From positions 1-64,000 of the forward strand of contig JAKQIY010000013.1 of assembly GCA_029561455.1 (NCBI GenBank): a stretch of DNA of 64,000 nucleotides, read 5' to 3'. This stretch comes from a bacterium. GTDB lineage: Bacteria > Zhuqueibacterota > Zhuqueibacteria > Residuimicrobiales > Krinioviventaceae. Each line of letters starts with the position of its first letter. Positions within the stretch are counted from its first letter, which is position 1. Shown here piece by piece: positions 1 to 64,000 of this stretch. A model generated the notes under the pieces. The model saw nothing but the letters and a program-made list of their open reading frames with translations. It had not been told where the DNA came from and did no database searches. The position numbers were made by a program, and so were the translations under genes.

Positions 1-108
1 ACTGCAAAATGCAAAAGAACAAAGGATAAAAATTAATATTGAACGCTTTAAGAACACAAACCAACATCAAAAATCAAACGCAGCATGAAACCCTAAACTA
101 TAATTTTT

Positions 109-435
109 TCAAATGAAAACTTTTTGTCTGAAACAATTAGTGATTTTAGCTTGTTTTATATAAAGTTCATGAAAATGTTTACCTCTCCATTGAACATTGA
201 GCCATACTAATGAAATAATCAATCCAAATAGAGAAATTATACCACCAACATTTATTATGTTTATAAAAGGAATTGTAAGGTCTTTCCATTTAGTTATCAT
301 TACAGATATAAGAATACCATTAATAGCTATAAAATAATTGAATTTTTGCCATGTCATATTATCTTCATGTTCAATAAATTTTTGTGCCATCTTCCACTTT
401 TCAAGAAGTAATTTTCTTTCATTTTTGATGTCCAT
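109..435 (-). CDS. Small two-helix membrane protein, unknown function
   Basis: A 108-residue protein. The N-terminal third is charged and helical (many K and E). Two hydrophobic segments follow at about residues 33-48 and 58-80, then a short basic tail, so it should sit in the inner membrane. An AAAGGA lies upstream of the ATG. It lies in the very AT-rich left edge with an HNH protein and a broken KilA-N gene, which suggests mobile or accessory origin. I do not recognise a named family with confidence; it vaguely resembles small membrane subunits found in accessory islands. Confidence 0.6.
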   Translation of the reverse strand: MDIKNERKLLLEKWKMAQKFIEHEDNMTWQKFNYFIAINGILISVMITKWKDLTIPFINIINVGGIISLFGLIISLVWLNVQWRGKHFHELYIKQAKITNCFRQKVFI

Positions 436-536
436 TTATAAAATTCCTTTTATAAAGTCAAAAAAGTTTTTTGTATTCACTCTCAACCTTAACCATTTCC
501 CTATGTATACTCAAATAATGTCTCAGATTAGTTTTA

Positions 537-1295
537 TCATTTACTTTTAGGGGTTGCTATTATTGAATTGCAACCTTCTTGGCCTAATACAATAATTTGA
601 TTTTGTGCGGGTTGTTCTGGTGCAAATTGAGGTAAACGATAATTAAAATCTATGGGCACGTCTGCATAATCACTAACTAATAAATCTCTAAATTGAGTTA
701 ATTCTGGTGGACCAATTAATTTTTTATCTGTTACCCAATATGCAATTGGGAAATATTTTATTATTTGAGAAAATACAGAATTTTGAGGATTATTTAAATT
801 TGTTATTACAAAATCTCGTTGTATAATTATATTTTTATATGGATAAATCCAAAAATAAATAAATATATCATTATCAATTGGGATACTGTCATTAAAAATA
901 AATGATCTTATTTTCTCATCGAATTTATTTTGATCAACTTTAGTTTTAGCGGCTAATATATGAGAAAGTATACCTTTAGCGATTGCAATTGGTTGACAAT
1001 TAATAAAAAATTTGTCGGTAATAATGCGTGAGTGTTTTAAATAATTTTCTACATTATGTGCGAAATTTTTTATTTGTACATCATATTTTGCTCCAATAAT
1101 TGAATTGCATTCTCTACAAAGTGTTTTAAATTTTATTCCACTTTTTGATTTATAGCATCTTGTTTGTTGATTAGTAAAAAAATAAAAATAATTTTGAACT
1201 TGAATTAGAGTTCTAGTAATACTGCCTTTGGGGGGCACATGATCCCATGTTAATTTTTTTTCTTTTAAACAAATATTACAAGTGTAATTTTTCAT
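537..1295 (-). CDS. HNH-type zinc-binding nuclease-like protein
   Basis: A 252-residue protein with an HNH-like N-terminus. C6 and C9 form a CxxC, D18-H19 sit in a DHVPPKG motif, and C60/C63 lie in CRECN, whose Asn fits the N of HNH. Such folds bind Zn and a catalytic divalent metal and cut DNA, often in defence or mobile elements. The rest (residues 75-252) is not recognised. AAGGA precedes the ATG by five bases. Base composition is very AT-rich, unlike genes after 2.7 kb. The nuclease role is inferred from motifs only. Confidence 0.7.
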   Translation of the reverse strand: MKNYTCNICLKEKKLTWDHVPPKGSITRTLIQVQNYFYFFTNQQTRCYKSKSGIKFKTLCRECNSIIGAKYDVQIKNFAHNVENYLKHSRIITDKFFINCQPIAIAKGILSHILAAKTKVDQNKFDEKIRSFIFNDSIPIDNDIFIYFWIYPYKNIIIQRDFVITNLNNPQNSVFSQIIKYFPIAYWVTDKKLIGPPELTQFRDLLVSDYADVPIDFNYRLPQFAPEQPAQNQIIVLGQEGCNSIIATPKSK

Positions 1296-1410
1296 TTTTT
1301 CCTTAAATATTTTTGGAATAATCCCCAGCAGCTTGCTTTGATTATTGAATTAAATCAATTATTTACCTTATTGCTTGCTATAGAAAGTTTATATGAATAA
1401 AATTTTTTGG

Positions 1411-1671
1411 CTAACTTTCATTCTTCTTGTTAATTTCATTTTCCAATTCTTTAGCTTTATCCTTGCCATACATAATAGCTGTATATAATAATTTTGAATA
1501 TAGTATATTTTTTTGAATATTTTCGTTTGATTCTCTATTTTTGTATAAAATTTTTTCCAAAAGTTCAATAACTTTATTTATTTTATAATACCAGCAAAAA
1601 ACTTCTCTTAATAAAATGAAAAGAGATATTAAAAATAAAATTGCAAGAAAGATATATCCTAATTGATTCAT
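1411..1671 (-). CDS. Small single-pass membrane protein
   Basis: An 86-residue protein with one N-terminal transmembrane segment (about residues 5-28) followed by a basic, Lys/Glu-rich helical tail. GAGG sits six bases before the ATG, so translation is plausible. It belongs to the same AT-rich block as the HNH gene. No family recognised. Confidence 0.5.
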   Translation of the reverse strand: MNQLGYIFLAILFLISLFILLREVFCWYYKINKVIELLEKILYKNRESNENIQKNILYSKLLYTAIMYGKDKAKELENEINKKNES

Positions 1672-1678
1672 AACATCC

Positions 1679-1762
1679 TCAATTTATTTTTATAATATTC
1701 TTCAGTTCTTCACCGGCCATTAACTCCCCATGGTGTAACTGGACTTTAATAATATTTATGTG
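1679..1762 (-). pseudogene. Gene-tail remnant (copy 1 of a pair)
   Basis: Open minus-strand frame ending in TGA that reads ...KVQLHHGELMAGEELKNI... without a start or body. It resembles the C-terminal tail at 2500-2586 (pattern K-x-Q-[LI]-x-x-G-E-[LV]-M-x-x-E-E) at both protein and DNA level. It looks like the leftover 3' end of a decayed gene; parent family unknown. The remainder of 1763-2053 shows no supportable gene. Confidence 0.35.
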
Positions 1763-2053
1763 TTCGAATAATAACAATAATTTCAGATTTAATCAAGAAA
1801 AATTTCTATTTTCGTTTTTTTTAAACTATTATCCTATCATTCTTTGCTGAAACCATTTTCCACTTCTGCATTGTTATTGCCAATATAATTACTCACGTTT
1901 GGATGGATGTGCAGTTTCACTTATATCCTATCTTAGCCAAACATCATTTTATTGGTTTAGCCTTGTGACTCGGGGATAATTGAATTAAATGGAACAAGAT
2001 TGCCGGATTAGCAACAGCATTCAAATAATTTTTCCAATCTGCCCTATTCAATT

Positions 2054-2398
2054 TTAGTTGGTGACAAGTTGTCTCCGACTCGAACCCACATTTTTAATTG
2101 CATCTGTATGAATTCGATAGTTAATTTTAGTCAGATTACGGCGAATATCCCAACCCAGTTGTTTGTATTCCTCATCTTTAAGGCGCTGAAATTCTTTGAT
2201 AAGATAAATTTAAATTCTGCACTAATCCACATTCCGAACTCAAAGGCTATATCTTTATGGGCATACGTGCCTCCATATCTCCCGGCAGTCGCTTTTAATC
2301 CAATAGCATGAGTCTTTTCTACCCATCCCTTGATACTTATTTTAAAACTATTCAAACCGGCTTGACTTTTAATTATGGCGAATTCGCCATAATTAGAA
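2054..2398 (-). pseudogene. KilA-N domain protein, truncated and frameshifted
   Basis: The minus strand encodes a piece of a KilA-N domain protein: QAGLNSF, GRYGGTYAHKDIAFEFGMW and ISAEFK are typical of this DNA-binding family of phage and island genes. After ISAEFK the homology moves to another frame (YLIKEFQRL, then QLGWDIRRNLTKINYRIH), so there is a frameshift near 2210. The N-terminal half and most of the C-terminus are missing. Homology stops near 2094, where an unrelated sequence containing GTGGGTTCGAGTC (tRNA T-arm-like) is fused. Clearly a dead gene. Confidence 0.8.
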
Positions 2399-2499
2399 TT
2401 GCAAAATAATAATATTTTACCAAATCTACAAATGAGATATGATTGTCATAATAAATTCCAATATCTTGAAATAATCCATAATATATCAAGTGTTGAGTA

Positions 2500-2586
2500 T
2501 TAAAGTTTGATTAAAATTTTATTCATCTTCCAGATTTCTTCCCAAGTCATAACCTCCCCATTGCGTATCTGGTATTTGGTTTTATT
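2500..2586 (-). pseudogene. Gene-tail remnant (copy 2 of a pair)
   Basis: Short minus-strand frame ending in TAA with ...KYQIRNGEVMTWEEIWKMNK..., related to the remnant at 1679-1762. No start, no body. The surrounding 2399-2696 gap is AT-rich; its right end carries degenerate CTGA/ACTGATA short repeats (about 2620-2660) and no gene. Confidence 0.35.
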
Positions 2587-2696
2587 TTAAATATTTATCT
2601 CTAATTCATTCTTTAGCTGAAAGCTGAAAACTGATAACTGACAACTGATAGCTCTCAGTCGTCAGTTACTGCTAAAACCCCCTGTATAAATAACAT

Positions 2697-3410
2697 TTAT
2701 TTGCTGAACCTCTTTTTCGCTTCTTCCAAGATAGCGCTGGTGGCGGTGGCTCCGGCGCGGGTGACGCCCAGCGCCTGCACGCGCAGCAGGTCATCCAGCG
2801 TGCGCACACCGCCGGCGGCTTTGACCTGCACTGCCGGATCCGAATGTTTGCGCATCAGCTTGAGATCGTAATCCGTGGCGCCCTGGTACGAATAGCTGCC
2901 GTCCTTTCCCTTAACAAAGCCATAACCGGAGGAAGTCTTGACAAAATCAACCTTGAGCTTGCTGCAAATTTCGCACAGTTTGATCTTGTATTTATCATCG
3001 GTGAGGTAATCGTTTTCAAAGATCACCTTGAGGATAGCGCCATGCTTGCGGCAGGCTTGCAGGATGACGGCGATTTCCTGTTCCACGTAATCCCAGTCCT
3101 CACTCAGTACTTTGCCGATATTCACAACCATGTCGATTTCCACCGCGCCGTCCTTGCAAGCGGTTTCGGTTTCAAAGGCTTTGACTTTGACCGATGAATT
3201 GCCGTGCGGAAAGCCGATGACGCAGCCGTTCAGCACATCCGAGCCTTTTAAATATTTCGCCGCCTGTTTTACAGCATAGGGCTTGACGCACACCGAGGCG
3301 ACATTGTATTTTACAGCTATTGCGCATTCGCGCTTTAAATCCTCATCCGTAAAAGTGGGATGGAGGATGGAATGGTCAATCATTTTTGCCAGTTCTGTTA
3401 CTTTATCCAT
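2697..3410 (-). CDS. deoC: Deoxyribose-phosphate aldolase
   Basis: Catalyses the reversible cleavage of 2-deoxyribose 5-phosphate to glyceraldehyde 3-phosphate and acetaldehyde. The 237-residue TIM barrel has the usual length. K158 in VDFVKTSSGYG is the Schiff-base lysine, K197 in VKAAGGVR the second catalytic lysine, and D93 lies in EIDMVVN. GGAG precedes the ATG by five bases. It is the last gene of the sugar-phosphorylase operon, 20 bp after the GH94 gene, an unusual partner for oligosaccharide phosphorylases. It may salvage deoxynucleosides or share the operon's sugar-phosphate products; the family call is sure, the reason for the linkage is not. Confidence 0.95.
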   Translation of the reverse strand: MDKVTELAKMIDHSILHPTFTDEDLKRECAIAVKYNVASVCVKPYAVKQAAKYLKGSDVLNGCVIGFPHGNSSVKVKAFETETACKDGAVEIDMVVNIGKVLSEDWDYVEQEIAVILQACRKHGAILKVIFENDYLTDDKYKIKLCEICSKLKVDFVKTSSGYGFVKGKDGSYSYQGATDYDLKLMRKHSDPAVQVKAAGGVRTLDDLLRVQALGVTRAGATATSAILEEAKKRFSK

Positions 3411-3430
3411 ATTATCTCCAGAGTTCTTTA

Positions 3431-5824
3431 TTAACCCATTGTGACGACGACCTGGTTTTCCTTTTGCAACAGGTCTAACGGTAAAAAGTTACCCTGAATT
3501 TCTTTATTATTCAAGTTAATTTTTACCACGCCTTTTTGCACTGCCGCTTTATTATCGAATTTAATATGCAATAATTTACCGCGGAATACCCGTTGCACCG
3601 AAAATTCCTGCCAATCCGCCGGAACGCACGGATCGATGCGCAAACCGTTTATTTCCGGCTGGATACCGAGAATGTATTGGGTAGCGGCATAATACGACCA
3701 CGTCGCTGAGCCGCTCAGCCAGGGCAGTCGCGACGCGCCGTAGCGGGGACTGTATTTGGCGTGGGTCGATTGACAATAAACATACGGTTCGATTTCGCGG
3801 ATCTCGGCTTTGGTATTATAGGCCGCCGGCATGTAGGAGCGAAAATACTGATATGCCCGGTCGCCATGTCCAAGCATGGTTTCGGCAATCACCGCCCAGC
3901 CCTGGGTATGACAAAAGATACTGCCGTTCTCTTTCATGCTTTTGTTGAACAAGGTGGCCTTGATGACTTTGAAATCGGTTTTGACAAACGGCGGATCGCA
4001 CAGGGCAAGGCCGTATTCGGTAGCCAGTCGCTCATTGACCGCCTTCATCACCATTTCCGCTTTTTGCCGGTCGGTATGACCGCTATACACCGCCCAGGTT
4101 TGCGTATTTAAAAAGATCGAGCCTTCATCGCTTTCGCGGGAACCGAATTTAAAGCCGTCATGGCGGTAGGCGCGTAAATACCATTCGCCGTCCCAGCCAT
4201 GTTTTTCAATATTTTTATCCAGAACAGCCAGGTGTTTGGCCGCCCATTCGCCTTCTGCCGGTTTGTTCAGCAGTTTTGCAATTTCCATAAATACCGCCAG
4301 GGCATAGCGAAGCTGGAACGCCACCATCACCGATTCGCCGTCATGCCCCAACACCAGGCAGTCATTCCAGTCCGCCCGCAGGCCACAGGGGAAACCATGT
4401 GTGCCGGAGCGATCCAGGCTGAACTGGATAGCGCGTTTCAGGTGGTAGAAAACGGTATCCTTACCCTTGTCCGCATACGTCAGTTCTTTATTATAGAATG
4501 CCACATCGCCGGTCTCTTTTATATATGCCGGAATCGAGTTGAACAACCATAAAACATCATCCGAACGGTATTCGGTCTCCGGGGTTGGCTCTTCCTGACC
4601 GGGATGATGTGAAAATTGTTTGACCACCGGCATAGCGCCACCGGTCGAAACCTGCCCGGTTATCAGCAGCTCGAGGCGTTCGCGCACCGTATCGGGAATG
4701 GTGTGGATAACACCGAGCATATCCTGCACGCTGTCGCGGTAACCCAGGCCGTCGCGCTCGCCGGCGTATACCAGGCTCGCCGCCCGCGACCAGGTATAGG
4801 TCATCAGGCAGTTAAAGGGACTCCACATGTTCATCATGCTGTTGAATTCGCTGTCCGGCGTTTGCACAAACATGTTTTGCAGGCGACTGTGCCAGTATTG
4901 TTTCAGCGCCGCCAGTTCTTCGTACGCTTTAGCGGGATTTTTGAATTCAGCCGCTGTCTTTTTGCCTTCCAGCGCCGCCATGCCGATACCCATCAGCACC
5001 AGCACTTCGCGCGACTCGCCCGGTTCGAGGTCAATATCCACCTGCAACGTGCCGCAGGGATTATCGCCGGCCGCCAGGGAGTTGCTGCATTTGCCTTTTT
5101 CCACAACCAAAGGATTGCCATAGCCGCGATAGGGGCCAAGAAATTTTTCCCGATCCGTATCATAACCGGTTACCGGCGCGCCGGTGATGGCCATGAACGT
5201 ATGCCGGCCCTGGTCTTTTTCCTCAAAATCATCCGGCAGGTAGGGCATGTTCACATTCGAGCCATGATCGATAATCCCGTCCACCACATCCATTTTGGCA
5301 ATGTACTGGGTGTATTGCAGGTTGTTCAGGTCGTCAGCGGCTTTCCAGTTACAGCCATATTCCACATACGTGAACAGGCGCAGATTTCTCTTTTTTGTAT
5401 CCTGGTTGGTTATTTTGACCAGCCAGCATTCAAAAGCCCGGCCCAGCGGCACAAAATAGGTGCTTTCTGTTTTAATTGCTGAATACTCGGAAGTTATCAC
5501 CGTGTACGCCGTACCGTGCCGGCAAACGGATTTGTATTCCGCTAGCGGTTTGCCCACCGGCTGCCACGAAGCGGACCAGTAATCCTTGCTGTCCCGGTCA
5601 TGCAGGTACACATAGCGGCCCGGCTGATCAAGGGGAATGGCGTTAAAGCGCAGACGCATAAAGCGTCCCTGCGCCGCAGATTTGAAAAAGCTGTATCCGC
5701 CGGCGTTGTTGGTAATGATCGCGCCGTATTCGGTAGTGCCGAGATAGTTACTCCACGAGCGGGGAGTATCCGGCCGGTTTATGACATATTCCCGGTTAGC
5801 ATCATCAAAATAACCATATTGCAT
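3431..5824 (-). CDS. GH94 cellobiose phosphorylase
   Basis: Phosphorolyses cellobiose (beta-1,4-glucosyl-glucose) to glucose 1-phosphate and glucose in the cytoplasm; there is no signal peptide. The 797 residues match the family length. The N-terminus YGYFDDANREYVI and the catalytic acid Asp in ADWNDC (about residue 484) are typical of cellobiose phosphorylases within GH94, followed by the GSATW segment near the C-terminus. GGAG lies nine bases before the ATG. It follows the GH130 gene by 36 bp, so one operon can handle both mannosyl-glucose and cellobiosyl units of glucomannan. Cellodextrin or laminaribiose specificity cannot be excluded. Confidence 0.92.
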   Translation of the reverse strand: MQYGYFDDANREYVINRPDTPRSWSNYLGTTEYGAIITNNAGGYSFFKSAAQGRFMRLRFNAIPLDQPGRYVYLHDRDSKDYWSASWQPVGKPLAEYKSVCRHGTAYTVITSEYSAIKTESTYFVPLGRAFECWLVKITNQDTKKRNLRLFTYVEYGCNWKAADDLNNLQYTQYIAKMDVVDGIIDHGSNVNMPYLPDDFEEKDQGRHTFMAITGAPVTGYDTDREKFLGPYRGYGNPLVVEKGKCSNSLAAGDNPCGTLQVDIDLEPGESREVLVLMGIGMAALEGKKTAAEFKNPAKAYEELAALKQYWHSRLQNMFVQTPDSEFNSMMNMWSPFNCLMTYTWSRAASLVYAGERDGLGYRDSVQDMLGVIHTIPDTVRERLELLITGQVSTGGAMPVVKQFSHHPGQEEPTPETEYRSDDVLWLFNSIPAYIKETGDVAFYNKELTYADKGKDTVFYHLKRAIQFSLDRSGTHGFPCGLRADWNDCLVLGHDGESVMVAFQLRYALAVFMEIAKLLNKPAEGEWAAKHLAVLDKNIEKHGWDGEWYLRAYRHDGFKFGSRESDEGSIFLNTQTWAVYSGHTDRQKAEMVMKAVNERLATEYGLALCDPPFVKTDFKVIKATLFNKSMKENGSIFCHTQGWAVIAETMLGHGDRAYQYFRSYMPAAYNTKAEIREIEPYVYCQSTHAKYSPRYGASRLPWLSGSATWSYYAATQYILGIQPEINGLRIDPCVPADWQEFSVQRVFRGKLLHIKFDNKAAVQKGVVKINLNNKEIQGNFLPLDLLQKENQVVVTMG

Positions 5825-5860
5825 ATTCTAATTCTCCGAAATCCTTACTTGTTCTGGTTT

Positions 5861-6853
5861 TTAAAATTGTTCAGAATTGTTTTTGATATAAGCGATCAGT
5901 TCATCGACCTGGGCGAATGCGAGCGCCGTACAGGTATCAGCGGCGCCGTAATAGATCGCTATCCTGCCAGTTTCCGCATCGTACAGGTTGGCGCACGGAA
6001 AAGTAACATTCGGCACAAAGCCGGTGGTTTCATAAGGCTTTTCCGGGGTCAAAAGGTAATCGCGGGAACGGTATTTTACTTTGGACGGATCATCGATATC
6101 CAGAATAACCGCGCCATAACTGTAGACAAAACCGTTGCAGGTGGTGGATACGCCATGATAAAACAGCAACCAGCCCTCCGTAGTTTCAATCGGCACCGGT
6201 CCGGCGCCGACTTTGACGCCCTGCCACCACCCTTGTCCGCCTTTGCTCATAACGAATTTATGCCTGCCCCAGTGTATCATATCCGGACTTTCGCTGAGGA
6301 ATATGTCGCCAAAGGGAGTGTGCCCGCTGTCGCTGGGACGGCTGAGCAATAGATACTTGCCGTTCACCTTGCGCGGAAACAGCACGCCGTTGCGGTTAAA
6401 GGGCATCAGGGGATTCGGCATACGGATAAATGTTTTCATATCCGTGGTTCTGCCCAGTCCAATCGAGGCTCCGTGCATGTCGTCGCACCAGACAATATAA
6501 TATGTGTTGTCAATTTTAACAAAGCGCGGATCGTAAGCATAACTGGTCGGATTCGGCTTGCCGTTTTCATCGACCCACTGAATCGGGTCCGGGCCAATCG
6601 TCCACTTGAGGGCGTCCTGGCTTTTACCGAAAAACAAGGTGGCGCGGCCGTTTTTCTGATCCGCCCGGAAAACGCCGGCAAACTCGCCGTTATATGGAAG
6701 AACGGCGCTGTTGTATATACGGGCGGCTTTCGGGATCGGGTTCCAGCCGAGAACCGGGTTGCCGCTATAGCGCCATAACACATCGCTGCAATCCGCAGGT
6801 TTGTTTTCCCAGGGAATATTGGGTAAATTGTCGCCGATAATAGTCTTTTTCAC
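5861..6853 (-). CDS. GH130 beta-mannoside phosphorylase
   Basis: A 330-residue cytoplasmic five-bladed beta-propeller enzyme that uses inorganic phosphate to split beta-1,4-mannosides, giving mannose 1-phosphate. D65 in VFRADQ is the conserved proton donor of GH130; GRTTDM and FPRK blocks also fit. Without comparison I cannot separate mannosyl-glucose phosphorylase from mannooligosaccharide or mannosyl-GlcNAc phosphorylase. The neighbouring GH94 and GH26 genes favour mannosyl-glucose. The start is GTG, preceded by AAGGA. It sits 52 bp after the transporter gene in the same operon. Confidence 0.9.
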   Translation of the reverse strand: MKKTIIGDNLPNIPWENKPADCSDVLWRYSGNPVLGWNPIPKAARIYNSAVLPYNGEFAGVFRADQKNGRATLFFGKSQDALKWTIGPDPIQWVDENGKPNPTSYAYDPRFVKIDNTYYIVWCDDMHGASIGLGRTTDMKTFIRMPNPLMPFNRNGVLFPRKVNGKYLLLSRPSDSGHTPFGDIFLSESPDMIHWGRHKFVMSKGGQGWWQGVKVGAGPVPIETTEGWLLFYHGVSTTCNGFVYSYGAVILDIDDPSKVKYRSRDYLLTPEKPYETTGFVPNVTFPCANLYDAETGRIAIYYGAADTCTALAFAQVDELIAYIKNNSEQF

Positions 6854-6905
6854 TGTCTTTCCTTTGTATTACTTGTAATTTATTCTAGTAATTTTAAAAC
6901 TTGCA

Positions 6906-8306
6906 TCAAGCTTCCGCTTTCCGTCTTTCCGCAAGTTCGTCGCCAATAACTTTGATGCGTTTATCGCTGATCGGGTATAACAGTGAAAGCAGCATGGAAA
7001 GCACGCCAATACTAGCCGGAATGATACTGAACAACATAATCAAGCCTTTGATACTTTCCGGGGTTTGCTCCTGGTTGGCGGCAAAACCGACTGAGGACAT
7101 TAAATTGAGCGCCACAAATGCGCCGAAAGCCCAGCCAAATTTCTGCGCCATGGTCGAAGCGGAAAAGATCAAACCGGTGGTGCGGCGGCCGCGTTTCCAT
7201 TCATTATAATCGGCGGTATCGGCATACATGGCCCACACCAGCACACTGAGCGGGCCGCCGGTGAAGGAACCGGTTACCTGGAACAAAAAGATCAGGCCCA
7301 TTTGTTTGGCGGTGAGGAAGAAATAAGAGCCGGTGCTGATGATTGCCACAGTAAACAGGATCAGAAAAGCATTTTTCTTGCCGATAACTTTGGCAAACCA
7401 AATGACGAATAATACGCCAAGCAATGAGGATATTTGTCCAATGGTGTTGAAAACGGAAACCAAAGTGTTGAAATCATACATTTTGTTTTCCATAAAGGGC
7501 AGTTTTACTTCCTGGGAACCGATCACATATTTAAAGTAATGCACCGTCACACTGCTCTTTACCGCTACAAAAAGGATAAAAGTTATCGTTACCGCTAACA
7601 GGATAACCCATGGTTTATTGGTTACCAGTTCATATAAATCCTGTTTTACGGAGGATTTTTGATTCTTGGGGGGCTGCACCCGTTCCCTGGTACCTAAAAA
7701 GGCAATCAAGAAGAAAATGATAGCGGCAATACCATAAATGATAAATGAAAGTTGCCAGCCTTTTGCGTCATTACCGCCGCCGAATGCTTTGGCCATGGGC
7801 AGCAGCGTTGCGGAAACTATGATACCGGCGCCAAAGGCGAACATGAATTTTACCGAAGAAACGGTCGTACGTTCACTGGAATCTGCCGAAATAACTCCGA
7901 GCAGAGCGGTATAGGGAATATTGATAGCTGTATAAAGCATCATAATGGCATTAAAAGTGATAAATGCATAAATAATTTTTCCTGTTTGCCCAAAATCGGG
8001 GACGGTAAAGGTGAGTACACCGACAACGGCAAACGGCACACAAAGCCAAAGCAAATAGGGACGGAACTTGCCCCAGCGGGTTTTGGTGCGGTCGGCGAGC
8101 ATGCCCATTAACGGGTCATTGACGCCATCCCAAACCCGGCTGATGAGGAACATGGTACCGGCTACAGCCGCTGGGATGATAAAGACATCGGTGTAAAAAT
8201 AGGTAAAGTACAACATAAAAGTTTGCCAATAAAGCACAGATGCAAGATCGCCAAAACCAAAGCAGAGTTTTTCCCGCAATGACAGTTTTTGTGTTTCTGT
8301 ACTCAT
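6906..8306 (-). CDS. GPH-family (MFS) oligosaccharide:cation symporter
   Basis: A 466-residue, about 12-helix inner-membrane transporter of the glycoside-pentoside-hexuronide family. Typical features are LCFGFGDLAS near the N-terminus, the loop DRTKTRWGKFRPYLLW around residues 70-85, and DTADYNEWKRGRRTTG in the second half. It probably imports the manno- and gluco-oligosaccharides released by the divergent GH26 enzyme, feeding the downstream phosphorylases. AAGGAG precedes the ATG. It is the first gene of the minus-strand operon; the operator at 8452-8473 lies about 150 bp upstream. Confidence 0.9.
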   Translation of the reverse strand: MSTETQKLSLREKLCFGFGDLASVLYWQTFMLYFTYFYTDVFIIPAAVAGTMFLISRVWDGVNDPLMGMLADRTKTRWGKFRPYLLWLCVPFAVVGVLTFTVPDFGQTGKIIYAFITFNAIMMLYTAINIPYTALLGVISADSSERTTVSSVKFMFAFGAGIIVSATLLPMAKAFGGGNDAKGWQLSFIIYGIAAIIFFLIAFLGTRERVQPPKNQKSSVKQDLYELVTNKPWVILLAVTITFILFVAVKSSVTVHYFKYVIGSQEVKLPFMENKMYDFNTLVSVFNTIGQISSLLGVLFVIWFAKVIGKKNAFLILFTVAIISTGSYFFLTAKQMGLIFLFQVTGSFTGGPLSVLVWAMYADTADYNEWKRGRRTTGLIFSASTMAQKFGWAFGAFVALNLMSSVGFAANQEQTPESIKGLIMLFSIIPASIGVLSMLLSLLYPISDKRIKVIGDELAERRKAEA

Positions 8307-8451
8307 ACATTTGCTCCTTAATTATTTGTATGCGATTGCCCTGAAACCAAGAGACCGGGTTTCAAGAAAATTTATACTTTATCAGATGTTAAGAACAGGA
8401 ACGCTCCTCCTGCTTATCCAGGGGATTCGATCAGGAAACGAGCCGAAAATT

Positions 8452-8473
8452 TTTCCGCAAACGTTACCGGAAA
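8452..8473. promoter_or_regulatory. LacI-type operator between transporter operon and GH26 gene
   Basis: Near-perfect 22-bp palindrome. The outer arms TTTCCG and CGGAAA are exact, the centre is AACGTT, and only two base pairs mismatch. A central CG within AACGTT is the hallmark of LacI-family sites. On the minus strand it contains CGGTAACG and CGTTTGCGG, words also present in the operator in front of the lacI gene at 61739-61766. Its place in the divergent spacer suggests control of both transcription units. The rest of 8307-8664 holds no gene. Confidence 0.6.
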
Positions 8474-8664
8474 TTTATTTTTGAATATAATATTTTCTTT
8501 TATTCAATTCCAGTAAATAATATTTTTGATTTGTTTTTTTTAATCTACCCTCGCGGCATGGTGTAATAAAGTTAATATAGCCGGATGGAATAGTTGTATT
8601 TAATGTCTAAAAATTGTTTTAAATTGTTTCGAGTTTACCGTACTGACATTTGTGGAGTTAAAAA

Positions 8665-9759
8665 ATGAATCAGAAATATATCATTGTGGCTTTCTTGGTA
8701 ATTACCAGTGTGTTTGGCGTTTCCTGCAAGAATGATGTGACCGAACCAGACAATAAAAAACCCGCGCCGGTTACGGAAACTCCAAAATACGAGCCTCCCG
8801 ATGGCGATTGTTTGTTTATTTTGGGACAGAGTAATACGATTTTTATGGATGCTTATATGAACAAAGTACGCAAAACTCCCACCCCGGCGGGATTTGCGTT
8901 TTACACCAGCCTTTCCAATAACGCCGTACAGCAGGATATGCCCAGGTATAAAACCTACCTGGACAAGTATCCCAACACCGTGCTGCAACTGGCGATCTGG
9001 ACCGGCGAAAGGCAGTGGGGTGACCCCGGCTATTACCTGGATGATATTGTCGATGGCAAATATGACCAGAACATAATTGCCCTGGCGTCGGCATGTAAAA
9101 CCTTCGATCGGCCCATATTTATCCGCCTGGGTTATGAATTTGACGGCTCGCATAATGCCTATCCGCCGGACAAGTACATTGCCGCCTGGCGTTATTTTGT
9201 CGATAAAATGCGCGGCCAGGGCGTGACCAACGTGGCGTATGTCTGGCATTCATGGGGAGTGGGCGCCTATTACGGCCATGATGATTTCCCGGACTATTAT
9301 CCCGAATTGCCGGCCGGCACCGCGGTGACGCAGGAATTATGGTATCCCGGCGACGATTATGTGGATTGGGTGGGCATGTCCATTTTCGGCATCGGCTGGG
9401 GTAACCTGGCGACCAACAGTGTGGTGCAGTGGCTGATTACCTTTGCTGAAACCCACAATAAACCGGTGATGCTGGCCGAGACCGCCGCCATTCGCACCGC
9501 CGACGGCGCCGACCCGGCCTGGGTTATTCCCAATACCAAGTGGCTGGAACAGGTGTTCGGCTTGTGCAGGGACAATCCCGCCGTCAAAGCTTTTACCTAT
9601 ATTAATGTGGACTGGATGGCGGATAATCCCTCCAGCAGTTGGGGAGATACGCAAATCCAGAGTTCAACGCCGACGGTCATTACCTACTGGCTCGACCATA
9701 TCAAATCCTTCCAGCACGCCGATTCGACGTTGTATGGGAAGATTGGGTATGTACAGTAG
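8665..9759 (+). CDS. GH26 beta-mannanase lipoprotein
   Basis: Secreted endo-beta-1,4-mannanase-like enzyme of 364 residues. The signal peptide ends in the lipobox GVSC (Cys21), so it should be anchored to the cell envelope, probably facing out. The (beta/alpha)8 barrel has the likely acid/base E158 in RLGYEFDG and the nucleophile E272 in MLAETAA. It would cut mannan or glucomannan into oligosaccharides for the divergent transporter and phosphorylase operon. GGAG precedes the ATG. No carbohydrate-binding module is seen. Substrate is inferred from the family and context. Confidence 0.85.
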   Translation: MNQKYIIVAFLVITSVFGVSCKNDVTEPDNKKPAPVTETPKYEPPDGDCLFILGQSNTIFMDAYMNKVRKTPTPAGFAFYTSLSNNAVQQDMPRYKTYLDKYPNTVLQLAIWTGERQWGDPGYYLDDIVDGKYDQNIIALASACKTFDRPIFIRLGYEFDGSHNAYPPDKYIAAWRYFVDKMRGQGVTNVAYVWHSWGVGAYYGHDDFPDYYPELPAGTAVTQELWYPGDDYVDWVGMSIFGIGWGNLATNSVVQWLITFAETHNKPVMLAETAAIRTADGADPAWVIPNTKWLEQVFGLCRDNPAVKAFTYINVDWMADNPSSSWGDTQIQSSTPTVITYWLDHIKSFQHADSTLYGKIGYVQ

Positions 9760-9790
9760 AGACACGAGTTCAATAAATTTTTAAATTGGG

Positions 9791-10027
9791 TGTAGAGACA
9801 AGGCATGCCTTGGCTCTACAACAATTTGATCGCACCGGGATTCATACCCCGGTGCGGGGAATAGGGGTAGAAATCCTTACCTATCTACGAACCGGGTCAG
9901 TAAACCCGTGCGATCATGATTCACGAATTCCAACTGTAGGGGCAACCCTTGCGGTTGCCCATGAAAAATTTTATATGAATAAATGTGGTTCCCCTGAACA
10001 CATGGGCAGGGGCAAGCCCTGCCCCTA
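9791..10027. repeat. Cluster of palindromic intergenic repeats
   Basis: Gene-free region made of hairpins. 9791-9820 is a 30-bp palindrome (14 of 15 pairs) centred on GGCATGCC and ending TGTAGAG/CTCTACA. 9832-9855 pairs GCACCGGG with CCCCGGTGC. 9934-10027 begins TGTAGGGGCA and ends GCCCCTACA, enclosing two further stems. The same GCACCGGG hairpin recurs at 51.3, 54.8, 54.9 and 55.1 kb. An open frame crosses the cluster but is repeat-derived. Confidence 0.7.
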
Positions 10028-10173
10028 CAAAACAATTGAATATTAAAACAAAACCCTTATTTCCAGAATTCATAAAAATAGTTTGAGTTTGTTAGAATCG
10101 AACTCTTTCCTATAAAATAATTTATTTTTTTTATTAAATTTTGCAAGATATAATGCCCTACCTAATATAACGA

Positions 10174-10192
10174 CCTGGGATATATTCCCAGG
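10174..10192. repeat. Short hairpin repeat
   Basis: CCTGGGA/TCCCAGG stem with a TATAT loop, followed by ACGAGC. A similar unit (CCCTGGGG...CCCCGGGG then CGAGC) lies at 57.92 kb. It belongs to the dispersed hairpin class of this genome. The rest of 10028-10300 is AT-rich and holds no gene. Confidence 0.45.
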
Positions 10193-10302
10193 ACGAGCAT
10201 GATGAGTGAAAAATAAGAATTTTAATAAAACTTGTAGGGGATTTATAGGGGATATAACCGGGAAGAACAGGATATTTTGAGTTAAATAATTGATATATAA
10301 AT

Positions 10303-10334
10303 AAAAAAGGCCCCTGTATTTGAGGGGCCTTTTG
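10303..10334 (-). terminator. Rho-independent terminator after tRNA-Sec
   Basis: GGCCCC pairs with GGGGCC around a nine-base loop. Read on the minus strand the stem is followed by TTTTTTATTT. It lies 26 bp beyond the 3' end of the selenocysteine tRNA. Confidence 0.8.
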
Positions 10335-10359
10335 GCTGTAAGTGTTTGATTTTACAGCG

Positions 10360-10455
10360 TGGCGGGAATGTGTGAGAATCGAACTCACCAAAGACGGAAA
10401 CCGCCTTACAACGGGTTTGAAGCCCGCGGACGCCACCAGGTCGCCTTGCATTCCC
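10360..10455 (-). tRNA. selC: Selenocysteine tRNA (anticodon TCA)
   Basis: A 96-base minus-strand tRNA including an encoded GCCA 3' end. The acceptor is GGGAATG/CATTCCC with a mismatched eighth pair. The anticodon loop is CTTCAAA, giving TCA, which reads UGA. A long variable arm of seven pairs (AAGGCGG/CCGTCTT) and a T arm GTGAG-TTCGATT-CTCAC follow, as in bacterial tRNA-Sec. The D arm is odd: its two halves are GGCGACC and GGCGTCC, near-direct rather than inverted repeats, so only the ends pair. A terminator follows. No selA, selB or selD is in the window. Confidence 0.9.
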
Positions 10456-10495
10456 GAAAAGTGAATATACAAACAATTTAATTTAATACCAATCG

Positions 10496-11236
10496 TTAAT
10501 CTTCATCCTCAAAATTTGCCCCGCTAATACCGACAACAATGCTGATGAACATCCCTTCCAGTCCCGTCTCGGGGCCATCGGTCAATGTCGTCTCTGTCCC
10601 CGCTATTTTCCAATCAAACACTTTAATCGGCACATTATACCCGGCGCGCAACCCGATGACAATGTTGCCTTCATCGCTGTCTTCTGAACTGACGCTGATC
10701 TGGTAATCGGCGCCCAGCACAGCGCTGGCAAACAGGTTGTTGCTGGTCAGCATGGTGCCTGTCACCGGTTTATCCAATATTTCCCCGAACGGCTGGTCAT
10801 TTATTTCCTTGTTTATTCGAAATTCCAGTACTCCGCCGCCAATGCCGATAAGCGGAAAAACCGTCCAATGCTTGTTACGATACATAACATATCCGGTTTC
10901 CAGTTTCACATATCCGCCGCTGAGCTTTGATTTGTACCCGTCATTACTTTGCCCGGTAGTGGACAAGCCGGCGCCCTCGCCGCTGATGATCCAGTTGCGA
11001 ATTGTAAACAAGCCGCCGGCGCCGAACTGGAACATATTTTCGGACAAAGCCGGATAGATGATGGAACTGGCTCTGAGCTGTTCCTGTAAAGCAGATAAAT
11101 TCAGAATTGATAAACCGATTCCCAGGTAACCCGTCCCGCTAAATTGGTCGGTGATTGGTCTCTGCTGGCTATAAACAGCAGTGGTTATGAATAATATTAA
11201 AACAATGGTCAACACCTTGCCTGTTAACCGTCGCAT
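10496..11236 (-). CDS. Outer-membrane beta-barrel protein, unknown function
   Basis: About 246 residues with an N-terminal signal peptide (cleavage near VYSQQ). Many alternating, Gly-rich beta strands follow (for example FQFGAGGLFTI and FPLIGIGGGVLEFRI) and the acidic end is FEDED. It probably forms a small 8-10-stranded barrel in the outer membrane. I chose the second Met because AAGGAG lies six bases before it. It stands alone between the selC gene and a GH30-like gene. Confidence 0.65.
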   Translation of the reverse strand: MRRLTGKVLTIVLILFITTAVYSQQRPITDQFSGTGYLGIGLSILNLSALQEQLRASSIIYPALSENMFQFGAGGLFTIRNWIISGEGAGLSTTGQSNDGYKSKLSGGYVKLETGYVMYRNKHWTVFPLIGIGGGVLEFRINKEINDQPFGEILDKPVTGTMLTSNNLFASAVLGADYQISVSSEDSDEGNIVIGLRAGYNVPIKVFDWKIAGTETTLTDGPETGLEGMFISIVVGISGANFEDED

Positions 11237-11403
11237 AAGCTTCTCCTTCATTTAACCGGCATTATCCGAGTTGGTAAATATAATTATAAATAATTTTACA
11301 GTAAAGTAAGATATATTTCAATTTTTATTATATTACTACCATCGCAACTCATGAGTGCAGAAAACCGGTCATTGTCAAACGAGTTGCGGAGACCGGCGCA
11401 TTA

Positions 11404-12867
11404 TTATTCATCCGCCAGTGTGGTTAACGTGAAAATAGAATTCTCAGTTACCAGCACTTTTAGTTGCCTGCCAACGATTTGCACATCTTTAATTGCTTTA
11501 CATGTTTCATTTCTTGACGTCCTGTAATAAAAAACTGGAGTCGCATCGGTCAAGCCCGGTAATCCTTCCAGGTTAACTGATAATTCCACATTACTTTCTA
11601 TAGTACTCATGCCGTTAATGGTAAAATCTTTTTTGTCCGTTGAAACAAACGCCAGCAGTTGCAGGTGCTTCAGGGGAGAGCGCCATGTTTTATAGACATC
11701 GTTCTCATTATCACTAATTGCTTTTATTTCTACCCTTTGAAAACCGGGCTTTACAAACCGGTAAACCTGTTTTGCCGCATAATAGCGTGGTTTGGGCGAA
11801 TAAGTCCAGGTTTCACGGTCAGTTGCAAACAAACCGTAGGTTGCCCAGGCCGAATCATGTTCGTGCAGGTTATCAAAGGCATCCCAGGCCAGCCCGGCAT
11901 TAAACCCGTCTTGCAGGAATTTAAACAGTCGTCTCGTCGACCTCCAGGCAAAACCGAATTCCACTTCACCGGTCTGATCCAGGTCGCCGTATTCGGTCAT
12001 CCACACCGAGCTGTTTTTATAAGGACTGTTGTTGATGTGTTCGGCAAACACCGCATAAGGAGTTTTGCCTAAAAACCAGTCGCCCACTTCCTGATCGCCG
12101 CCGTCCCCATAAGTATGCGTTGAAAAAGCTGTGGTGCGATTGATGAGAGAGGGATCTGTCAATACCCCGTCGAGCATTTTTACCCGCGGTCCGGCGTCGC
12201 AGAACAAGATCAGTTTTACGTCCGTTAAACCGGCTTGATCCATTTTATCGACCATCACTTTAACCGCAGCCAGACTGTATTCCGGGGAAAGTTTAGGTCC
12301 TTCCGGGAATCCCAAATCGGTTTCATTGAATGGTGCAAACAGGGAGAATTGCAGTTTTTCCTCATTACGGGCCCATTGCAGCATGGTGACGGCCATCTCG
12401 GCATAGCCGTCAAAATCGACCAGGGTTTGACCGTCCGCCCCGGCCAGTTCAGCCGGAATTCTGCCGCTAATGTTGAAAAAAGGCTCAATGTTTTTGCTGT
12501 TCAGGTAGCGAAAGGTTTCCCAGGCGTCCCGGAATATTGGCCCGGTATAGATTTTTTTCAGATAGGCTGCCGGATACTGCCCGTTTGCGTTGCGCATTTT
12601 CGGATCAAGCCAGTCCGCTTTGCCCCAGCAGTCAAAGCGGAACAGGGTGCAGCCGAGGTCGTCGACCAGCATATCAATAACCGGTCGTAAATGACCGTTA
12701 GCCCATTGCGCCGGGGTAATATTAACACCAAAGCCATCCATGGTTTGAAAAACCTGGCCGGCATGCAACGTTACCTGCTTTTTGATTGGTTCATCCGCAA
12801 CTGCGCTGTTTACAAATATCAGCCAGGCTAATATGCAAAACAGCAAATAAAATTTCCTGATTTTCAT
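11404..12867 (-). CDS. Secreted GH30-like clan A glycoside hydrolase
   Basis: A 487-residue protein with a signal peptide (about residues 1-24, ending SAVADE). It opens with QTMDGFGVNIT, the N-terminal strand typical of GH30. Candidate catalytic residues are E182 in APFNETD (acid/base after Asn) and E292 in VWMTEYGD (nucleophile). A beta-domain follows after about residue 390. Possible activities are endo-xylanase, glucosidase or galactanase; sequence alone does not decide. The Met used has AGGTGG five bases upstream; an in-frame extension further upstream lacks one. Confidence 0.75.
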   Translation of the reverse strand: MKIRKFYLLFCILAWLIFVNSAVADEPIKKQVTLHAGQVFQTMDGFGVNITPAQWANGHLRPVIDMLVDDLGCTLFRFDCWGKADWLDPKMRNANGQYPAAYLKKIYTGPIFRDAWETFRYLNSKNIEPFFNISGRIPAELAGADGQTLVDFDGYAEMAVTMLQWARNEEKLQFSLFAPFNETDLGFPEGPKLSPEYSLAAVKVMVDKMDQAGLTDVKLILFCDAGPRVKMLDGVLTDPSLINRTTAFSTHTYGDGGDQEVGDWFLGKTPYAVFAEHINNSPYKNSSVWMTEYGDLDQTGEVEFGFAWRSTRRLFKFLQDGFNAGLAWDAFDNLHEHDSAWATYGLFATDRETWTYSPKPRYYAAKQVYRFVKPGFQRVEIKAISDNENDVYKTWRSPLKHLQLLAFVSTDKKDFTINGMSTIESNVELSVNLEGLPGLTDATPVFYYRTSRNETCKAIKDVQIVGRQLKVLVTENSIFTLTTLADE

Positions 12868-13077
12868 AGCGCCACCTTGCATTTTGGTTCGATCATGATT
12901 GGAAGAGTAGATATTTCCTGAATATAAGCATTCCGCTTCAGGATTGCTATTTAAATTCACTTGACCCTGTGAAATGATAAAAATTTTTTATGGAATTGGA
13001 ATAATGTTTAAACAATTGTTGTTATGACATCTAATTAATTGTTAAGGTATTGATGAAGAAATTTGCTGGAAAAAAAT

Positions 13078-13527
13078 ATGGCAATTGAAGATGAAATCAA
13101 ACAAGTTAAGTTCAGAAATGAATACCATAAATTGCTCATCAATATTGTCTATACCGGTCACTGGCTCAATGAAATGACCATGGAAATGTTGCGTCCATTT
13201 GATATAACGACACAACAATACAACGTCCTGCGGATTTTACGCGGCCAATATCCCAAACCGGTAACGATAAAACTGGTACGGGAACGAATGATCGACAAAA
13301 TGTCCGATGCCTCGCGCCTGATCGAGCGGTTACGTCTGAAAGGTTATGTGCAGCGCGAAATATGTCATGATAACCGCCGCTCGGTAGATGTTGTTATCAC
13401 CAAAACGGGACTTGAATTGTTGACCCGGCTCGATGACAAAATTGCCGGTTTGGAGGAGCAACTGCATACCCTGCCGGTTGACAAGGTAACTGAAATCAAT
13501 ACTTTTTTAGATAGAATTAGAGAATAA
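13078..13527 (+). CDS. MarR-family transcriptional regulator
   Basis: A 149-residue winged-helix dimeric repressor: a helical N-terminus, the recognition region MIDKMSDASRLIERLRLKGYV and the wing CHDNRRSVDVVITKTG. The start chosen is ATG at 13078 (MAIEDEIKQ); a TTG 15 bases upstream is possible. It lies 24 bp before a DoxX-like membrane gene, which it probably controls, perhaps in response to an oxidant or phenolic ligand. Ligand unknown. Confidence 0.85.
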   Translation: MAIEDEIKQVKFRNEYHKLLINIVYTGHWLNEMTMEMLRPFDITTQQYNVLRILRGQYPKPVTIKLVRERMIDKMSDASRLIERLRLKGYVQREICHDNRRSVDVVITKTGLELLTRLDDKIAGLEEQLHTLPVDKVTEINTFLDRIRE

Positions 13528-13550
13528 AACTGAAAGAACAGGAGAGAACC

Positions 13551-13919
13551 ATGAAAAAGATAACTGGTGTTGCAGCACGAACTATGTACGCTTTACCTAT
13601 GGCGGTATTTGGCTTTAACCATTTGATGTATGCCAACATGATGCAGGGTATAGTCCCGGCCTTTTTACCGCTCAAAGTGTTTTGGGTATATTTTACCGGT
13701 CTGGCGCTGCTGGCTGCAGCAGTGAGTATCATTATTAACAAGTACGCCAAACTGGCCTCATTATTACTGGGTGTGTTATTGCTGACTTTTGCCTTTACCA
13801 TCCATTTCCCCGGTGTGCTCAATCCGGAAACGATGATGGGATCGCTGCCCAGCTTTTTAAAGGATACCAGTTTGGCGGGAGCGGCTTTTGTTTTATCCGG
13901 GATTTTAAAGAACAAATAA
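13551..13919 (+). CDS. DoxX-like four-helix membrane protein
   Basis: A 122-residue integral membrane protein with about four transmembrane segments and the DoxX-type early motif FGFNHLMYA. Relatives are linked to redox balance or quinone chemistry, but the exact role is unclear. GGAG lies upstream. Co-transcription with the MarR gene is likely from the 23-bp gap. Confidence 0.75.
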   Translation: MKKITGVAARTMYALPMAVFGFNHLMYANMMQGIVPAFLPLKVFWVYFTGLALLAAAVSIIINKYAKLASLLLGVLLLTFAFTIHFPGVLNPETMMGSLPSFLKDTSLAGAAFVLSGILKNK

Positions 13920-13941
13920 TTGTAAATTATTAAATGAAAAA

Positions 13942-13978
13942 GGGCATAAATACTGTAGATTTAACATTATTTATGCCC
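13942..13978 (-). terminator. Terminator hairpin for the 14.0-14.9 kb lipoprotein gene
   Basis: GGGCATAAATA pairs perfectly with TATTTATGCCC (11 bp, 15-base loop). On the minus strand it is followed by TTTTTCATTT. It may also stop plus-strand readthrough from the DoxX gene, but no T-run follows on that side. Confidence 0.7.
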
Positions 13979-14015
13979 ATAAAGGGGAATCCGCTTTTTT
14001 CAGAATGTTTTAGTT

Positions 14016-14852
14016 TTATGGAACAATATCATTATGGTTTTCATCCCACCAGGCTTTTTCACCATTGTTGTAATCAGGCACCTGTAAATAACCGGCAGTA
14101 GTGGAATCGCTCCAGAAAACAATGGAATTAAAGCCGGTTGACATATCATAGTATTCGATCTTGCGGTCGTCGCCAAGCGCGGAGTAGGTTAAAACATCCT
14201 GATAATTGGGATTGGTTGGATCCACGTTGGTAAAAACCAGGCTTTTATTGGTTTCGTTTGTATACTGCCAGTCAAGTGTAATCATTTCTTGTGGAGCAGT
14301 CGGTTTTTGTGAGTCATAAAAGGTCCATTGCCCGCTGGTATTGAGCAAATTAGCCCAGCCTTCATACCATTTAAAATCATTCAATACGGGATTTGTATTT
14401 ACTGCGCTGACAACCATTTCCCATTTCGCTTTGGCGGTTTTAATTTCAATCCAGCCTGTCAGCTCTGCCTGAAAGTTGATCTGATTTTGTATTAATTCAT
14501 AATTCCAGTGGTATTTTCCTTTTGTGTCGACTGAAGGTGTATCGGTCAGGGCGGCAGCAAATACTGCAGTAGGGGGAGCCAGACGCACGATTACTGCTGT
14601 ATTGATAATGGCAACCCTGATTGAGGCATTGGCAAAGTTGTTCTTTGATGCCGGTTGCGCTGATTTAGCCAGGGAAGTAGCGCCGCCTTCAAATGCAGAC
14701 ATGTCCACTGTCATTGAACCGGCCGGCGGCAAAGACGGTCTGTCGGTAGTTCCCGGGGTATTGCTGTCGGCAACATTTTTTTCACATGCGGCTAATAATA
14801 CAACCAGAGCGAGGCCGGTCGTGAACAAATGATTTAATAATTGTCTTTTCAT
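14016..14852 (-). CDS. Lipoprotein, unknown function
   Basis: About 278 residues. The signal peptide ends in the lipobox LLAAC, then comes a low-complexity Pro/Ser/Thr linker. The body is beta-rich with many Trp and Tyr (WHYNYELI-like strands, WIEIKTAKAKWEM). It contains no Cys-based or catalytic motif that I recognise. The Met chosen has GGAG seven bases upstream. It is divergent from the CotH gene and has its own terminator. Confidence 0.65.
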   Translation of the reverse strand: MKRQLLNHLFTTGLALVVLLAACEKNVADSNTPGTTDRPSLPPAGSMTVDMSAFEGGATSLAKSAQPASKNNFANASIRVAIINTAVIVRLAPPTAVFAAALTDTPSVDTKGKYHWNYELIQNQINFQAELTGWIEIKTAKAKWEMVVSAVNTNPVLNDFKWYEGWANLLNTSGQWTFYDSQKPTAPQEMITLDWQYTNETNKSLVFTNVDPTNPNYQDVLTYSALGDDRKIEYYDMSTGFNSIVFWSDSTTAGYLQVPDYNNGEKAWWDENHNDIVP

Positions 14853-14996
14853 AATGAACTCCAATTTAATTTTTAATATTATACTACTTGGTGTAATTCT
14901 TGAATGTGATTCAAAACACGATTATTATAAAAATTAATATTTGCATTTTATAGTAAGAGTTATAATTTAGTCTAAAGCTGGAAATGATTATGGCGA

Positions 14997-16688
14997 ATGA
15001 AAATGATTGCAGGAATAAGACATAGTACAAGGAATTTTCAGCGCCATATCCTGGCGGTTGTGCTGTTATTTGCACCGCTTGTTAGCAATTTACCACGCGC
15101 CATTTCACAACAAATTTATTCTGAAATAAATTCTGCGCAGGAATTTATTTCCTCAAATTTGCCGGTTTTGGTAATCGATACATTTGGCAAAAACATTCAA
15201 AATAATACCAGAGTTACTGTGCACCTGGGGGTGATAGATAATAGTGTCGGAAGGAATGCCCTGACTGATCCGTTCAATAATTATGATGGATTGATTAATA
15301 TAGAAATCCGCGGTTCCAGCGGGCAGTGGCAGAACTGGCCTAAAAAGCAATATGGCTTTGAAACCTGCGATTCATCGGGCAATAACCTTAATGTGGCTTT
15401 GCTGGGTCTGCCAGCCGAGAACGACTGGATATTGTATCCTCCTTATAGCGATAAAAGTATGATCCGCAATATTCTGGCCTATCGTTTTGCCCGTGATATG
15501 GGCCGTTATGCTTCCCGAACCCGCCTTTGTGAACTGGTGGTGAACGGCGATTATCGCGGCGTATATGTTTTGCTGGAAAAGATCAAACGCGATAAACGTC
15601 GGGTGGATATTGCCGAGTTACAACCCGATGATAACAACGGCGATCAGTTAACCGGCGGATATATCATCAAAGTTGACCGTGAGGCCGGTGAAGAAAATGA
15701 CGGCTGGGTTTCGCCCTATTCCCTCAAACCCGACCGGTTAAATATGAAGTACTTGTTTCATTATCCCAAACCCGGAGATATCTCGCCCGCTCAGCAAGAA
15801 TATATTATTAATTATATCACTGCCTTTGAAACCCTCATGAACCAAAACGACTGGCAACTCTATTACCGGGAGTATTTAGATATAGATTCATTTATAGATT
15901 TCTGGATAATCAGTGAATTTACCAAAAATGTGGATTCCTTTTCACTAAGCACATTTTTATACAAAGATAAAAATAGCAAAGACAAGCGCCTGGTCATGGG
16001 CCCGGTGTGGGATTTCAATCTCGGGTTCGGCAATGTAAATTATTATGAGGGGGAATTGACCAGCGGATTTATTTTGGATCGTAAAGTGCAATTAGTGGAT
16101 AAAATACCGGCCTGGTGTAAAAATCTGGATCAAGACCCGGAAATCCGTAAAATGTTTGCAGAACGTTGGCATGACTTGCGTGGTTCGGTTCTGGCCCCGG
16201 CGCGCATCAACTCGCTGATAGATTCCTTGACCACTGTTTTAGATGAAGCACAGGCGCGCAATTTTAACCGCTGGCCAATCTTGGGGCAATATGTTTGGCC
16301 GAATAATTATGTTGGTCACTCCTATGCGGAGGAAATAAATTATTTAAAGAACTGGATCCGGCAACGCTGTGACTGGCTAGATCAGGAAACCGAGATTTAT
16401 ACTGAAATTGCACAAACGCCGCCAAACCATTATCACCTGGTGACTATTTATCCTAATCCCTTTAATGAATCTGCCATTATTGATTATCATCTATTAAAAT
16501 CTAGCCGGGTACAAATATCTGTTTATGATGTGCTGGGCCGGCTGGTGAGCACATTGCTTGATGAAGAAAAAGCCGCAGGAGATTATCAGGTAAATTTTAC
16601 AGCGACAGATTTGGCCGGAGGAATTTATTTTGTGCGGGTAACCGGTGGCGGGCAGTACAGTATTGCCAGAATGACCTGTGTTAAATAA
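14997..16688 (+). CDS. Secreted CotH-kinase-fold protein with secretion-tail domain
   Basis: A 563-residue exported protein. After a signal peptide it has a CotH domain (about residues 90-420) with RGVYVLLEKIKRDK, LTGGYIIKVDRE and GPVWDFNLGFGN; CotH proteins are atypical protein kinases first known from spore coats. The last 85 residues form a beta domain beginning IYPNPFNES with YDVLGRLV and GIYFVRV, the type A sorting tail of type IX-like secretion in FCB bacteria. Substrate unknown. Kinase activity is inferred from the family only. Confidence 0.85.
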   Translation: MKMIAGIRHSTRNFQRHILAVVLLFAPLVSNLPRAISQQIYSEINSAQEFISSNLPVLVIDTFGKNIQNNTRVTVHLGVIDNSVGRNALTDPFNNYDGLINIEIRGSSGQWQNWPKKQYGFETCDSSGNNLNVALLGLPAENDWILYPPYSDKSMIRNILAYRFARDMGRYASRTRLCELVVNGDYRGVYVLLEKIKRDKRRVDIAELQPDDNNGDQLTGGYIIKVDREAGEENDGWVSPYSLKPDRLNMKYLFHYPKPGDISPAQQEYIINYITAFETLMNQNDWQLYYREYLDIDSFIDFWIISEFTKNVDSFSLSTFLYKDKNSKDKRLVMGPVWDFNLGFGNVNYYEGELTSGFILDRKVQLVDKIPAWCKNLDQDPEIRKMFAERWHDLRGSVLAPARINSLIDSLTTVLDEAQARNFNRWPILGQYVWPNNYVGHSYAEEINYLKNWIRQRCDWLDQETEIYTEIAQTPPNHYHLVTIYPNPFNESAIIDYHLLKSSRVQISVYDVLGRLVSTLLDEEKAAGDYQVNFTATDLAGGIYFVRVTGGGQYSIARMTCVK

Positions 16689-16753
16689 CCCGACAATAAT
16701 GAAAATTAAGGTTTATCAGACTTGTGCTGCAAATACACTTTGGTTATAACCAA

Positions 16754-16963
16754 TTAATGCTTGTTCACCCTTTTACGGCGTATAAGCCCGACGATAATTG
16801 TGCCAACAATTATGCCGATGAGTAACATCATTAATAGTAAAATGGCTAGAGAAACAGATAAATTCCAAAACAGCAACTGAAAATAAACCGCCTTGAGGTT
16901 TTGTAAAAAAATAACCACTACCAGGGTGGCAATAACTGTGAGGATGATTGTTTTTATTTTCAT
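16754..16963 (-). CDS. LapA-domain (DUF1049) small inner-membrane protein
   Basis: A 69-residue protein with two hydrophobic helices (residues 4-20 and 37-60), an intervening NLKAVYFQLLFW segment and a basic end RRKRVNKH. This is the pattern of the LapA domain family, involved in lipopolysaccharide assembly in enterobacteria. GGAG lies six bases before the ATG. Function here is inferred. Confidence 0.75.
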   Translation of the reverse strand: MKIKTIILTVIATLVVVIFLQNLKAVYFQLLFWNLSVSLAILLLMMLLIGIIVGTIIVGLIRRKRVNKH

Positions 16964-17144
16964 GATATTCTCCAGATAATTCTTGAATTCTCTGTTGAAA
17001 ATGATAAATTATAATAGAGCTGATATGCAGGGATTCTGCTCTGGAAAAAAAGATACGGTAATAATTTACAAATATTTAGCAGTATTACAAGCGGAATTAA
17101 AATGACAATACAAGTTTATATAAAACATTACAAAGGAGAAACAG

Positions 17145-18398
17145 ATGCGCTACCGGAAGTATGGGTTGTTAATTTTAATGCTAGTTACCAGTTGCTTTGC
17201 AGGAGATAGCTGGCCGCAATTTCGCGGTCCTTTTGGCAATGGACATTCCGATTGTCCGGATACGCCGCTGCATTGGAGCGAAACAGAAAATATTCGCTGG
17301 AAAACTGCAATTCATGACCGTGGCTGGTCAACTCCGGTTGTGCTGGATGGGCAAGTCTGGTTGACGACCGCCACTGTTGACGGGCACAAGTTCTATGCTT
17401 TGTGTGTTGATTTGAATACCGGCAAGATAATATATGATATCCTGTTGTTTACGGAAGAAAAACCGCAGAGTATCAATGAAATGAATTCCTATGCTACACC
17501 ATCGCCGGTTATTGAAAAGGGCAGGGTATATGTCCATTTCGGGACATTTGGTACGGTCTGTATCGATACCAATACCGGCAAAAAACTGTGGGAGCGGCGC
17601 GACCTGCATTGCAATCACCTGCAGGGACCGGCATCCTCTCCGATCATTTACAAGAATTTATTGATTCTGCATCTGGAAGGCACAGATGTGCAGTATGTAT
17701 GCGCTCTGGATAAAATGACCGGCGCAACAGTGTGGAAAAGTAATCGTCCCGGCGATGTTTATAACGATGATGTTTTACCTTTGTATAAAAAAGCCTATTC
17801 GACGCCAATTATCATAGTTGTGAACGGTAAACCTCAGCTTATCAGCGAAGGCGCCCAGGCGACCTTTGCCCTGGATCCGGATACCGGTAAGGAAATCTGG
17901 CGGGTGGTATATGGCTTTGATTCAACCATTGCATGCCCGGTAAGCGATGGTGGGCTGGTTTTTGTAAATACCGGGTGGGATAACCATGATATTGGTTTGT
18001 GGGCAGTAAAACCGGACAGCAAGGGAGATGTAACAAAAAGCCATGTAGTGTGGAAATACAATGAGCGGGTGTGCGGTGAATCATCGCCGGTTATTGTCGA
18101 TGGCTTGTTGTATATGGTCGCCGATATGGGTTTTATCACTTGCCTGGAAGCTGCCACTGGTAAATTGGTGTGGAAAGAACGCCTGTCCGGAAAATTTGGA
18201 GCTGCGCCGGTATATGCCGGTGGCTTGCTATACTTTAGCAATAAACAAGGACATTCATTTGTCATAAAACCGGGCAAAGAGTTCAACCTGGCGGCAGAAA
18301 ACAAGCTGGATGCCCCAATCTGGGCATCACCGGCGGTGATCGGCAAATCTTTGCTGTTACGAACAGAAACACATCTTTATCGTATCGAGAAGAACTAA
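17145..18398 (+). CDS. Exported PQQ-like beta-propeller protein
   Basis: A 417-residue protein with a signal peptide followed by SWPQFRGPFGNG, the usual entry motif of bacterial PQQ-repeat propellers. Repeated blade signatures such as DLNTGKI, DTNTGKKLWERR, DKMTGATVWKS, DPDTGKEIWR and EAATGKLVWKE follow, about six to seven blades. It is related in fold to BamB and to quinoprotein dehydrogenases, but no catalytic cofactor residues can be assigned, so a scaffold or binding role is as likely. AAGGAG precedes the ATG. Confidence 0.8.
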   Translation: MRYRKYGLLILMLVTSCFAGDSWPQFRGPFGNGHSDCPDTPLHWSETENIRWKTAIHDRGWSTPVVLDGQVWLTTATVDGHKFYALCVDLNTGKIIYDILLFTEEKPQSINEMNSYATPSPVIEKGRVYVHFGTFGTVCIDTNTGKKLWERRDLHCNHLQGPASSPIIYKNLLILHLEGTDVQYVCALDKMTGATVWKSNRPGDVYNDDVLPLYKKAYSTPIIIVVNGKPQLISEGAQATFALDPDTGKEIWRVVYGFDSTIACPVSDGGLVFVNTGWDNHDIGLWAVKPDSKGDVTKSHVVWKYNERVCGESSPVIVDGLLYMVADMGFITCLEAATGKLVWKERLSGKFGAAPVYAGGLLYFSNKQGHSFVIKPGKEFNLAAENKLDAPIWASPAVIGKSLLLRTETHLYRIEKN

Positions 18399-18797
18399 CT
18401 TTCCTGATAATCACCGGAAATAAGAATGGTAAACTTTTTACCTTTTGAATGGATTAAAAAAATTTAATTTTTATCATTCGACAGAGAATTTTATCATCCC
18501 TTACTTTGTTTAATACATACATATCAGTTTTATTCTCTGTTTTAAATTTTATTTTGTCCGCACGAATTGTTAATCTTGTCTCAAAACATGTTCTTTAATT
18601 TTTCAGCTATATCTATACATAAAGTACGATAATTTATTAGCTGTTATTTTGCATCCCAACCCGTTGATAATTTGAATATAACGGTTATCCTGACTAGAGT
18701 ATTCTGGCAGGTAAAGTTCGACAGTTTAGTAATTAGTCCGGCTTGTAGAAGGGCAGTTTAATTAATTAAATTTTTAACTTTAGTAGAGGAGAGCAAA
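18399..18797. other. Gene-free AT-rich spacer
   Basis: No open frame with a ribosome site and no strong hairpin is visible on either strand. It presumably holds the promoter of the downstream OmpA-family gene, but I see no convincing -35/-10 pair. Confidence 0.5.
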
Positions 18798-19511
18798 ATG
18801 AAAGTTGCAGTAATTATCCTTTGTGTTCTTGCGTTATTATTTGGCGCCGGCGCTTATTATTTTTACAGCCAGGCAAGTAAAGCAACCGCCGAGTTTGACC
18901 GGTTGAACGGCGCCAACAAAGAACTGGCATTTCAAATTTCTAAACTGGAGGAGGAAAAGGCTTCAATAGTTCAAGAACTGGAACAAAAGATCAGTGATAT
19001 TTCCCGCTCCAAAGAAGAAGAGGTTGCCAAAGTTAAAGGCACCTATGATGAACTGGTTGAGGGAATGAAACAGGAAATAGAAGACGGTAAAATAAAAATC
19101 ACCCGACTGGCGGACCGGTTGTCGGTTAGTATGGTTGATAAAATTTTGTTCCCTTCCGGTGAAGCCGAAGTAACCCCCGAAGGTGTTAAAGTGCTGGAAC
19201 GGGTCGGTAAAGTCTTAAAGAATACCACCAACAAAGTGATCCGTGTGGAAGGTCATACGGACAATGTGCCGATCAGTTCCAAACTTATTAAAAAATACCC
19301 CACCAATTGGGAACTTTCCAATGCCCGTGCTACAAATGTTGTTCGTTTCCTGCAGGAAAAAGTCGGCATTGAGTCTGCCCGGCTCGAAGCTGTTGGTCTT
19401 GCCGAGTTTCACCCGATTGCCAGCAATGAAACAGTCGAAGGGCGCAGCCAGAACCGACGTATTGAAATTATTTTGTTGCCAGATATTAAAGATGTCAAAG
19501 TTGAAAAATAA
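18798..19511 (+). CDS. OmpA/MotB-family peptidoglycan-binding protein with coiled coil
   Basis: A 237-residue protein with one N-terminal membrane helix (residues 3-25), a heptad-rich coiled coil (about 30-105) and an OmpA C-terminal domain (110-230). The domain contains VEGHTDNVPI, NWELSNARATNVVRFL and the arginine pair in RSQNRRIEI that bind diaminopimelate in peptidoglycan. It should tether the inner membrane to the cell wall. GAGGAGA precedes the ATG. It is followed by the DUF502 gene. Confidence 0.88.
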   Translation: MKVAVIILCVLALLFGAGAYYFYSQASKATAEFDRLNGANKELAFQISKLEEEKASIVQELEQKISDISRSKEEEVAKVKGTYDELVEGMKQEIEDGKIKITRLADRLSVSMVDKILFPSGEAEVTPEGVKVLERVGKVLKNTTNKVIRVEGHTDNVPISSKLIKKYPTNWELSNARATNVVRFLQEKVGIESARLEAVGLAEFHPIASNETVEGRSQNRRIEIILLPDIKDVKVEK

Positions 19512-19600
19512 ACGTTCTTGTTTTTAATATCCTGTTATGCGGCAGGCTTTATTATAAAACCTGCCGTGCAGGATATGTATCCACCTTTTTTCCTTTTTTT

Positions 19601-19645
19601 AAATATAAAATTTTTAGTACATTCATGTACTAAAATTTTATATTT
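19601..19645. promoter_or_regulatory. Long AT-rich hairpin just upstream of the DUF502 gene
   Basis: AAATATAAAATTTT-T-AGTAC pairs with GTACTAAAATTTTATATTT: 19 base pairs with one bulged T and a six-base loop, ending 16 bp before the DUF502 start codon. A T-rich tract (19586-19600) precedes it, and a GC stem (CGGCAGG/CCTGCCG, about 19540-19566) follows the ompA-like gene. It could be a terminator or a temperature-sensitive leader masking the ribosome site. Confidence 0.4.
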
Positions 19646-19661
19646 ATGGGTAAAATAGACT

Positions 19662-20366
19662 ATGTCTGCAAAAACACGCAAGCCTTTTTCCAAACATATC
19701 AAACGGAACCTGATTACCGGCTTACTCACCTTTATTCCCGCCGCCATTACAATTATTATTGTCAGGTTTTTACTGGGGATATTTATTGATTTCGGGGAAC
19801 CGATTGTAAAAGCCTTTGCTTTAATCATATCACCGCATATACCGATTCTGGCCAAATGGCTGGTACAACCCTGGTTTGGTAATATTGTCGGGCTGGTGTT
19901 TATTGTCTTTTTGTTATATTTTGTCGGATTAATTGCTACCCAGGTTATTGGTAAAACCATGATCAACTGGTTTGATGCCATGATGAACCGGATACCCCTG
20001 ATCAAGACTATTTATGGCGGTACAAAAAAGTTGATACTGGCCCTGGAAAGCAAACCGGATGAGACACAGCGGGTAGTGTTGATTGACTTTCCACACCAGG
20101 ACATGAAAACCGTTGGCTTTGTAACGCGGGTTTTGACCGATGAAAAGAGTGGTCGTAAACTGGCTGCTGTTTATGTGCCGACCACGCCAAACCCCACATC
20201 CGGTTACCTGGAAATTGTGCCGGTGGAAAGAATTATTTCAACAAACTGGACGGTAGATGAAGCTATGGCCTTTATTGTTTCTGGAGGAGCAGTAGCGCCG
20301 GAGTACATCAGCTATGACCACTCTGCAGAACCGGTTAATGAGTCAAACAACAGTATAAACAACTGA
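19662..20366 (+). CDS. DUF502-family membrane protein
   Basis: A 234-residue inner-membrane protein with two transmembrane segments (about residues 18-42 and 72-95). A cytoplasmic or periplasmic beta domain contains GGTKKLILALESKP, VLIDFPHQDMKTVGFVT and VPTTPNPTSGYLEIVP, all hallmark blocks of DUF502. Biochemical role unknown. The ATG has only a weak ribosome site, and the AT-rich hairpin lies directly upstream. Confidence 0.88.
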   Translation: MSAKTRKPFSKHIKRNLITGLLTFIPAAITIIIVRFLLGIFIDFGEPIVKAFALIISPHIPILAKWLVQPWFGNIVGLVFIVFLLYFVGLIATQVIGKTMINWFDAMMNRIPLIKTIYGGTKKLILALESKPDETQRVVLIDFPHQDMKTVGFVTRVLTDEKSGRKLAAVYVPTTPNPTSGYLEIVPVERIISTNWTVDEAMAFIVSGGAVAPEYISYDHSAEPVNESNNSINN

Positions 20367-20432
20367 GAATGATCGAAATCTTTATTGATCTGATGGTAAT
20401 TAATCATTCACAATTTGGATAATGGAGTAGCC

Positions 20433-23400
20433 ATGAAAAAAGTTCTATGTATTGGTCTGATTTTACTGGTTTGTGCCTGCCAGCAAAAAGGGGATAAGCA
20501 AATATCTCCGGAAATCGCTGCTTTTCAGGGTGAAAAGCTGGATTTAAATGATGCGCTGCTTCATTATCCAAACGGGTTGGTATCTTCTGCAGCCCCTCTG
20601 GATTTTGAATTCAAGGAGCCGGTGATCCCCCGTCATTTTATTGGTACTGAACTGGATGAAAGTCCGGTCTCTTTTGAACCCAGGATAAAAGGCAAGGCGC
20701 AGTGGTTATCCGAAACTAACCTGGTTTTTAAACCTGCCGATTTTTTACCGGCCGGAAAAACTATTAACGGCGTATTCAAAGGTAAAACCGCTTTTGGCGC
20801 CGATAAAAAAGTGAATGATTTTAAATTTTCTTTCAAAGTCGCTGAGCAGGAAGTGATAAGTTTTGATGGCGATTTTGTCGCAGTGCCCGATGAAGACAAT
20901 AAAGTGATCTTTGAGGGAAAAATCCTGTTTTCACAGCCGGTAGATGCAAAAAAAGTAGAGGATGATATCGACTGCAAGGGCTCCGGCGGCAAATTAAAAT
21001 TCACCGTCACTCCTGGCGAGGCCGGCAATGCTGTCAGCCTGCGCTCCTCAGCGGTAAAGCGGGAAAAAAGCGGCAAAAATTTTAACCTCACCCTGCCGGG
21101 AAAATATACTGCGGATAACAAATCCTGGGAACAGACCATTATTTTACCGGGTATTAATGTATTCCGGGTTATTACCCATGCCGATATGACAGATCCCGAA
21201 GCGGATCAATATTCTTATGGTTTTCGGTTCAACGATCCGATCCGGAAAAATATCGACCTCTCCGGCTTTATAACCCTGGCCCCGGCGCTTGAATTTTCCG
21301 CCCAGGTTAACGGCAAATACCTGTTGGTCAGCGGTAATTTTATTCCCGGCCAGGAATATAAAATCAAAATTGCCGCAGGCTTTCCTTCCGTTTATGGTAC
21401 AAAGCTGACCAGCGATTTTGAACAAAAATTTTACCTTAGTAATATCAAACCGGAAATTCAATGGCTTTCATCCGGTATATACCTGCCGACAGATAATAAA
21501 TTTAAACTGCAATTCAAATCCGTCAATGTTGCCAAAGCGAATCTTACCGTTTACGAAGTATTGCCGCAAAACCTCGGCTTTTTCCTGCAGCACAATGTTC
21601 TGTATGACAAGAGCAAAAATTATCAGAATGATGAATATTATTACTATGATCGCGATTACCAGGATATAGACCGGGTAGCGGTACAAATACACAAAAAAGT
21701 CATCGATATCACTATGCAAAAGAACAAATGGCTCAAGAGTGAAATCGACCTGGCGCCGGTATTTCGTAATAAAAAGAATTCCGCTTTTGTTGTTTATTTA
21801 ACTTTTGATGAAAATGATCTCACCGGGAAATGCGTTTCGAACCGCAATAATTTAAATGAAACGACATTGTATTTTGAAGATGATGATTACTATTCAAGTC
21901 CAGCCCGGCCTGGATATTACTATGAGCGCGGTAATATGAACAAGCTGCTCATCTCTTCGGATATCGGTCTGACCCTGAAAAAAGCCGGAGATGGCCTGCA
22001 TGTATTTGCTGTAAATGTACTCGATGCGCATGCGGCCGGCGGCTTGAAATTAAAATTGTATAATTTCCAAAATCAATTACTTGAGGAGCAAACCACTAAT
22101 ACCAATGGCTATGCAAAATTTACCCGGGATGAAGGCTCTTATATCTTTGGGCAGGATAAATCCGGGATTGCGCTGATCAAGTTAAACCATCATGACTGGG
22201 AGTTGAATAACTTTGATGTTGAGGGCTTTGCCGGTGAAGTGAGGGGAGTAAATACCTTTATCTATACCGACCGTGGCGTTTATCGACCGGGGGATACCAT
22301 TCATCTGGCTGCAATTATACGTATGAATAAAAAGAACCCCCCGGCAGAGCAACCGGTTACCCTGACTGTGTATAATGCCATGTCACAAAATGTGTTGCAA
22401 ACCAAACAGAACTGCGGCAGTTTTGGGCATGTTTATTTTTCTATACCTACTGCAGCAACAGACCCCACCGGCAACTGGCTGGCTGTACTTAACGTTGCCG
22501 ACCAGCAATTTGATGAACAACTCAAGGTTGAAACCGTTAAACCGAACCGTTTAAAAATCCTTGTGGATGTTCCTGAACTCATCGAGGCGCCTGATCTGAC
22601 CCTGACCGGCGCTGTTACCTCGCGTTATCTGTTTGGCGCTCCTGCGGCGAACCTCAATACTTCGATCTATGTGGAACTGGTACATAAAGAATTTACCGCA
22701 CCCAAATTCAGTGAATATATTTTTCAGACCCCAGTAAAATATTTTTCTACTTTAACCCAAGAGGTGTACCAGGGCCCCCTGGATTCGCAGGGCCGCTATG
22801 ATTTGAATTTCGAGTTTGATGACCTGGTAAATGCCAATGGCCTGCTGACGGCTGTGCTGCGAACTTCTGTTATGGAAAAAGGCGGCAATCTGACAGAAAA
22901 TGCCAAAACTATTTCCATTTCTCCATTTAAAAGTTACGTCGGTATTAAAAATATTTTTATGAACCGCGCCGCTCGTTTTGGTGATAAATACAATATTCCT
23001 GTGATTGTGGTTGATAAAAATGGCGCACCGCTTGCCGGTAAAAACCTGAAAGTAGATTTGTATGTGCAGCGCGATAACTGGTGGTGGCATTATGATGAAC
23101 GCGATGAGATGGATTACAAACGCTCCAGTTCAACTTTTTTGATCAGCAGTACCAATATCACCTCCGCCACCACTCCAGTGAACCATAATCTGACTGTAGA
23201 AGATTACGGCCGGTTTTTAATTGAGGTGACGGACCTGGAATCGATGCATCAATGCGGATTCTTTTTTTATGTTTACCAGTGGGGTGGAAGCGGCGTAACT
23301 GATGAAGGCGGCGAACGTAACTATTTGCAGGTCTTTTCCGATAAAAATGTCTATTCTCCCGGCGATGTGGCCAAGTTGACTATGGAAACTCCCGGCAAAG

Positions 23401-25928
23401 GAATTTTGGTATTAAATATCGAGCAGGGTGATAAAATCATCCGCCAGGATTGGAAAGACGCTAACGGTAAACGGGTCACCTTTAATGTTCCCGTTACCGG
23501 GGAAATGATCCCGAACTGTTACGCTTCGGTCTTTTTAGTGCAGCCGCATAACCAGAACAGCAATGATCTGCCCATGCGATTATACGGGATAAAGACATTG
23601 TATGTTGAAGATAAAGCTACCCATTTACCGCTTACTATGACCGCTCCGGCTGAAATTAAGCCCCGCGAAGAATTTGCCGTCAAGGTAACTTCTAACGCCA
23701 AAGTTAAAGCCACCTACACTATTGCTATTGTCGATGAGGGCTTGCTGGATTTAACAGATTTCAAAACGCCAAAACCCTGGGATTATTTTTTCCACAAGAT
23801 CCGCCTGGGCATTCAAACCCTGGATAATTATGACGAGATCATCGGCATTCTCTTTCCCGATATTGATAAATACTTTAATATTGGCGGCGATGGTTTTGAT
23901 GAAGAACGGATGAAGAGGATGGATGAGGGACAGGGCAAGCGGTTCATCCCGGTTGTGTTGTACAAAGAGCCTGTATCCATAAAACCGGGAGAGACGGTGA
24001 CAACCAAATTCACTATGCCCAATTATATCGGCTCTGTGCGGGTGATGGTCATCGGTGCCGCCGGCAATAGTTATACTTCGCTGGAACAAACTATACCCGT
24101 AAAATTGCCGCTGATGGTATTGCCGACCGTTCCCCGTGTTGCGCGCCCCGGCGATATTTTCAACCTGCCCGTATCCGTTTTTGCAATGGACAACTCGATT
24201 AACCAAGTTGCACTAACAATTACATCTACCGATAATCTGCAGATCATGGGCGAACGGGCGCTGACCATGGCAGTGGCGCGCCCCGGCGAGCAGGATACCT
24301 TGTTCCAGGTGCGGGTTGGCGATAAGGTCGGCGCGGATTCCATTCAAATCAAGGCGGTTGCCGGTTCCTTTAAAACGGACTATAGTGTTACGTTGCCAAT
24401 CTTAAGCGCCAATCCGTTCTATACGGAAATTCAGGATACTATGATCATTAACGGGCAGTCGGTTACGTTTGTACCGGAAAAATTTGGTCTGGCGGGAACA
24501 AACCAGGCGCGGCTGATCTGCGCCAAGCTGCCGGATGTGCAACTGGATGAAAGGTTGCGCTATCTGATCAGGTATCCTTACGGCTGTATCGAGCAAACCG
24601 TGTCTGCGGCGTTTCCACAGTTGTTTTTAAATTATTTGATCGATGTTAAGGATTATCAAAAAACGGAAATCACCAATAATATCAATGAGGCGATCAAACG
24701 CCTGGCTACTTTTCAGATAAGCAGGGGATTTTCATACTGGCCGTCGTCAACCGAGTATAATGATTGGGGGACAAGTTATGCCGGGCACTTTATTCTGGAA
24801 GCCAAAGCGATCGGCTATTATATTCCGGATGAATTATTTAATAACTGGCTGAACAGCGCCAAAGCCCAGGCTAAAGAAGTAAATACTAAAAATCATCGTT
24901 TCCAGGCTTACCGGCTGTATCTACTGGCGTTATCGGGCAATGCCGATATTGGCGCCATGAACCTGGTGCGCGAGAATTATAAAGACAAGCTGGATCCGTT
25001 GTCACGCAAGCTGCTGGCGGCAGCATATTACCTGGCCGGGCAAAAAGATGCCGCCAAAGCGGTCGATACAGGCAGTTCCGAAATACTTGATTACCATGAG
25101 ATGAGCGGTACCTACGGTTCGGCGCTGCGCGACCGCGCCCTGATGCTGTATTTATGTACAAAAATGAATGACCAGAAAACCGCCACTTTGATTCTGAAAA
25201 ATGTCATCGATGCTTTTTCCGTCGGGCGCTGGTATTCCACCCAGGAAACCGCCATGGCCTTGTTAGGCATCAGTTCTTATTACAAAAGTATGCCCGGCGC
25301 AGGGGGAATGGCTAAATTCCGCATTGAAACGCCGGATGGAAAAACCCAAAAGGTCGAATTAAGCACAATTCAACACGTTGCCGATATATCACAGTTCTGG
25401 GGTAAAAAAATAACCATTACCTCGGAAAACAACGAGCCCTTGTTTGTATCCCTGTGCCGGGAAGGCGTGCCGCTGGACAGCCGCATCAAATCGGAACACC
25501 AGGGCATTGAACTTGCGCGTACTTTTTATAATGATGAAGGTTATCCAATTACTGTCGATGCACGGGCGCAGGGACAGCCTTTCTGGGTTGTTTATACCGT
25601 TAAAAACATATTCGGCAGTCATCTGGAAGAACTGGCGCTGACCAGCGTTTTCCCGGCCGGCTGGGAAATTATGAATACCCGGCTGAATGATGAAGATTTA
25701 CCGGAATGGCTGCAGAAACAACAGGTGACATCCGGTGAATATATGGATATCCGCGATGACCGCGTTAACTGGTTCTTTGACCTGCCTTCCGGCCGGCAAA
25801 TGAGATTTGCCGTCAAACTCAATCCTACTTTCAAAGGTTCGTACAGCCTGCCGCCCGTAGCGGTGGAAGCTATGTACTCGCCGGAGTATTTTGCGCGAAT
25901 TGAAGGCGGCAAGGTTGTTGTAAAATAG
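20433..25928 (+). CDS. Bacterial alpha-2-macroglobulin lipoprotein
   Basis: A giant 1,831-residue periplasmic protease trap. The lipobox LVCAC makes it a lipoprotein. Macroglobulin beta domains are followed by the bait-region domain with TDRGVYRPGDTIHL (about residue 615), the FTMPNYIGSVRVMVIGA block and the intact thioester motif YGCIEQ (Cys about 1385). An alpha/alpha barrel and a receptor-like C-terminal domain follow. Attack on the bait lets the thioester couple to the protease. The start Met follows GGAG. The gene ends in TAGATG, where PBP1C begins at once, the classical A2M-pbpC pair that is thought to guard and repair the cell wall. Confidence 0.93.
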   Translation: MKKVLCIGLILLVCACQQKGDKQISPEIAAFQGEKLDLNDALLHYPNGLVSSAAPLDFEFKEPVIPRHFIGTELDESPVSFEPRIKGKAQWLSETNLVFKPADFLPAGKTINGVFKGKTAFGADKKVNDFKFSFKVAEQEVISFDGDFVAVPDEDNKVIFEGKILFSQPVDAKKVEDDIDCKGSGGKLKFTVTPGEAGNAVSLRSSAVKREKSGKNFNLTLPGKYTADNKSWEQTIILPGINVFRVITHADMTDPEADQYSYGFRFNDPIRKNIDLSGFITLAPALEFSAQVNGKYLLVSGNFIPGQEYKIKIAAGFPSVYGTKLTSDFEQKFYLSNIKPEIQWLSSGIYLPTDNKFKLQFKSVNVAKANLTVYEVLPQNLGFFLQHNVLYDKSKNYQNDEYYYYDRDYQDIDRVAVQIHKKVIDITMQKNKWLKSEIDLAPVFRNKKNSAFVVYLTFDENDLTGKCVSNRNNLNETTLYFEDDDYYSSPARPGYYYERGNMNKLLISSDIGLTLKKAGDGLHVFAVNVLDAHAAGGLKLKLYNFQNQLLEEQTTNTNGYAKFTRDEGSYIFGQDKSGIALIKLNHHDWELNNFDVEGFAGEVRGVNTFIYTDRGVYRPGDTIHLAAIIRMNKKNPPAEQPVTLTVYNAMSQNVLQTKQNCGSFGHVYFSIPTAATDPTGNWLAVLNVADQQFDEQLKVETVKPNRLKILVDVPELIEAPDLTLTGAVTSRYLFGAPAANLNTSIYVELVHKEFTAPKFSEYIFQTPVKYFSTLTQEVYQGPLDSQGRYDLNFEFDDLVNANGLLTAVLRTSVMEKGGNLTENAKTISISPFKSYVGIKNIFMNRAARFGDKYNIPVIVVDKNGAPLAGKNLKVDLYVQRDNWWWHYDERDEMDYKRSSSTFLISSTNITSATTPVNHNLTVEDYGRFLIEVTDLESMHQCGFFFYVYQWGGSGVTDEGGERNYLQVFSDKNVYSPGDVAKLTMETPGKGILVLNIEQGDKIIRQDWKDANGKRVTFNVPVTGEMIPNCYASVFLVQPHNQNSNDLPMRLYGIKTLYVEDKATHLPLTMTAPAEIKPREEFAVKVTSNAKVKATYTIAIVDEGLLDLTDFKTPKPWDYFFHKIRLGIQTLDNYDEIIGILFPDIDKYFNIGGDGFDEERMKRMDEGQGKRFIPVVLYKEPVSIKPGETVTTKFTMPNYIGSVRVMVIGAAGNSYTSLEQTIPVKLPLMVLPTVPRVARPGDIFNLPVSVFAMDNSINQVALTITSTDNLQIMGERALTMAVARPGEQDTLFQVRVGDKVGADSIQIKAVAGSFKTDYSVTLPILSANPFYTEIQDTMIINGQSVTFVPEKFGLAGTNQARLICAKLPDVQLDERLRYLIRYPYGCIEQTVSAAFPQLFLNYLIDVKDYQKTEITNNINEAIKRLATFQISRGFSYWPSSTEYNDWGTSYAGHFILEAKAIGYYIPDELFNNWLNSAKAQAKEVNTKNHRFQAYRLYLLALSGNADIGAMNLVRENYKDKLDPLSRKLLAAAYYLAGQKDAAKAVDTGSSEILDYHEMSGTYGSALRDRALMLYLCTKMNDQKTATLILKNVIDAFSVGRWYSTQETAMALLGISSYYKSMPGAGGMAKFRIETPDGKTQKVELSTIQHVADISQFWGKKITITSENNEPLFVSLCREGVPLDSRIKSEHQGIELARTFYNDEGYPITVDARAQGQPFWVVYTVKNIFGSHLEELALTSVFPAGWEIMNTRLNDEDLPEWLQKQQVTSGEYMDIRDDRVNWFFDLPSGRQMRFAVKLNPTFKGSYSLPPVAVEAMYSPEYFARIEGGKVVVK

Positions 25929-28262
25929 ATGAAGATTACCAGGTTTTTGTTGCAGCATAAAATTATGATACCGGTTATACTATTAACCGGTATCTGGTTT
26001 TATTGGGTTTATTCTCCACCCGGCAGTTTGTTTCCCGATGACTATGCCACCCCGGTGTATGATTGTAACGGCAGCCTGTTGCGGGTTTTTTTATCCCGCG
26101 ATGAACAGGTACGGTTCCCCTGGAAGAATGTTACCCTGCCGGAAAAATATGTCGTTTCGCTGGTTACGTTTGAGGACAAGCGCTTTTACCGGCACGACGG
26201 CGTTGATCTATGGGCTTTGCTTAACGCTACAATAACCAACATCTTGTCCGGTGAACGCAAGCGCGGCGGTAGTACCATTACCATGCAGGTAGCCCGGCTG
26301 GCAGCGCCCAAGTCACGAACACTATTCAATAAACTTTTAGAATGCGCTGCAGCTTTTAAATATTCGGTTCATTTCTCCAAACAGCAGATATTACAAATTT
26401 ATGCCGCGCATGTGCCGATGGGGGGGAATATTGTCGGCATTCAGGCGGCGTCATGGCGTTATTTCGGCAAACCGGTTGCGGAACTGACCTGGGCGGAGGC
26501 CGCTTTATTTGTGGTGCTGCCGAATTCTCCTTCGGCAATGAACCTGGGCAAACAGCGTGAAAAATTATTGCAAAAACGCAATATACTGTTGCAAAAACTC
26601 TATGATAACAAAATAATTGATCGATTAACCCTTGATATCTCCAGTCAGGAACCATTGCCGCCAACAGATAATCAAATTCCATTTCTGGCGCCTCATTTTT
26701 GTTATAATGTTACCCGGAATGTTGCGCCCGGCAGGGCGGTGCACACCACTCTCGATGCCCAATTGCAGCAGCAGGTGGAGAGTATGTTGGCCCAGGAACA
26801 CCGTTACCTGCGGCGCCTGGGAATAGCCAATATCTCCGCCCTGGTTGTGGAAACCGCAACCGGTCGAGTCCGGGCATATATCGGCTCGCAGGATTTTTTT
26901 GATGACCGTAACGGCGGCCAGGTCGATGGTATTCTGGCGCCGCGCAGCACCGGCAGCCTGCTAAAACCTTTTCTTGCCGCTAAAGCTATGGATAAAGGGC
27001 CTTATACAATCAATTCGTTATTAACCGATGCCCCTACCTGGTACGGTACATTTGCGCCGCAGAATGCCAGCAAGACATTTGCCGGTTTGGTGACCATGGA
27101 GGATATGCTGGTCAAATCCCTTAATGTGCCGGCAGTACGGTTATTATATAGTTATGGAGTGAGGGATTTCTATCTTTTTTTGCTGGAGGCAGGATTCTCC
27201 AATTTATTTCGAGGCGCCGAGGGTTATGGATTATCCCTGATCCTGGGCGGCGCTGAAGCCAGCCTCTGGGAACTGACGCAATTATACGCCAGCCTGGGTA
27301 ACCTGGGCAGGGTAACACACCTAACCCTGTATGAAAATGAGGGAGCCATAACGCCTGCCGATACTCTGCAATTATTCAGTCGCGGTAGCGCCTGGCTGGT
27401 CCTCAATTCTTTGCGGAAACTGGCCCGGCCCGGCTCTGAGTTTTACTGGACCTATTTCGATAACCAGACGCCGGTCGCCTGGAAAACCGGCACCAGTTAT
27501 GGTCAAAAGGACGGCTGGGCTATCGGGGTTAACCGGCAATGGACTATTGGCGTGTGGATTGGGAATTTTAAAGGTTCCGGCAATGCCGCCATCAGCGGCG
27601 CCAAATCGGCTGCGCCTTTGATGTTTACCTTGTTTAACAGTCTTACCCGCCGGGATGAACCGGTTTGGTTTGAAAAACCGGTTGATGACCTCGTCCAGGT
27701 GCAATGTTGTGAGCAAAGCGGCTACCCGACCGGCCCGAATTGTCCATCTACTATGATGTTGGAACGACCGGCCTGTTCTTACATACCCGGACTATGTCCG
27801 TTTCATCGCCGTTTTTTGGTGAACAAAAAAACCGGCAAGGCGGTTTGTTCCCTGTGCTGGCATGGCGTTGATACAACTCATGTAAATCTGTTTATTGTTT
27901 CCCCGCAGGTTAAAGAATTGCTGGAAAAATCCGGTCAGGTCGTTGCCGCTATTCCGCAGCATGCTGAAAATTGTCCCCAGACCAGGGATGAAAACCGCAT
28001 TGAAATTGTGTATCCCGTAAATGGCATCAAGATATTTGTTCCCCGCGATCTGGATGGCGCTTATGAACAGGTTGTGTTGTCTGCCCGGCATCAACGCAGT
28101 GATGCGCGATTGTTCTGGTTTCTCGACAGCAATTTTTTAGGTGAAACCACCCTAAATCATCAATTCACTATCGACCTGGCGCCCGGCGCTCATGTCTTAA
28201 CAGTCCAGGATGATGAGGGCTTTATTAAAAAGGTGCGATTCAGCGCTTATAAACGGGAATAA
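25929..28262 (+). CDS. pbpC: Penicillin-binding protein 1C
   Basis: A 777-residue bifunctional peptidoglycan synthase with one N-terminal membrane helix. The GT51 glycosyltransferase carries FEDKRFYRHDG (catalytic E82) and RGGSTITMQVARL. The transpeptidase has SLLK (Ser about 341), SLN in VKSLNVP and KTGTS (about 518). The C-terminal region has CPFHRR and a BiPBP_C beta domain (about 690-777), which marks class PBP1C. It starts directly after the A2M stop codon, so translation is coupled. Confidence 0.94.
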   Translation: MKITRFLLQHKIMIPVILLTGIWFYWVYSPPGSLFPDDYATPVYDCNGSLLRVFLSRDEQVRFPWKNVTLPEKYVVSLVTFEDKRFYRHDGVDLWALLNATITNILSGERKRGGSTITMQVARLAAPKSRTLFNKLLECAAAFKYSVHFSKQQILQIYAAHVPMGGNIVGIQAASWRYFGKPVAELTWAEAALFVVLPNSPSAMNLGKQREKLLQKRNILLQKLYDNKIIDRLTLDISSQEPLPPTDNQIPFLAPHFCYNVTRNVAPGRAVHTTLDAQLQQQVESMLAQEHRYLRRLGIANISALVVETATGRVRAYIGSQDFFDDRNGGQVDGILAPRSTGSLLKPFLAAKAMDKGPYTINSLLTDAPTWYGTFAPQNASKTFAGLVTMEDMLVKSLNVPAVRLLYSYGVRDFYLFLLEAGFSNLFRGAEGYGLSLILGGAEASLWELTQLYASLGNLGRVTHLTLYENEGAITPADTLQLFSRGSAWLVLNSLRKLARPGSEFYWTYFDNQTPVAWKTGTSYGQKDGWAIGVNRQWTIGVWIGNFKGSGNAAISGAKSAAPLMFTLFNSLTRRDEPVWFEKPVDDLVQVQCCEQSGYPTGPNCPSTMMLERPACSYIPGLCPFHRRFLVNKKTGKAVCSLCWHGVDTTHVNLFIVSPQVKELLEKSGQVVAAIPQHAENCPQTRDENRIEIVYPVNGIKIFVPRDLDGAYEQVVLSARHQRSDARLFWFLDSNFLGETTLNHQFTIDLAPGAHVLTVQDDEGFIKKVRFSAYKRE

Positions 28263-28313
28263 GTGTTCGTAATAACAGGCTAAATTTGCAATACCCCGCG
28301 CCGGTCAAAAAAA

Positions 28314-28373
28314 GGCCGGACACATTGGTATCGGCTTAGGGGGGTCGCCGGTACCGGGGGGTTGTGCCCGGCC
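28314..28373. ncRNA. Two-stem structured element with paired G6 runs
   Basis: The outer stem pairs GGCCGG (28314-28319) with CCGGCC (28368-28373) and CACA with TGTG across one A-C mismatch. Inside it GGTATCGGC (28327-28335) pairs with GCCGGTACC (28347-28355) over nine pairs. A run of six G lies in the 11-base apical loop and another six G lie in the 3' junction (28356-28361). No T-run follows, so it is not an ordinary terminator. Strand and function are unknown. Confidence 0.5.
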
Positions 28374-28402
28374 ATTCATGTTAGTGTTTCTTAACTCATT
28401 TT

Positions 28403-28438
28403 GTAACAGTGGACATTTTGGTAAACAATTTGGTACAG
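28403..28438. repeat. Possible insertion-sequence end remnant
   Basis: Contains GTGGACATTTTG then GTAAACAATTTGGTACA. The minus-strand words AATGTCCAC and TTTACCAAAATGTCC resemble, from memory, terminal repeats of IS21-type elements. GTGGACATTTTG recurs at 50527-50538. No transposase is near. The rest of 28439-28659 holds nothing I can support. Confidence 0.25.
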
Positions 28439-28659
28439 TAATAATTTGGGGTTTTACAGGTAAATTGTTTTTATTATGTTTACGACTCTATGTCCTGAAT
28501 GAGTTTGTTGTTCATACCATAGTATTGCACAAGACATGCCAAAAAAAATGATGAAATAGTTATTTAATTGATCTCATTGGTTAAACATTATGAATATCTT
28601 TACGTATATTGTGTATCATATACGTAATATCAGGTAACCAGTAAATTGAGAGGGATGAT

Positions 28660-28842
28660 ATGGGATTCTTTCGCGCGTTGATCTGCATCATTTTTCCGCC
28701 CCTTGCCGTTCTCGACAAAGGCTGTGGCAGTATTTTGATCACCGTATTACTGACCCTGGCCGGATGGGTGCCAGGCGTAATTGCTGCGTTGATCATTAAT
28801 ACCCGTTATAAAAAGGAAAAGGTTATTGTTATAAATAAATAG
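28660..28842 (+). CDS. YqaE/Pmp3-family small membrane protein
   Basis: A 60-residue proteolipid with two hydrophobic helices. IFPPLAVLDKGCG and TLAGWVPGVIAALIIN match the Pmp3/YqaE signature (PPLAV, GW-PG-IHA). These peptides affect membrane potential under stress in other organisms. GAGAGGGATGAT lies immediately before the ATG. Single gene. Confidence 0.88.
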   Translation: MGFFRALICIIFPPLAVLDKGCGSILITVLLTLAGWVPGVIAALIINTRYKKEKVIVINK

Positions 28843-28910
28843 CAACAGGATTTTTCTACCGGCCGCTTTCGGCTTGGCAGTATCATTAATTTTTTGCAAA
28901 GTATATATTT

Positions 28911-28985
28911 CTGAAATTAAACCCGGATTACAGGTAACCTGGCTGGCAAAAACCGCCGGCGCAAATCCGGGTTTTTTAATTTCAG
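28911..28985. terminator. Long bidirectional terminator
   Basis: CTGAAATTAA-ACCCGGATT pairs with AATCCGGGT-TTT-TTAATTTCAG: 19 pairs with a three-T bulge and a 34-base loop holding a small GC stem. TTTTTT follows the GC-rich part on the plus strand. It ends the YqaE transcript. An open frame covering it is an artefact. From 28986 to 29267 there is only AT-rich spacer and the ribosome site of the next gene. Confidence 0.7.
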
Positions 28986-29267
28986 TGCTTTACTATTTTG
29001 CTCAATCTCTGGTTGCATTAATGGGGCATGAATGTCGGGGATACAAACAATTAAATTTTGGTATTATTTTTGTTATTGTATTTTGACTTGATTGTTTCGT
29101 TTTGTATCTCCACCAGCATACTGTTTTAAACCTAATTAATTTACAATGTAATGCAGAGTTTTTTCTCCTTTTTTATCAGTAGCAGATTACCCTTTTTTTT
29201 GTTTCAGAATAATTGTACTTTAACAGGTCATTTTTTCCCCGGCAGTAAATAAAAGAAAGGACAAGTT

Positions 29268-30953
29268 ATGAAACGACCACCGGACAGGAAATTACGCATC
29301 GGTTTATTGATGGATTCCCTGATGACGCCTGCCTGGGTATATGACATGCTGGCAAGAATTGACGCTTCGGATTATGCGCAAATTTCTTTGCTCATTTTGA
29401 ATAACGGCCAAAAGAAACCTCCCGGCTTTTTTAATAAATTACGGATCCGTTTAAAATACCTGTTTTTTGTTTTGTACACCAAAATCGACCGGTTTCTGTT
29501 CCGGGTTCCGCATGACGCTTTTAAAAATAAAGATATAACCACGTTGTTAAAAGATGCGCCGGTTATTCCGGTCACGCCGCGAATGACCAAATTTTGCGAT
29601 TATATTGAAGGGGAAAGTATCAAGGAAATTAAGTCCTATGATATTGATATTTTCATCCGGTTGGGTTTTAGAATTCTCAAAGGCGATATTTTGAGAATTT
29701 CCCGTTATGGTATTTGGTCCTATCATCATGGCGATTACAAAGTTAACCGTGGATTGCCCTCCGGCTTTTGGGAGGTATTAAATAATGTTCCAATTACCGG
29801 TTCGGTATTACAAATTTTGACCGATGAACTGGATAACGGTCAAATCCTGTTTCGTTCTCTGTCAGGCACTGATATTTCCTCAGTCAACCGCAACCGCAAT
29901 AAATTTTACCGCAAAAGCCAGTCCTTTTTACCCCGCAAACTGGAAGAGTTATATAACAAGGGTGATGAAGAATTTTTCAAGTCTGTGACCGAACAGAATA
30001 AAGACCTGGTTTTTTATTCACAGCCATTGTATACCGCCCCCGGCAATTGGCAGTTATTTGGCAGGTTAATTAAATATATTTTACGTTATGCCAGAATTCG
30101 TATCAATTATATACTATTTTACACGCAGTGGTTCCTGATGTATGACCTGCGCGACCAGATTTCAACATCATTATGGCGATATAAAAAAATGCTGCCGCCT
30201 GTAGACCGTTTTTGGGCCGATCCGCACGTCATTTTCCGGGGAAATTATTATTATATTTTTATAGAAGAATATATGTACAAATCCCGCAAGGGTCATATTT
30301 CAGTCATCAAAATGGATGATAAAGGTAATTATGAACAGCCTGTTAAGGTTCTGGACAGGCCATATCACCTGTCCTATCCGTTCGTTATGGAATATGAAAA
30401 TGATTATTATATGATCCCGGAATCCAAAGCCAACCGCACAATAGAGGTATATAAATGCCAGCGCTTTCCTGATATGTGGGAGCCTTTTAAAGTTTTAATG
30501 AAAGATATTGCTGCCGCTGATGCGACCCTGTTCTATCATAACAATAAATGGTGGATGTTTGTGAATATTGTTGAAAATCCCGGCGCATCGGTATTGGACG
30601 AATTGTTTTTATTTTATGCAGATACCCCGTTCAGCGAGTCCTGGACACCGCATCCACGTAATCCGATTGTTTCAGATGTGACCAGCGCCAGACCGGCCGG
30701 CAAGATATTTACCTGGAAAAACGATATATATCGTCCATCACAAAACAGCATTCGCGGCTATGGCTATGGAATTAAAATGAATAAAATCCTCACACTCGAT
30801 GAAAACGACTATCAAGAAATTGAGGTTACCTCCATAGAACCAAACTGGGATAAAAAGATCAAAGGAGTTCATACCTTTAATCATGAAAATAAATTATCTA
30901 TAATCGATGCGCGTTTTTTACGCTGGAATTACCTGCAAAACAAAAGATACTAA
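29268..30953 (+). CDS. Formyltransferase-like / GINT1-N-like fusion, glycan modification
   Basis: A 561-residue cytoplasmic protein. Residues 1-250 resemble a formyltransferase fold: LRIGLLMDS start, DIFIRLGFRIL, GIWSYHHGDY and the ITGSVLQ segment, similar to methionyl-tRNA or sugar formyltransferases. Residues 290-540 form a beta-propeller-like domain with RFWADPHVIF, YYIFIEEY, YPFVMEYEN, YYMIPES and DATLFYHN, as in the N-terminal domain of glucosamine inositolphosphorylceramide transferase. It may formylate or transfer a sugar during surface glycan synthesis. It lies 12 bp before a flippase gene. Both domain calls come from motifs. Confidence 0.7.
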   Translation: MKRPPDRKLRIGLLMDSLMTPAWVYDMLARIDASDYAQISLLILNNGQKKPPGFFNKLRIRLKYLFFVLYTKIDRFLFRVPHDAFKNKDITTLLKDAPVIPVTPRMTKFCDYIEGESIKEIKSYDIDIFIRLGFRILKGDILRISRYGIWSYHHGDYKVNRGLPSGFWEVLNNVPITGSVLQILTDELDNGQILFRSLSGTDISSVNRNRNKFYRKSQSFLPRKLEELYNKGDEEFFKSVTEQNKDLVFYSQPLYTAPGNWQLFGRLIKYILRYARIRINYILFYTQWFLMYDLRDQISTSLWRYKKMLPPVDRFWADPHVIFRGNYYYIFIEEYMYKSRKGHISVIKMDDKGNYEQPVKVLDRPYHLSYPFVMEYENDYYMIPESKANRTIEVYKCQRFPDMWEPFKVLMKDIAAADATLFYHNNKWWMFVNIVENPGASVLDELFLFYADTPFSESWTPHPRNPIVSDVTSARPAGKIFTWKNDIYRPSQNSIRGYGYGIKMNKILTLDENDYQEIEVTSIEPNWDKKIKGVHTFNHENKLSIIDARFLRWNYLQNKRY

Positions 30954-30965
30954 AACGGAGTAGAT

Positions 30966-32456
30966 GTGGCCAACGAACCAACCAAAAAGGATAGTCTTAG
31001 CGATCAAACCATCTTTTTATTGATCGGTAATTTTCTAAAACAGGGCACTACTATGATCCAGGCGATGATCCTGGCGCGTTTGCTGACCCAGGCTGAATTT
31101 GGTAGCTTTCGGCAAATTACCATGTTAACGTACCTGGTTTATGTGTTTTCCTATCTATGTCTTACCGAGAGCGGTTCCTATTTTCTGGCCAGTTTAAATA
31201 AAGAGGACAAGAAAAAGTTTGTCTTTCAAACTTTTTCCATGTTCCTTATCATGGGCAGTCTGGCCATGATAGTAATGATTCTGTTTCGCAACAACATAGC
31301 CGGTTCTTTTAACAATGGTGAATTAACCAACCTGATCCTGATCGGCTCTATAATGCCTATGACACAGATGTTCAATGTTTTTGGTGCTGTGGCGTTGATC
31401 ACAATCGGCAGAGCCAAACTAAGCAGCGTTATCTCTTTTGTGATGGCGTTGACCGTGATTTTATCCATCAGTTTACCGGTGATCTTTGGCGCCCCTTTTA
31501 TAAATGCTTTCCGGTGTTATATCATTTTTCAGTCACTGACAGCCTTTGTGTCCGCCATTATTGTTGTTAAATTTATTGGCATAAAACCTGCTTTTGATAA
31601 AAAGCTGCTCTCGGAACAATTCAGTTTTTCCATTCCTTACTGGATCAGTTATTCCACACTCATCTTATACACACAAATACACAAAGTCATAGTTTCCACG
31701 TTCTTTACGCCGGAAGATTTTGCGCAGTTTTCTGTTGCCAGTCAGGAAATCCCGATTCTCAACCGGTTATCCTCACAGGTCGCCCTGGTATTGATCCCGG
31801 TATGTGTGCAGCTACGCCTGGAGGGTAAAAATGATCGTATCATTGCGTTGTGGCAAAAATTATCTGTAAAGATAGCCCTTATTTCCATGCCGGTGTTTAT
31901 GCTATTTATGTTATCTCCCAAACAGATATTAACAGTGTTATGGGGCAGCGATTACAGTTCTGTGTGGCTGATCTTTATGATCATCAGTCTATTGATCCCC
32001 TTGCGTATTTGTGATATTCAGTCATTATTTAAAATTACCGGGCGCACCAAGTATGTTGTTTATTCTTCCCTGGCGGCGCTGATTACGGGTGTTTTAGCCG
32101 GATGGGGTTTGATCTATCCGTTAGGAATGCTGGGCCCGGCTATCGGCATGGTGCTGGGACGTCTGATGCAAATATATGTTTCCATGTTGTTCATAAGGAA
32201 GGACCTGCCAATAACCTACAGCCAGGCTTTTGGTTTACAATATGTGTGGAAAATCGGTCTGGCGGCTTTGGCTGCATTCCTGTTTGCCAAAGGCATCACT
32301 TTTTTTATCGCCAATCCATTCATAAACCTGGGTTTAACCGGAGTGATCGGCGGCATCAGTTTTTTACTGCTCCTGATGAAATTCAATTTACTTTTGGATG
32401 AAGACCGGGCGCTCATCAAGCGCTGGTTGACTTTGCGTCCAATTTGGGGAAAATAA
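30966..32456 (+). CDS. Polysaccharide/lipid-linked oligosaccharide flippase
   Basis: A 496-residue membrane protein with about 14 hydrophobic segments and the Wzx-type N-terminus (FLLIGNFLKQGTTMIQAMILARLL, then AEFGSFRQI). It would turn a lipid-linked glycan across the inner membrane. The GTG start follows CGGAG; a nearby ATG is out of frame. It is paired with the formyltransferase-like gene and followed by a terminator, so these two form a closed unit. No glycosyltransferases or polymerase lie alongside. Confidence 0.85.
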   Translation: MANEPTKKDSLSDQTIFLLIGNFLKQGTTMIQAMILARLLTQAEFGSFRQITMLTYLVYVFSYLCLTESGSYFLASLNKEDKKKFVFQTFSMFLIMGSLAMIVMILFRNNIAGSFNNGELTNLILIGSIMPMTQMFNVFGAVALITIGRAKLSSVISFVMALTVILSISLPVIFGAPFINAFRCYIIFQSLTAFVSAIIVVKFIGIKPAFDKKLLSEQFSFSIPYWISYSTLILYTQIHKVIVSTFFTPEDFAQFSVASQEIPILNRLSSQVALVLIPVCVQLRLEGKNDRIIALWQKLSVKIALISMPVFMLFMLSPKQILTVLWGSDYSSVWLIFMIISLLIPLRICDIQSLFKITGRTKYVVYSSLAALITGVLAGWGLIYPLGMLGPAIGMVLGRLMQIYVSMLFIRKDLPITYSQAFGLQYVWKIGLAALAAFLFAKGITFFIANPFINLGLTGVIGGISFLLLLMKFNLLLDEDRALIKRWLTLRPIWGK

Positions 32457-32475
32457 ACGCACTGAAAAAAAGTGT

Positions 32476-32526
32476 AACCCATGCACAGGCAGCCGTATCA
32501 GGCGGCTGGAAGTACATGGGTTTTTT
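32476..32526 (+). terminator. Terminator after the flippase gene
   Basis: AACCCATG pairs with CATGGGTT and encloses an inner CAGCCG/CGGCTG stem. TTTTTT follows directly on the plus strand. Confidence 0.85.
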
Positions 32527-32538
32527 ATTACTAAAGTG

Positions 32539-32868
32539 TCAATCGACTATAAATAGTTTAGCGCCGGTTGCTGTTGATGAGCGGTGCGGGTTAACATCAT
32601 CGGCTACCTGGTAACTCATACCGGGGGTGAGCAAGAATTTACGACCGTCTTCCAGTTCCGTTACCAGTTCACCTTCCAGCACCAGCAGCACGTGACCGCG
32701 CTTGCACCAGTGATCGGCGATATATCCCGGTGTATAATCAACCATGCGAACGCGAATATTGCCAATTTCCAGGGTACGCCAAAACGCTTTGCCGGTAATA
32801 CCGGCATGTTCTGTGCGAGGCAGTGAACTCCAGTCCGTTGTGCAGAAAAGAACATCCTGTATTTTCAT
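32539..32868 (-). CDS. DHCW-motif cupin protein
   Basis: A roughly 109-residue single-domain beta barrel with ADHWCKRGHVLLVLEGEL, the DHCW/cupin motif with metal-ligand His residues, and a second block PGMSYQVADDVNPHRS. It probably binds a metal or small ligand; no activity is established. The Met taken starts MKIQDVLF; two in-frame starts up to 12 bases upstream are possible. It lies downstream of the GH127 gene on the same strand. Confidence 0.8.
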   Translation of the reverse strand: MKIQDVLFCTTDWSSLPRTEHAGITGKAFWRTLEIGNIRVRMVDYTPGYIADHWCKRGHVLLVLEGELVTELEDGRKFLLTPGMSYQVADDVNPHRSSTATGAKLFIVD

Positions 32869-32907
32869 TGTCATCACCATAAATTAGAATTTTACAACAA
32901 CCGCTTA

Positions 32908-34878
32908 TTATAATTTTCTATTCAACCAAACCGACATTTCGCCTGGGCCGCGATGCGACCAGGCGTAATAGGGGATAGCCGTTAAAGTACTTTTCTTACC
33001 AACGTTGTTCAATGCTTCACCCTTGAGGATAGTAACGCCGCCCAGTAAATCCGGGTTATATTCTGTAGATAATACTGCATTATCAGCCAGAGCCAGGTCC
33101 AGCGCTTTGCCACCATTATCCACCCATTCGGCACAGTAGACGATTGGGCCTCTTTCCAAAGCGACCTTACCGAGATCATCCTGAACATTCTCATTAGCGA
33201 TCACACGGTTCACCGGCATGAGCAAATTCAGTTCAATAACATCGCCCGCTTGCCAATCCCGTTGTATAACGGCATAGCCTTTTTGCATTTCCGGTTGAAT
33301 CTTTTCGCCATTAACAGCCAGGGTTACCTGGTCGTTACCGTTAGGCAGGTATTGGTACAAATCGCCTGGAACCGGTTGTCCCTGCGCCCAACCGGGAATG
33401 CGGATGTTAATGACGCTGTGCTGTGTCTTAGCTGGATTAACAGTAATAGTTATCTTGCCGTCCCAGGGATAGTCTGTTTGCTGGGTCAGGGTAATTGTGT
33501 TCTGGTTCATTTTTACCTCTGCCCGGTTGGCTATAAACAGGTTAACATACAGGGTGTCTTCGCGCACAGCATAGATATAATCGGGCACCGACGGCATAAA
33601 GCGGATGATATTCGAAGGACAGCACGAGCAATCAAACCAGGGCTTGCGGGTGAGCGCTCCCTGGTTAAAAGGATATTTGCCGTCCGAAGCCAGGCAATTG
33701 GGATAAAAGAAGGTATTCCCCTCCATGGCAACCCCGGAGATGAGTCCATTATACAGGGTACGTTCCAAAATATCAATATATTTCGACTCGCCGTGCAGCA
33801 GGAACATGCGGTGATTCCAATAGACATTGGCAATTGCGGCGCAGGTTTCGTTATACGAGGTAAGGTTGGGCAATTCATAATTATCGCCGAAAGCTTCGCC
33901 CTGGTGCCGGGCGCCCAGTCCACCCGTAATATACAGCTTTTTCGTAACCGCATTTTCCCAAATATGATCAGTTGCTTGTAAATAAGCGGTATCATGCAGC
34001 AGTGCGGCAATATCGGTCATGCCGGCGTACATATATAGCGCTCTGACTGCATGCCCCACGGCTTCGCTTTGTTCCGTGACCGGTTGATGATCCTGATTAT
34101 AGTCGCCGTATAATTCGTGTCCCTGAGCATTGCCGCGCTGGTCGAGAAAGAATTTGGCCTGATCGAGGTATTTTTGCTTGCCGGTGGCGCGGTACAATTT
34201 GACCAGCCCGGTCTCGATGATCTGGTGTCCCGGAGGCGTCATTAATTTATCGGGGCCAAAGGTCTTTATGATCAGATCGGCATTTTTCAACGCGATATCC
34301 AAAAAATTGCGCTTGCCGGTAGCCCGGAAATGGGCATAAGCGGCTTCGTACATGTGTCCGGCGTTGTACAACTCATGACTGGAACGCAGATCGTACCAGC
34401 GGGGTCCGGGTTTAACCCAGGGGGCCGGGGTGGTATCGGGATTCAGCGTCTTCCAGGTGCACAGGTAGCCGTCATCTTCCTGGGCAGCGTCGATCAGGGC
34501 AATGATATCATCGACGTAGGCATCCAGTTTGGAATCGGGGTTGGTTTGCAAAGAATAGGATATGCCTTCGATGATCTTGTAAATGTCCGAGTCGTCAAAC
34601 GGCATTTTACCTTCGTATTCGCCTTCCATTAAACCACCGGCTTTGGCAAAATTGCGGATTCGACCTTCTTCCTCGCATTTTTGCAGGCCGAACGGGATCG
34701 TTACGGTTCTATTGATCTCGATTCGTTTCGCCCAAAAATGATCGGTTAACTGGATTTGGGTGAACGGAACCGCCTGAATGGGATAATCGCCGGAATGACC
34801 GGATTGGGTTAGATTCCCGCAATAGATGGATAATATTATTACAACTAGAACTGCCGCCGGAATTATTTTAAGCATCAT
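32908..34878 (-). CDS. GH127-family beta-L-arabinofuranosidase-like lipoprotein
   Basis: A 656-residue (DUF1680) enzyme that removes beta-L-arabinofuranose units. The lipobox LSIYC makes it a lipoprotein, whereas many family members are cytosolic. LTDHFWAKRIEINR opens the (alpha/alpha)6 barrel. The Glu in YNETCAAIAN (about 342) and the cysteine cluster CSCCPSN (about 416-419) supply the Zn site and Cys nucleophile typical of GH127. It would act in the envelope on arabinosylated plant glycans or glycoproteins. AAAGGA precedes the ATG. Confidence 0.88.
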   Translation of the reverse strand: MMLKIIPAAVLVVIILSIYCGNLTQSGHSGDYPIQAVPFTQIQLTDHFWAKRIEINRTVTIPFGLQKCEEEGRIRNFAKAGGLMEGEYEGKMPFDDSDIYKIIEGISYSLQTNPDSKLDAYVDDIIALIDAAQEDDGYLCTWKTLNPDTTPAPWVKPGPRWYDLRSSHELYNAGHMYEAAYAHFRATGKRNFLDIALKNADLIIKTFGPDKLMTPPGHQIIETGLVKLYRATGKQKYLDQAKFFLDQRGNAQGHELYGDYNQDHQPVTEQSEAVGHAVRALYMYAGMTDIAALLHDTAYLQATDHIWENAVTKKLYITGGLGARHQGEAFGDNYELPNLTSYNETCAAIANVYWNHRMFLLHGESKYIDILERTLYNGLISGVAMEGNTFFYPNCLASDGKYPFNQGALTRKPWFDCSCCPSNIIRFMPSVPDYIYAVREDTLYVNLFIANRAEVKMNQNTITLTQQTDYPWDGKITITVNPAKTQHSVINIRIPGWAQGQPVPGDLYQYLPNGNDQVTLAVNGEKIQPEMQKGYAVIQRDWQAGDVIELNLLMPVNRVIANENVQDDLGKVALERGPIVYCAEWVDNGGKALDLALADNAVLSTEYNPDLLGGVTILKGEALNNVGKKSTLTAIPYYAWSHRGPGEMSVWLNRKL

Positions 34879-34926
34879 GTTTTATCCTTTCATGATTAAT
34901 CGGAGATCATAATTATCAAGCTAAAC

Positions 34927-35355
34927 TCATTTTTTTGACGCGCGGATTTTTATCAATTCTTCAATATTGTGCATGATGTTAATCTGACTTGCGGGAGTAA
35001 TTTTAAAAAATAGCCATTTACCTTCGATGATCAAAGATGCTTGTTGAATTGTTGTCATAATATAGGGATCAAGATCGAGCTGCATGACCTGGTTGAGTTG
35101 GTTGCTGTTCAATATCACAAGCACTGTAAAGTAATCATTTCCCGGGTACAATGCAAGCAACGCTTTGCCCGATTTTTTGATACGCAGCGCCCAGCCATAA
35201 TTTACACCATAGAATTTTAATTCCTGGCTGGTTTTGTAATGGCTGTTAACATAATCGATTAGCGTTTGCCAGTGGCGTAAAGCCTCGCCGACTGCCGTGG
35301 CGATCGCAGCATCGGTGGGGATTTGGGCTTTATCGGTAAATACGCCGTAACTCAT
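34927..35355 (-). CDS. DUF3788-family protein
   Basis: A 142-residue soluble protein. SYGVFTDKAQIPT at the N-terminus and KFYGVNYGWALRIKKSGKALLALYPGNDYFTVLVIL in the middle match DUF3788, a small alpha/beta family of unknown function common in gut and environmental bacteria. It lies about 50 bp upstream of the GH127 gene on the same strand. The gap 35356-35609 holds only the ccm promoter region. Confidence 0.8.
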   Translation of the reverse strand: MSYGVFTDKAQIPTDAAIATAVGEALRHWQTLIDYVNSHYKTSQELKFYGVNYGWALRIKKSGKALLALYPGNDYFTVLVILNSNQLNQVMQLDLDPYIMTTIQQASLIIEGKWLFFKITPASQINIMHNIEELIKIRASKK

Positions 35356-35609
35356 TATCGCGCTATCTTAGTATAGAGCATTGTCATTTAAAAGTGATGA
35401 CTTAAAAATACAAAATTTACCGGTTATGTAAAACAAATTATTAGCAATATATTAAATATCCATAACATTAACGATCATTATCAAGTCAGCAAAGTTAAAC
35501 CGAATTATACTGCAAATCATCCATTAACCCGGTGAGGATAAATTAATCTGTTGCTTTTAATGCTATGAAATTGTAAGTTTTTAAATTTGAATATAATGGA
35601 GAATTGTAT

Positions 35610-37556
35610 TTGATTACTATCGGTTCATTATCTCTTGGCGCGGCTCTGGTTTTATCGGTATATGCGCTGGTAACTTTTGTTGTTGCGGCGCGCAATCAAT
35701 CGCAAACCGTTACCGACAGCGCGCAGCGGGCGGTATATAGTATTTTTATTCTGGTCACGATCTCGTGCCTGGTGTTATTATATGCCTTGTTTTCACGTAA
35801 TTTCAATGTTGAATATGTGGCGCAGTACTCCAACCGTTCCCTGTCCTGGTTTTATACGGCAGCGGCATTCTGGGCAGGACAAGCCGGGTCATTGCTGTTG
35901 TGGGCCTGGCTGCTGGCGTTTTTTGCCGTGCTGGTTATTGTGCAAAACCGAAAAAACCAGCCGCTATTACTACCCTTTGTGATGGCGGTAATGAGTGTTG
36001 TGTTGTTTTTCTTTTTGTACTTGCTGGTTTTTAAAACCAATCCGTTCATTTCCCTGTCGTTCACACCAGAAGATGGCCGGGGATTGAATCCTTTATTGCA
36101 GAACCCGGAAATGATCTTTCACCCGCCATCCCTGTATATCGGCTTTGTCGGTTTTACTGTTCCTTTTGCGTTTGCCCTGGCCGCCATGATGTCCAAACAA
36201 CTGGATAACCTGTGGGTGAAAAGCATCCGCCGCTGGTCGCTGTTTTCGTGGCTGTTCCTTACCATCGGCAATATCCTGGGAATGCAATGGGCGTATGTAG
36301 AACTGGGATGGGGTGGATACTGGGCGTGGGACCCGGTAGAAAATTCTTCGCTATTGCCCTGGCTCACCAGTACCGCTTTTATACACACCGTAATCGCCCA
36401 GGAGCGCAAAGGAGTATTAAAAAAGTGGAATCTCTCACTGATCATTTTAACATTTGCTTTAACAATATTCGGCACTTTTGTTACCCGCAGCGGTTTAATC
36501 TCCTCGGTACATGCGTTCGGGGTTTCCGATCTCGGCCCGTTGTTCCTGGGATTCCTGGCGCTGATTTTAATCGTATCCTTTACTTTATTATATCGCCGCG
36601 CACCCTTGTTAAACAGCGCAAGCACAATAACCGGTTGGACATCGAGGGAATCCAGCTTTTTGCTGAATAATCTGCTGTTTGTCGCTATTACGATCGGCGT
36701 TTTTCTGGGCACGGTCATGCCCTCGCTCTCGGAAGCGTTTACGAATAATAAAATAACCGTCGGTGTGGAATTTTTTGACAGGCTGGCTGTGCCTATCGGT
36801 TTGGCAATTGCATTATTAATCGGTATCTGCACATTGTTATCCTGGAATGGGACCAGTCTTAGAAATATCATAAAGAATTTTACCATACCAGTATGTGTAA
36901 CACTAGTTGTTTTGATAATTCTTCTTATCCGAGGCTCTCATCATTTTTTAGCGCTGGTAGCGATATCTATCATTGTTTTTTCCATAACATCAACAATTAT
37001 GGAATATGTTCGCGGCGTACGGGTTCGCCGGCGCATGGAGAATGGTTCATTATTCGCAGCCCTTTTTAACCTGCTGCGTAACAATAAACGCCGTTACGGA
37101 GCATTTATTGTGCATCTCGGCGTGTTGTTGTTGATCCTTGGCATTGCCGGTTCATCGGTATTCAGTTATGATACTACTGTAACTGTTGAGCGCGGCGATA
37201 AAATTACTGTAGGCGATTATGAACTGCATTATCTCGGTATTGCCGGTTCGCATGACAAGCATTACCATATCGACGCAGCGCAATTTGATATATATAGCGC
37301 CGGCAAAAAGATTGGCGTTATACAATCGGAAAAACATTTGCAACCGAATTTTCAGCCGGCCACAGAAGTCGGTATTCGAACCACGTTAAAAGAAGACCTG
37401 TATGTTATTCTGGCCGATTATGATACGGAAACCGGCCGGGCGACCGTCAGCGTTTTAGTCAATACACTGATAGTGTGGATGTGGATCGGCGGTATTTTGA
37501 TGGTGATCGGCACCCTTTTAGTTTTAATCCCGTCCGCGGCAAAGCGTTCGGCCTGA
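35610..37556 (+). CDS. ccmF: Cytochrome c heme lyase subunit CcmF
   Basis: A 648-residue integral membrane protein with about 14-15 helices that attaches heme to apocytochrome c in the System I pathway. The Trp-rich WWD motif GGYWAWDPVENSSLLPW lies near residue 235, and histidine-bearing loops flank it. The C-terminal periplasmic domain follows RRYGAFIVHLGVLLLILGIAGSS. I take the TTG at 35610 as start because GGAG lies eight bases upstream; an earlier TTG is too close. First gene of the maturation operon. Confidence 0.92.
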   Translation: MITIGSLSLGAALVLSVYALVTFVVAARNQSQTVTDSAQRAVYSIFILVTISCLVLLYALFSRNFNVEYVAQYSNRSLSWFYTAAAFWAGQAGSLLLWAWLLAFFAVLVIVQNRKNQPLLLPFVMAVMSVVLFFFLYLLVFKTNPFISLSFTPEDGRGLNPLLQNPEMIFHPPSLYIGFVGFTVPFAFALAAMMSKQLDNLWVKSIRRWSLFSWLFLTIGNILGMQWAYVELGWGGYWAWDPVENSSLLPWLTSTAFIHTVIAQERKGVLKKWNLSLIILTFALTIFGTFVTRSGLISSVHAFGVSDLGPLFLGFLALILIVSFTLLYRRAPLLNSASTITGWTSRESSFLLNNLLFVAITIGVFLGTVMPSLSEAFTNNKITVGVEFFDRLAVPIGLAIALLIGICTLLSWNGTSLRNIIKNFTIPVCVTLVVLIILLIRGSHHFLALVAISIIVFSITSTIMEYVRGVRVRRRMENGSLFAALFNLLRNNKRRYGAFIVHLGVLLLILGIAGSSVFSYDTTVTVERGDKITVGDYELHYLGIAGSHDKHYHIDAAQFDIYSAGKKIGVIQSEKHLQPNFQPATEVGIRTTLKEDLYVILADYDTETGRATVSVLVNTLIVWMWIGGILMVIGTLLVLIPSAAKRSA

Positions 37557-37604
37557 GCGACGCCGGATTGGTTGTAAGTTCCTATAAAATATATGGAAGA
37601 GAAT

Positions 37605-37958
37605 ATGAGCTATCTGTTTTTGGTTTTACTTGTAATTATAGGTGTATACATTATTGCCCCTTACTTGAACAGGCACAAGAGTGTTGCGGTGGCCGGAACA
37701 AAACAGCAAAAGCTGTCCGCTTTGCAATACCGGCGGCAGCTCATCAGTATTTCCCTGGCGGAACTGGATTTTGATTACCGCATGGGCAAGCTGACGGAAC
37801 AGGATCGCGAGCAGGCCATGCAGGAACTGCACAGCGAACTCGGCAATATTGAAAAACGGCTGGCGCAGCTCGGCAATGCTCAAACCGCGGCGGTGAAAGA
37901 AAAGCTGGAAAAAGAGATCGCCGCCAGAAAAAAGCAAATCAATTCCGGCAAAAAATAG
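37605..37958 (+). CDS. CcmI-like membrane-anchored coiled-coil protein
   Basis: About 117 residues: one N-terminal membrane helix (residues 1-20) and a long charged helix with FDYRMGKLTEQDREQAMQEL, the motif of the N-terminal part of CcmI/CycH and similar anchors. It lacks the TPR domain of full CcmI. GGAAGAG precedes the chosen Met (MSYLFL). Its position between ccmF and ccmA supports a role in apocytochrome handling. Confidence 0.6.
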   Translation: MSYLFLVLLVIIGVYIIAPYLNRHKSVAVAGTKQQKLSALQYRRQLISISLAELDFDYRMGKLTEQDREQAMQELHSELGNIEKRLAQLGNAQTAAVKEKLEKEIAARKKQINSGKK

Positions 37959-38004
37959 TATATTACCGGATAATAAAATTTTAAGTTTTAAGGATAAAAG
38001 TTTT

Positions 38005-39168
38005 ATGAGCATTAGAACGTGCCGCTATTTTAAATATCTTTTAACGGTTTTATTCGTTTTATCACTTTATAGTCAAAACGTCTGTGCAGGTATAATCAAG
38101 GGCGTGGTTGTAAACGGCAGTCGCCAGGAAAAACCTCTAGCCAATATTCCCGTGTTGTTGCAAAAGATAGGCTCTAATGATACGGTGCATGTTGATGTAA
38201 CAAAAACCACCTCCAATCGCGTCGGCCAATTTGAGTTTGTTACAGAATTTAGCGATTCCACCGCATCTTATTTTGCGGCGGTCGATTACCAGGGTGCGCG
38301 GTATTACAGCCGCAGTAACGATCCGGAGATGCAAAAAATAGTGGTATATGATTCAACTCATAACCTGCAAAATATCAGCGCCATAATGCATCATGTGATC
38401 ATCAGCCAGGTAGGCGAGATGTTAAAGATCAAGGAAACCCGCATCATTCACAACCCGGATTCGCTTGCCATACCTTGCTCCAGCCTGGATGAGGCAGAAA
38501 ACGACCCGGTGATTTTTTTCGCTCTGCCTGAAGGTTACAGGAATATCCGCCAGGTCTCGATGTCTTTTGGCAATACGCTGGTTACCGGGGGCAACAATTT
38601 GTTTTTTATTGGCGTTATCCACCCCGGTAATAATCCTGTTTCTTACACTTATGAAATGCCTTTCGATGCCCATAGCGCAACCATCAATTTACCAATCAAT
38701 CTGTCGACGCAATCCCTGGATGTGTTTTCCAGCGATCCGGCGCTCAAGATTGAATCAGCCCAATTACACGATGAAGGACCCTTTACGATTCGCGGCAACC
38801 AGTATCAGCGTTTTAATGCGCGCGACCTGGCGGCGGGTTCCATGATGACTATGACCGTCTCTCATTCAGTAGATCATCGTCCGCGTTTTATTATTGTAGG
38901 TTTGCTGGTTGTGGCTATTGCTTTGTTTTCTGTAATCAATTACCTGTTCCGGCGCGGCAAACGCCGCAACCGCCAGGCGGCAGCCGACCCGATCACCCGG
39001 CTGCAGGAACGCCGTCGTGAACTGATCGACGCCATTGCCACTTTGGATAGCCGCGAGGGCCGACCCGATAAAAAGAGCCAAACCCGTCGCCGGCAATTAT
39101 TTGACGAGTTACAGGATATAGAATTATCATTGCAGGAAAGCAACAGCAGCCGGGATGAGCAAGCTTGA
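38005..39168 (+). CDS. Uncharacterised ccm-operon protein with Ig-like domain
   Basis: A 387-residue protein: signal peptide (residues 1-28), a carboxypeptidase-regulatory-like beta domain (IIKGVVVNGSRQEKPLANIPV), a middle beta-rich region, one transmembrane helix (about 294-312) and a cytosolic charged coiled coil (325-387, ITRLQERRRELIDAIATLD). It overlaps ccmA by four bases, so it is truly part of the operon. The coiled coil resembles that of the CcmI-like protein next door. It holds no CxxC or heme motif, so it is not CcmE, G or H. Role unknown, perhaps an assembly scaffold. Confidence 0.75.
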   Translation: MSIRTCRYFKYLLTVLFVLSLYSQNVCAGIIKGVVVNGSRQEKPLANIPVLLQKIGSNDTVHVDVTKTTSNRVGQFEFVTEFSDSTASYFAAVDYQGARYYSRSNDPEMQKIVVYDSTHNLQNISAIMHHVIISQVGEMLKIKETRIIHNPDSLAIPCSSLDEAENDPVIFFALPEGYRNIRQVSMSFGNTLVTGGNNLFFIGVIHPGNNPVSYTYEMPFDAHSATINLPINLSTQSLDVFSSDPALKIESAQLHDEGPFTIRGNQYQRFNARDLAAGSMMTMTVSHSVDHRPRFIIVGLLVVAIALFSVINYLFRRGKRRNRQAAADPITRLQERRRELIDAIATLDSREGRPDKKSQTRRRQLFDELQDIELSLQESNSSRDEQA

Positions 39169-39860
39169 TCGAGGCTATTAATATACGCAAGTCCTTTGCG
39201 GGCCGGTGCGCGCTGCATGATGTCAGTTTTTGTGTGCAGCGGGGCGAATACGCCGCTTTATTGGGCGTTAACGGGGCAGGTAAAACCACCCTTATTCGTA
39301 TTTTGTCCGCCATGACCAGACCCGCTTCGGGCGATGCGGTCATTGACGGTGTTTCATTGCATAAAAACGCCAACGCTGTCCGCAGCCGCATCGGGGTGAT
39401 GAGCCATACGCCGTTTCTGTATGGCGATCTTTCCGCGCTGGAGAATCTGCGTTTTTACGCCGGGATGTATGCACTCCGCAACTGCGATTCCCATATCGAT
39501 GAACTGCTGCACCGGGTTAACCTGCACGGACGCCGTTATGACCTGGTGCGCACCTTTTCACGCGGTATGCAGCAGCGTCTCTCCCTGGCCAGAGCCTTGC
39601 TCCACCAACCTTCAATATTATTGCTCGACGAACCCTTTACCGGCCTGGATATTCATGCGGCTCAATTATTGACCGACTTGTTGCATCAACATATTGAAAC
39701 CGGTATCACCGTGCTGCTCACCACCCATGATATTGATTTTAGCCTGCAATATGCCGACCGGATCATGATCCTGAAGAACGGTATGCTGGCGGCAAATGAG
39801 TCCCGGGCAACATTTTCAGCCAAACAGATCGCGGACTTGCTGGATGAGGCCCCCCAATGA
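39165..39860 (+). CDS. ccmA: Heme exporter ATP-binding protein CcmA
   Basis: A 231-residue ABC ATPase: Walker A GVNGAGKTTL (residues 35-44), signature FSRGMQQRLSLARAL and Walker B ILLLDEPFTGLD. With CcmB and CcmC it drives release of heme-loaded CcmE. TTG start overlapping the previous stop; its own stop overlaps ccmB as ATGA. The ABC call is sure; CcmA is chosen from the operon. Confidence 0.93.
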   Translation: MIEAINIRKSFAGRCALHDVSFCVQRGEYAALLGVNGAGKTTLIRILSAMTRPASGDAVIDGVSLHKNANAVRSRIGVMSHTPFLYGDLSALENLRFYAGMYALRNCDSHIDELLHRVNLHGRRYDLVRTFSRGMQQRLSLARALLHQPSILLLDEPFTGLDIHAAQLLTDLLHQHIETGITVLLTTHDIDFSLQYADRIMILKNGMLAANESRATFSAKQIADLLDEAPQ

Positions 39861-40534
39861 CGGCCCTGCTGCAAATATGGACAATTTTGCGTAAAGATAT
39901 ACTGGTTGAACGGCGCAGCAAAGACCTGGTTGTCTCGATGGCGGTCTTTGCCCTGGTGGTGATCGTGGTGTTTAATTTTGCGTTCGATCCGGGGACCACG
40001 CAATTACAAAATGCCGCTCCGGGTATATTGTGGGTGGCGCTGATCTTTGCCGGCAATATCGGCCTGAGCCGCGCTTTTGCCCGTGAGCAGGAAAACGGTA
40101 TGATGCAGGGTTTGTTGTTATGCCCGGTGGAACGCAGCAACATTTATCTTGCCAAAGTACTTGGCAATATGATCTTTATGGGCATAACGCAGATCATTGT
40201 GTTGCCGGTTATGATCGTTTTTTATGATTTATCTGTGGGCGTGGCATATTTACCATTGCTCCTCATTTTGTTCCTGGGCACACTTGGTTTTGCCACAACC
40301 GGCACTCTGTTTTCAACTATTGCCGCGCAGACCAGGACTCGCGAGGTGATGCTGCCCATTCTGTTATTACCGGTTTCAACGCCGGTTATTTTATGTACAA
40401 CCAAAAGCACTGCGCTTTTGTTCAAGGGCGCCGCTTTTAGCCAGGTATTTTCCTGGATTAAAATTCTCATAGCATTTGATATGATCTTTTTTGTATTATC
40501 CTGGTTGTTATACGAATATGTTGTTGAGGACTGA
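39857..40534 (+). CDS. ccmB: Heme exporter membrane subunit CcmB
   Basis: A 225-residue protein with about six membrane helices. LRKDILVERRSKDLVVSM at the N-terminus and EQENGMMQGLLLCPVERSNIYLAKVLGN are the typical CcmB blocks. It forms the permease part of CcmABC. Four-base overlap with ccmA. Confidence 0.93.
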   Translation: MTALLQIWTILRKDILVERRSKDLVVSMAVFALVVIVVFNFAFDPGTTQLQNAAPGILWVALIFAGNIGLSRAFAREQENGMMQGLLLCPVERSNIYLAKVLGNMIFMGITQIIVLPVMIVFYDLSVGVAYLPLLLILFLGTLGFATTGTLFSTIAAQTRTREVMLPILLLPVSTPVILCTTKSTALLFKGAAFSQVFSWIKILIAFDMIFFVLSWLLYEYVVED

Positions 40535-40545
40535 ACGGAACTACT

Positions 40546-41241
40546 ATGAATAAAATCAAACCGCTATACCTGGCTTTGCTGATCCCGACTTTTTTACTGC
40601 TGCTTATCGCGCTGTATTGTGCTTTTATTTATGCGCCAACTGAAACGAGTATGGGCGATGTGCAGCGCATTTTTTATTTTCACGTGCCTTCGGCATGGGT
40701 GTCGTTCCTGGCATTCTTTGTGGTATGCCTGACCAGTATTTTGTATTTAAAAACCGGCAAGGACAAATGGGATAGGCTGGCTGCCGCATCTGCTGAAATC
40801 GGCGTGCTGTTTATTGTCATTGTACTGATAACCGGGCCGTTATGGGCCAAGCCGGTGTGGGGCACATTCTGGACGTGGGATGCCCGTTTGACTACCTCGT
40901 TCGTATTGTTTTTGATCTATGCCGCATACCTGATGCTGCGTAGTTATGCCGTGAACAGCGAACGCGGTGCGCGCCTGGCGGCGGTTTTCGGTATTGTCGG
41001 TTTTGCGGATGTACCGATCGTTTATATGTCTATTCGCTGGTGGCGTACGCTGCATCCCCAGCCGGTCATCGCCGGGGGAGAAGGCAGCGGCCTGGCGCCG
41101 CAGATGCTGACGGCCCTGCTGGTCAGTTTGTTGGCGTTCACTGTTTTATATATCACTTTATTAAAAATTCGCTATGACGAGTCCGCTTTACAGCGCGAGA
41201 TCCTGCAATTAAAAGAGCAATTAATCAAGGAGTCTGAATGA
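40546..41241 (+). CDS. ccmC: Heme handling protein CcmC
   Basis: A 231-residue, six-helix protein of the heme-handling family. DVQRIFYFHVPSAWVSF carries the first conserved His, and WGTFWTWDARLT is the WWD motif (about 105-116). The third block SIRWWRTLHPQPV carries the second His ligand. It loads heme onto CcmE, which is not in this window. Confidence 0.94.
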   Translation: MNKIKPLYLALLIPTFLLLLIALYCAFIYAPTETSMGDVQRIFYFHVPSAWVSFLAFFVVCLTSILYLKTGKDKWDRLAAASAEIGVLFIVIVLITGPLWAKPVWGTFWTWDARLTTSFVLFLIYAAYLMLRSYAVNSERGARLAAVFGIVGFADVPIVYMSIRWWRTLHPQPVIAGGEGSGLAPQMLTALLVSLLAFTVLYITLLKIRYDESALQREILQLKEQLIKESE

Positions 41242-41381
41242 ATAATCTCGAATATCTTGTACTCGCTTATACCTTTATCTGGTGCGCATTATTTGTCTTC
41301 CTACTGAGTATTGCCGCGCGGTTGACGAAATTACAACGACAACTACAGCAATTGCGCGAGGTTCGGAAACCAGGTAAATAA
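41238..41381 (+). CDS. ccmD: CcmD-like small membrane protein
   Basis: A 47-residue peptide overlapping the ccmC stop as ATGA. One membrane helix (LEYLVLAYTFIWCALFVFLL) is followed by a basic coiled tail (KLQRQLQQLREVRK). This is the size, topology and place of CcmD, which stabilises the CcmABC-E complex. Very short, so the call rests mostly on position. Confidence 0.7.
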   Translation: MNNLEYLVLAYTFIWCALFVFLLSIAARLTKLQRQLQQLREVRKPGK

Positions 41382-41497
41382 TTGACCGCCGGTGTTTGTT
41401 ATAAAGTAAGAAGGTTTTTGTCTGCAAATGACTGGTTTTGTTCTACTATCAAATACCATAATTGCTAAACTATTTTAATCAAATAAAGAGGAAATGA

Positions 41498-42052
41498 ATG
41501 AAGAAAAGTATTTTAATTACAGTCCTGACGTTGGTTATTTTTACCGTTATGGTTACGGCTCAGGACAAGACAGCCAAATATGTCGGTTCGGAAAAGTGCA
41601 AAGTTTGCCATAAAGCGGCCAGCCGTGGCGACCAGTATTCAATATGGGAAAAAAGCCTGCACGCTAAAGCCTATGCAACCCTGGCAACAGAGCAGTCCAA
41701 AGAAGTGGCTAAAAAAGCCGGTGTAACCAGCGACCCGCAAAAAGCGGCGCAGTGTTTGAAATGCCATGTTACCGCCTATGAGGCGCCGGCAACGGCAATA
41801 GACGCCTCTTTTAAACAGAGTGAGGGAGTCGGCTGCGAAGTTTGTCACGGCCCCGGTTCGATTTATAAAACGTTGAAAATTATGAAAGACCTGGCCGCCG
41901 GTGTTCAGGACCCCAAAGCGGTGGGATTTATAGCGGGCGATGAAGCCACCTGTTTAAAATGCCATAATACCGAGAGTCCAACTTATAAAGAATTCAAGTA
42001 CGATGTGGATTACGCAAAAATTGCCCACCCCTTGCCGGATAAGACCAAATAA
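41498..42052 (+). CDS. Tetraheme c-type cytochrome (cytochrome c554-like)
   Basis: A 184-residue periplasmic protein with a signal peptide (ending VTAQD). Four CxxCH heme sites: CKVCH, CLKCH, CEVCH (in GVGCEVCHGPGS) and CLKCH. The YVGSEKCKVCH entry and GCEVCHGPGS are typical of the c554/c' family of electron-transfer proteins. GAGGAAATGA precedes the ATG. It lies 116 bp after ccmD and may be a substrate of that system and a periplasmic partner of the convergent porin-cytochrome genes. Confidence 0.88.
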   Translation: MKKSILITVLTLVIFTVMVTAQDKTAKYVGSEKCKVCHKAASRGDQYSIWEKSLHAKAYATLATEQSKEVAKKAGVTSDPQKAAQCLKCHVTAYEAPATAIDASFKQSEGVGCEVCHGPGSIYKTLKIMKDLAAGVQDPKAVGFIAGDEATCLKCHNTESPTYKEFKYDVDYAKIAHPLPDKTK

Positions 42053-42073
42053 TTATTTTTAAAATTTTATCAA

Positions 42074-42120
42074 AAGAATCGCTTTACTGGGTTGTGTCCC
42101 GGTAAAGCGATTCTTGTTTT
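42074..42120. terminator. Shared bidirectional terminator
   Basis: AAGAATCGCTTTAC pairs with GTAAAGCGATTCTT, extended by GGG/CCC pairs to a short loop; TTGTTTTAT follows on the plus strand and TTTTGATAAAATTT on the minus. It separates the convergent tetraheme cytochrome and multiheme lipoprotein genes. Confidence 0.85.
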
Positions 42121-42126
42121 ATACGG

Positions 42127-43140
42127 TTACATATTATTCCAGATATGCACATACGATGGATTGTGACATGGCGAATTACAGGTCGCTGTAGTGCGATCCC
42201 ATGCCAGCGAAGGAATGATCTCCGCATTCGGAGTATTATCGATATGCAGAGGATCGGCAAAGGTGTGGAATTCCACATGGCAGGTCTCGCATACTCTGTA
42301 TTTCAAAAGATGCGATTGATGCTCGCCCACGCCGAGACTGGTTTTTTCGGACAAGCCATGCAAATCGACCGGGGGAGCGGGATTGCGTGTGCCGCCGTGA
42401 CAGGTGTTACAGGTCTCCGGGCCTTCGGAGCCGGTATGACAGGTATAACAGCTTTTGCCGGAACTGCCGCCCTTGTAATCATCGCCATGACATTTTTTGC
42501 AACCGTCCATTTTCCAGCTATGCTCGCGAATACTGACGCCGTGAAAGCCCTCGCTGTCTTTTGCCGTATACCAGTCCGCCGCATGGGGGAAGGTATGGCA
42601 GAAATTACACGCGACCTGCGTGCGGCCACCGAGGTAATCGGCCCCGTGACAAATTTGACAAGAATCGCCGTTTGATGCATAATAATATTGATCATGGAAT
42701 TGTTCGCCGGCGGCGTCATCCCAGCCGGTGAAATGGGGATAGAGGATGTGGCACGCATAGCAATCCGATGTATGGGTGTTATCATTATGCCAGGTATGGC
42801 ATTCGGCGCATAAATTCAGATCCCAGCGCTTTTCCCGCAAAAACTGGCCATGAAAATCGGCGTTCAGTGAATCATGCCAGACGGTGAGATGTGGATAGGA
42901 ATGACATTCATAACAGGAAACTCTACTTTCACCGCCGGAAAAATCCTGTCCGTGACAACTGATACAGGAGGAATAACCAACGGCCTCTACTTTTACACTA
43001 TGAAAGTTTTCCGAATCCTGCTGTGACCAGCTATCCGGGTGGGCTTTGGAAGGAATGGGATTGGCATTTTCCGAGCAGCTATAAAATAAAACCGGAACAG
43101 TGACAATCAGTAAATATAAACATAATTTATTTTTATTCAT
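42127..43140 (-). CDS. Deca/undecaheme c-type cytochrome lipoprotein
   Basis: A 337-residue lipoprotein (lipobox FYSC). It has ten CxxCH sites plus a C-terminal CNSPCH (CX3CH) site. The body is four di-heme repeats: CISCHGQDF...CYECH, CAECH...CYACH, CQICHGADY...CNFCH and CKKCHGDDY...CYTCH, each second site followed by a YPH/FPH plus W pattern in the first three. CNTCH and CETCH follow. As a lipoprotein after a porin and a periplasmic cytochrome it is the likely outer-face terminal of an electron conduit. Heme count is from sequence only. Confidence 0.88.
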   Translation of the reverse strand: MNKNKLCLYLLIVTVPVLFYSCSENANPIPSKAHPDSWSQQDSENFHSVKVEAVGYSSCISCHGQDFSGGESRVSCYECHSYPHLTVWHDSLNADFHGQFLREKRWDLNLCAECHTWHNDNTHTSDCYACHILYPHFTGWDDAAGEQFHDQYYYASNGDSCQICHGADYLGGRTQVACNFCHTFPHAADWYTAKDSEGFHGVSIREHSWKMDGCKKCHGDDYKGGSSGKSCYTCHTGSEGPETCNTCHGGTRNPAPPVDLHGLSEKTSLGVGEHQSHLLKYRVCETCHVEFHTFADPLHIDNTPNAEIIPSLAWDRTTATCNSPCHNPSYVHIWNNM

Positions 43141-43159
43141 TTATCGACACCTTTATAAT

Positions 43160-44056
43160 CTAATCATCAACTTTTTCGGTATGGCATTCGGCGCAAATCG
43201 GGTCGCCATTCATATCGTTATGACAACTGATACAGCCGTCCAGATCGAATCGCGCCGCGGTTTTATGTGTACCGCCGTTGCTTTTGTTCGACCACCCGGC
43301 AAAGGAATGGCTTTTCGGCAACACCAGTTCCGCCCGGTGACATTCCTGGCAAAATGACTGTTCTTCGTGACAGATATAACATTTATCGTTTCCGCTTTTG
43401 GCGGTGATGGCATGGTTATTAACAAAGTTCAGGGGGTGCACCTGGTGGTCCAGGTTATCGCCGCGATGGCATTCGAGGCAATAGTTATCGGTATGGCATA
43501 TTTGACAATTATCTTTATTTGTATAACTGTTCATTCCATGACCGGCAGTCCAGTTGCTCTTATGATCGGCGGGGCGCCGGTCTTCGCCTGTTTTGTGGCA
43601 GATGTTACAATAGTCCGGTTTTTCCAGGTCGGAATGGCATTGTACACAGCTTTGCATAGCGGGTAAATGGCTGTCGCTTATGTTTTCGCTGTTATCAACA
43701 CCGGTATGGCAATCGACGCATTGCAGGTCATTGGCTAGATGGATTTGATGCGGGAAACGGTCAATATAATGAGTGAACCACGGCAGAGTTACGGCAACAT
43801 CTTGTTTTTCATACGCAAATTTATAGGTCAACGTATCGCCATGACACTGATTGCAGGTCTCCTGGTTGGGCAATAAAATATCCAGGGGACTTGCACTGGA
43901 ATCGGCAACAGCGTGGCAATCCGCACAACCTGAACCAACATCCTGGATGTGCAGTTGGTGTGAGAATTTGGAACCGGTATCACCGGCGCCATTAACCATA
44001 CCCAGGCTGACCAGCGCTAATAAAAACAAAAGAAAGAGTGTAGTGTATTTTTTCAT
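43160..44056 (-). CDS. Periplasmic undecaheme c-type cytochrome
   Basis: A 298-residue exported protein (signal peptide to VNGAGD) with 11 CxxCH sites: CADCH, CNQCH, CVDCH, CVQCH, CNICH, CQICH, CLECH, CYICH, CQECH, CISCH and CAECH. Additional His residues (FSHQLHI, FPHQIHL) can serve as distal ligands. Two pairs are packed tightly (CQICH-4-CLECH and CYICH-5-CQECH). It sits between a porin gene and a heme lipoprotein gene (20 bp gap), the order of a periplasm-to-surface conduit. I take the third Met because GAGGA then lies at normal distance. Confidence 0.88.
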   Translation of the reverse strand: MKKYTTLFLLFLLALVSLGMVNGAGDTGSKFSHQLHIQDVGSGCADCHAVADSSASPLDILLPNQETCNQCHGDTLTYKFAYEKQDVAVTLPWFTHYIDRFPHQIHLANDLQCVDCHTGVDNSENISDSHLPAMQSCVQCHSDLEKPDYCNICHKTGEDRRPADHKSNWTAGHGMNSYTNKDNCQICHTDNYCLECHRGDNLDHQVHPLNFVNNHAITAKSGNDKCYICHEEQSFCQECHRAELVLPKSHSFAGWSNKSNGGTHKTAARFDLDGCISCHNDMNGDPICAECHTEKVDD

Positions 44057-44071
44057 AGTCATTGTCCTCAT

Positions 44072-45265
44072 TTACCAGCGGCAGGATATATGGTTTAACA
44101 GCCTGGAATCGCTTGTTTTATATTTATTGGTCAGCCATTGGTATTCGACATCGGCGGAGAAATGCCGGGAAAGCCGCCAGGAGAGCCGCGCCGCATTGGC
44201 GATTTGATCGTCAAATTCGTAAATGGTTTCGGTTCTGTACTTGCTATAGTCGGTATAAATCGAGAAAACCAGGTTATGAATAACTTCCAGACCATAGTCA
44301 AAAGCCAGGGAAACCTGGTCGCCGGCGTCGCCCGCTTCGTAAACCACACCCAGGCTGCCGTTTTGATTCTGCAAGGCAACCTGCACACAATTGGCCGCCG
44401 CGTCATCCGTTTGTATATGGTACATACCGGCATTGACATGGACATTGTCCCATAACCGGTAACTGCCATTCAGTTCCACCCGTTGGTAGGGCTTGGCGGA
44501 AAAAATTGTATAAAAAGAGTTTGCATAGATCTGCGGACGCTGCATTTTCAGTTCCACTGAGGTAGACAATCGTTCCGTCCACAAGCGCTGTCCGGCTATG
44601 AGCAAGCGCTGTATATTGTCATTAGCGGTATTATAATGTGCCTGGATGTTCAAAGTGGTATTGTTAAAATAACGATTGTTGATGTTTAATCCGGCAATTT
44701 GCCAAAGGGTTGCACTGGTATCGGCTTTGTGTAGAAACAGCAACTGTGCAGTTGTTTTTGTGGACAAGAGATTACTTATCTGGTAAAAACCGCCAACTAC
44801 TTGCCGGTTTTCAGCTTGATTTAAATCCAGGCTGCGAGAGATAGTTGATTCCGCGCCGCCATAAACCTGGAACAGATTTTTGCCGATAGAGTATTCTGCA
44901 TTAATTCCATCCAACGCGCCCATCATCACACCGGGGTGGAAAAACTGCCTACCGATCGTCATCTTTAAATGGTTATTAAACAGTTTTTGGAATTGCAGAT
45001 TTAATTGCCAGGTTTGGAATCTCTGTTTGTCCGCAAGATCGACATTGGCATCCGATAACACTCTGACCATAGAATTAAATACGATTTTTTTATAAGCCGT
45101 TGCGGTGTTTAAACGCAGGTACTGATAAATACGGGTAGTCGCTTCTTCATCTTTATAGCAATAGACGGAATTTTTCAGTTGGCCATGAAAAATCAGGCTT
45201 TGCGCCAGCAACTGAGGCCCAAAGCAGATACAAAGCAGGAGAATAATCAACGTGATTTTCTTCAT
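44072..45265 (-). CDS. Outer-membrane porin of the cytochrome conduit
   Basis: A 397-residue beta-barrel protein with a signal peptide ending LLAQS. Alternating amphipathic strands with aromatic ends run through the whole length (for example TWQLNLQFQKLF, LKMTIGRQFFHPG, RVELNGSYRLWDNVHVNAGMYHIQ) and it closes with ...ISCRW, an aromatic C-terminus. AGAGG precedes the Met. It is first in the operon with two multiheme cytochromes, so it probably forms the sheath through which they exchange electrons. It is shorter than MtrB-type porins; an unrelated porin is possible. Confidence 0.75.
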   Translation of the reverse strand: MKKITLIILLLCICFGPQLLAQSLIFHGQLKNSVYCYKDEEATTRIYQYLRLNTATAYKKIVFNSMVRVLSDANVDLADKQRFQTWQLNLQFQKLFNNHLKMTIGRQFFHPGVMMGALDGINAEYSIGKNLFQVYGGAESTISRSLDLNQAENRQVVGGFYQISNLLSTKTTAQLLFLHKADTSATLWQIAGLNINNRYFNNTTLNIQAHYNTANDNIQRLLIAGQRLWTERLSTSVELKMQRPQIYANSFYTIFSAKPYQRVELNGSYRLWDNVHVNAGMYHIQTDDAAANCVQVALQNQNGSLGVVYEAGDAGDQVSLAFDYGLEVIHNLVFSIYTDYSKYRTETIYEFDDQIANAARLSWRLSRHFSADVEYQWLTNKYKTSDSRLLNHISCRW

Positions 45266-45373
45266 TACAACCTCTGGAAAATAATTAAATTTTGAAATAT
45301 CCAATTTTATAATTAACAGTGTAATAGTCAAGTAAAATTTTCTATTGACATTGCAAAACATTTTTAATATTTT

Positions 45374-45388
45374 ACGAAAACGTTTAAG
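45374..45388. promoter_or_regulatory. Possible LacI-type operator
   Basis: The palindromic core AAACGTTT lies in the divergent spacer between the porin operon and the secreted-protein/GH78 genes. Flanks are only weakly symmetrical. It resembles LacI-family sites but is short. Confidence 0.3.
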
Positions 45389-45506
45389 TTGCTATGTCTT
45401 TTTTTTGCAACAAGCCCGCTAACAACAATTGTTTATTCTCAACCCTGTTGTAATAGCTTGTTCTGTTGCCGACACTTGACTCAATTTACTCATTCAAGGA
45501 GGGACT

Positions 45507-46553
45507 GTGATTCGTTCTTTCTATCTACTGATTATTATCGGCCTGGTAATTTTCATGGACTGTGCTGGTGAAAAGCATCAGGAAATCCGCCGGTTCTTTT
45601 CCAAAGACAGTTTCTGGAATACACCGCTTGCTGCCAATGTTGAAATTGATCCGCGCAATGATGAATTTATTGCCTTGCTGGAAACCGAACCCAATGTCAA
45701 GGGCTTTGGCATCAATTTAACCAAATGGACGATTCCCGTTTACGATGTCGATAGTTCCACACCGGTACATACAATTGAACGCCATTATTTGTCGCCGGAA
45801 GAAAAGAAACACTGGAATACCGACCGGGAAGCGTTCGGGCATGGGCCGGGTTTTGACCGGGTGCCTATTCCGGATGCAGCCTTACCGGACCCGGAAGAAG
45901 ACGCCCATTTTGCTGTAATCGACTGGAAGCGCAAACTGGTGTGGGATATGTGGGGCTTTCGTATCCGCCCGGACAGCTCCTGGGAATCGAATACCGGTAT
46001 GGTTTACCGAATTGATGGAGATGGAATATTTAGAACCAGTGATTTTGATGTTAAAAACGGCGAAAGCATCCATTTTCACGGCCCCAGTCGCGCCGCCGGT
46101 GTACCTGCCATTGCCGGTCTGATCATGTATGATGAAGTGCAGGCCGGGGAGATCAACCACAAACTGGCCGGGGCCGTTCGTTTTACTGCCTTGCAGCAGT
46201 TTGTCTATCCGGCGTCATGGACCGATGGTTATATTCCTAATGGAATACCTGAAGGCGCTATTATTCAACTGGACCCTGCTGTTGATCTAAGTCAATTTAA
46301 TTTGCTGCCCGGAGAAATTGTAGTAGCGCGGGCGCTGCAAATATATGGTATGGTCATTGTTGATACGGCGGGCGGCAGCACCCTGTACGGTGAAGGATTG
46401 TGGGGGCATCCCGGTAAAAGCTGGAATGGCATTTTACGGGAATGGGATGGCGGTATTTGTACCATACCGCTTAAACATTTCCGGGTTTTAAAACTGGAGA
46501 ATATTGTCAATATGGGCGATGGCCGATCCCTGGTCAATCCCTTTTGGTATTGA
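45507..46553 (+). CDS. Secreted protein of unknown function
   Basis: A 348-residue exported protein, possibly a lipoprotein (VIFMDC after the hydrophobic core). The GTG start has AAGGAGG six bases upstream. Motifs are SFWNTPLAANVEIDP, an HFHGPSRAAGVPAIAGL block with conserved-looking His and Arg, and a C-terminal ALQIYGMVIVDTAGGS. Similar sequences exist, from memory, as an unnamed family in diverse bacteria. It lies 73 bp before the GH78 gene and may act on the same glycan. No catalytic assignment. Confidence 0.6.
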   Translation: MIRSFYLLIIIGLVIFMDCAGEKHQEIRRFFSKDSFWNTPLAANVEIDPRNDEFIALLETEPNVKGFGINLTKWTIPVYDVDSSTPVHTIERHYLSPEEKKHWNTDREAFGHGPGFDRVPIPDAALPDPEEDAHFAVIDWKRKLVWDMWGFRIRPDSSWESNTGMVYRIDGDGIFRTSDFDVKNGESIHFHGPSRAAGVPAIAGLIMYDEVQAGEINHKLAGAVRFTALQQFVYPASWTDGYIPNGIPEGAIIQLDPAVDLSQFNLLPGEIVVARALQIYGMVIVDTAGGSTLYGEGLWGHPGKSWNGILREWDGGICTIPLKHFRVLKLENIVNMGDGRSLVNPFWY

Positions 46554-46626
46554 TTAGTGGAAAAAAGCGAGTTTATAACCATTTGGTCGAAAAAATTTTA
46601 CTTTATATTTACTGGGAGAGTACTCT

Positions 46627-49512
46627 ATGAAAAGACGTACTTTTTTGAAAACAACTTCTCTTGGCATTGCCGGAACAGCGATTATAACAGGACCTGTCGG
46701 TAACTTGCTGGCAGGAGAAACCGAAAGCGCTGCAAATGCCCGGTTTGTGTGGTACGATGACAACGGCCAGGGACGCAATCTTTATGCGCAATTCCGCAAG
46801 ACTTTAGTACTGGCCGGTTCAGTAAAACGCGCCGCACTGCATGTCTTTGCCGATACTTCGTACCAGCTATTTATTAACGGCGAGTTTATAGAATTCGGGC
46901 CGGTGCGCTTTGATCCCCGCTTTCCGTTGTACGATACCCATGATTTGACGCCGCACCTGAAAAAAGGGAGGAATGTTATTGCCGTCGAGGTCAATTATTT
47001 CGGCCATAAAACTTACAAATCTATGCTCTCCAATGCCGGGTTTATTGCCTGGGGTGAAATCGCCGATGACGCCGGCACAATGATCTCCCTGGCTACCGGC
47101 AAAACGGTTTGGAAATGCCGCCCAAGCGATGAACATATCCGTTACGCCTCAAAGACCAGCTTTGCCCTGAACGCAGCGGATCAGTTCAGCCAGGTCTATT
47201 CCGGTCAGGGCTGGAAAGCGGTGGATTTTGACGACCGTAATTGGCCGGCGGCAATAGAACTGGCGCGCCAGGATCATTGGGGCGAACTCGCTCCCCGCTC
47301 TATTCCTTTTATGAGCGGCAAAAATGTGCCGGTTGGCCGTGTTATGGGTGTCTATCCATTGCGCAAAACCGAGGACTGGTATTCCTTTACTTTGCCGCTG
47401 CCGCATTACTTTGAAGATAACGCCGCAGAATACAGCAACTTTTTAGCCTTTAAAACCTGGATATATTCCCCGGTCGACCAGGAAATTTCACCCGGCGTGT
47501 TTTGGGGTGAAAGCTGGCTGAACGGCGAGGAATTGGCGCGCGGTACGGAATCTGTGAACAAGAGTATGCGTATTCAGCAGCGCTGGAAATTGAAAAAAGG
47601 CTGGAATTACTTTTTGGGCAAAGTGGGCGCTTATTTCGATGCGTTGCATCATTACCTGGCGCTGCCCAAAGATCGGGGACTGGTAGTGGCTGCGGATAAG
47701 AAAATGAACTCACAATATTCCTTTTACCGGCTGCCGGTGTTAAAAGCGGAACAGTACGATACTTTCCTTAAAAATAAATCGTTGCCATATTCTGCCAACG
47801 ACCCCATGACCGAGGTTGGCGGTTGGATCGCTATCAATAAATCCGACCCGGCGTACGATCCCTGCCGGGAGACCAGTTGGGACGATTACGGCGAGCCTTT
47901 TGAAACATTGAAAGCCGAACAACTCAACGGTCATGTCTTCCGTAAAGCCGAGTACCCGGATGGCTTTGCCGTGCTTGTCGATATGGGCTATATACACCTG
48001 GTCTTGCCGCGCCTGCAATTGCAGGGTGTACGCGGTGCAGTGGTGGATATTACCGGTGAAGAACATATTAACCGGGACAATATGCACATTACCCAGAGTC
48101 ACCATTACCACATCGGCGACCGCATTACCTGCACGCAGGATACGCTGGACTGGTTTCCGACGCACCCGCGCGGTTTCCGCTATCTTAATATCACAGTCCG
48201 CAATGCCCCCGGCGATGTTACTCTAAAATCCTTATCCCTGCGCAGTGCCAATTATCCGGTCGAGGCCAGGGGCAGCTTTACCTGTTCCGAGCCGTTGCTT
48301 AATGAAATTTGGCTCATGGGGCAGCGCACCCAGGCCACTAATATGGAAGACGTGTTTGTCGATTGTGTAGGCCGGGAGCGCGGTATGTATGGCCGGGATA
48401 CGATCATTCAGTATCATGTCAACCTGGCGACCTTTGGCGATCAGGCACTGATGCGCCGCTGTTTGGAATTGTTCGGCCAGTCCCCGGACGCCTCCGGCAA
48501 GTTCCGCGCTGTGTATCCCAATAACGGCGATTACACCATCGCCGATTTCGCCCTGAATATGCTGGAAGGTTATCGGGCTTATTATGAATACAGCGGCGAT
48601 TCCGCTCTGATCGCAGAGTACTGGGACGCCATGATGAAGAACCTGGCCTGGTTCGATGAACTTGCCGATGAACGCGCCGACCTGCTGTTGGATGCTGAAT
48701 GGGACAAGAAACGCAACGTCAAATCCATTTATGGCGGCTTTCATGGCGACGGCGGCATAGTGCGGGGATATATGAGTAATACCGGCATCCATTGTGTATT
48801 CAGTTGTAATTACCTGCTGGCATTGCAGAGCGCCGTTTTACTGGCTCAAGTAATCGGTAAAACTGATGACCTGATGCGAATGCAAAAGCGGGTGGGTATT
48901 CTTAGTAGAACCATAGCGGACAAGTTTTGGGATGATGATAAAAAATGTTTTACCGACAACCTGCAAAAATCCACCCATTCCATTCAAGCCAATTTGTTTC
49001 CCATCCACGCTGGAATTGTGAGCGCCGATCGGCTTGCGCATGTTAAAAAGCACGTCGCCTGGGAGTTACGTTCCCTGTTTGTGAATGGTTACGATCCGGG
49101 CCGCGGTGTTTATACCTCGCCCAGTTATGCTTTTTATACTCTGGATGGCTTGTACAAGGCCGGATTGATCGAGACTGCCGAGAATTTACTCAAGCAGGGC
49201 TGGGGATGGGGACTGGCGCAAGGATTAAAAACCTGTATGGAGCATTTTGGTCTGGGCGGCAGCCAGTGCCACGCCTGGTCGGCCAGTCCCACCTGGTATT
49301 TATCGAAATATGTGCTGGGCGTACAGTTCCCCAAGGCGCCGGATTTGAATTATGTGGAATTAAACGTAAAAACTCATTATGTTACCAGTGCCGAAGGTAA
49401 ATACCCGCATCCCCTGGGTGATATTTATGTGAAATGGCACAAGGATAATGGCCACATTATCTTTGATCACGTAGAAGCTCCTGCGGGAGTAACGGTCAGG
49501 GTAGCCGGTTGA
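46627..49512 (+). CDS. GH78 alpha-L-rhamnosidase, Tat-exported
   Basis: A 961-residue enzyme releasing terminal alpha-L-rhamnose. The start MKRRTFLKTTSLGIAG is a twin-arginine signal. N-terminal beta-sandwich domains carry FADTSYQLFINGEF and KKGRNVIAVEVNYFG. The (alpha/alpha)6 catalytic barrel begins near residue 560, with DCVGRERGMYGRD (about 578) corresponding to the acidic DCPxR-E-GW-D motif. A C-terminal beta domain completes it. Folded export through Tat suits a large multidomain enzyme. GGAGAG precedes the ATG. Confidence 0.87.
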   Translation: MKRRTFLKTTSLGIAGTAIITGPVGNLLAGETESAANARFVWYDDNGQGRNLYAQFRKTLVLAGSVKRAALHVFADTSYQLFINGEFIEFGPVRFDPRFPLYDTHDLTPHLKKGRNVIAVEVNYFGHKTYKSMLSNAGFIAWGEIADDAGTMISLATGKTVWKCRPSDEHIRYASKTSFALNAADQFSQVYSGQGWKAVDFDDRNWPAAIELARQDHWGELAPRSIPFMSGKNVPVGRVMGVYPLRKTEDWYSFTLPLPHYFEDNAAEYSNFLAFKTWIYSPVDQEISPGVFWGESWLNGEELARGTESVNKSMRIQQRWKLKKGWNYFLGKVGAYFDALHHYLALPKDRGLVVAADKKMNSQYSFYRLPVLKAEQYDTFLKNKSLPYSANDPMTEVGGWIAINKSDPAYDPCRETSWDDYGEPFETLKAEQLNGHVFRKAEYPDGFAVLVDMGYIHLVLPRLQLQGVRGAVVDITGEEHINRDNMHITQSHHYHIGDRITCTQDTLDWFPTHPRGFRYLNITVRNAPGDVTLKSLSLRSANYPVEARGSFTCSEPLLNEIWLMGQRTQATNMEDVFVDCVGRERGMYGRDTIIQYHVNLATFGDQALMRRCLELFGQSPDASGKFRAVYPNNGDYTIADFALNMLEGYRAYYEYSGDSALIAEYWDAMMKNLAWFDELADERADLLLDAEWDKKRNVKSIYGGFHGDGGIVRGYMSNTGIHCVFSCNYLLALQSAVLLAQVIGKTDDLMRMQKRVGILSRTIADKFWDDDKKCFTDNLQKSTHSIQANLFPIHAGIVSADRLAHVKKHVAWELRSLFVNGYDPGRGVYTSPSYAFYTLDGLYKAGLIETAENLLKQGWGWGLAQGLKTCMEHFGLGGSQCHAWSASPTWYLSKYVLGVQFPKAPDLNYVELNVKTHYVTSAEGKYPHPLGDIYVKWHKDNGHIIFDHVEAPAGVTVRVAG

Positions 49513-49648
49513 TTTTTTATTACAGGAACAGGATGAAAAATCGCTGTTTGTTATTTACTGTGAATTGGATGGAGCCTAGCCCCATCCGGATGATTATTGT
49601 AAATTTTCTGATAAGCGCCATAATCAATTACAATAAACAAGGAGCCTT

Positions 49649-50524
49649 ATGTCGCCATTAACATCACGTCGTTTTTTTATAAAACTGTTTGGAGCAGGAG
49701 CCGTTATAATGACCATACCGAAAAAGTCCCTTGCCGGGGAAGAGCCGGAGAGAACCATTGCCGCCAGGCCCGCCGAAGAAATGCGGCCCGGCGAAATTAT
49801 ACAAGCTATTGCACAAGGGCCGTTTGCGTTTATCCCGGTATCGCCCATGCTGGAGTGGCATTCGTATCATTTGCCCCTGGGCGTGGATGCGTTGGTCTCG
49901 GAAGGCGTGGCCCGCCAAATATGCCATATAACCGGCGGGGTCTGGTTCCGGCCGCTGTCGTTCGGCCTCGATTCTACCCGCAATGGGGAACAACTGGCGA
50001 TGTGGGGCTTTAACCAGGATGAACAGGTATACGGCATGAATTTCCCGGATGTGCCACTGGCCAGTGAATACTGTCTGCGCCCGGAAATGATCGCCGCAGT
50101 GCGTAACCGGCTGGCTATTCTGGCGCGGATGAAGGTGAAACACGCCTTTATCATCAACCATCACGGCGGAGCGGGACAAGTTGAGACGCTGCAAGAGATC
50201 GCCGCACAAGCCACCACCGCAACCCTGCGCGTTCATGCTGTGCGTACGTATCAGTTCAATGACCTGACCGAAGCCGAGGGTTTTTACGGCGTCGGCGGCC
50301 ATGCCGATTACAGCGAAACGCTATGGCTGCTGGCTTTTCGTCCCGAACTGGTTGATGTATCGACGCTGCCGGAGGGCGAACTGGCCGTACGCAAGTATGG
50401 CATACTGCATAACAAGCCGGTCATCGAGGCCAGGTGGAATCCCCGCAATGTAGATGTTAAAGTGGCGCAGTTGTTAAACCGCCGCGTGGTGGATAATTTT
50501 GTGAAATACATTAACGCTTTATAA
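49649..50524 (+). CDS. Creatininase-family amidohydrolase, exported
   Basis: A 291-residue protein with an N-terminal SRRFFIKLFGAGAV segment that looks like a Tat signal, unusual for this usually cytoplasmic family. Metal-binding blocks are EWHSYHLPLGVDA (residues 69-81), INHHGGAG (about 170) and GVGGHADYSET (about 210). Family members hydrolyse cyclic or linear amides such as creatinine or formamides on sugars. AAGGAG precedes the ATG. Linked to GH78; the substrate may be a modified sugar, but this is a guess. Confidence 0.8.
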   Translation: MSPLTSRRFFIKLFGAGAVIMTIPKKSLAGEEPERTIAARPAEEMRPGEIIQAIAQGPFAFIPVSPMLEWHSYHLPLGVDALVSEGVARQICHITGGVWFRPLSFGLDSTRNGEQLAMWGFNQDEQVYGMNFPDVPLASEYCLRPEMIAAVRNRLAILARMKVKHAFIINHHGGAGQVETLQEIAAQATTATLRVHAVRTYQFNDLTEAEGFYGVGGHADYSETLWLLAFRPELVDVSTLPEGELAVRKYGILHNKPVIEARWNPRNVDVKVAQLLNRRVVDNFVKYINAL

Positions 50525-50541
50525 AAGTGGACATTTTGTAG

Positions 50542-50606
50542 GTTGGGGGCTTTACCAGTCAACTGCATACTAAAATTTTCAAGATTGCTGAGGTAAAGCC
50601 CCCAAC
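50542..50606. repeat. Perfect 15-bp stem hairpin downstream of creatininase gene
   Basis: GTTGGGGGCTTTACC pairs exactly with GGTAAAGCCCCCAAC over a 35-base loop. No T-run follows, so it is a weak terminator candidate and better seen as one of the dispersed hairpins. Confidence 0.6.
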
Positions 50607-50716
50607 ATATATCTGCAAATTGTCAAGTGGAAGGCATGGACAAGGGGACGAACAATTCAATTGTAATAAAAATATATTATCCGCAGATTACACAGATTAA
50701 CTCAGATGACAGCGTA

Positions 50717-50831
50717 TGGTCGTCGAGTAGGGCCGAAACAAGTCAGACGTCAAACGTCAGATGTGAGAAGACGGGTAGGTCGGGCCTGTGGCCCGGCAAA
50801 AAAGCGTCCGGTCTTTGAGTAGGGCCGAAAA
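50717..50831. repeat. GAGTAGGGCCGAAA direct repeats
   Basis: GTCGAGTAGGGCCGAAACA (50723 on) and TTTGAGTAGGGCCGAAAATG (50813 on) are near copies. GGTCGTCGAGTAGG recurs inverted at about 51433-51450. The 50607-50924 gap has no supportable gene. Confidence 0.5.
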
Positions 50832-50924
50832 TGCTTTAAGAAAAAGTATAAAACTGATCATCTTCCTGAGAAATCTTGCCAGGCGCTATTACGGCCTGTA
50901 TCGAGAAACCGGTCCCATAAAAAA

Positions 50925-51122
50925 TCACAGCACCGGCTCATGCGCTTTGCGGCCATACACTTTTTCGTACGCTTTGCAGGCGGGACAAACTCCGCCCTCG
51001 ATTTTGCTCACAAACCAGAAGGCAAAGCCTTTTTGTTTGGCGCGCGCGGTTTTGCACAGGGTACAGTTCAGACATTGTTGCGCCAAGGCACGGTCTTTGT
51101 CGGTGGTAGTGGCTGTAGACAT
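50925..51122 (-). CDS. Small zinc-ribbon-like protein
   Basis: A 65-residue soluble protein with CLNCTLC (C17, C20, C23) and VCPAC (C46, C49), spaced as a zinc ribbon or Fe-S binding knot, joined by a basic-aromatic KQKGFAFWFVSKIE segment. GGAGG lies six bases before the ATG, an excellent ribosome site. Single gene in repeat-rich surroundings. Function unknown. Confidence 0.65.
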   Translation of the reverse strand: MSTATTTDKDRALAQQCLNCTLCKTARAKQKGFAFWFVSKIEGGVCPACKAYEKVYGRKAHEPVL

Positions 51123-51310
51123 GATTTTCCTCCGGTATTCTTATGGTGATGGTTTTTTTGTGATAGGTTGACGGTTTCTAATACGTACAACAGAAGAAAT
51201 GGTTACGAACAAAACGGTTATATTTTGATCATTCTGATTGTTGAAAAAATAAATATTCAACCTTAACCCCAGTCAAGTGCGCTAACAGGAATGAAAAGAT
51301 AGTAGGGCAG

Positions 51311-51522
51311 AAGCCACATCCTGCCCTTACCCGCACCGGGATATGAATCCCGGCGCGATTAAAGGGGGTTATTCTATTTAATAAGTTGCTGAAAAAGGCG
51401 TCTCGATACGTCCGGTCTCGCGGGGCTCGACCGTCCTACTCGACGACCGGGTAAGATTGTAGGATGGGGTCTTACCCCATCAAATTAAAAAAAGCGATGG
51501 GACAGAGGCCCCATCCTACCAG
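51311..51522. repeat. Cluster of hairpin repeats
   Basis: Three units lie in the 51123-51533 gap. GCACCGGG/CCCGGCGC (51333-51356) is the common hairpin. TCGATACG through CTACTCGACGACC (51401-51450) shares GGTCGTCGAGTAGG with 50717 on. GTAGGATGGGG (51459-51469) pairs perfectly with CCCCATCCTAC (51509-51519) and encloses an inner GGGGT/ACCCC stem. No gene here. Confidence 0.6.
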
Positions 51523-51533
51523 TTATTCACTAT

Positions 51534-52514
51534 TTACAGCTTTTCAAAAAACAGTAAATAATTGCCCTTGTCCTTGGAGAAATTGAACTTGATGGCCGAG
51601 CGCGGGTGCTGGTTGAGAACACCGGTGAGCATATAGGGAATGTCAAAGCCCCACAGCAGCTTGTCGCGCAGCGGTTCGATGTGCTCCTGGATGCATCCAA
51701 GTACCGGGCGCAGTTTATATTTGGGGTTGTGCAAAAAGCCGAGCAGCGATTCGGTGCGACAGTTACCGGCGCCGCGGCCGAGACCCGCCATACTGCCGTC
51801 CACAATAGTAGCGCCATGAATGATCGCTTCGATGGTGTTGGCAAAAGCCAGTTCCTGGTTGTTGTGGGCATGCATGCCGACCTTTTTACCGTACTGCAAA
51901 AATTTCTTGACCAGGTAATGCACATGTTCGCTGTAAAGAGAGCCAAAGCTATCCACCACGTACAGCGTGCCTACTTCGGAATCCGCGAGCAGGCGCAGCG
52001 CGCTGTCCAGTTCCGGCTCCGGCACGGTGGAGATGGCCATCAAGTTGACCGTGGTTTCATAGCCTTTGTCGTGGGCGTCTTTGATCATATCCAGCGCGGT
52101 GGGTATTTCGTGGATATAGCAGGAAACGCGCACCATATCCACCACGCTCTGGCTTTTTGGCAGAATGTCGGTTTTATAATCCGTGCGGGTGGCATCGGCC
52201 ATAACGGATAACTTGAGTGGGGTGTCGTTATCACCCACAATACGGCGCATGTCTTCTTCGCGGCAAAACTTCCACGGGCCATATTGGGTGGGCGCATACA
52301 GTTTGCCATCGCCTTTGTAGCCCAGTTCCAAATAATCGATGCCCGCTTCCACGCCGGCGTTATATATTGAACGGATCACTTTATCGTCAAAATTATGGTC
52401 GTTCATGAGGCCGCCATCGCGGATGGTGCAGTCCAGAATTTTTATTTCCGGTTTAAAGGAGACCCAATCCGCAGCAGCAGAATATTCGGGACCGTTTTTT
52501 TTCAGTTCGGACAA
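51534..52514 (-). CDS. DRE-TIM aldolase-domain protein (HOA/HMG-CoA-lyase-like)
   Basis: A 326-residue cytoplasmic TIM barrel of the DRE-TIM metallolyase superfamily. ILDCTIRDGG (about 26-35) holds the Asp and Arg, and GMHAHNN (about 197) the two His ligands for a divalent metal. DGSMAGLGRGAGNCRTE is the second half signature. Relatives include 4-hydroxy-2-oxovalerate aldolase and isopropylmalate synthase; its C-terminus lacks the extra domains of those, so it may be a carboxyl-transfer or aldolase enzyme of secondary or cell-surface sugar metabolism. TTG start after AAAGGA. Confidence 0.8.
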   Translation of the reverse strand: MSELKKNGPEYSAAADWVSFKPEIKILDCTIRDGGLMNDHNFDDKVIRSIYNAGVEAGIDYLELGYKGDGKLYAPTQYGPWKFCREEDMRRIVGDNDTPLKLSVMADATRTDYKTDILPKSQSVVDMVRVSCYIHEIPTALDMIKDAHDKGYETTVNLMAISTVPEPELDSALRLLADSEVGTLYVVDSFGSLYSEHVHYLVKKFLQYGKKVGMHAHNNQELAFANTIEAIIHGATIVDGSMAGLGRGAGNCRTESLLGFLHNPKYKLRPVLGCIQEHIEPLRDKLLWGFDIPYMLTGVLNQHPRSAIKFNFSKDKGNYLLFFEKL

Positions 52515-52900
52515 GCGTTATCCTTTCAGTTCGCTGTTCTATTAATAAAATAGAGTGATGATACCACAAGTGGCGGGTGGAAACAGGGGATAATGTGGTG
52601 GAAAAACAAACGCATAAGATTGTATTTTTGTTCATCCGTATCATTATTGTTCGCCATAAACACGGCGCAACAGATAATGTAATGAATTTAAAGGTACAAG
52701 TCAAATAATTTCAGGAATATTTTGAGATACGTAGCGGCAGGGAGGGCCTCTGCCCGATAATTTGTAAAAATCGTAATTTAATCACATCCGTATGCACCAA
52801 CCTAAAATGATTGATCAAAACCTATGTACAATTGGATATATGTTTTACTTGCAAGTTTGTAAAATTACATTTAATTTGACTTGGGAATTCAGGATAAAAT
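52515..52900. other. Gene-free spacer
   Basis: No credible gene. A hairpin-type text unit (GGCAGGGAGGGCCTCTGCCC, near 52729) belongs to the dispersed class; the rest is AT-rich and leads into the toxin-antitoxin genes. Confidence 0.5.
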
Positions 52901-53209
52901 ATGATTGTTGAAATTAGAAACAAGATCAGCAACGATGAATTTGTATTTTCCAAACACGCAACGGATCAATCTGTTTTACGTCATATTAAAGTAGATGAAA
53001 TTAGCCAGGCAATATTGAATGGTGAAATAATTGAAGATTATCCTGATGATAAATACGGCCCAAGCTGCCTGATTCTTGGATATACAATCAACAACAGACC
53101 ACTCCATATTCATTGCAGCTATCCGGGCCGCATCCTGTTAAAAATAATTACTGTTTATGAGCCATCTTCCCAGGAATGGAGTGATGATAAAAAACGAAGG
53201 AATATATAG
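52901..53209 (+). CDS. DUF4258 toxin-like protein
   Basis: A 102-residue protein of the DUF4258 family (RelE-like fold). FSKHATDQSVLRHI carries the typical SKHA motif, then EIIEDYPDDKYGPSCLILG, LHIHCSYPGR and KIITVYEPSSQEW. Such genes pair with YgiT-type antitoxins and probably act as RNA-targeting toxins. The next gene begins one base after its stop. Confidence 0.85.
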   Translation: MIVEIRNKISNDEFVFSKHATDQSVLRHIKVDEISQAILNGEIIEDYPDDKYGPSCLILGYTINNRPLHIHCSYPGRILLKIITVYEPSSQEWSDDKKRRNI

Positions 53210-53210
53210 T

Positions 53211-53426
53211 ATGGTAAGCGAAGAGAGATTAGTTGAGCAAAAGGTAACATATTCAATTTTTATGAATGAAAAATTTTACATCATTGAAAATGTACCTGCA
53301 CGGGTAAACCCGGAGACCGGGGAACAATATTTTACACCGGGGACTGTAGAAAAAATTCAGAATATTATTCACAGCAGCCACAAGCCTGTAAAAACGATCA
53401 AAACGCCGGTTTTTGAGTTTGTATGA
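53211..53426 (+). CDS. YgiT-like antitoxin lacking its zinc finger
   Basis: About 71 residues. EQKVTYSIFMNEKFYIIENVPARV and GEQYFTPGTVEKIQNIIH match YgiT-type antitoxins, but the usual N-terminal CPxC pair and the later CxxC are absent (the second site reads NPET). Without Zn ligands the domain may still bind the toxin through its beta core. The start at 53211 has GAAGG upstream and follows the toxin stop by one base. Confidence 0.75.
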   Translation: MVSEERLVEQKVTYSIFMNEKFYIIENVPARVNPETGEQYFTPGTVEKIQNIIHSSHKPVKTIKTPVFEFV

Positions 53427-53808
53427 AATTAACTATGTGGCAGGATTTACTCCTGCCCAATAAATGGTCAGGCTTGCCACAGGGCAGCCGCCAGGGAAGC
53501 CCATGCACAGTAATTAAATATTGTAAAATCCGATTATTTATTGACATTCATCTATAAAAGGTGTACATTTTTATTATCATTCTATTGCTTGATTAACCAA
53601 GGTCTATGGGGTTTTAAATGATGCGGGTATTCGTAATTACACGGGTTTTTATAGCTGGACATAATGTTTTTTTTCTGTTCATGTACACAGTTTCAGGATG
53701 GGGTTTAGCCACAGTAAAATTTTAGGGATAGAGCAGGGGCCCCATGCTATCGATTTACCATTAATTTTAGCAGTTTGCTTTATCCATATAATTACCGGAG
53801 GTTATTGT
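53427..53808. other. Gene-free spacer with short repeats
   Basis: Repeat-like units GGCAGGATTTACTCCTGCCC (53442 on) and GATGGGGTTTAGCC (53696 on) lie here. No credible gene; an in-frame extension of the next gene covers part but lacks a ribosome site. Confidence 0.5.
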
Positions 53809-54738
53809 ATGAAACCATTCAATTTTTTGTTTTTAGTATTGATAATACTTTTTTCAAGTTGCTCCAAAGACGATAAAAATCCGGTTAAACCCAAAGAAAC
53901 TGTAGCCGCACCAACGTTTAGTCCTGTCCCCGGAACCTATACCAGCGCGCAGAGCGTAACGATTACCTGTGCGACTACCGGTGCGGATATCTATTATACC
54001 ACCACCGGCGCTGACCCGACGACATCCTCGACCAAATACAGCGGCGCAATCACCATCAGCAGCACAACGACGCTCAAGGCGCGGGCCTACATAACAGATT
54101 GGACGGCAAGCGATGTTGGAATCGGATTATATGAGATCATTACATTTGTAACTGATATTGATGGTAATATTTATCAAATCATTAAGATTGGTAACCAATT
54201 ATGGATGGCAGAGGATTTACGGGTAACCCATTACCGCAACGGTGAACCTATACCCAATGTAACAGACAATTCACAATGGGACTATTTAACCTCCGGCGCA
54301 TACTGCTATTATGCTGATGACAGCAGCTATGCAACAACCTACGGTGCGCTGTATAACTGGTACGCAGTGAACGACACCCGCAACCTTGCCCCAACCGGCT
54401 GGCATGTGCCTACGGATAGGGAATGGCAAACCCTGGTTGATTATTTGGGAGGTGATGATGTGGCAGGCGGCAAATTAAAAGAGACAGGCACGGAGCACTG
54501 GGAGAGTCCCAACGAAGGCGCTACTAATGCCAGCGGTTTTACATCGCGGCCGGGCGGAGGCTGTCGCAGTAACGGTAGAGATTTCTGCCTTATGGGCTAC
54601 GTTGCCATCTATTGGTCGGCTACGGATGACGGTACCTATTACGCCTTGAGCCTCGAACTGGCCTATAATGATTCACATATGTCCTACTTCTCTGATAATA
54701 AGCAAAATGGGTTCTCTATTCGCCTAGTGTTAGATTGA
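53809..54738 (+). CDS. FISUMP-domain lipoprotein with chitobiase-type beta domain
   Basis: A 309-residue surface lipoprotein (lipobox LFSSC). Residues 35-95 form a chitobiase/CHB_HEX_C-like domain (APTFSPVPGTYTSAQSVTI, YYTTTGADPT). Residues 105-309 are the Fibrobacter major paralogous (FISUMP) domain: IKIGNQLWMAEDLRVTHY, GALYNWYAVND, APTGWHVPTDREWQTLVDYLGG, ATNASGF, YWSATD and SIRLV. These are envelope proteins of unknown task. GGAGG lies seven bases before the Met. Confidence 0.88.
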   Translation: MKPFNFLFLVLIILFSSCSKDDKNPVKPKETVAAPTFSPVPGTYTSAQSVTITCATTGADIYYTTTGADPTTSSTKYSGAITISSTTTLKARAYITDWTASDVGIGLYEIITFVTDIDGNIYQIIKIGNQLWMAEDLRVTHYRNGEPIPNVTDNSQWDYLTSGAYCYYADDSSYATTYGALYNWYAVNDTRNLAPTGWHVPTDREWQTLVDYLGGDDVAGGKLKETGTEHWESPNEGATNASGFTSRPGGGCRSNGRDFCLMGYVAIYWSATDDGTYYALSLELAYNDSHMSYFSDNKQNGFSIRLVLD

Positions 54739-55205
54739 CTATCCGCCGGAGGTGGATACGCCAGAGGCGCATTTGCCTATTTGATTATTTGGTCTGGCGT
54801 TGCGGCGCCCTCCCAAGATCGCACCGGGTCTCCTTACCCGGTGCGTAAATTGAAAAATGGGTTTCTAACCCATAAACGGATGTGAATTGATTGAGTGATG
54901 AAAAAATTATAACCAGGGTTGGAAACCCTGAAACATTATCCGCACCGGGATATGAATCCCGGCGCGATCATGAGCAGAACGTGCCATCTCATAATATAAA
55001 TTATTGATAAATATCGAATTAATGAATGGTGGGATAGAATCCCACCCTACTCATTTTTCGCACCGGGTTATGCATCCCGGCGCGATCTGTGAGGCAGGGC
55101 TCGTCCCCGCCCGCATCCGGTCAAGGGCATCCGTGAGGGAGGGCATCCGCGAGGGATGCCCCTACGGTGGTTGCCAACCGGGATATGCATCCCGGCGTGA
55201 TCATG
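54739..55205. repeat. Dense hairpin-repeat array between FISUMP and hyp genes
   Basis: At least four copies of the GCACCGGG hairpin: 54821-54844 (fully paired, GCACCGGGT/ACCCGGTGC), 54942-54965, 55060-55083 and 55177-55196. The last three have loop [AT]TATG[AC]AT and 3' arm CCCGGCG. Other stems: CAGGGTT/AACCCTG (54914 on), GGTGGGAT/ATCCCACC (55028 on) and a GGGCATCC/GGATGCCC unit (55141 on). No gene. Confidence 0.7.
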
Positions 55206-55212
55206 TTTATAT

Positions 55213-56274
55213 TCAGCAAATCCGCGGCAATTGCTCGCCGCTGAACATGCGGATGACCCGTTGGCCGCCAATGGCGTTGCCGGCAATGACCACAGCCTGT
55301 GTTGTATCACTCACCCGGCCGATGACCAGCGCATCATGCCCCTGTGGATGGGCATGACATATCTCCAGGCATTTTACCGTTTCGCTTTGCGGAACAAACA
55401 GAATGAACCGCCCTTCATTGGCAACATAAAGGGGATCGAGTCCCAGCAACTCGCAGGCAGCGCGGACATCTTCCCGCACCGGGATGGCATCTTCAGCAAT
55501 GTCGATCTGCTTGCGCGCGCTTGACGATATTTCCACCAGCGCGCTGGCCAGGCCGCCGCGGGTGAGGTCGCGCATACAATGCACGTTAATTCCGGCGGCG
55601 AGGATATGCTTTACAATATCATGCAGCGGCGCGCAATCGCTGCTGATTTGCGATTCGAATTCGAGTCCCTCTCGCAGCGCCATCACCGCCATGCCGTGCC
55701 GGCCAATATCGCCGCTTAATATAATAACATCACCCGTTTGCACCGCCGCCGGGCCGATAGTGAGATTGTGCTCAATAATTCCGATGCCGCTGGTGTTGAT
55801 AAACAAGCCGCTCTCGCCGCATTTTTCCACCACTTTGGTATCGCCGGTAACGATCTGCACGCCGGTTTCCTGCGCCGCCACGCGGATACTGTTGACCACG
55901 TTCCACAGGGTCTGCATGGGCAGGCCTTCCTGCAAAATAAAAGCGAGACTGATATACTGCGGCTTTGCTCCGCACATTGCCAGATCGTTGACCGTGCCGT
56001 ACACCGCCAGCTTGCCGATGTCGCCGCCGGGGAAGAACAACGGCTGAATGACATACGAATCCGTGGTGAACGCCAGCTTGCCGCCGGGACGGGGAATGAC
56101 TGCGCCGTCATGCTCGTTGGCCAGCAACGGATTAGCGAACGTCGGTTTGAACATCTTGTCCAGCAACTGTCGCGACAGTTCGCCGCCGCCGCCGTGCGCC
56201 ATGACAATGTGCGGGTAATCTTCTATGGGAATGGGACATGCGCCACATGCTGCGGCGGGATTCTCAGATTGCAT
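55213..56274 (-). CDS. hypE: Hydrogenase maturation protein HypE
   Basis: About 353 residues, an AIR-synthase-like ATPase that dehydrates the carbamoyl group on its C-terminal Cys to thiocyanate, the source of cyanide ligands for the NiFe site. It opens with [16 protein letters not shown] and ends in the diagnostic PRIC. The Met chosen follows GGAG and starts just inside the hypD end. Related to SelD but the C-terminus and neighbours identify HypE. Last gene of hypABFCDE. Confidence 0.94.
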
Positions 56275-56284
56275 AGTCACTCCA

Positions 56285-57403
56285 TTAGACATGAGCTTTA
56301 TCGGATAGGGGAACGGATTGATTAGTACGATAATGGTAATAGGCCGCACATGCGCCTTCCGCCGAGACCATAGTAGCGCCGAGCGGGTGTTCCGGTGTGC
56401 ATTGTTGAGCAAATGCCGGACATTGCGGCGGTTTCTTTAATCCCTGCAAAACCAGGCCGCTGATACATATCTCCGGTTCATTGACCTGCATATTTTCCAG
56501 GGTGAACAGCTTTTCCGCATCCCAGGAACTGTATTGCGGTTTGAGTTGCAGGCCGCTTGCTGGAATAACGCCGATGCCGCGCCATTTCCTGTCCACCGGC
56601 GCAAATAGCTGGCTCATCAGGGATTGCGCCGGAATGTTGCCCTGTTCTGTCACCGAGCGGGCGTACTGATTCTCCACTCCAAAACGGCCTTCCTCTAATT
56701 GTTTGATACACAGGTATATACCCTGTACCAGGTCGAGCGGCTCGAAACCGGTAACCACAATAGGAATGTTGAATTTCTGTGCAATGGGAATGTATTCATG
56801 GAAGCCCATTACCGCGCATACATGTCCGGCAGCCAGAAAACCGCGAATACGGCAATCCGGCGCAGAGAGCAGCGCCTGCATGGCCGGCGGCACCAACACA
56901 TGCGAGACCAGCACGGAAAAGTTACGGATGTTTTCCCGCACCGCCCGGTAAACCGTCATAGCTATTGCGGGCACAGTCGTTTCAAAGCCCACCGCAAAAA
57001 AGACCACACGCTTGTCCGGATTTTTTTGCGCAATGTTTAGCGCATCCATAGGCGAATAGACAATGCGGATATCTTGTCCCGCCGCTTTGACGGCCAGCAA
57101 ATCCTGCGCGCTGCCCGGCACGCGCAGCATATCGCCAAACGAACAGAAAATGACATCCGGCTGCGCAGCAATGAGGATAGCCTTGTCGATCATTTCCAGC
57201 GGGGTAACGCAGACCGGGCAACCGGGCCCGTGGATCAACTCGACCGCATCGGCCAGGAGTTCATCGATGCCATATTTCAACAATGCGTGGGTTTGGCCGC
57301 CGCAGATCTCCATGATTGGCCACTTACGGGTTGACAGGGAGCGAATAGCGTGAATGACTTGTTTTATTGCCGCGGCATCCCGGTATTTAGCACTGTAATC
57401 CAT
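56285..57403 (-). CDS. hypD: Hydrogenase maturation protein HypD
   Basis: A 372-residue Fe-S protein that, with HypC, assembles the Fe(CN)2CO unit. EICGGQTH (about 38-45), HGPGCPVC and later cysteines bind the [4Fe-4S] cluster; [11 protein letters not shown] is also typical. It overlaps the 3' end of hypC by 17 bases. Confidence 0.95.
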
Positions 57404-57644
57404 CCCGCATCCCGGAATATTTGTTCATGTCCGCATAGATTTGTAATATCTCCACCGCCTCAGCTTCCTGCAATACGGCAATGGCAAAACCGGCGTGGAT
57501 ATTGACATAATCGCCAATCCGCGCTTCAGGCACGTAGCCCAGGTGCACTTCTTTAACAATACCGCCGAAATCCACTTTGCCGGTGCGATCCATTGGTTCG
57601 CCTTCCTGAATCGAGATGATTTTGCCGGGAATGGCTAAACACAT
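57387..57644 (-). CDS. hypC: Hydrogenase maturation chaperone HypC
   Basis: An 85-residue beta-barrel chaperone. It begins MCLAIPGKI; the N-terminal Cys2 and the P-G-K context are the iron-carrying site that partners with HypD. Followed by hypD by overlap. Separated from hypF upstream by 346 bp containing the MITE-like element. Confidence 0.95.
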
Positions 57645-57723
57645 AGGTTATCTCCGTTCTTATTTTTTGCATCTCTGAGTTTTATACCTATAGATTTTTT
57701 ACTATTCTATCTATTGTATTTTG

Positions 57724-57910
57724 GGGGCTGTATCAAAAGCCTATAGTGTTGTTGTTTTCCAGAAAATTAATATACGGGAATGTGTAGCACACCTTTTCGC
57801 AAATTCCATAAAAACAAAGTGATATTCCAATGTATAGATTGAAAATTTATAGCGAATAATTTTCGCAGGTGTACTACACATTCCTGTTCTATACCTTTTA
57901 ATACAGTCCC
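57724..57910. mobile_element. MITE-like nested inverted-repeat element
   Basis: A 187-bp element without coding capacity. Outer ends GGGGCTGTATCAAAAG and CTTTTAATACAGTCCC match in 14 of 16 positions as inverted repeats. Inner arms GGAATGTGTAGCACACCT (57777-57794) and AGGTGTACTACACATTCC (57867-57884) match in 17 of 18. Such GGG-CTGT-ending inverted repeats are common on transposons. It lies between hypF and hypC. No clear target duplication is visible. Confidence 0.6.
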
Positions 57911-57917
57911 ATTATTG

Positions 57918-57985
57918 TGCGCCCTGGGGAACATCCCCGGGGCGAGCTTGTATTAAATGCAATGCATAAAGGCATTGCACTCCAT
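57918..57985. repeat. Two small hairpins downstream of hypF
   Basis: CGCCCTGGGG/CCCCGGGGCG (57920-57943) and TGCAATGC/GGCATTGCA (57958-57981). They could help end the hypABF transcript, but no T-run follows on the minus strand. Confidence 0.45.
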
Positions 57986-57990
57986 TATCT

Positions 57991-60342
57991 TTAAATTTTC
58001 GTATCCTTGTTATTTAATATATGCAGCGCCATGATCTGGCCCAGGCAGATACCGCCGTCATTAGGTGGAATTTGCCTTTGTAAAAACACTTTAAATCCCG
58101 CTTTTTTTAATAATTGTACACTCTTTTCAGTTAACAAGCGGTTTTGAAATGTACCGCCGCTTAAAACAATGGCTGACAAACCGTTATGTTGGGCTACTTT
58201 AAGGATCATATCGGCCAGGGTATTGTGAAACCGCGCCGCAATTATCGGAATGGGTATTTGGTTAATATATCCTGTAATAATTTTATTAACAAGCGGCGCC
58301 CAGTCGATGAGCAATGGTTTATTGTTTGTATTCATTAATTGATATGGATAAATACTATTTTCCCGGCGAGCCTTCCAGGCCTGCTGTTCCAGTTGCATGG
58401 CCGCCTGGCCTTCGTAATGATTGATTTGCTGAATACCGAGCAGGGATGCAGCCGCATCGAACAGGCGCCCCATACTGCTTGTTATAGGGGAATGAAGATT
58501 TTTATCCAGCATCTGTAACAGCACTTTGCGCTCCGGCCCGGTGAATGCCTGAAATGTCGGCAACAAGTCGACTTTTTCAATTGGTTCGAGATTGAGAGTA
58601 TGCAGCAAACCAAGCGCGGTCCGGCGCGGCTCTTTTGCCGCCATATCGCCGCCGGGCAGGGGAAAGGGGCGCAAGTGTGCTACCCGTTCATATCCATCCT
58701 TTGTTATTGTAATGAACTCGCTGCCCCAAATCGACCCGTCATCGCCCAGGCCGGCGCCGTCCCAGGCAATGCCCAGCAGCGGCGGCTTTAGTTTGTTTTC
58801 CGCCATGGCGGCAAGAATATGCGCTACATGATGCTGCACCGGCTGCATGTCCTTTCCGAAATGCTGCGCCTGCCGGGTGGAAACATAGTCCGGGTGTTTA
58901 TCATGTAAAACCATCTGAGGTTCAATATGGTACATGTCGGACAAATCCTGTATGGTTCTTGTAAAGGCATTATTGGCAGCGGGTGTTTCCAGATCGCCGA
59001 TATGCTGACTGATAAAGACATTTCTGCCTTTACTTAGAGCGATGGTATTTTTCAGATGCCCGCCAACCGCCAGGGCGGGAGGGGAGTCGAAATTTACGGT
59101 GACCGGCAGCGGCGCATAACCACGCGCCCGGCGTAGTATGGTCATACTGCCGGCTATTGTACGAACGATAGAATCATCTACATAGCGGACAATAGGCCGG
59201 TTATGCACCAGGAAATAATCCGCAATTCCTGCCAGCCGACTCTGAGCATCATGGTTGTCGATACAGATCGGTTCATCGCTGATATTCCCGCTGGTAGCAA
59301 CCACCGGTTTGGCGAACCCGCGCAGCAGTATGTGATGCAGGGGAGTATAGGGCAGCATGATGCCCCAAAAGGAATTACCCGGAGCAACAAAAGCGGAGAG
59401 GGGCGATATAGAAACCGGTTGCCGTCGTTTTCGTTGCAGGAGAACAATAGGCGCTTCACGGGATAACAACCATTTTCTTTCCGGTGTACTAACATGGCAA
59501 TATTCTGTTATGGATTGTAAATCCGGGAACATCATGGCAAAGGGCTTTTCATCGCGCTGTTTGGCGCGACGCAATCGCTGAATAGCCGAGTCATTGGCGG
59601 CGTCGGCCAGTAACTGAAATCCTCCCAGGCCTTTCAGGGCAATAATAGCTCCCTCTTGCAGGAAAACTAGAGTCTTTTCGATAGCGCCGGTTCGTTCGGC
59701 AATTACTTTCCCTTGTGCATCTAATAACTTTATATACGGCCCGCATTTGGGACAAGCATTGGGTTGGGCATGAAAGCGGCGGTTGCCGGGATCGTCATAC
59801 TCTTGTTGACACTCCGGGCATAAGGTGAATTCCCGCATGGTGGTATTGGGCCGGTCATAGGGAAGATTCCGAATGATCGTATAACGCGGACCGCAATGCG
59901 TACAGTTGGTAAACGGGTAAAGATACCTGCGGTCTCCAGGATCAAATATTTCCCGCCGGCAATCGGCACAGGTGGCAGTATCCGGCATGATCCAGGCGGA
60001 TTTTTCTTCGCTTTCATCGCTGGCAATGATCGTGAAACCCGATTCCAAGGTAGGCCGCCGGGCTTTTCTGCTTATTGAGTGAATGATCGCTCCGGGCGGC
60101 GGTTCATCGCGTAAGCGCAGCAAAAATGTGTTTATAGTTTGTGAATCGCCTTCTGCTTCTATAACTACGCCCTGCGAATTATTGCGAACCCAACCGGTCA
60201 GGTTCAATTCCCGGGCCAGCCGGTAGACAAATGGTCGAAAGCCGACGCCTTGTACCGCCCCATGTATACGAATTTGTTGTCTGGTTAATCCATTTGTTAA
60301 AGATATTTTTAGCGATTCTTTTTCCGTCACATTTATCCGCAC
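57991..60342 (-). CDS. hypF: Hydrogenase maturation carbamoyltransferase HypF
   Basis: A 783-residue enzyme that makes carbamoyl-adenylate and passes the carbamoyl group to HypE. Acylphosphatase domain with HGAVQGVGFRPFVYRLA (residues 28-45). Two zinc fingers CADC...CTHC and CPEC...CPKC. YrdC-like domain (210-400) and a Kae1-like domain whose HHVAH metal site is at about 505. Starts with GTG directly after the hypB stop. Confidence 0.95.
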   Translation of the reverse strand: MRINVTEKESLKISLTNGLTRQQIRIHGAVQGVGFRPFVYRLARELNLTGWVRNNSQGVVIEAEGDSQTINTFLLRLRDEPPPGAIIHSISRKARRPTLESGFTIIASDESEEKSAWIMPDTATCADCRREIFDPGDRRYLYPFTNCTHCGPRYTIIRNLPYDRPNTTMREFTLCPECQQEYDDPGNRRFHAQPNACPKCGPYIKLLDAQGKVIAERTGAIEKTLVFLQEGAIIALKGLGGFQLLADAANDSAIQRLRRAKQRDEKPFAMMFPDLQSITEYCHVSTPERKWLLSREAPIVLLQRKRRQPVSISPLSAFVAPGNSFWGIMLPYTPLHHILLRGFAKPVVATSGNISDEPICIDNHDAQSRLAGIADYFLVHNRPIVRYVDDSIVRTIAGSMTILRRARGYAPLPVTVNFDSPPALAVGGHLKNTIALSKGRNVFISQHIGDLETPAANNAFTRTIQDLSDMYHIEPQMVLHDKHPDYVSTRQAQHFGKDMQPVQHHVAHILAAMAENKLKPPLLGIAWDGAGLGDDGSIWGSEFITITKDGYERVAHLRPFPLPGGDMAAKEPRRTALGLLHTLNLEPIEKVDLLPTFQAFTGPERKVLLQMLDKNLHSPITSSMGRLFDAAASLLGIQQINHYEGQAAMQLEQQAWKARRENSIYPYQLMNTNNKPLLIDWAPLVNKIITGYINQIPIPIIAARFHNTLADMILKVAQHNGLSAIVLSGGTFQNRLLTEKSVQLLKKAGFKVFLQRQIPPNDGGICLGQIMALHILNNKDTKI

Positions 60343-60990
60343 TTATTTATAGAGTTGGCTTTTAAACCAGGCGCTTAATTCCTGCATTCCTGTCCCGGTT
60401 TTAGCTGAAACAGTAAAAAATTGCAAATCCGGGTTGATTTGCAGAGCATTCCTTTTTACTGTTTCAATATTGAAATCAGTCCACGGCAGTAAATCCATTT
60501 TATTAATGATACATACCCGCGCAGCGCGAAACATGGTGGTGTATTTAAGAGGTTTATCGTCTCCCTCAGTCGTACTGATGATGACGATTTTTTTCTGTTC
60601 ACCCAGATCATAACCGGCGGGACAGACCAGGTTGCCGACGTTTTCGATAAATAACAGGCGGATAGTGTCCAAATCCAGGTTGGTCAGCGCATCGCGTACC
60701 AGGCCGGCATCGAGGTGACAGCCGCCATTGGTGACAATCTGCACTACCGGAACATTGAGCGCAGCAATACGTTGCGCATCACGGTCGGTTTGCAGGTCGC
60801 CTTCCACAACGCCACAGCGGCTTTCCGCCAGCATTGGCAGCAGCTTTTCTAACAAAGTCGTTTTACCCGAACCCGGCGAGCTGAGCAGGTTAAAAACCGT
60901 TATATGTTTTTCAGCAAACAACTGGCGGTTTTGCGTCGCTAGTTGATCGTTCTTTTCCAGTATTTTACGTTCCACGGTAATGACCGGCAT
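60343..60990 (-). CDS. hypB: Nickel-insertion GTPase HypB
   Basis: A 215-residue SIMIBI GTPase. P-loop SSPGSGKTTLLEK (about 37-49), EGDLQTDRDA, the metal-binding NGGCHLDAGLV and the guanine-specific NKMD. It lacks the His-rich N-terminal nickel store seen in some homologues, so nickel comes by another route or through HypA. Overlaps hypA by one base (TAATG). Confidence 0.95.
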   Translation of the reverse strand: MPVITVERKILEKNDQLATQNRQLFAEKHITVFNLLSSPGSGKTTLLEKLLPMLAESRCGVVEGDLQTDRDAQRIAALNVPVVQIVTNGGCHLDAGLVRDALTNLDLDTIRLLFIENVGNLVCPAGYDLGEQKKIVIISTTEGDDKPLKYTTMFRAARVCIINKMDLLPWTDFNIETVKRNALQINPDLQFFTVSAKTGTGMQELSAWFKSQLYK

Positions 60991-61331
60991 TAATCCACCT
61001 CAATTTCTTTTATATATAATTCATTTCCTGAAATTAAATCAATATCTGATTGACCGCAAAAGGGACAGACAAAGGTAAACTCCTGAACTGCAAACGGTTT
61101 ATAACAGGTACGGCATTGCGCCTGCACCGGAATAATGGTAATAACCAGTCTGGAGTTCTGTAAAGCTGTGTTTTCGGTGAGAGCGCGGTAGGCAAAGTTT
61201 AGCGATTCCGGCAAAACCGCTGTCAATTCGCCGATCATAACCCTCACCTGCCTGACCTCAACTGCGGGACGATTCCGCATGGTATCATTGATGATGTTTA
61301 TAATCTCTGTTGCGATCCCGGTTTCGTGCAT
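60990..61331 (-). CDS. hypA: Nickel metallochaperone HypA
   Basis: A 113-residue chaperone. The start MHETG supplies His2 and the amino-terminal nickel site. Zinc is bound by CRTC and CPFC (near residues 74 and 90). I place the start 48 bases inside the longest frame because His2 is essential in the family. First gene of the hypABFCDE cluster. Confidence 0.94.
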   Translation of the reverse strand: MHETGIATEIINIINDTMRNRPAVEVRQVRVMIGELTAVLPESLNFAYRALTENTALQNSRLVITIIPVQAQCRTCYKPFAVQEFTFVCPFCGQSDIDLISGNELYIKEIEVD

Positions 61332-61588
61332 AGACCAATCTCTAGATTGTTTTACCGTTTTGTAGCAAAGCGTACCCATTCTGGAGAAAGAAGGGAGGAT
61401 ATTGTTATCGGTAAGTCCATATCATTGCGCGGCGCAGGAATCCATGGAATACGCTTTTATGACAAGCTAAAGTAATACACAAATAGAATCATGTCAATAG
61501 AAAAATTGATAATTATTATAATAGCCAATCTATTATAAATTGCGTAATTTAACATGTTAAAACAAATAGACATTTTTTAAATTACTGC

Positions 61589-61600
61589 AAAAACGTTTTT
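61589..61600. promoter_or_regulatory. AT-rich LacI-type half-palindrome
   Basis: AAAAACGTTTTT, a perfect 12-bp palindrome with the central CG typical of LacI-family sites, in the divergent hypA-lacI spacer (61332-61790). It may be a second weak site. Confidence 0.3.
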
Positions 61601-61706
61601 AAAGAAATCAGTTAAATCAAGAAAACCGGAATCATCTTTATACTGCCATTCATTTAAACCGGTAAAGTGAAAATAAAAAAATAGTTACAAAATCTGCATT
61701 TTTCGC

Positions 61707-61766
61707 TTGACAAAGAGTAAAAAAATTCATACACTTAATTGCAATCGTTTGCGGTAACGATTGCAA
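61707..61766 (+). promoter_or_regulatory. lacI promoter with overlapping operator
   Basis: A consensus -35 TTGACA (61707-61712), a 17-bp spacer and -10 TACACT (61730-61735). Directly after it lies an inverted repeat: TTGCAATCGTT (61739-61749), six bases TGCGGT, AACGATTGCAA (61756-61766), perfect over 11 bp per arm. It would cover the transcription start, so the repressor probably controls its own gene and the receptor behind it. It shares CGTTTGCGG and CGGTAACG with the 8452-8473 site. Confidence 0.7.
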
Positions 61767-61790
61767 CTTTGCACTTTAATCGAGCGGCTA

Positions 61791-62810
61791 GTGACTCAAT
61801 CGACCATTAAAGATATTGCCAGAGAATTGGGCATTTCGCCTTCTACGGTATCACGTGCACTCAGCGACCATCCTGATATTAGCATTAATACCAAGAAAAA
61901 GGTGCGGGAATGGGCGGAGAAGTTAAGTTACCAACCTAATTCCATGGCGCAAAACCTGAAAAAGAAATCTTCAAATATTATCGGGGTCATTGTACCGCAG
62001 GTTAAGCATTTTTTCTTTGCCGCAATAATGGGAGGTATTACCGATATTGCTTATGATGCCGGTTATACCGTTATGATCTGCCAATCCAATGAAAATATGC
62101 AGCGGGAGATCATTAATACCAATGCCCTTATTTCACACCGTGTTGCCGGACTGCTGATATCCGTTTCACAATATACCACAAATTATGAGCATTTTATCCA
62201 GGTGCAGCAGCGCGGTATACCCATTGTATTTTTTGACCGCACCTGTGAAGAAATGAAAGCCAGCCGGGTTGTGGTTAACGATTATGGCGGCGCTTTTAGC
62301 GCTGTACAGTATCTCATAAAATGCGGGTATAAACGTATTGCCCATCTGGCCGGTCCGGAACATTTAGCGATCAGTAAACATCGTTTTGATGGTTATTGTG
62401 ATGCCCTGAAAGCTGGTCATATCACGTTTGATAAAAGACTGGTTGTTTTCGGCGGCCTGAACGAGGAAGACGGTGTTACCGGTTATAATAGTTTATTGGA
62501 ACAAGCCGATGCGCCCGAAGCCATATTCTGCGTTACCGATCCTGTGGCAATCGGCGCATTCAGCCGCATTCGCGAAGATGGTTTTAAAATACCCGATGAT
62601 ATTGCCCTTGTCGGATTTAGCGACAATCCTACAGTTTCTCTTATTGATCCACCATTAACAACTGTCCGGCAGCCGGCTTATGATATTGGAAAAACCGCCG
62701 CTGCTCTTTTACTGGAACAGATTCATTTAAAAAGTAAAAAATTTTCATCAAAAACAATTACACTTGAAACAGAACTCATAATTCGAAAATCAACAAGGTT
62801 GATAGCTTAG
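61791..62810 (+). CDS. LacI-family transcriptional repressor
   Basis: A 339-residue regulator. The DNA-binding helix-turn-helix is STIKDIARELGISPSTVSRALSDHPDIS, with the hinge helix SYQPNSMAQNLKKK. The effector-binding domain has the periplasmic-binding-protein fold (IIGVIVPQ..., GCDALKAGH-type region, FCVTDPVAIGAF, GFSDNPTVSL and TTVRQPAYDIGKTAA). I use the GTG at 61791; a TTG 30 bases upstream lies inside the operator. Probably controls sugar-uptake genes including the next receptor. Confidence 0.9.
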   Translation: MTQSTIKDIARELGISPSTVSRALSDHPDISINTKKKVREWAEKLSYQPNSMAQNLKKKSSNIIGVIVPQVKHFFFAAIMGGITDIAYDAGYTVMICQSNENMQREIINTNALISHRVAGLLISVSQYTTNYEHFIQVQQRGIPIVFFDRTCEEMKASRVVVNDYGGAFSAVQYLIKCGYKRIAHLAGPEHLAISKHRFDGYCDALKAGHITFDKRLVVFGGLNEEDGVTGYNSLLEQADAPEAIFCVTDPVAIGAFSRIREDGFKIPDDIALVGFSDNPTVSLIDPPLTTVRQPAYDIGKTAAALLLEQIHLKSKKFSSKTITLETELIIRKSTRLIA

Positions 62811-62826
62811 CAAAGGAGGGCTATTG

Positions 62827-64000
62827 ATGCATCGCTTAAAGTTATTTTTGGTTGGCTTGTTTCTGTTTTTAATATCCATAACACCAATTCTTTATTCCGG
62901 CACTACCGGTAAAATTACCGGTATCATTACCGACAAGGAAAGCGGTGAGTCATTACCGGGTGTGAATGTGATTCTAAAGGAAACAACCATTGGCGCAGCT
63001 TCGGATATTAATGGTAACTATACCATTCTCCAGGTACCGCCCGGCGTTTATACATGCCAGTTTTCTATGATGGGATATGCAAAAATGCAGGTGGAAGATA
63101 TTCGCGTGCGAATTGACCAGACCTCCCGCGTCGATATTGCTTTAACTCTTGAGGTCATTGAAGGTGAAACAGTTACCATTGTGGCTGAAAAAAAGGTTGT
63201 CAAGGAAGATGTAGCCACAAGTGTTACAGCCATGTCCGATGTTGAAATCGAAGAATTGCCGATGTCAAATCTTGGCGATGTTGTCGCGCTTCAGGCCGGT
63301 ATTGAAAATGGTCTTGAAATTCGTGGCGGCGATGCTTCCCAGGCTCTATTTGAAATTGACGGCATTACCCTGCGTGATCCGCGTAACAATCAACCCATCA
63401 CTGCAATATCTCTCAGTTCTATTCAGGAATTATCGGTCGAGCGCGGTGGATTTAATGCTGAATATGGTCAGGTTCGTTCCGGTATCGTAAATGTGGTAAC
63501 CAAAGAAGGCAGCAAGAAATCGTATCATGGTACCGTTACCTACAAGTACAGTCCCCCACATGCTAAGCATTTCGGAGTCTCACCGTTTGACGCCAATTCC
63601 ATGTGGATGCGTCCGTATCTCGATCCGGCGGTATGTTGGACCGGTACGCAAAACGGCACATGGGATTACTATACCCAACGTCAGTACCCGACTTTTGAAG
63701 GATGGAACAAAATTTCGCAAAATTTAATGACTGATGGAAATCCGGATAATGATCTCTCTCCCTCTGCTGTACAAAAGTTATGGAAATGGCAACGCCGGCA
63801 AACAGCAGTAACCGATCAGCCCGATTATAATATCGATGCCGGATTAGGCGGCCCGGTGCCGATCATCGGTAAAAAACTGGGTAACCTGCGTTTTTATACC
63901 AGCTATCGCAAAGAGCGGGAAATGCTGCTTATTCCACTAGTTCGCGACGATTATGTCGATTATAACTGGTCATTGCAATTAACATCTGATATCAACGAGT
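62827..64000 (+). CDS. TonB-dependent receptor, N-terminal part (cut by window end)
   Basis: At least 391 residues, running off the window. Signal peptide, then a carboxypeptidase-regulatory-like domain (TGKITGIITDKESGESLPGVNVILKETTIGA, residues 27-115) and the plug with LQAGIENGLEIRGGDASQALFEIDG and SIQELSVERGGFNAEYGQVRSGIVNVVTKEG. It is an outer-membrane nutrient receptor of the SusC-like style but no SusD is visible yet. GGAGGG lies seven bases before the ATG. It follows lacI by 16 bp, so a sugar-responsive import unit is likely. Confidence 0.92.
   Translation, partial: MHRLKLFLVGLFLFLISITPILYSGTTGKITGIITDKESGESLPGVNVILKETTIGAASDINGNYTILQVPPGVYTCQFSMMGYAKMQVEDIRVRIDQTSRVDIALTLEVIEGETVTIVAEKKVVKEDVATSVTAMSDVEIEELPMSNLGDVVALQAGIENGLEIRGGDASQALFEIDGITLRDPRNNQPITAISLSSIQELSVERGGFNAEYGQVRSGIVNVVTKEGSKKSYHGTVTYKYSPPHAKHFGVSPFDANSMWMRPYLDPAVCWTGTQNGTWDYYTQRQYPTFEGWNKISQNLMTDGNPDNDLSPSAVQKLWKWQRRQTAVTDQPDYNIDAGLGGPVPIIGKKLGNLRFYTSYRKEREMLLIPLVRDDYVDYNWSLQLTSDINE

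What the first reader, a model, noticed from the sequence alone, without database searches (positions are those of the whole stretch)
42127..45265. Candidate trans-outer-membrane electron conduit with ~22 hemes
One operon encodes a beta-barrel protein, a periplasmic 11-heme cytochrome and a 10+1-heme lipoprotein, in the order porin, periplasmic, surface. This is the parts list of porin-cytochrome conduits known from Geobacter and Shewanella, but the barrel is small (397 residues) and the lipoprotein is built from four di-heme repeats, so it may be a distinct class. A tetraheme cytochrome and the heme-attachment operon lie next door, convergent.
Basis: partly seen in the sequence, partly recalled or inferred. 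Interest (0 to 1): 0.75.

Follow-up and report, generated by a model that had tools for sequence, protein, structure and literature searches.

The report
Porin-cytochrome electron conduit in KSB1 bacterium
Three neighbouring genes very probably build a wire of about 22 hemes through the outer membrane of an uncultured KSB1-group bacterium, a new example of the porin-cytochrome conduits already known from Geobacter, whose outward-facing part is built from a 53-residue two-heme block that is present in one to six copies in different relatives.

Summary
On the minus strand, with almost no gaps, lie a 397-aa beta-barrel, an 11-heme exported cytochrome and a lipoprotein with 10 CxxCH plus one CxxxCH. 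Next door, convergent, are a tetraheme c554-type cytochrome and a Ccm operon. The genome belongs to candidate phylum KSB1 (Zhuqueibacterota). AlphaFold2 gives the barrel 22 strands, short loops and no plug. A sister subfamily (profile-profile E 2e-46 for barrels, 5e-66 for cytochromes) has 14-heme cytochromes like Ignavibacterium album IALB_1838, a published pcc component. I read it as a trans-outer-membrane electron conduit of the Pcc type, most likely outward. The small barrel is no sign of a distinct class: published Pcc porins have 18-22 strands, and conduits are already reported in KSB1 and Caldithrix. The least ordinary feature is the lipoprotein: a two-heme unit of about 53 residues in 1, 2, 3, 4 or 6 copies across relatives, four here. 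Homology to Geobacter OmbB could not be tested.

The parts
44072..45265 (-). outer-membrane beta-barrel, 397 aa, predicted 22 strands, sheath of the conduit
   Evidence: AlphaFold2 mean pLDDT 78, 22 strands; 35-46% identical to 19 homologues; no Pfam or NCBIfam match
43160..44071 (-). exported cytochrome with 11 CxxCH (family has 12), wire of the conduit
   Evidence: 40-50% identical to 16 homologues, heme cysteines and histidines conserved; Cytochrome_C7 matches
42127..43140 (-). lipoprotein with four 53-residue di-heme repeats and a three-motif cap (10 CxxCH + 1 CxxxCH), presumed surface cytochrome
   Evidence: invariant cysteine 22; repeats and cap
42074..42115 (+). terminator-like hairpin between the convergent units
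   Evidence: 18 pairs and a T-rich tail; consensus match only
41498..42052 (+). tetraheme c554-type cytochrome, possible periplasmic carrier; a neighbour, not a dedicated part
   Evidence: PF13435 E 1.4e-21; found in 43 of 60 related genomes, also without the conduit
35604..41241 (+). Ccm heme-attachment operon: CcmF, CcmI-like, a 387-aa unassigned protein, CcmA, CcmB, CcmC
   Evidence: Pfam and NCBIfam matches

Best explanation
The three genes encode a trans-outer-membrane electron conduit that works like the Geobacter Pcc complex. The 22-strand barrel is the sheath, the 11-heme cytochrome sits in or against it as the wire, and the 11-heme lipoprotein takes electrons at the cell surface. Electrons probably come from the quinol pool through an inner-membrane multiheme dehydrogenase (an ImcH-like protein is encoded elsewhere in the genome), perhaps by way of a small periplasmic cytochrome such as the c554-type one, and leave to an outside acceptor (mineral, humic substance or partner cell). 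Shown by computation: gene content, linkage, conservation, predicted strand count. Inferred: the assembled complex, insertion of the cytochrome, the surface position of the lipoprotein, direction of flow and acceptor.
For: Cytochrome of one family directly downstream of the barrel in 50 of 50 testable KSB1 clusters and 16 of 16 in a second phylum. Barrel model with 22 strands, loops of at most 17 residues, no plug. Heme density of about 25 residues per heme, as in MtrA (25.1; PMC7399161). Gene order barrel-periplasmic-lipoprotein kept in most relatives. CbcL-like or ImcH-like cytochromes next to conduits of several relatives. Trees of barrel and cytochrome agree in the main clades. Own genome has an ImcH-like protein and Ccm.
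Against: No complex was modelled; the cytochrome model was poor (mean pLDDT 56). Foldseek matches are generic barrels, including ordinary porins, and MtrB is not among the first 50. Three relatives lack the lipoprotein gene beside the pair. No CbcL-like protein in this genome. No biochemical evidence.
Confidence: 0.85

Rival explanations
1. It is a conduit but runs inward: electrons from Fe(II), a cathode or a partner cell enter the periplasm, as proposed for MtoAB and PioAB.
For: Sequence does not fix direction, and the same kind of complex serves both directions in other bacteria. Another study reported Cyc2-type iron oxidases in KSB1 genomes (PMC9769843).
Against: Relatives place the conduit beside ImcH-like and CbcL-like proteins, which mostly oxidise quinol. 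The window's neighbourhood encodes polysaccharide-degrading enzymes, which fits a heterotroph that needs an electron sink.
Confidence: 0.15
2. The conduit serves a soluble or outside-bound acceptor, with the lipoprotein itself as the terminal reductase, and not minerals or electrodes.
For: The surface lipoprotein varies most between relatives. Published pcc clusters occur in organisms that do not reduce Fe(III) oxides (PMC4245776).
Against: The repeats look like plain electron-transfer hemes (matches to Cytochrome_C7 and Cytochrom_c3_2 only) with no sign of a catalytic domain.
Confidence: 0.12
3. The barrel is a specific nutrient porin that is merely co-transcribed with periplasmic cytochromes, and no electrons cross the membrane.
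For: Foldseek matches are generic barrels, including specific porins such as OpdK and AlgE.
Against: 66 of 66 testable homologues keep the cytochrome directly downstream. 18-strand porins score lower (TM on query about 0.42) than 22-24-strand barrels (0.54-0.57), and the model has no long constriction loop.
Confidence: 0.04

Closest known systems
Pcc complex OmbB-OmaB-OmcB of Geobacter sulfurreducens
   Same: Barrel, periplasmic multiheme cytochrome and outer-membrane multiheme cytochrome, in that gene order; barrel in the 18-22-strand range (PMC4245776).
   Different: Periplasmic partner 11 hemes against 8; surface partner 11 against 12 hemes and built of 53-residue di-heme repeats here. Sequence homology could not be tested.
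Pcc clusters of Ignavibacterium album (IALB_1838/1839) and the pcc porin homologue reported in Caldithrix abyssi
   Same: IALB_1838 has 400 residues and 14 hemes, the make-up of the sister subfamily found here. The barrel family here also occurs in the phylum of a Calditrichaceae record.
   Different: The window's subfamily has a shorter cytochrome with 11-12 hemes.
MtrCAB of Shewanella
   Same: Same principle: barrel, periplasmic wire, surface lipoprotein cytochrome.
   Different: Barrel does not match MtrB_PioB and has 22 strands against the 28 predicted for MtrB.
Porin-cytochrome complexes reported in KSB1 metagenome-assembled genomes
   Same: Same phylum and same inferred function (PMC10732223, PMC13264449).
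   Different: The passages read report presence only; whether they are this family was not tested.

Membership tests
Pcc (OmbB-OmaB-OmcB type) | Sequence similarity to OmbB, OmaB or OmcB (BLAST E < 0.01 in the defining survey) | not testable with these tools
   No Geobacter or Ignavibacterium sequence could be fetched; no homologue of the barrel in the PDB, plasmids or viral contigs
[quoted passage not shown]
   22 strands in the AlphaFold2 model; range from PMC4245776
Pcc (OmbB-OmaB-OmcB type) | Adjacent gene for a periplasmic c-type cytochrome with 5-14 hemes | tested here: met
   11 CxxCH, adjacent; same in all testable relatives
Pcc (OmbB-OmaB-OmcB type) | Outer-membrane multiheme cytochrome in the cluster | tested here: inconclusive
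   Lipoprotein with an invariant cysteine and 10+1 heme motifs is present; its place on the outer surface was not testable; three relatives lack it
Pcc (OmbB-OmaB-OmcB type) | Electron transfer across a membrane by the purified complex | not testable with these tools
   Needs proteoliposomes
Mtr/Mto/Pio (MtrCAB type) | Barrel of the MtrB_PioB family (PF11854) | tested here: not met
   No match of the barrel; none in the whole genome
Mtr/Mto/Pio (MtrCAB type) | Decaheme periplasmic MtrA/DmsE-type cytochrome | tested here: not met
   11 hemes; TIGR03508 23.5 bits against a cut-off of 192.2
KSB1/Calditrichota barrel plus 11-14-heme cytochrome family defined here | Barrel homologous to the family profile and family cytochrome directly downstream | tested here: met

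The most novel reading that the evidence does not exclude
The surface subunit is an extensible wire: a self-contained di-heme block of about 53 residues is duplicated or lost so that the lipoprotein carries 1, 2, 3, 4 or 6 blocks, tuning how far electrons reach from the membrane while the transmembrane pair stays nearly constant.
Probability: 0.2. Interest if true: 0.6.

Novelty: new member of a known kind. Interest (0 to 1): 0.4.

Why it matters
It adds a well-supported candidate for extracellular respiration to a phylum with no cultured member that is mostly described as heterotrophic or fermentative, and gives a conserved barrel-cytochrome family, without a matching Pfam or NCBIfam model for the barrel, that can be used to find such conduits in KSB1 and Calditrichota genomes. 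The natural series of surface cytochromes with 4 to 15 heme motifs on a similar membrane pair would be a ready-made set for testing how wire length affects electron delivery.

Tried and rejected
MtrB/PioB membership: no match. Homologues in solved structures by sequence: none for the barrel; for the lipoprotein only marginal matches. Structure of the periplasmic cytochrome: model too poor to use (mean pLDDT 56), so no fold search was made with it. CbcL-like quinol oxidase in this genome: none found. Homologues in plasmids and viral contigs, sought to reach other organisms: none. The small barrel as a sign of a new class: rejected, since Pcc porins of 18-22 strands are known. The c554-type cytochrome as a dedicated part: rejected, since it also occurs in genomes without the conduit and often on another contig. 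One region request exceeded the length limit twice and a genome centre was first named wrongly.

Full report
What is there. The three reading frames are as described: barrel 44072-45265, exported cytochrome 43160-44071 and multiheme lipoprotein 42127-43140, all on the minus strand in the order porin, periplasmic, surface. The barrel stop codon abuts the next ATG, and cytochrome and lipoprotein are 19 bp apart. Heme motifs number 11 and 10+1; shuffling the proteins gives at most 3 CxxCH. A hairpin terminator separates the unit from a convergent tetraheme c554-type cytochrome, behind which lies a Ccm heme-attachment operon.

Where it comes from. The window lies in a 5.85-Mb genome of 85 contigs. 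The named contigs that carry the closest barrels are mostly candidate division KSB1, some Calditrichota. KSB1 has been renamed Zhuqueibacterota (PMC11683472).

Conservation and linkage. The barrel family occurs in 51 of 82 genomes of the phylum and in 24 of 40 genomes of the phylum of a record named Calditrichaceae. I read the neighbourhood of 55 barrel clusters. In five the barrel is cut by the contig end; in all 50 others the next gene downstream on the same strand is a cytochrome of one family, with 11-14 hemes in nearly all complete cases. The same holds for 16 of 16 loci examined in the second phylum. Two genomes of one genus have truncated orphan cytochromes with in-frame stops and no barrel, which look like a decayed conduit.

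Two subfamilies. The window's subfamily has a barrel of about 397 aa and a 12-heme cytochrome of about 295 aa. A sister subfamily has a barrel of about 430 aa and mostly a cytochrome of about 395 aa with 14 hemes. Profile comparison joins the barrels (probability 100, E 2e-46) and the cytochromes (E 5e-66). Some genomes (G002, G043, G046) carry both. Barrel and cytochrome trees agree in their main clades. Ignavibacterium album IALB_1838, a published pcc periplasmic cytochrome, has 400 residues and 14 hemes (PMC4245776), the same make-up as the sister subfamily; this is a lead, since its sequence could not be fetched.

The barrel. AlphaFold2 with 20 sequences gives 22 strands, mean pLDDT 78, loops of at most 17 residues and no plug. 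Standard barrel geometry puts the backbone diameter at about 39-42 A, against 28-31 A for 16 strands and 46-50 A for 26. Foldseek finds only generic barrels; on the query, 22-24-strand barrels score 0.54-0.57 at best, 18-strand porins about 0.42 and 16-strand porins about 0.3 (strand numbers of the targets from general knowledge). So the barrel does not look like a narrow specific porin, but that the cytochrome fits inside is inferred. The low-confidence loops 110-115, 246-256 and 345-353 hold or border many of the most conserved residues; they may contact the cytochromes (inference).

The cytochromes. The periplasmic protein has one heme per about 25 residues after the signal peptide; [quoted passage not shown] The window lacks heme 3 of the family's 12; G040 lacks the same heme, and the two lie apart in the trees, so the loss probably happened at least twice. 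The lipoprotein starts from an invariant cysteine and consists of two-heme units of about 53 residues, then a cap with two CxxCH and one CxxxCH. Relatives have 2, 3, 4 or 6 units with the cap, or 2 without it, and the sister subfamily has one; the spacing is nearly always 53 residues. Three relatives have no lipoprotein gene beside the pair.

How electrons would get there. Several relatives have next to the conduit a 650-aa fusion of multiheme cytochrome and cytochrome b561 (CbcL-like) or a NapC/NrfH-type protein of about 508 aa like ImcH (the names CbcL and ImcH are assigned from architecture, not by a curated model). This genome has the ImcH-like protein on another contig, next to a multiheme protein with a sub-threshold match to hydrazine dehydrogenase, and no CbcL-like protein. 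Closely spaced CxxCH pairs occur at only three loci in the genome, 7 of 10 matches being in this cluster. The inner-membrane partner is thus plausible but not assigned.

What is known. Pcc porins are smaller than MtrB, with 18-22 predicted strands, and their periplasmic partners have 5-14 hemes (PMC4245776). Pcc-type conduits are reported in KSB1 metagenome-assembled genomes (PMC10732223; PMC13264449), Ignavibacteria (PMC7399161) and Caldithrix (PMC6137239). The window is therefore a new member of a known kind, without a matching curated model for the barrel, not a new class. No paper on the repeat-built lipoprotein was found in the held library, which lacks most subscription papers.

Noticed in passing
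G000:C67 (L143:7417-10802): A 358-aa NapC-like multiheme cytochrome next to a GMC-type oxidoreductase and a small protein resembling gluconate 2-dehydrogenase subunit 3: possibly a sugar dehydrogenase wired to a multiheme cytochrome (names from reading the sequences, not from a search).
   Followed up: no
G000:C50 (L091:8373-11198): ImcH-like cytochrome beside a 444-aa multiheme protein with a sub-threshold match to hydrazine dehydrogenase.
   Followed up: partly
window 43160-44071, and G040 cytochrome (L049): The same heme (number 3 of 12) is missing in two separate lineages of the periplasmic cytochrome, so this heme seems dispensable.
   Followed up: partly
L102:8260-8928 and L103:744-1346: Truncated orphan copies of the periplasmic cytochrome with in-frame stops and no barrel in two genomes of one genus: probable decay of the conduit.
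   Followed up: partly
L076:3692-6955: A 1087-aa lipoprotein-like cytochrome with 21 CxxCH and about 10 CxxxxCH motifs just upstream of a sister-subfamily barrel; G046 has a 1089-aa counterpart.
   Followed up: no
L076:532-3096: A 9-heme, 854-aa cytochrome with a type IX secretion sorting tail near the sister conduit, suggesting export of a surface cytochrome by T9SS.
   Followed up: no
window 56285-60342: HypD and HypF hydrogenase maturation genes in the same window.
   Followed up: no
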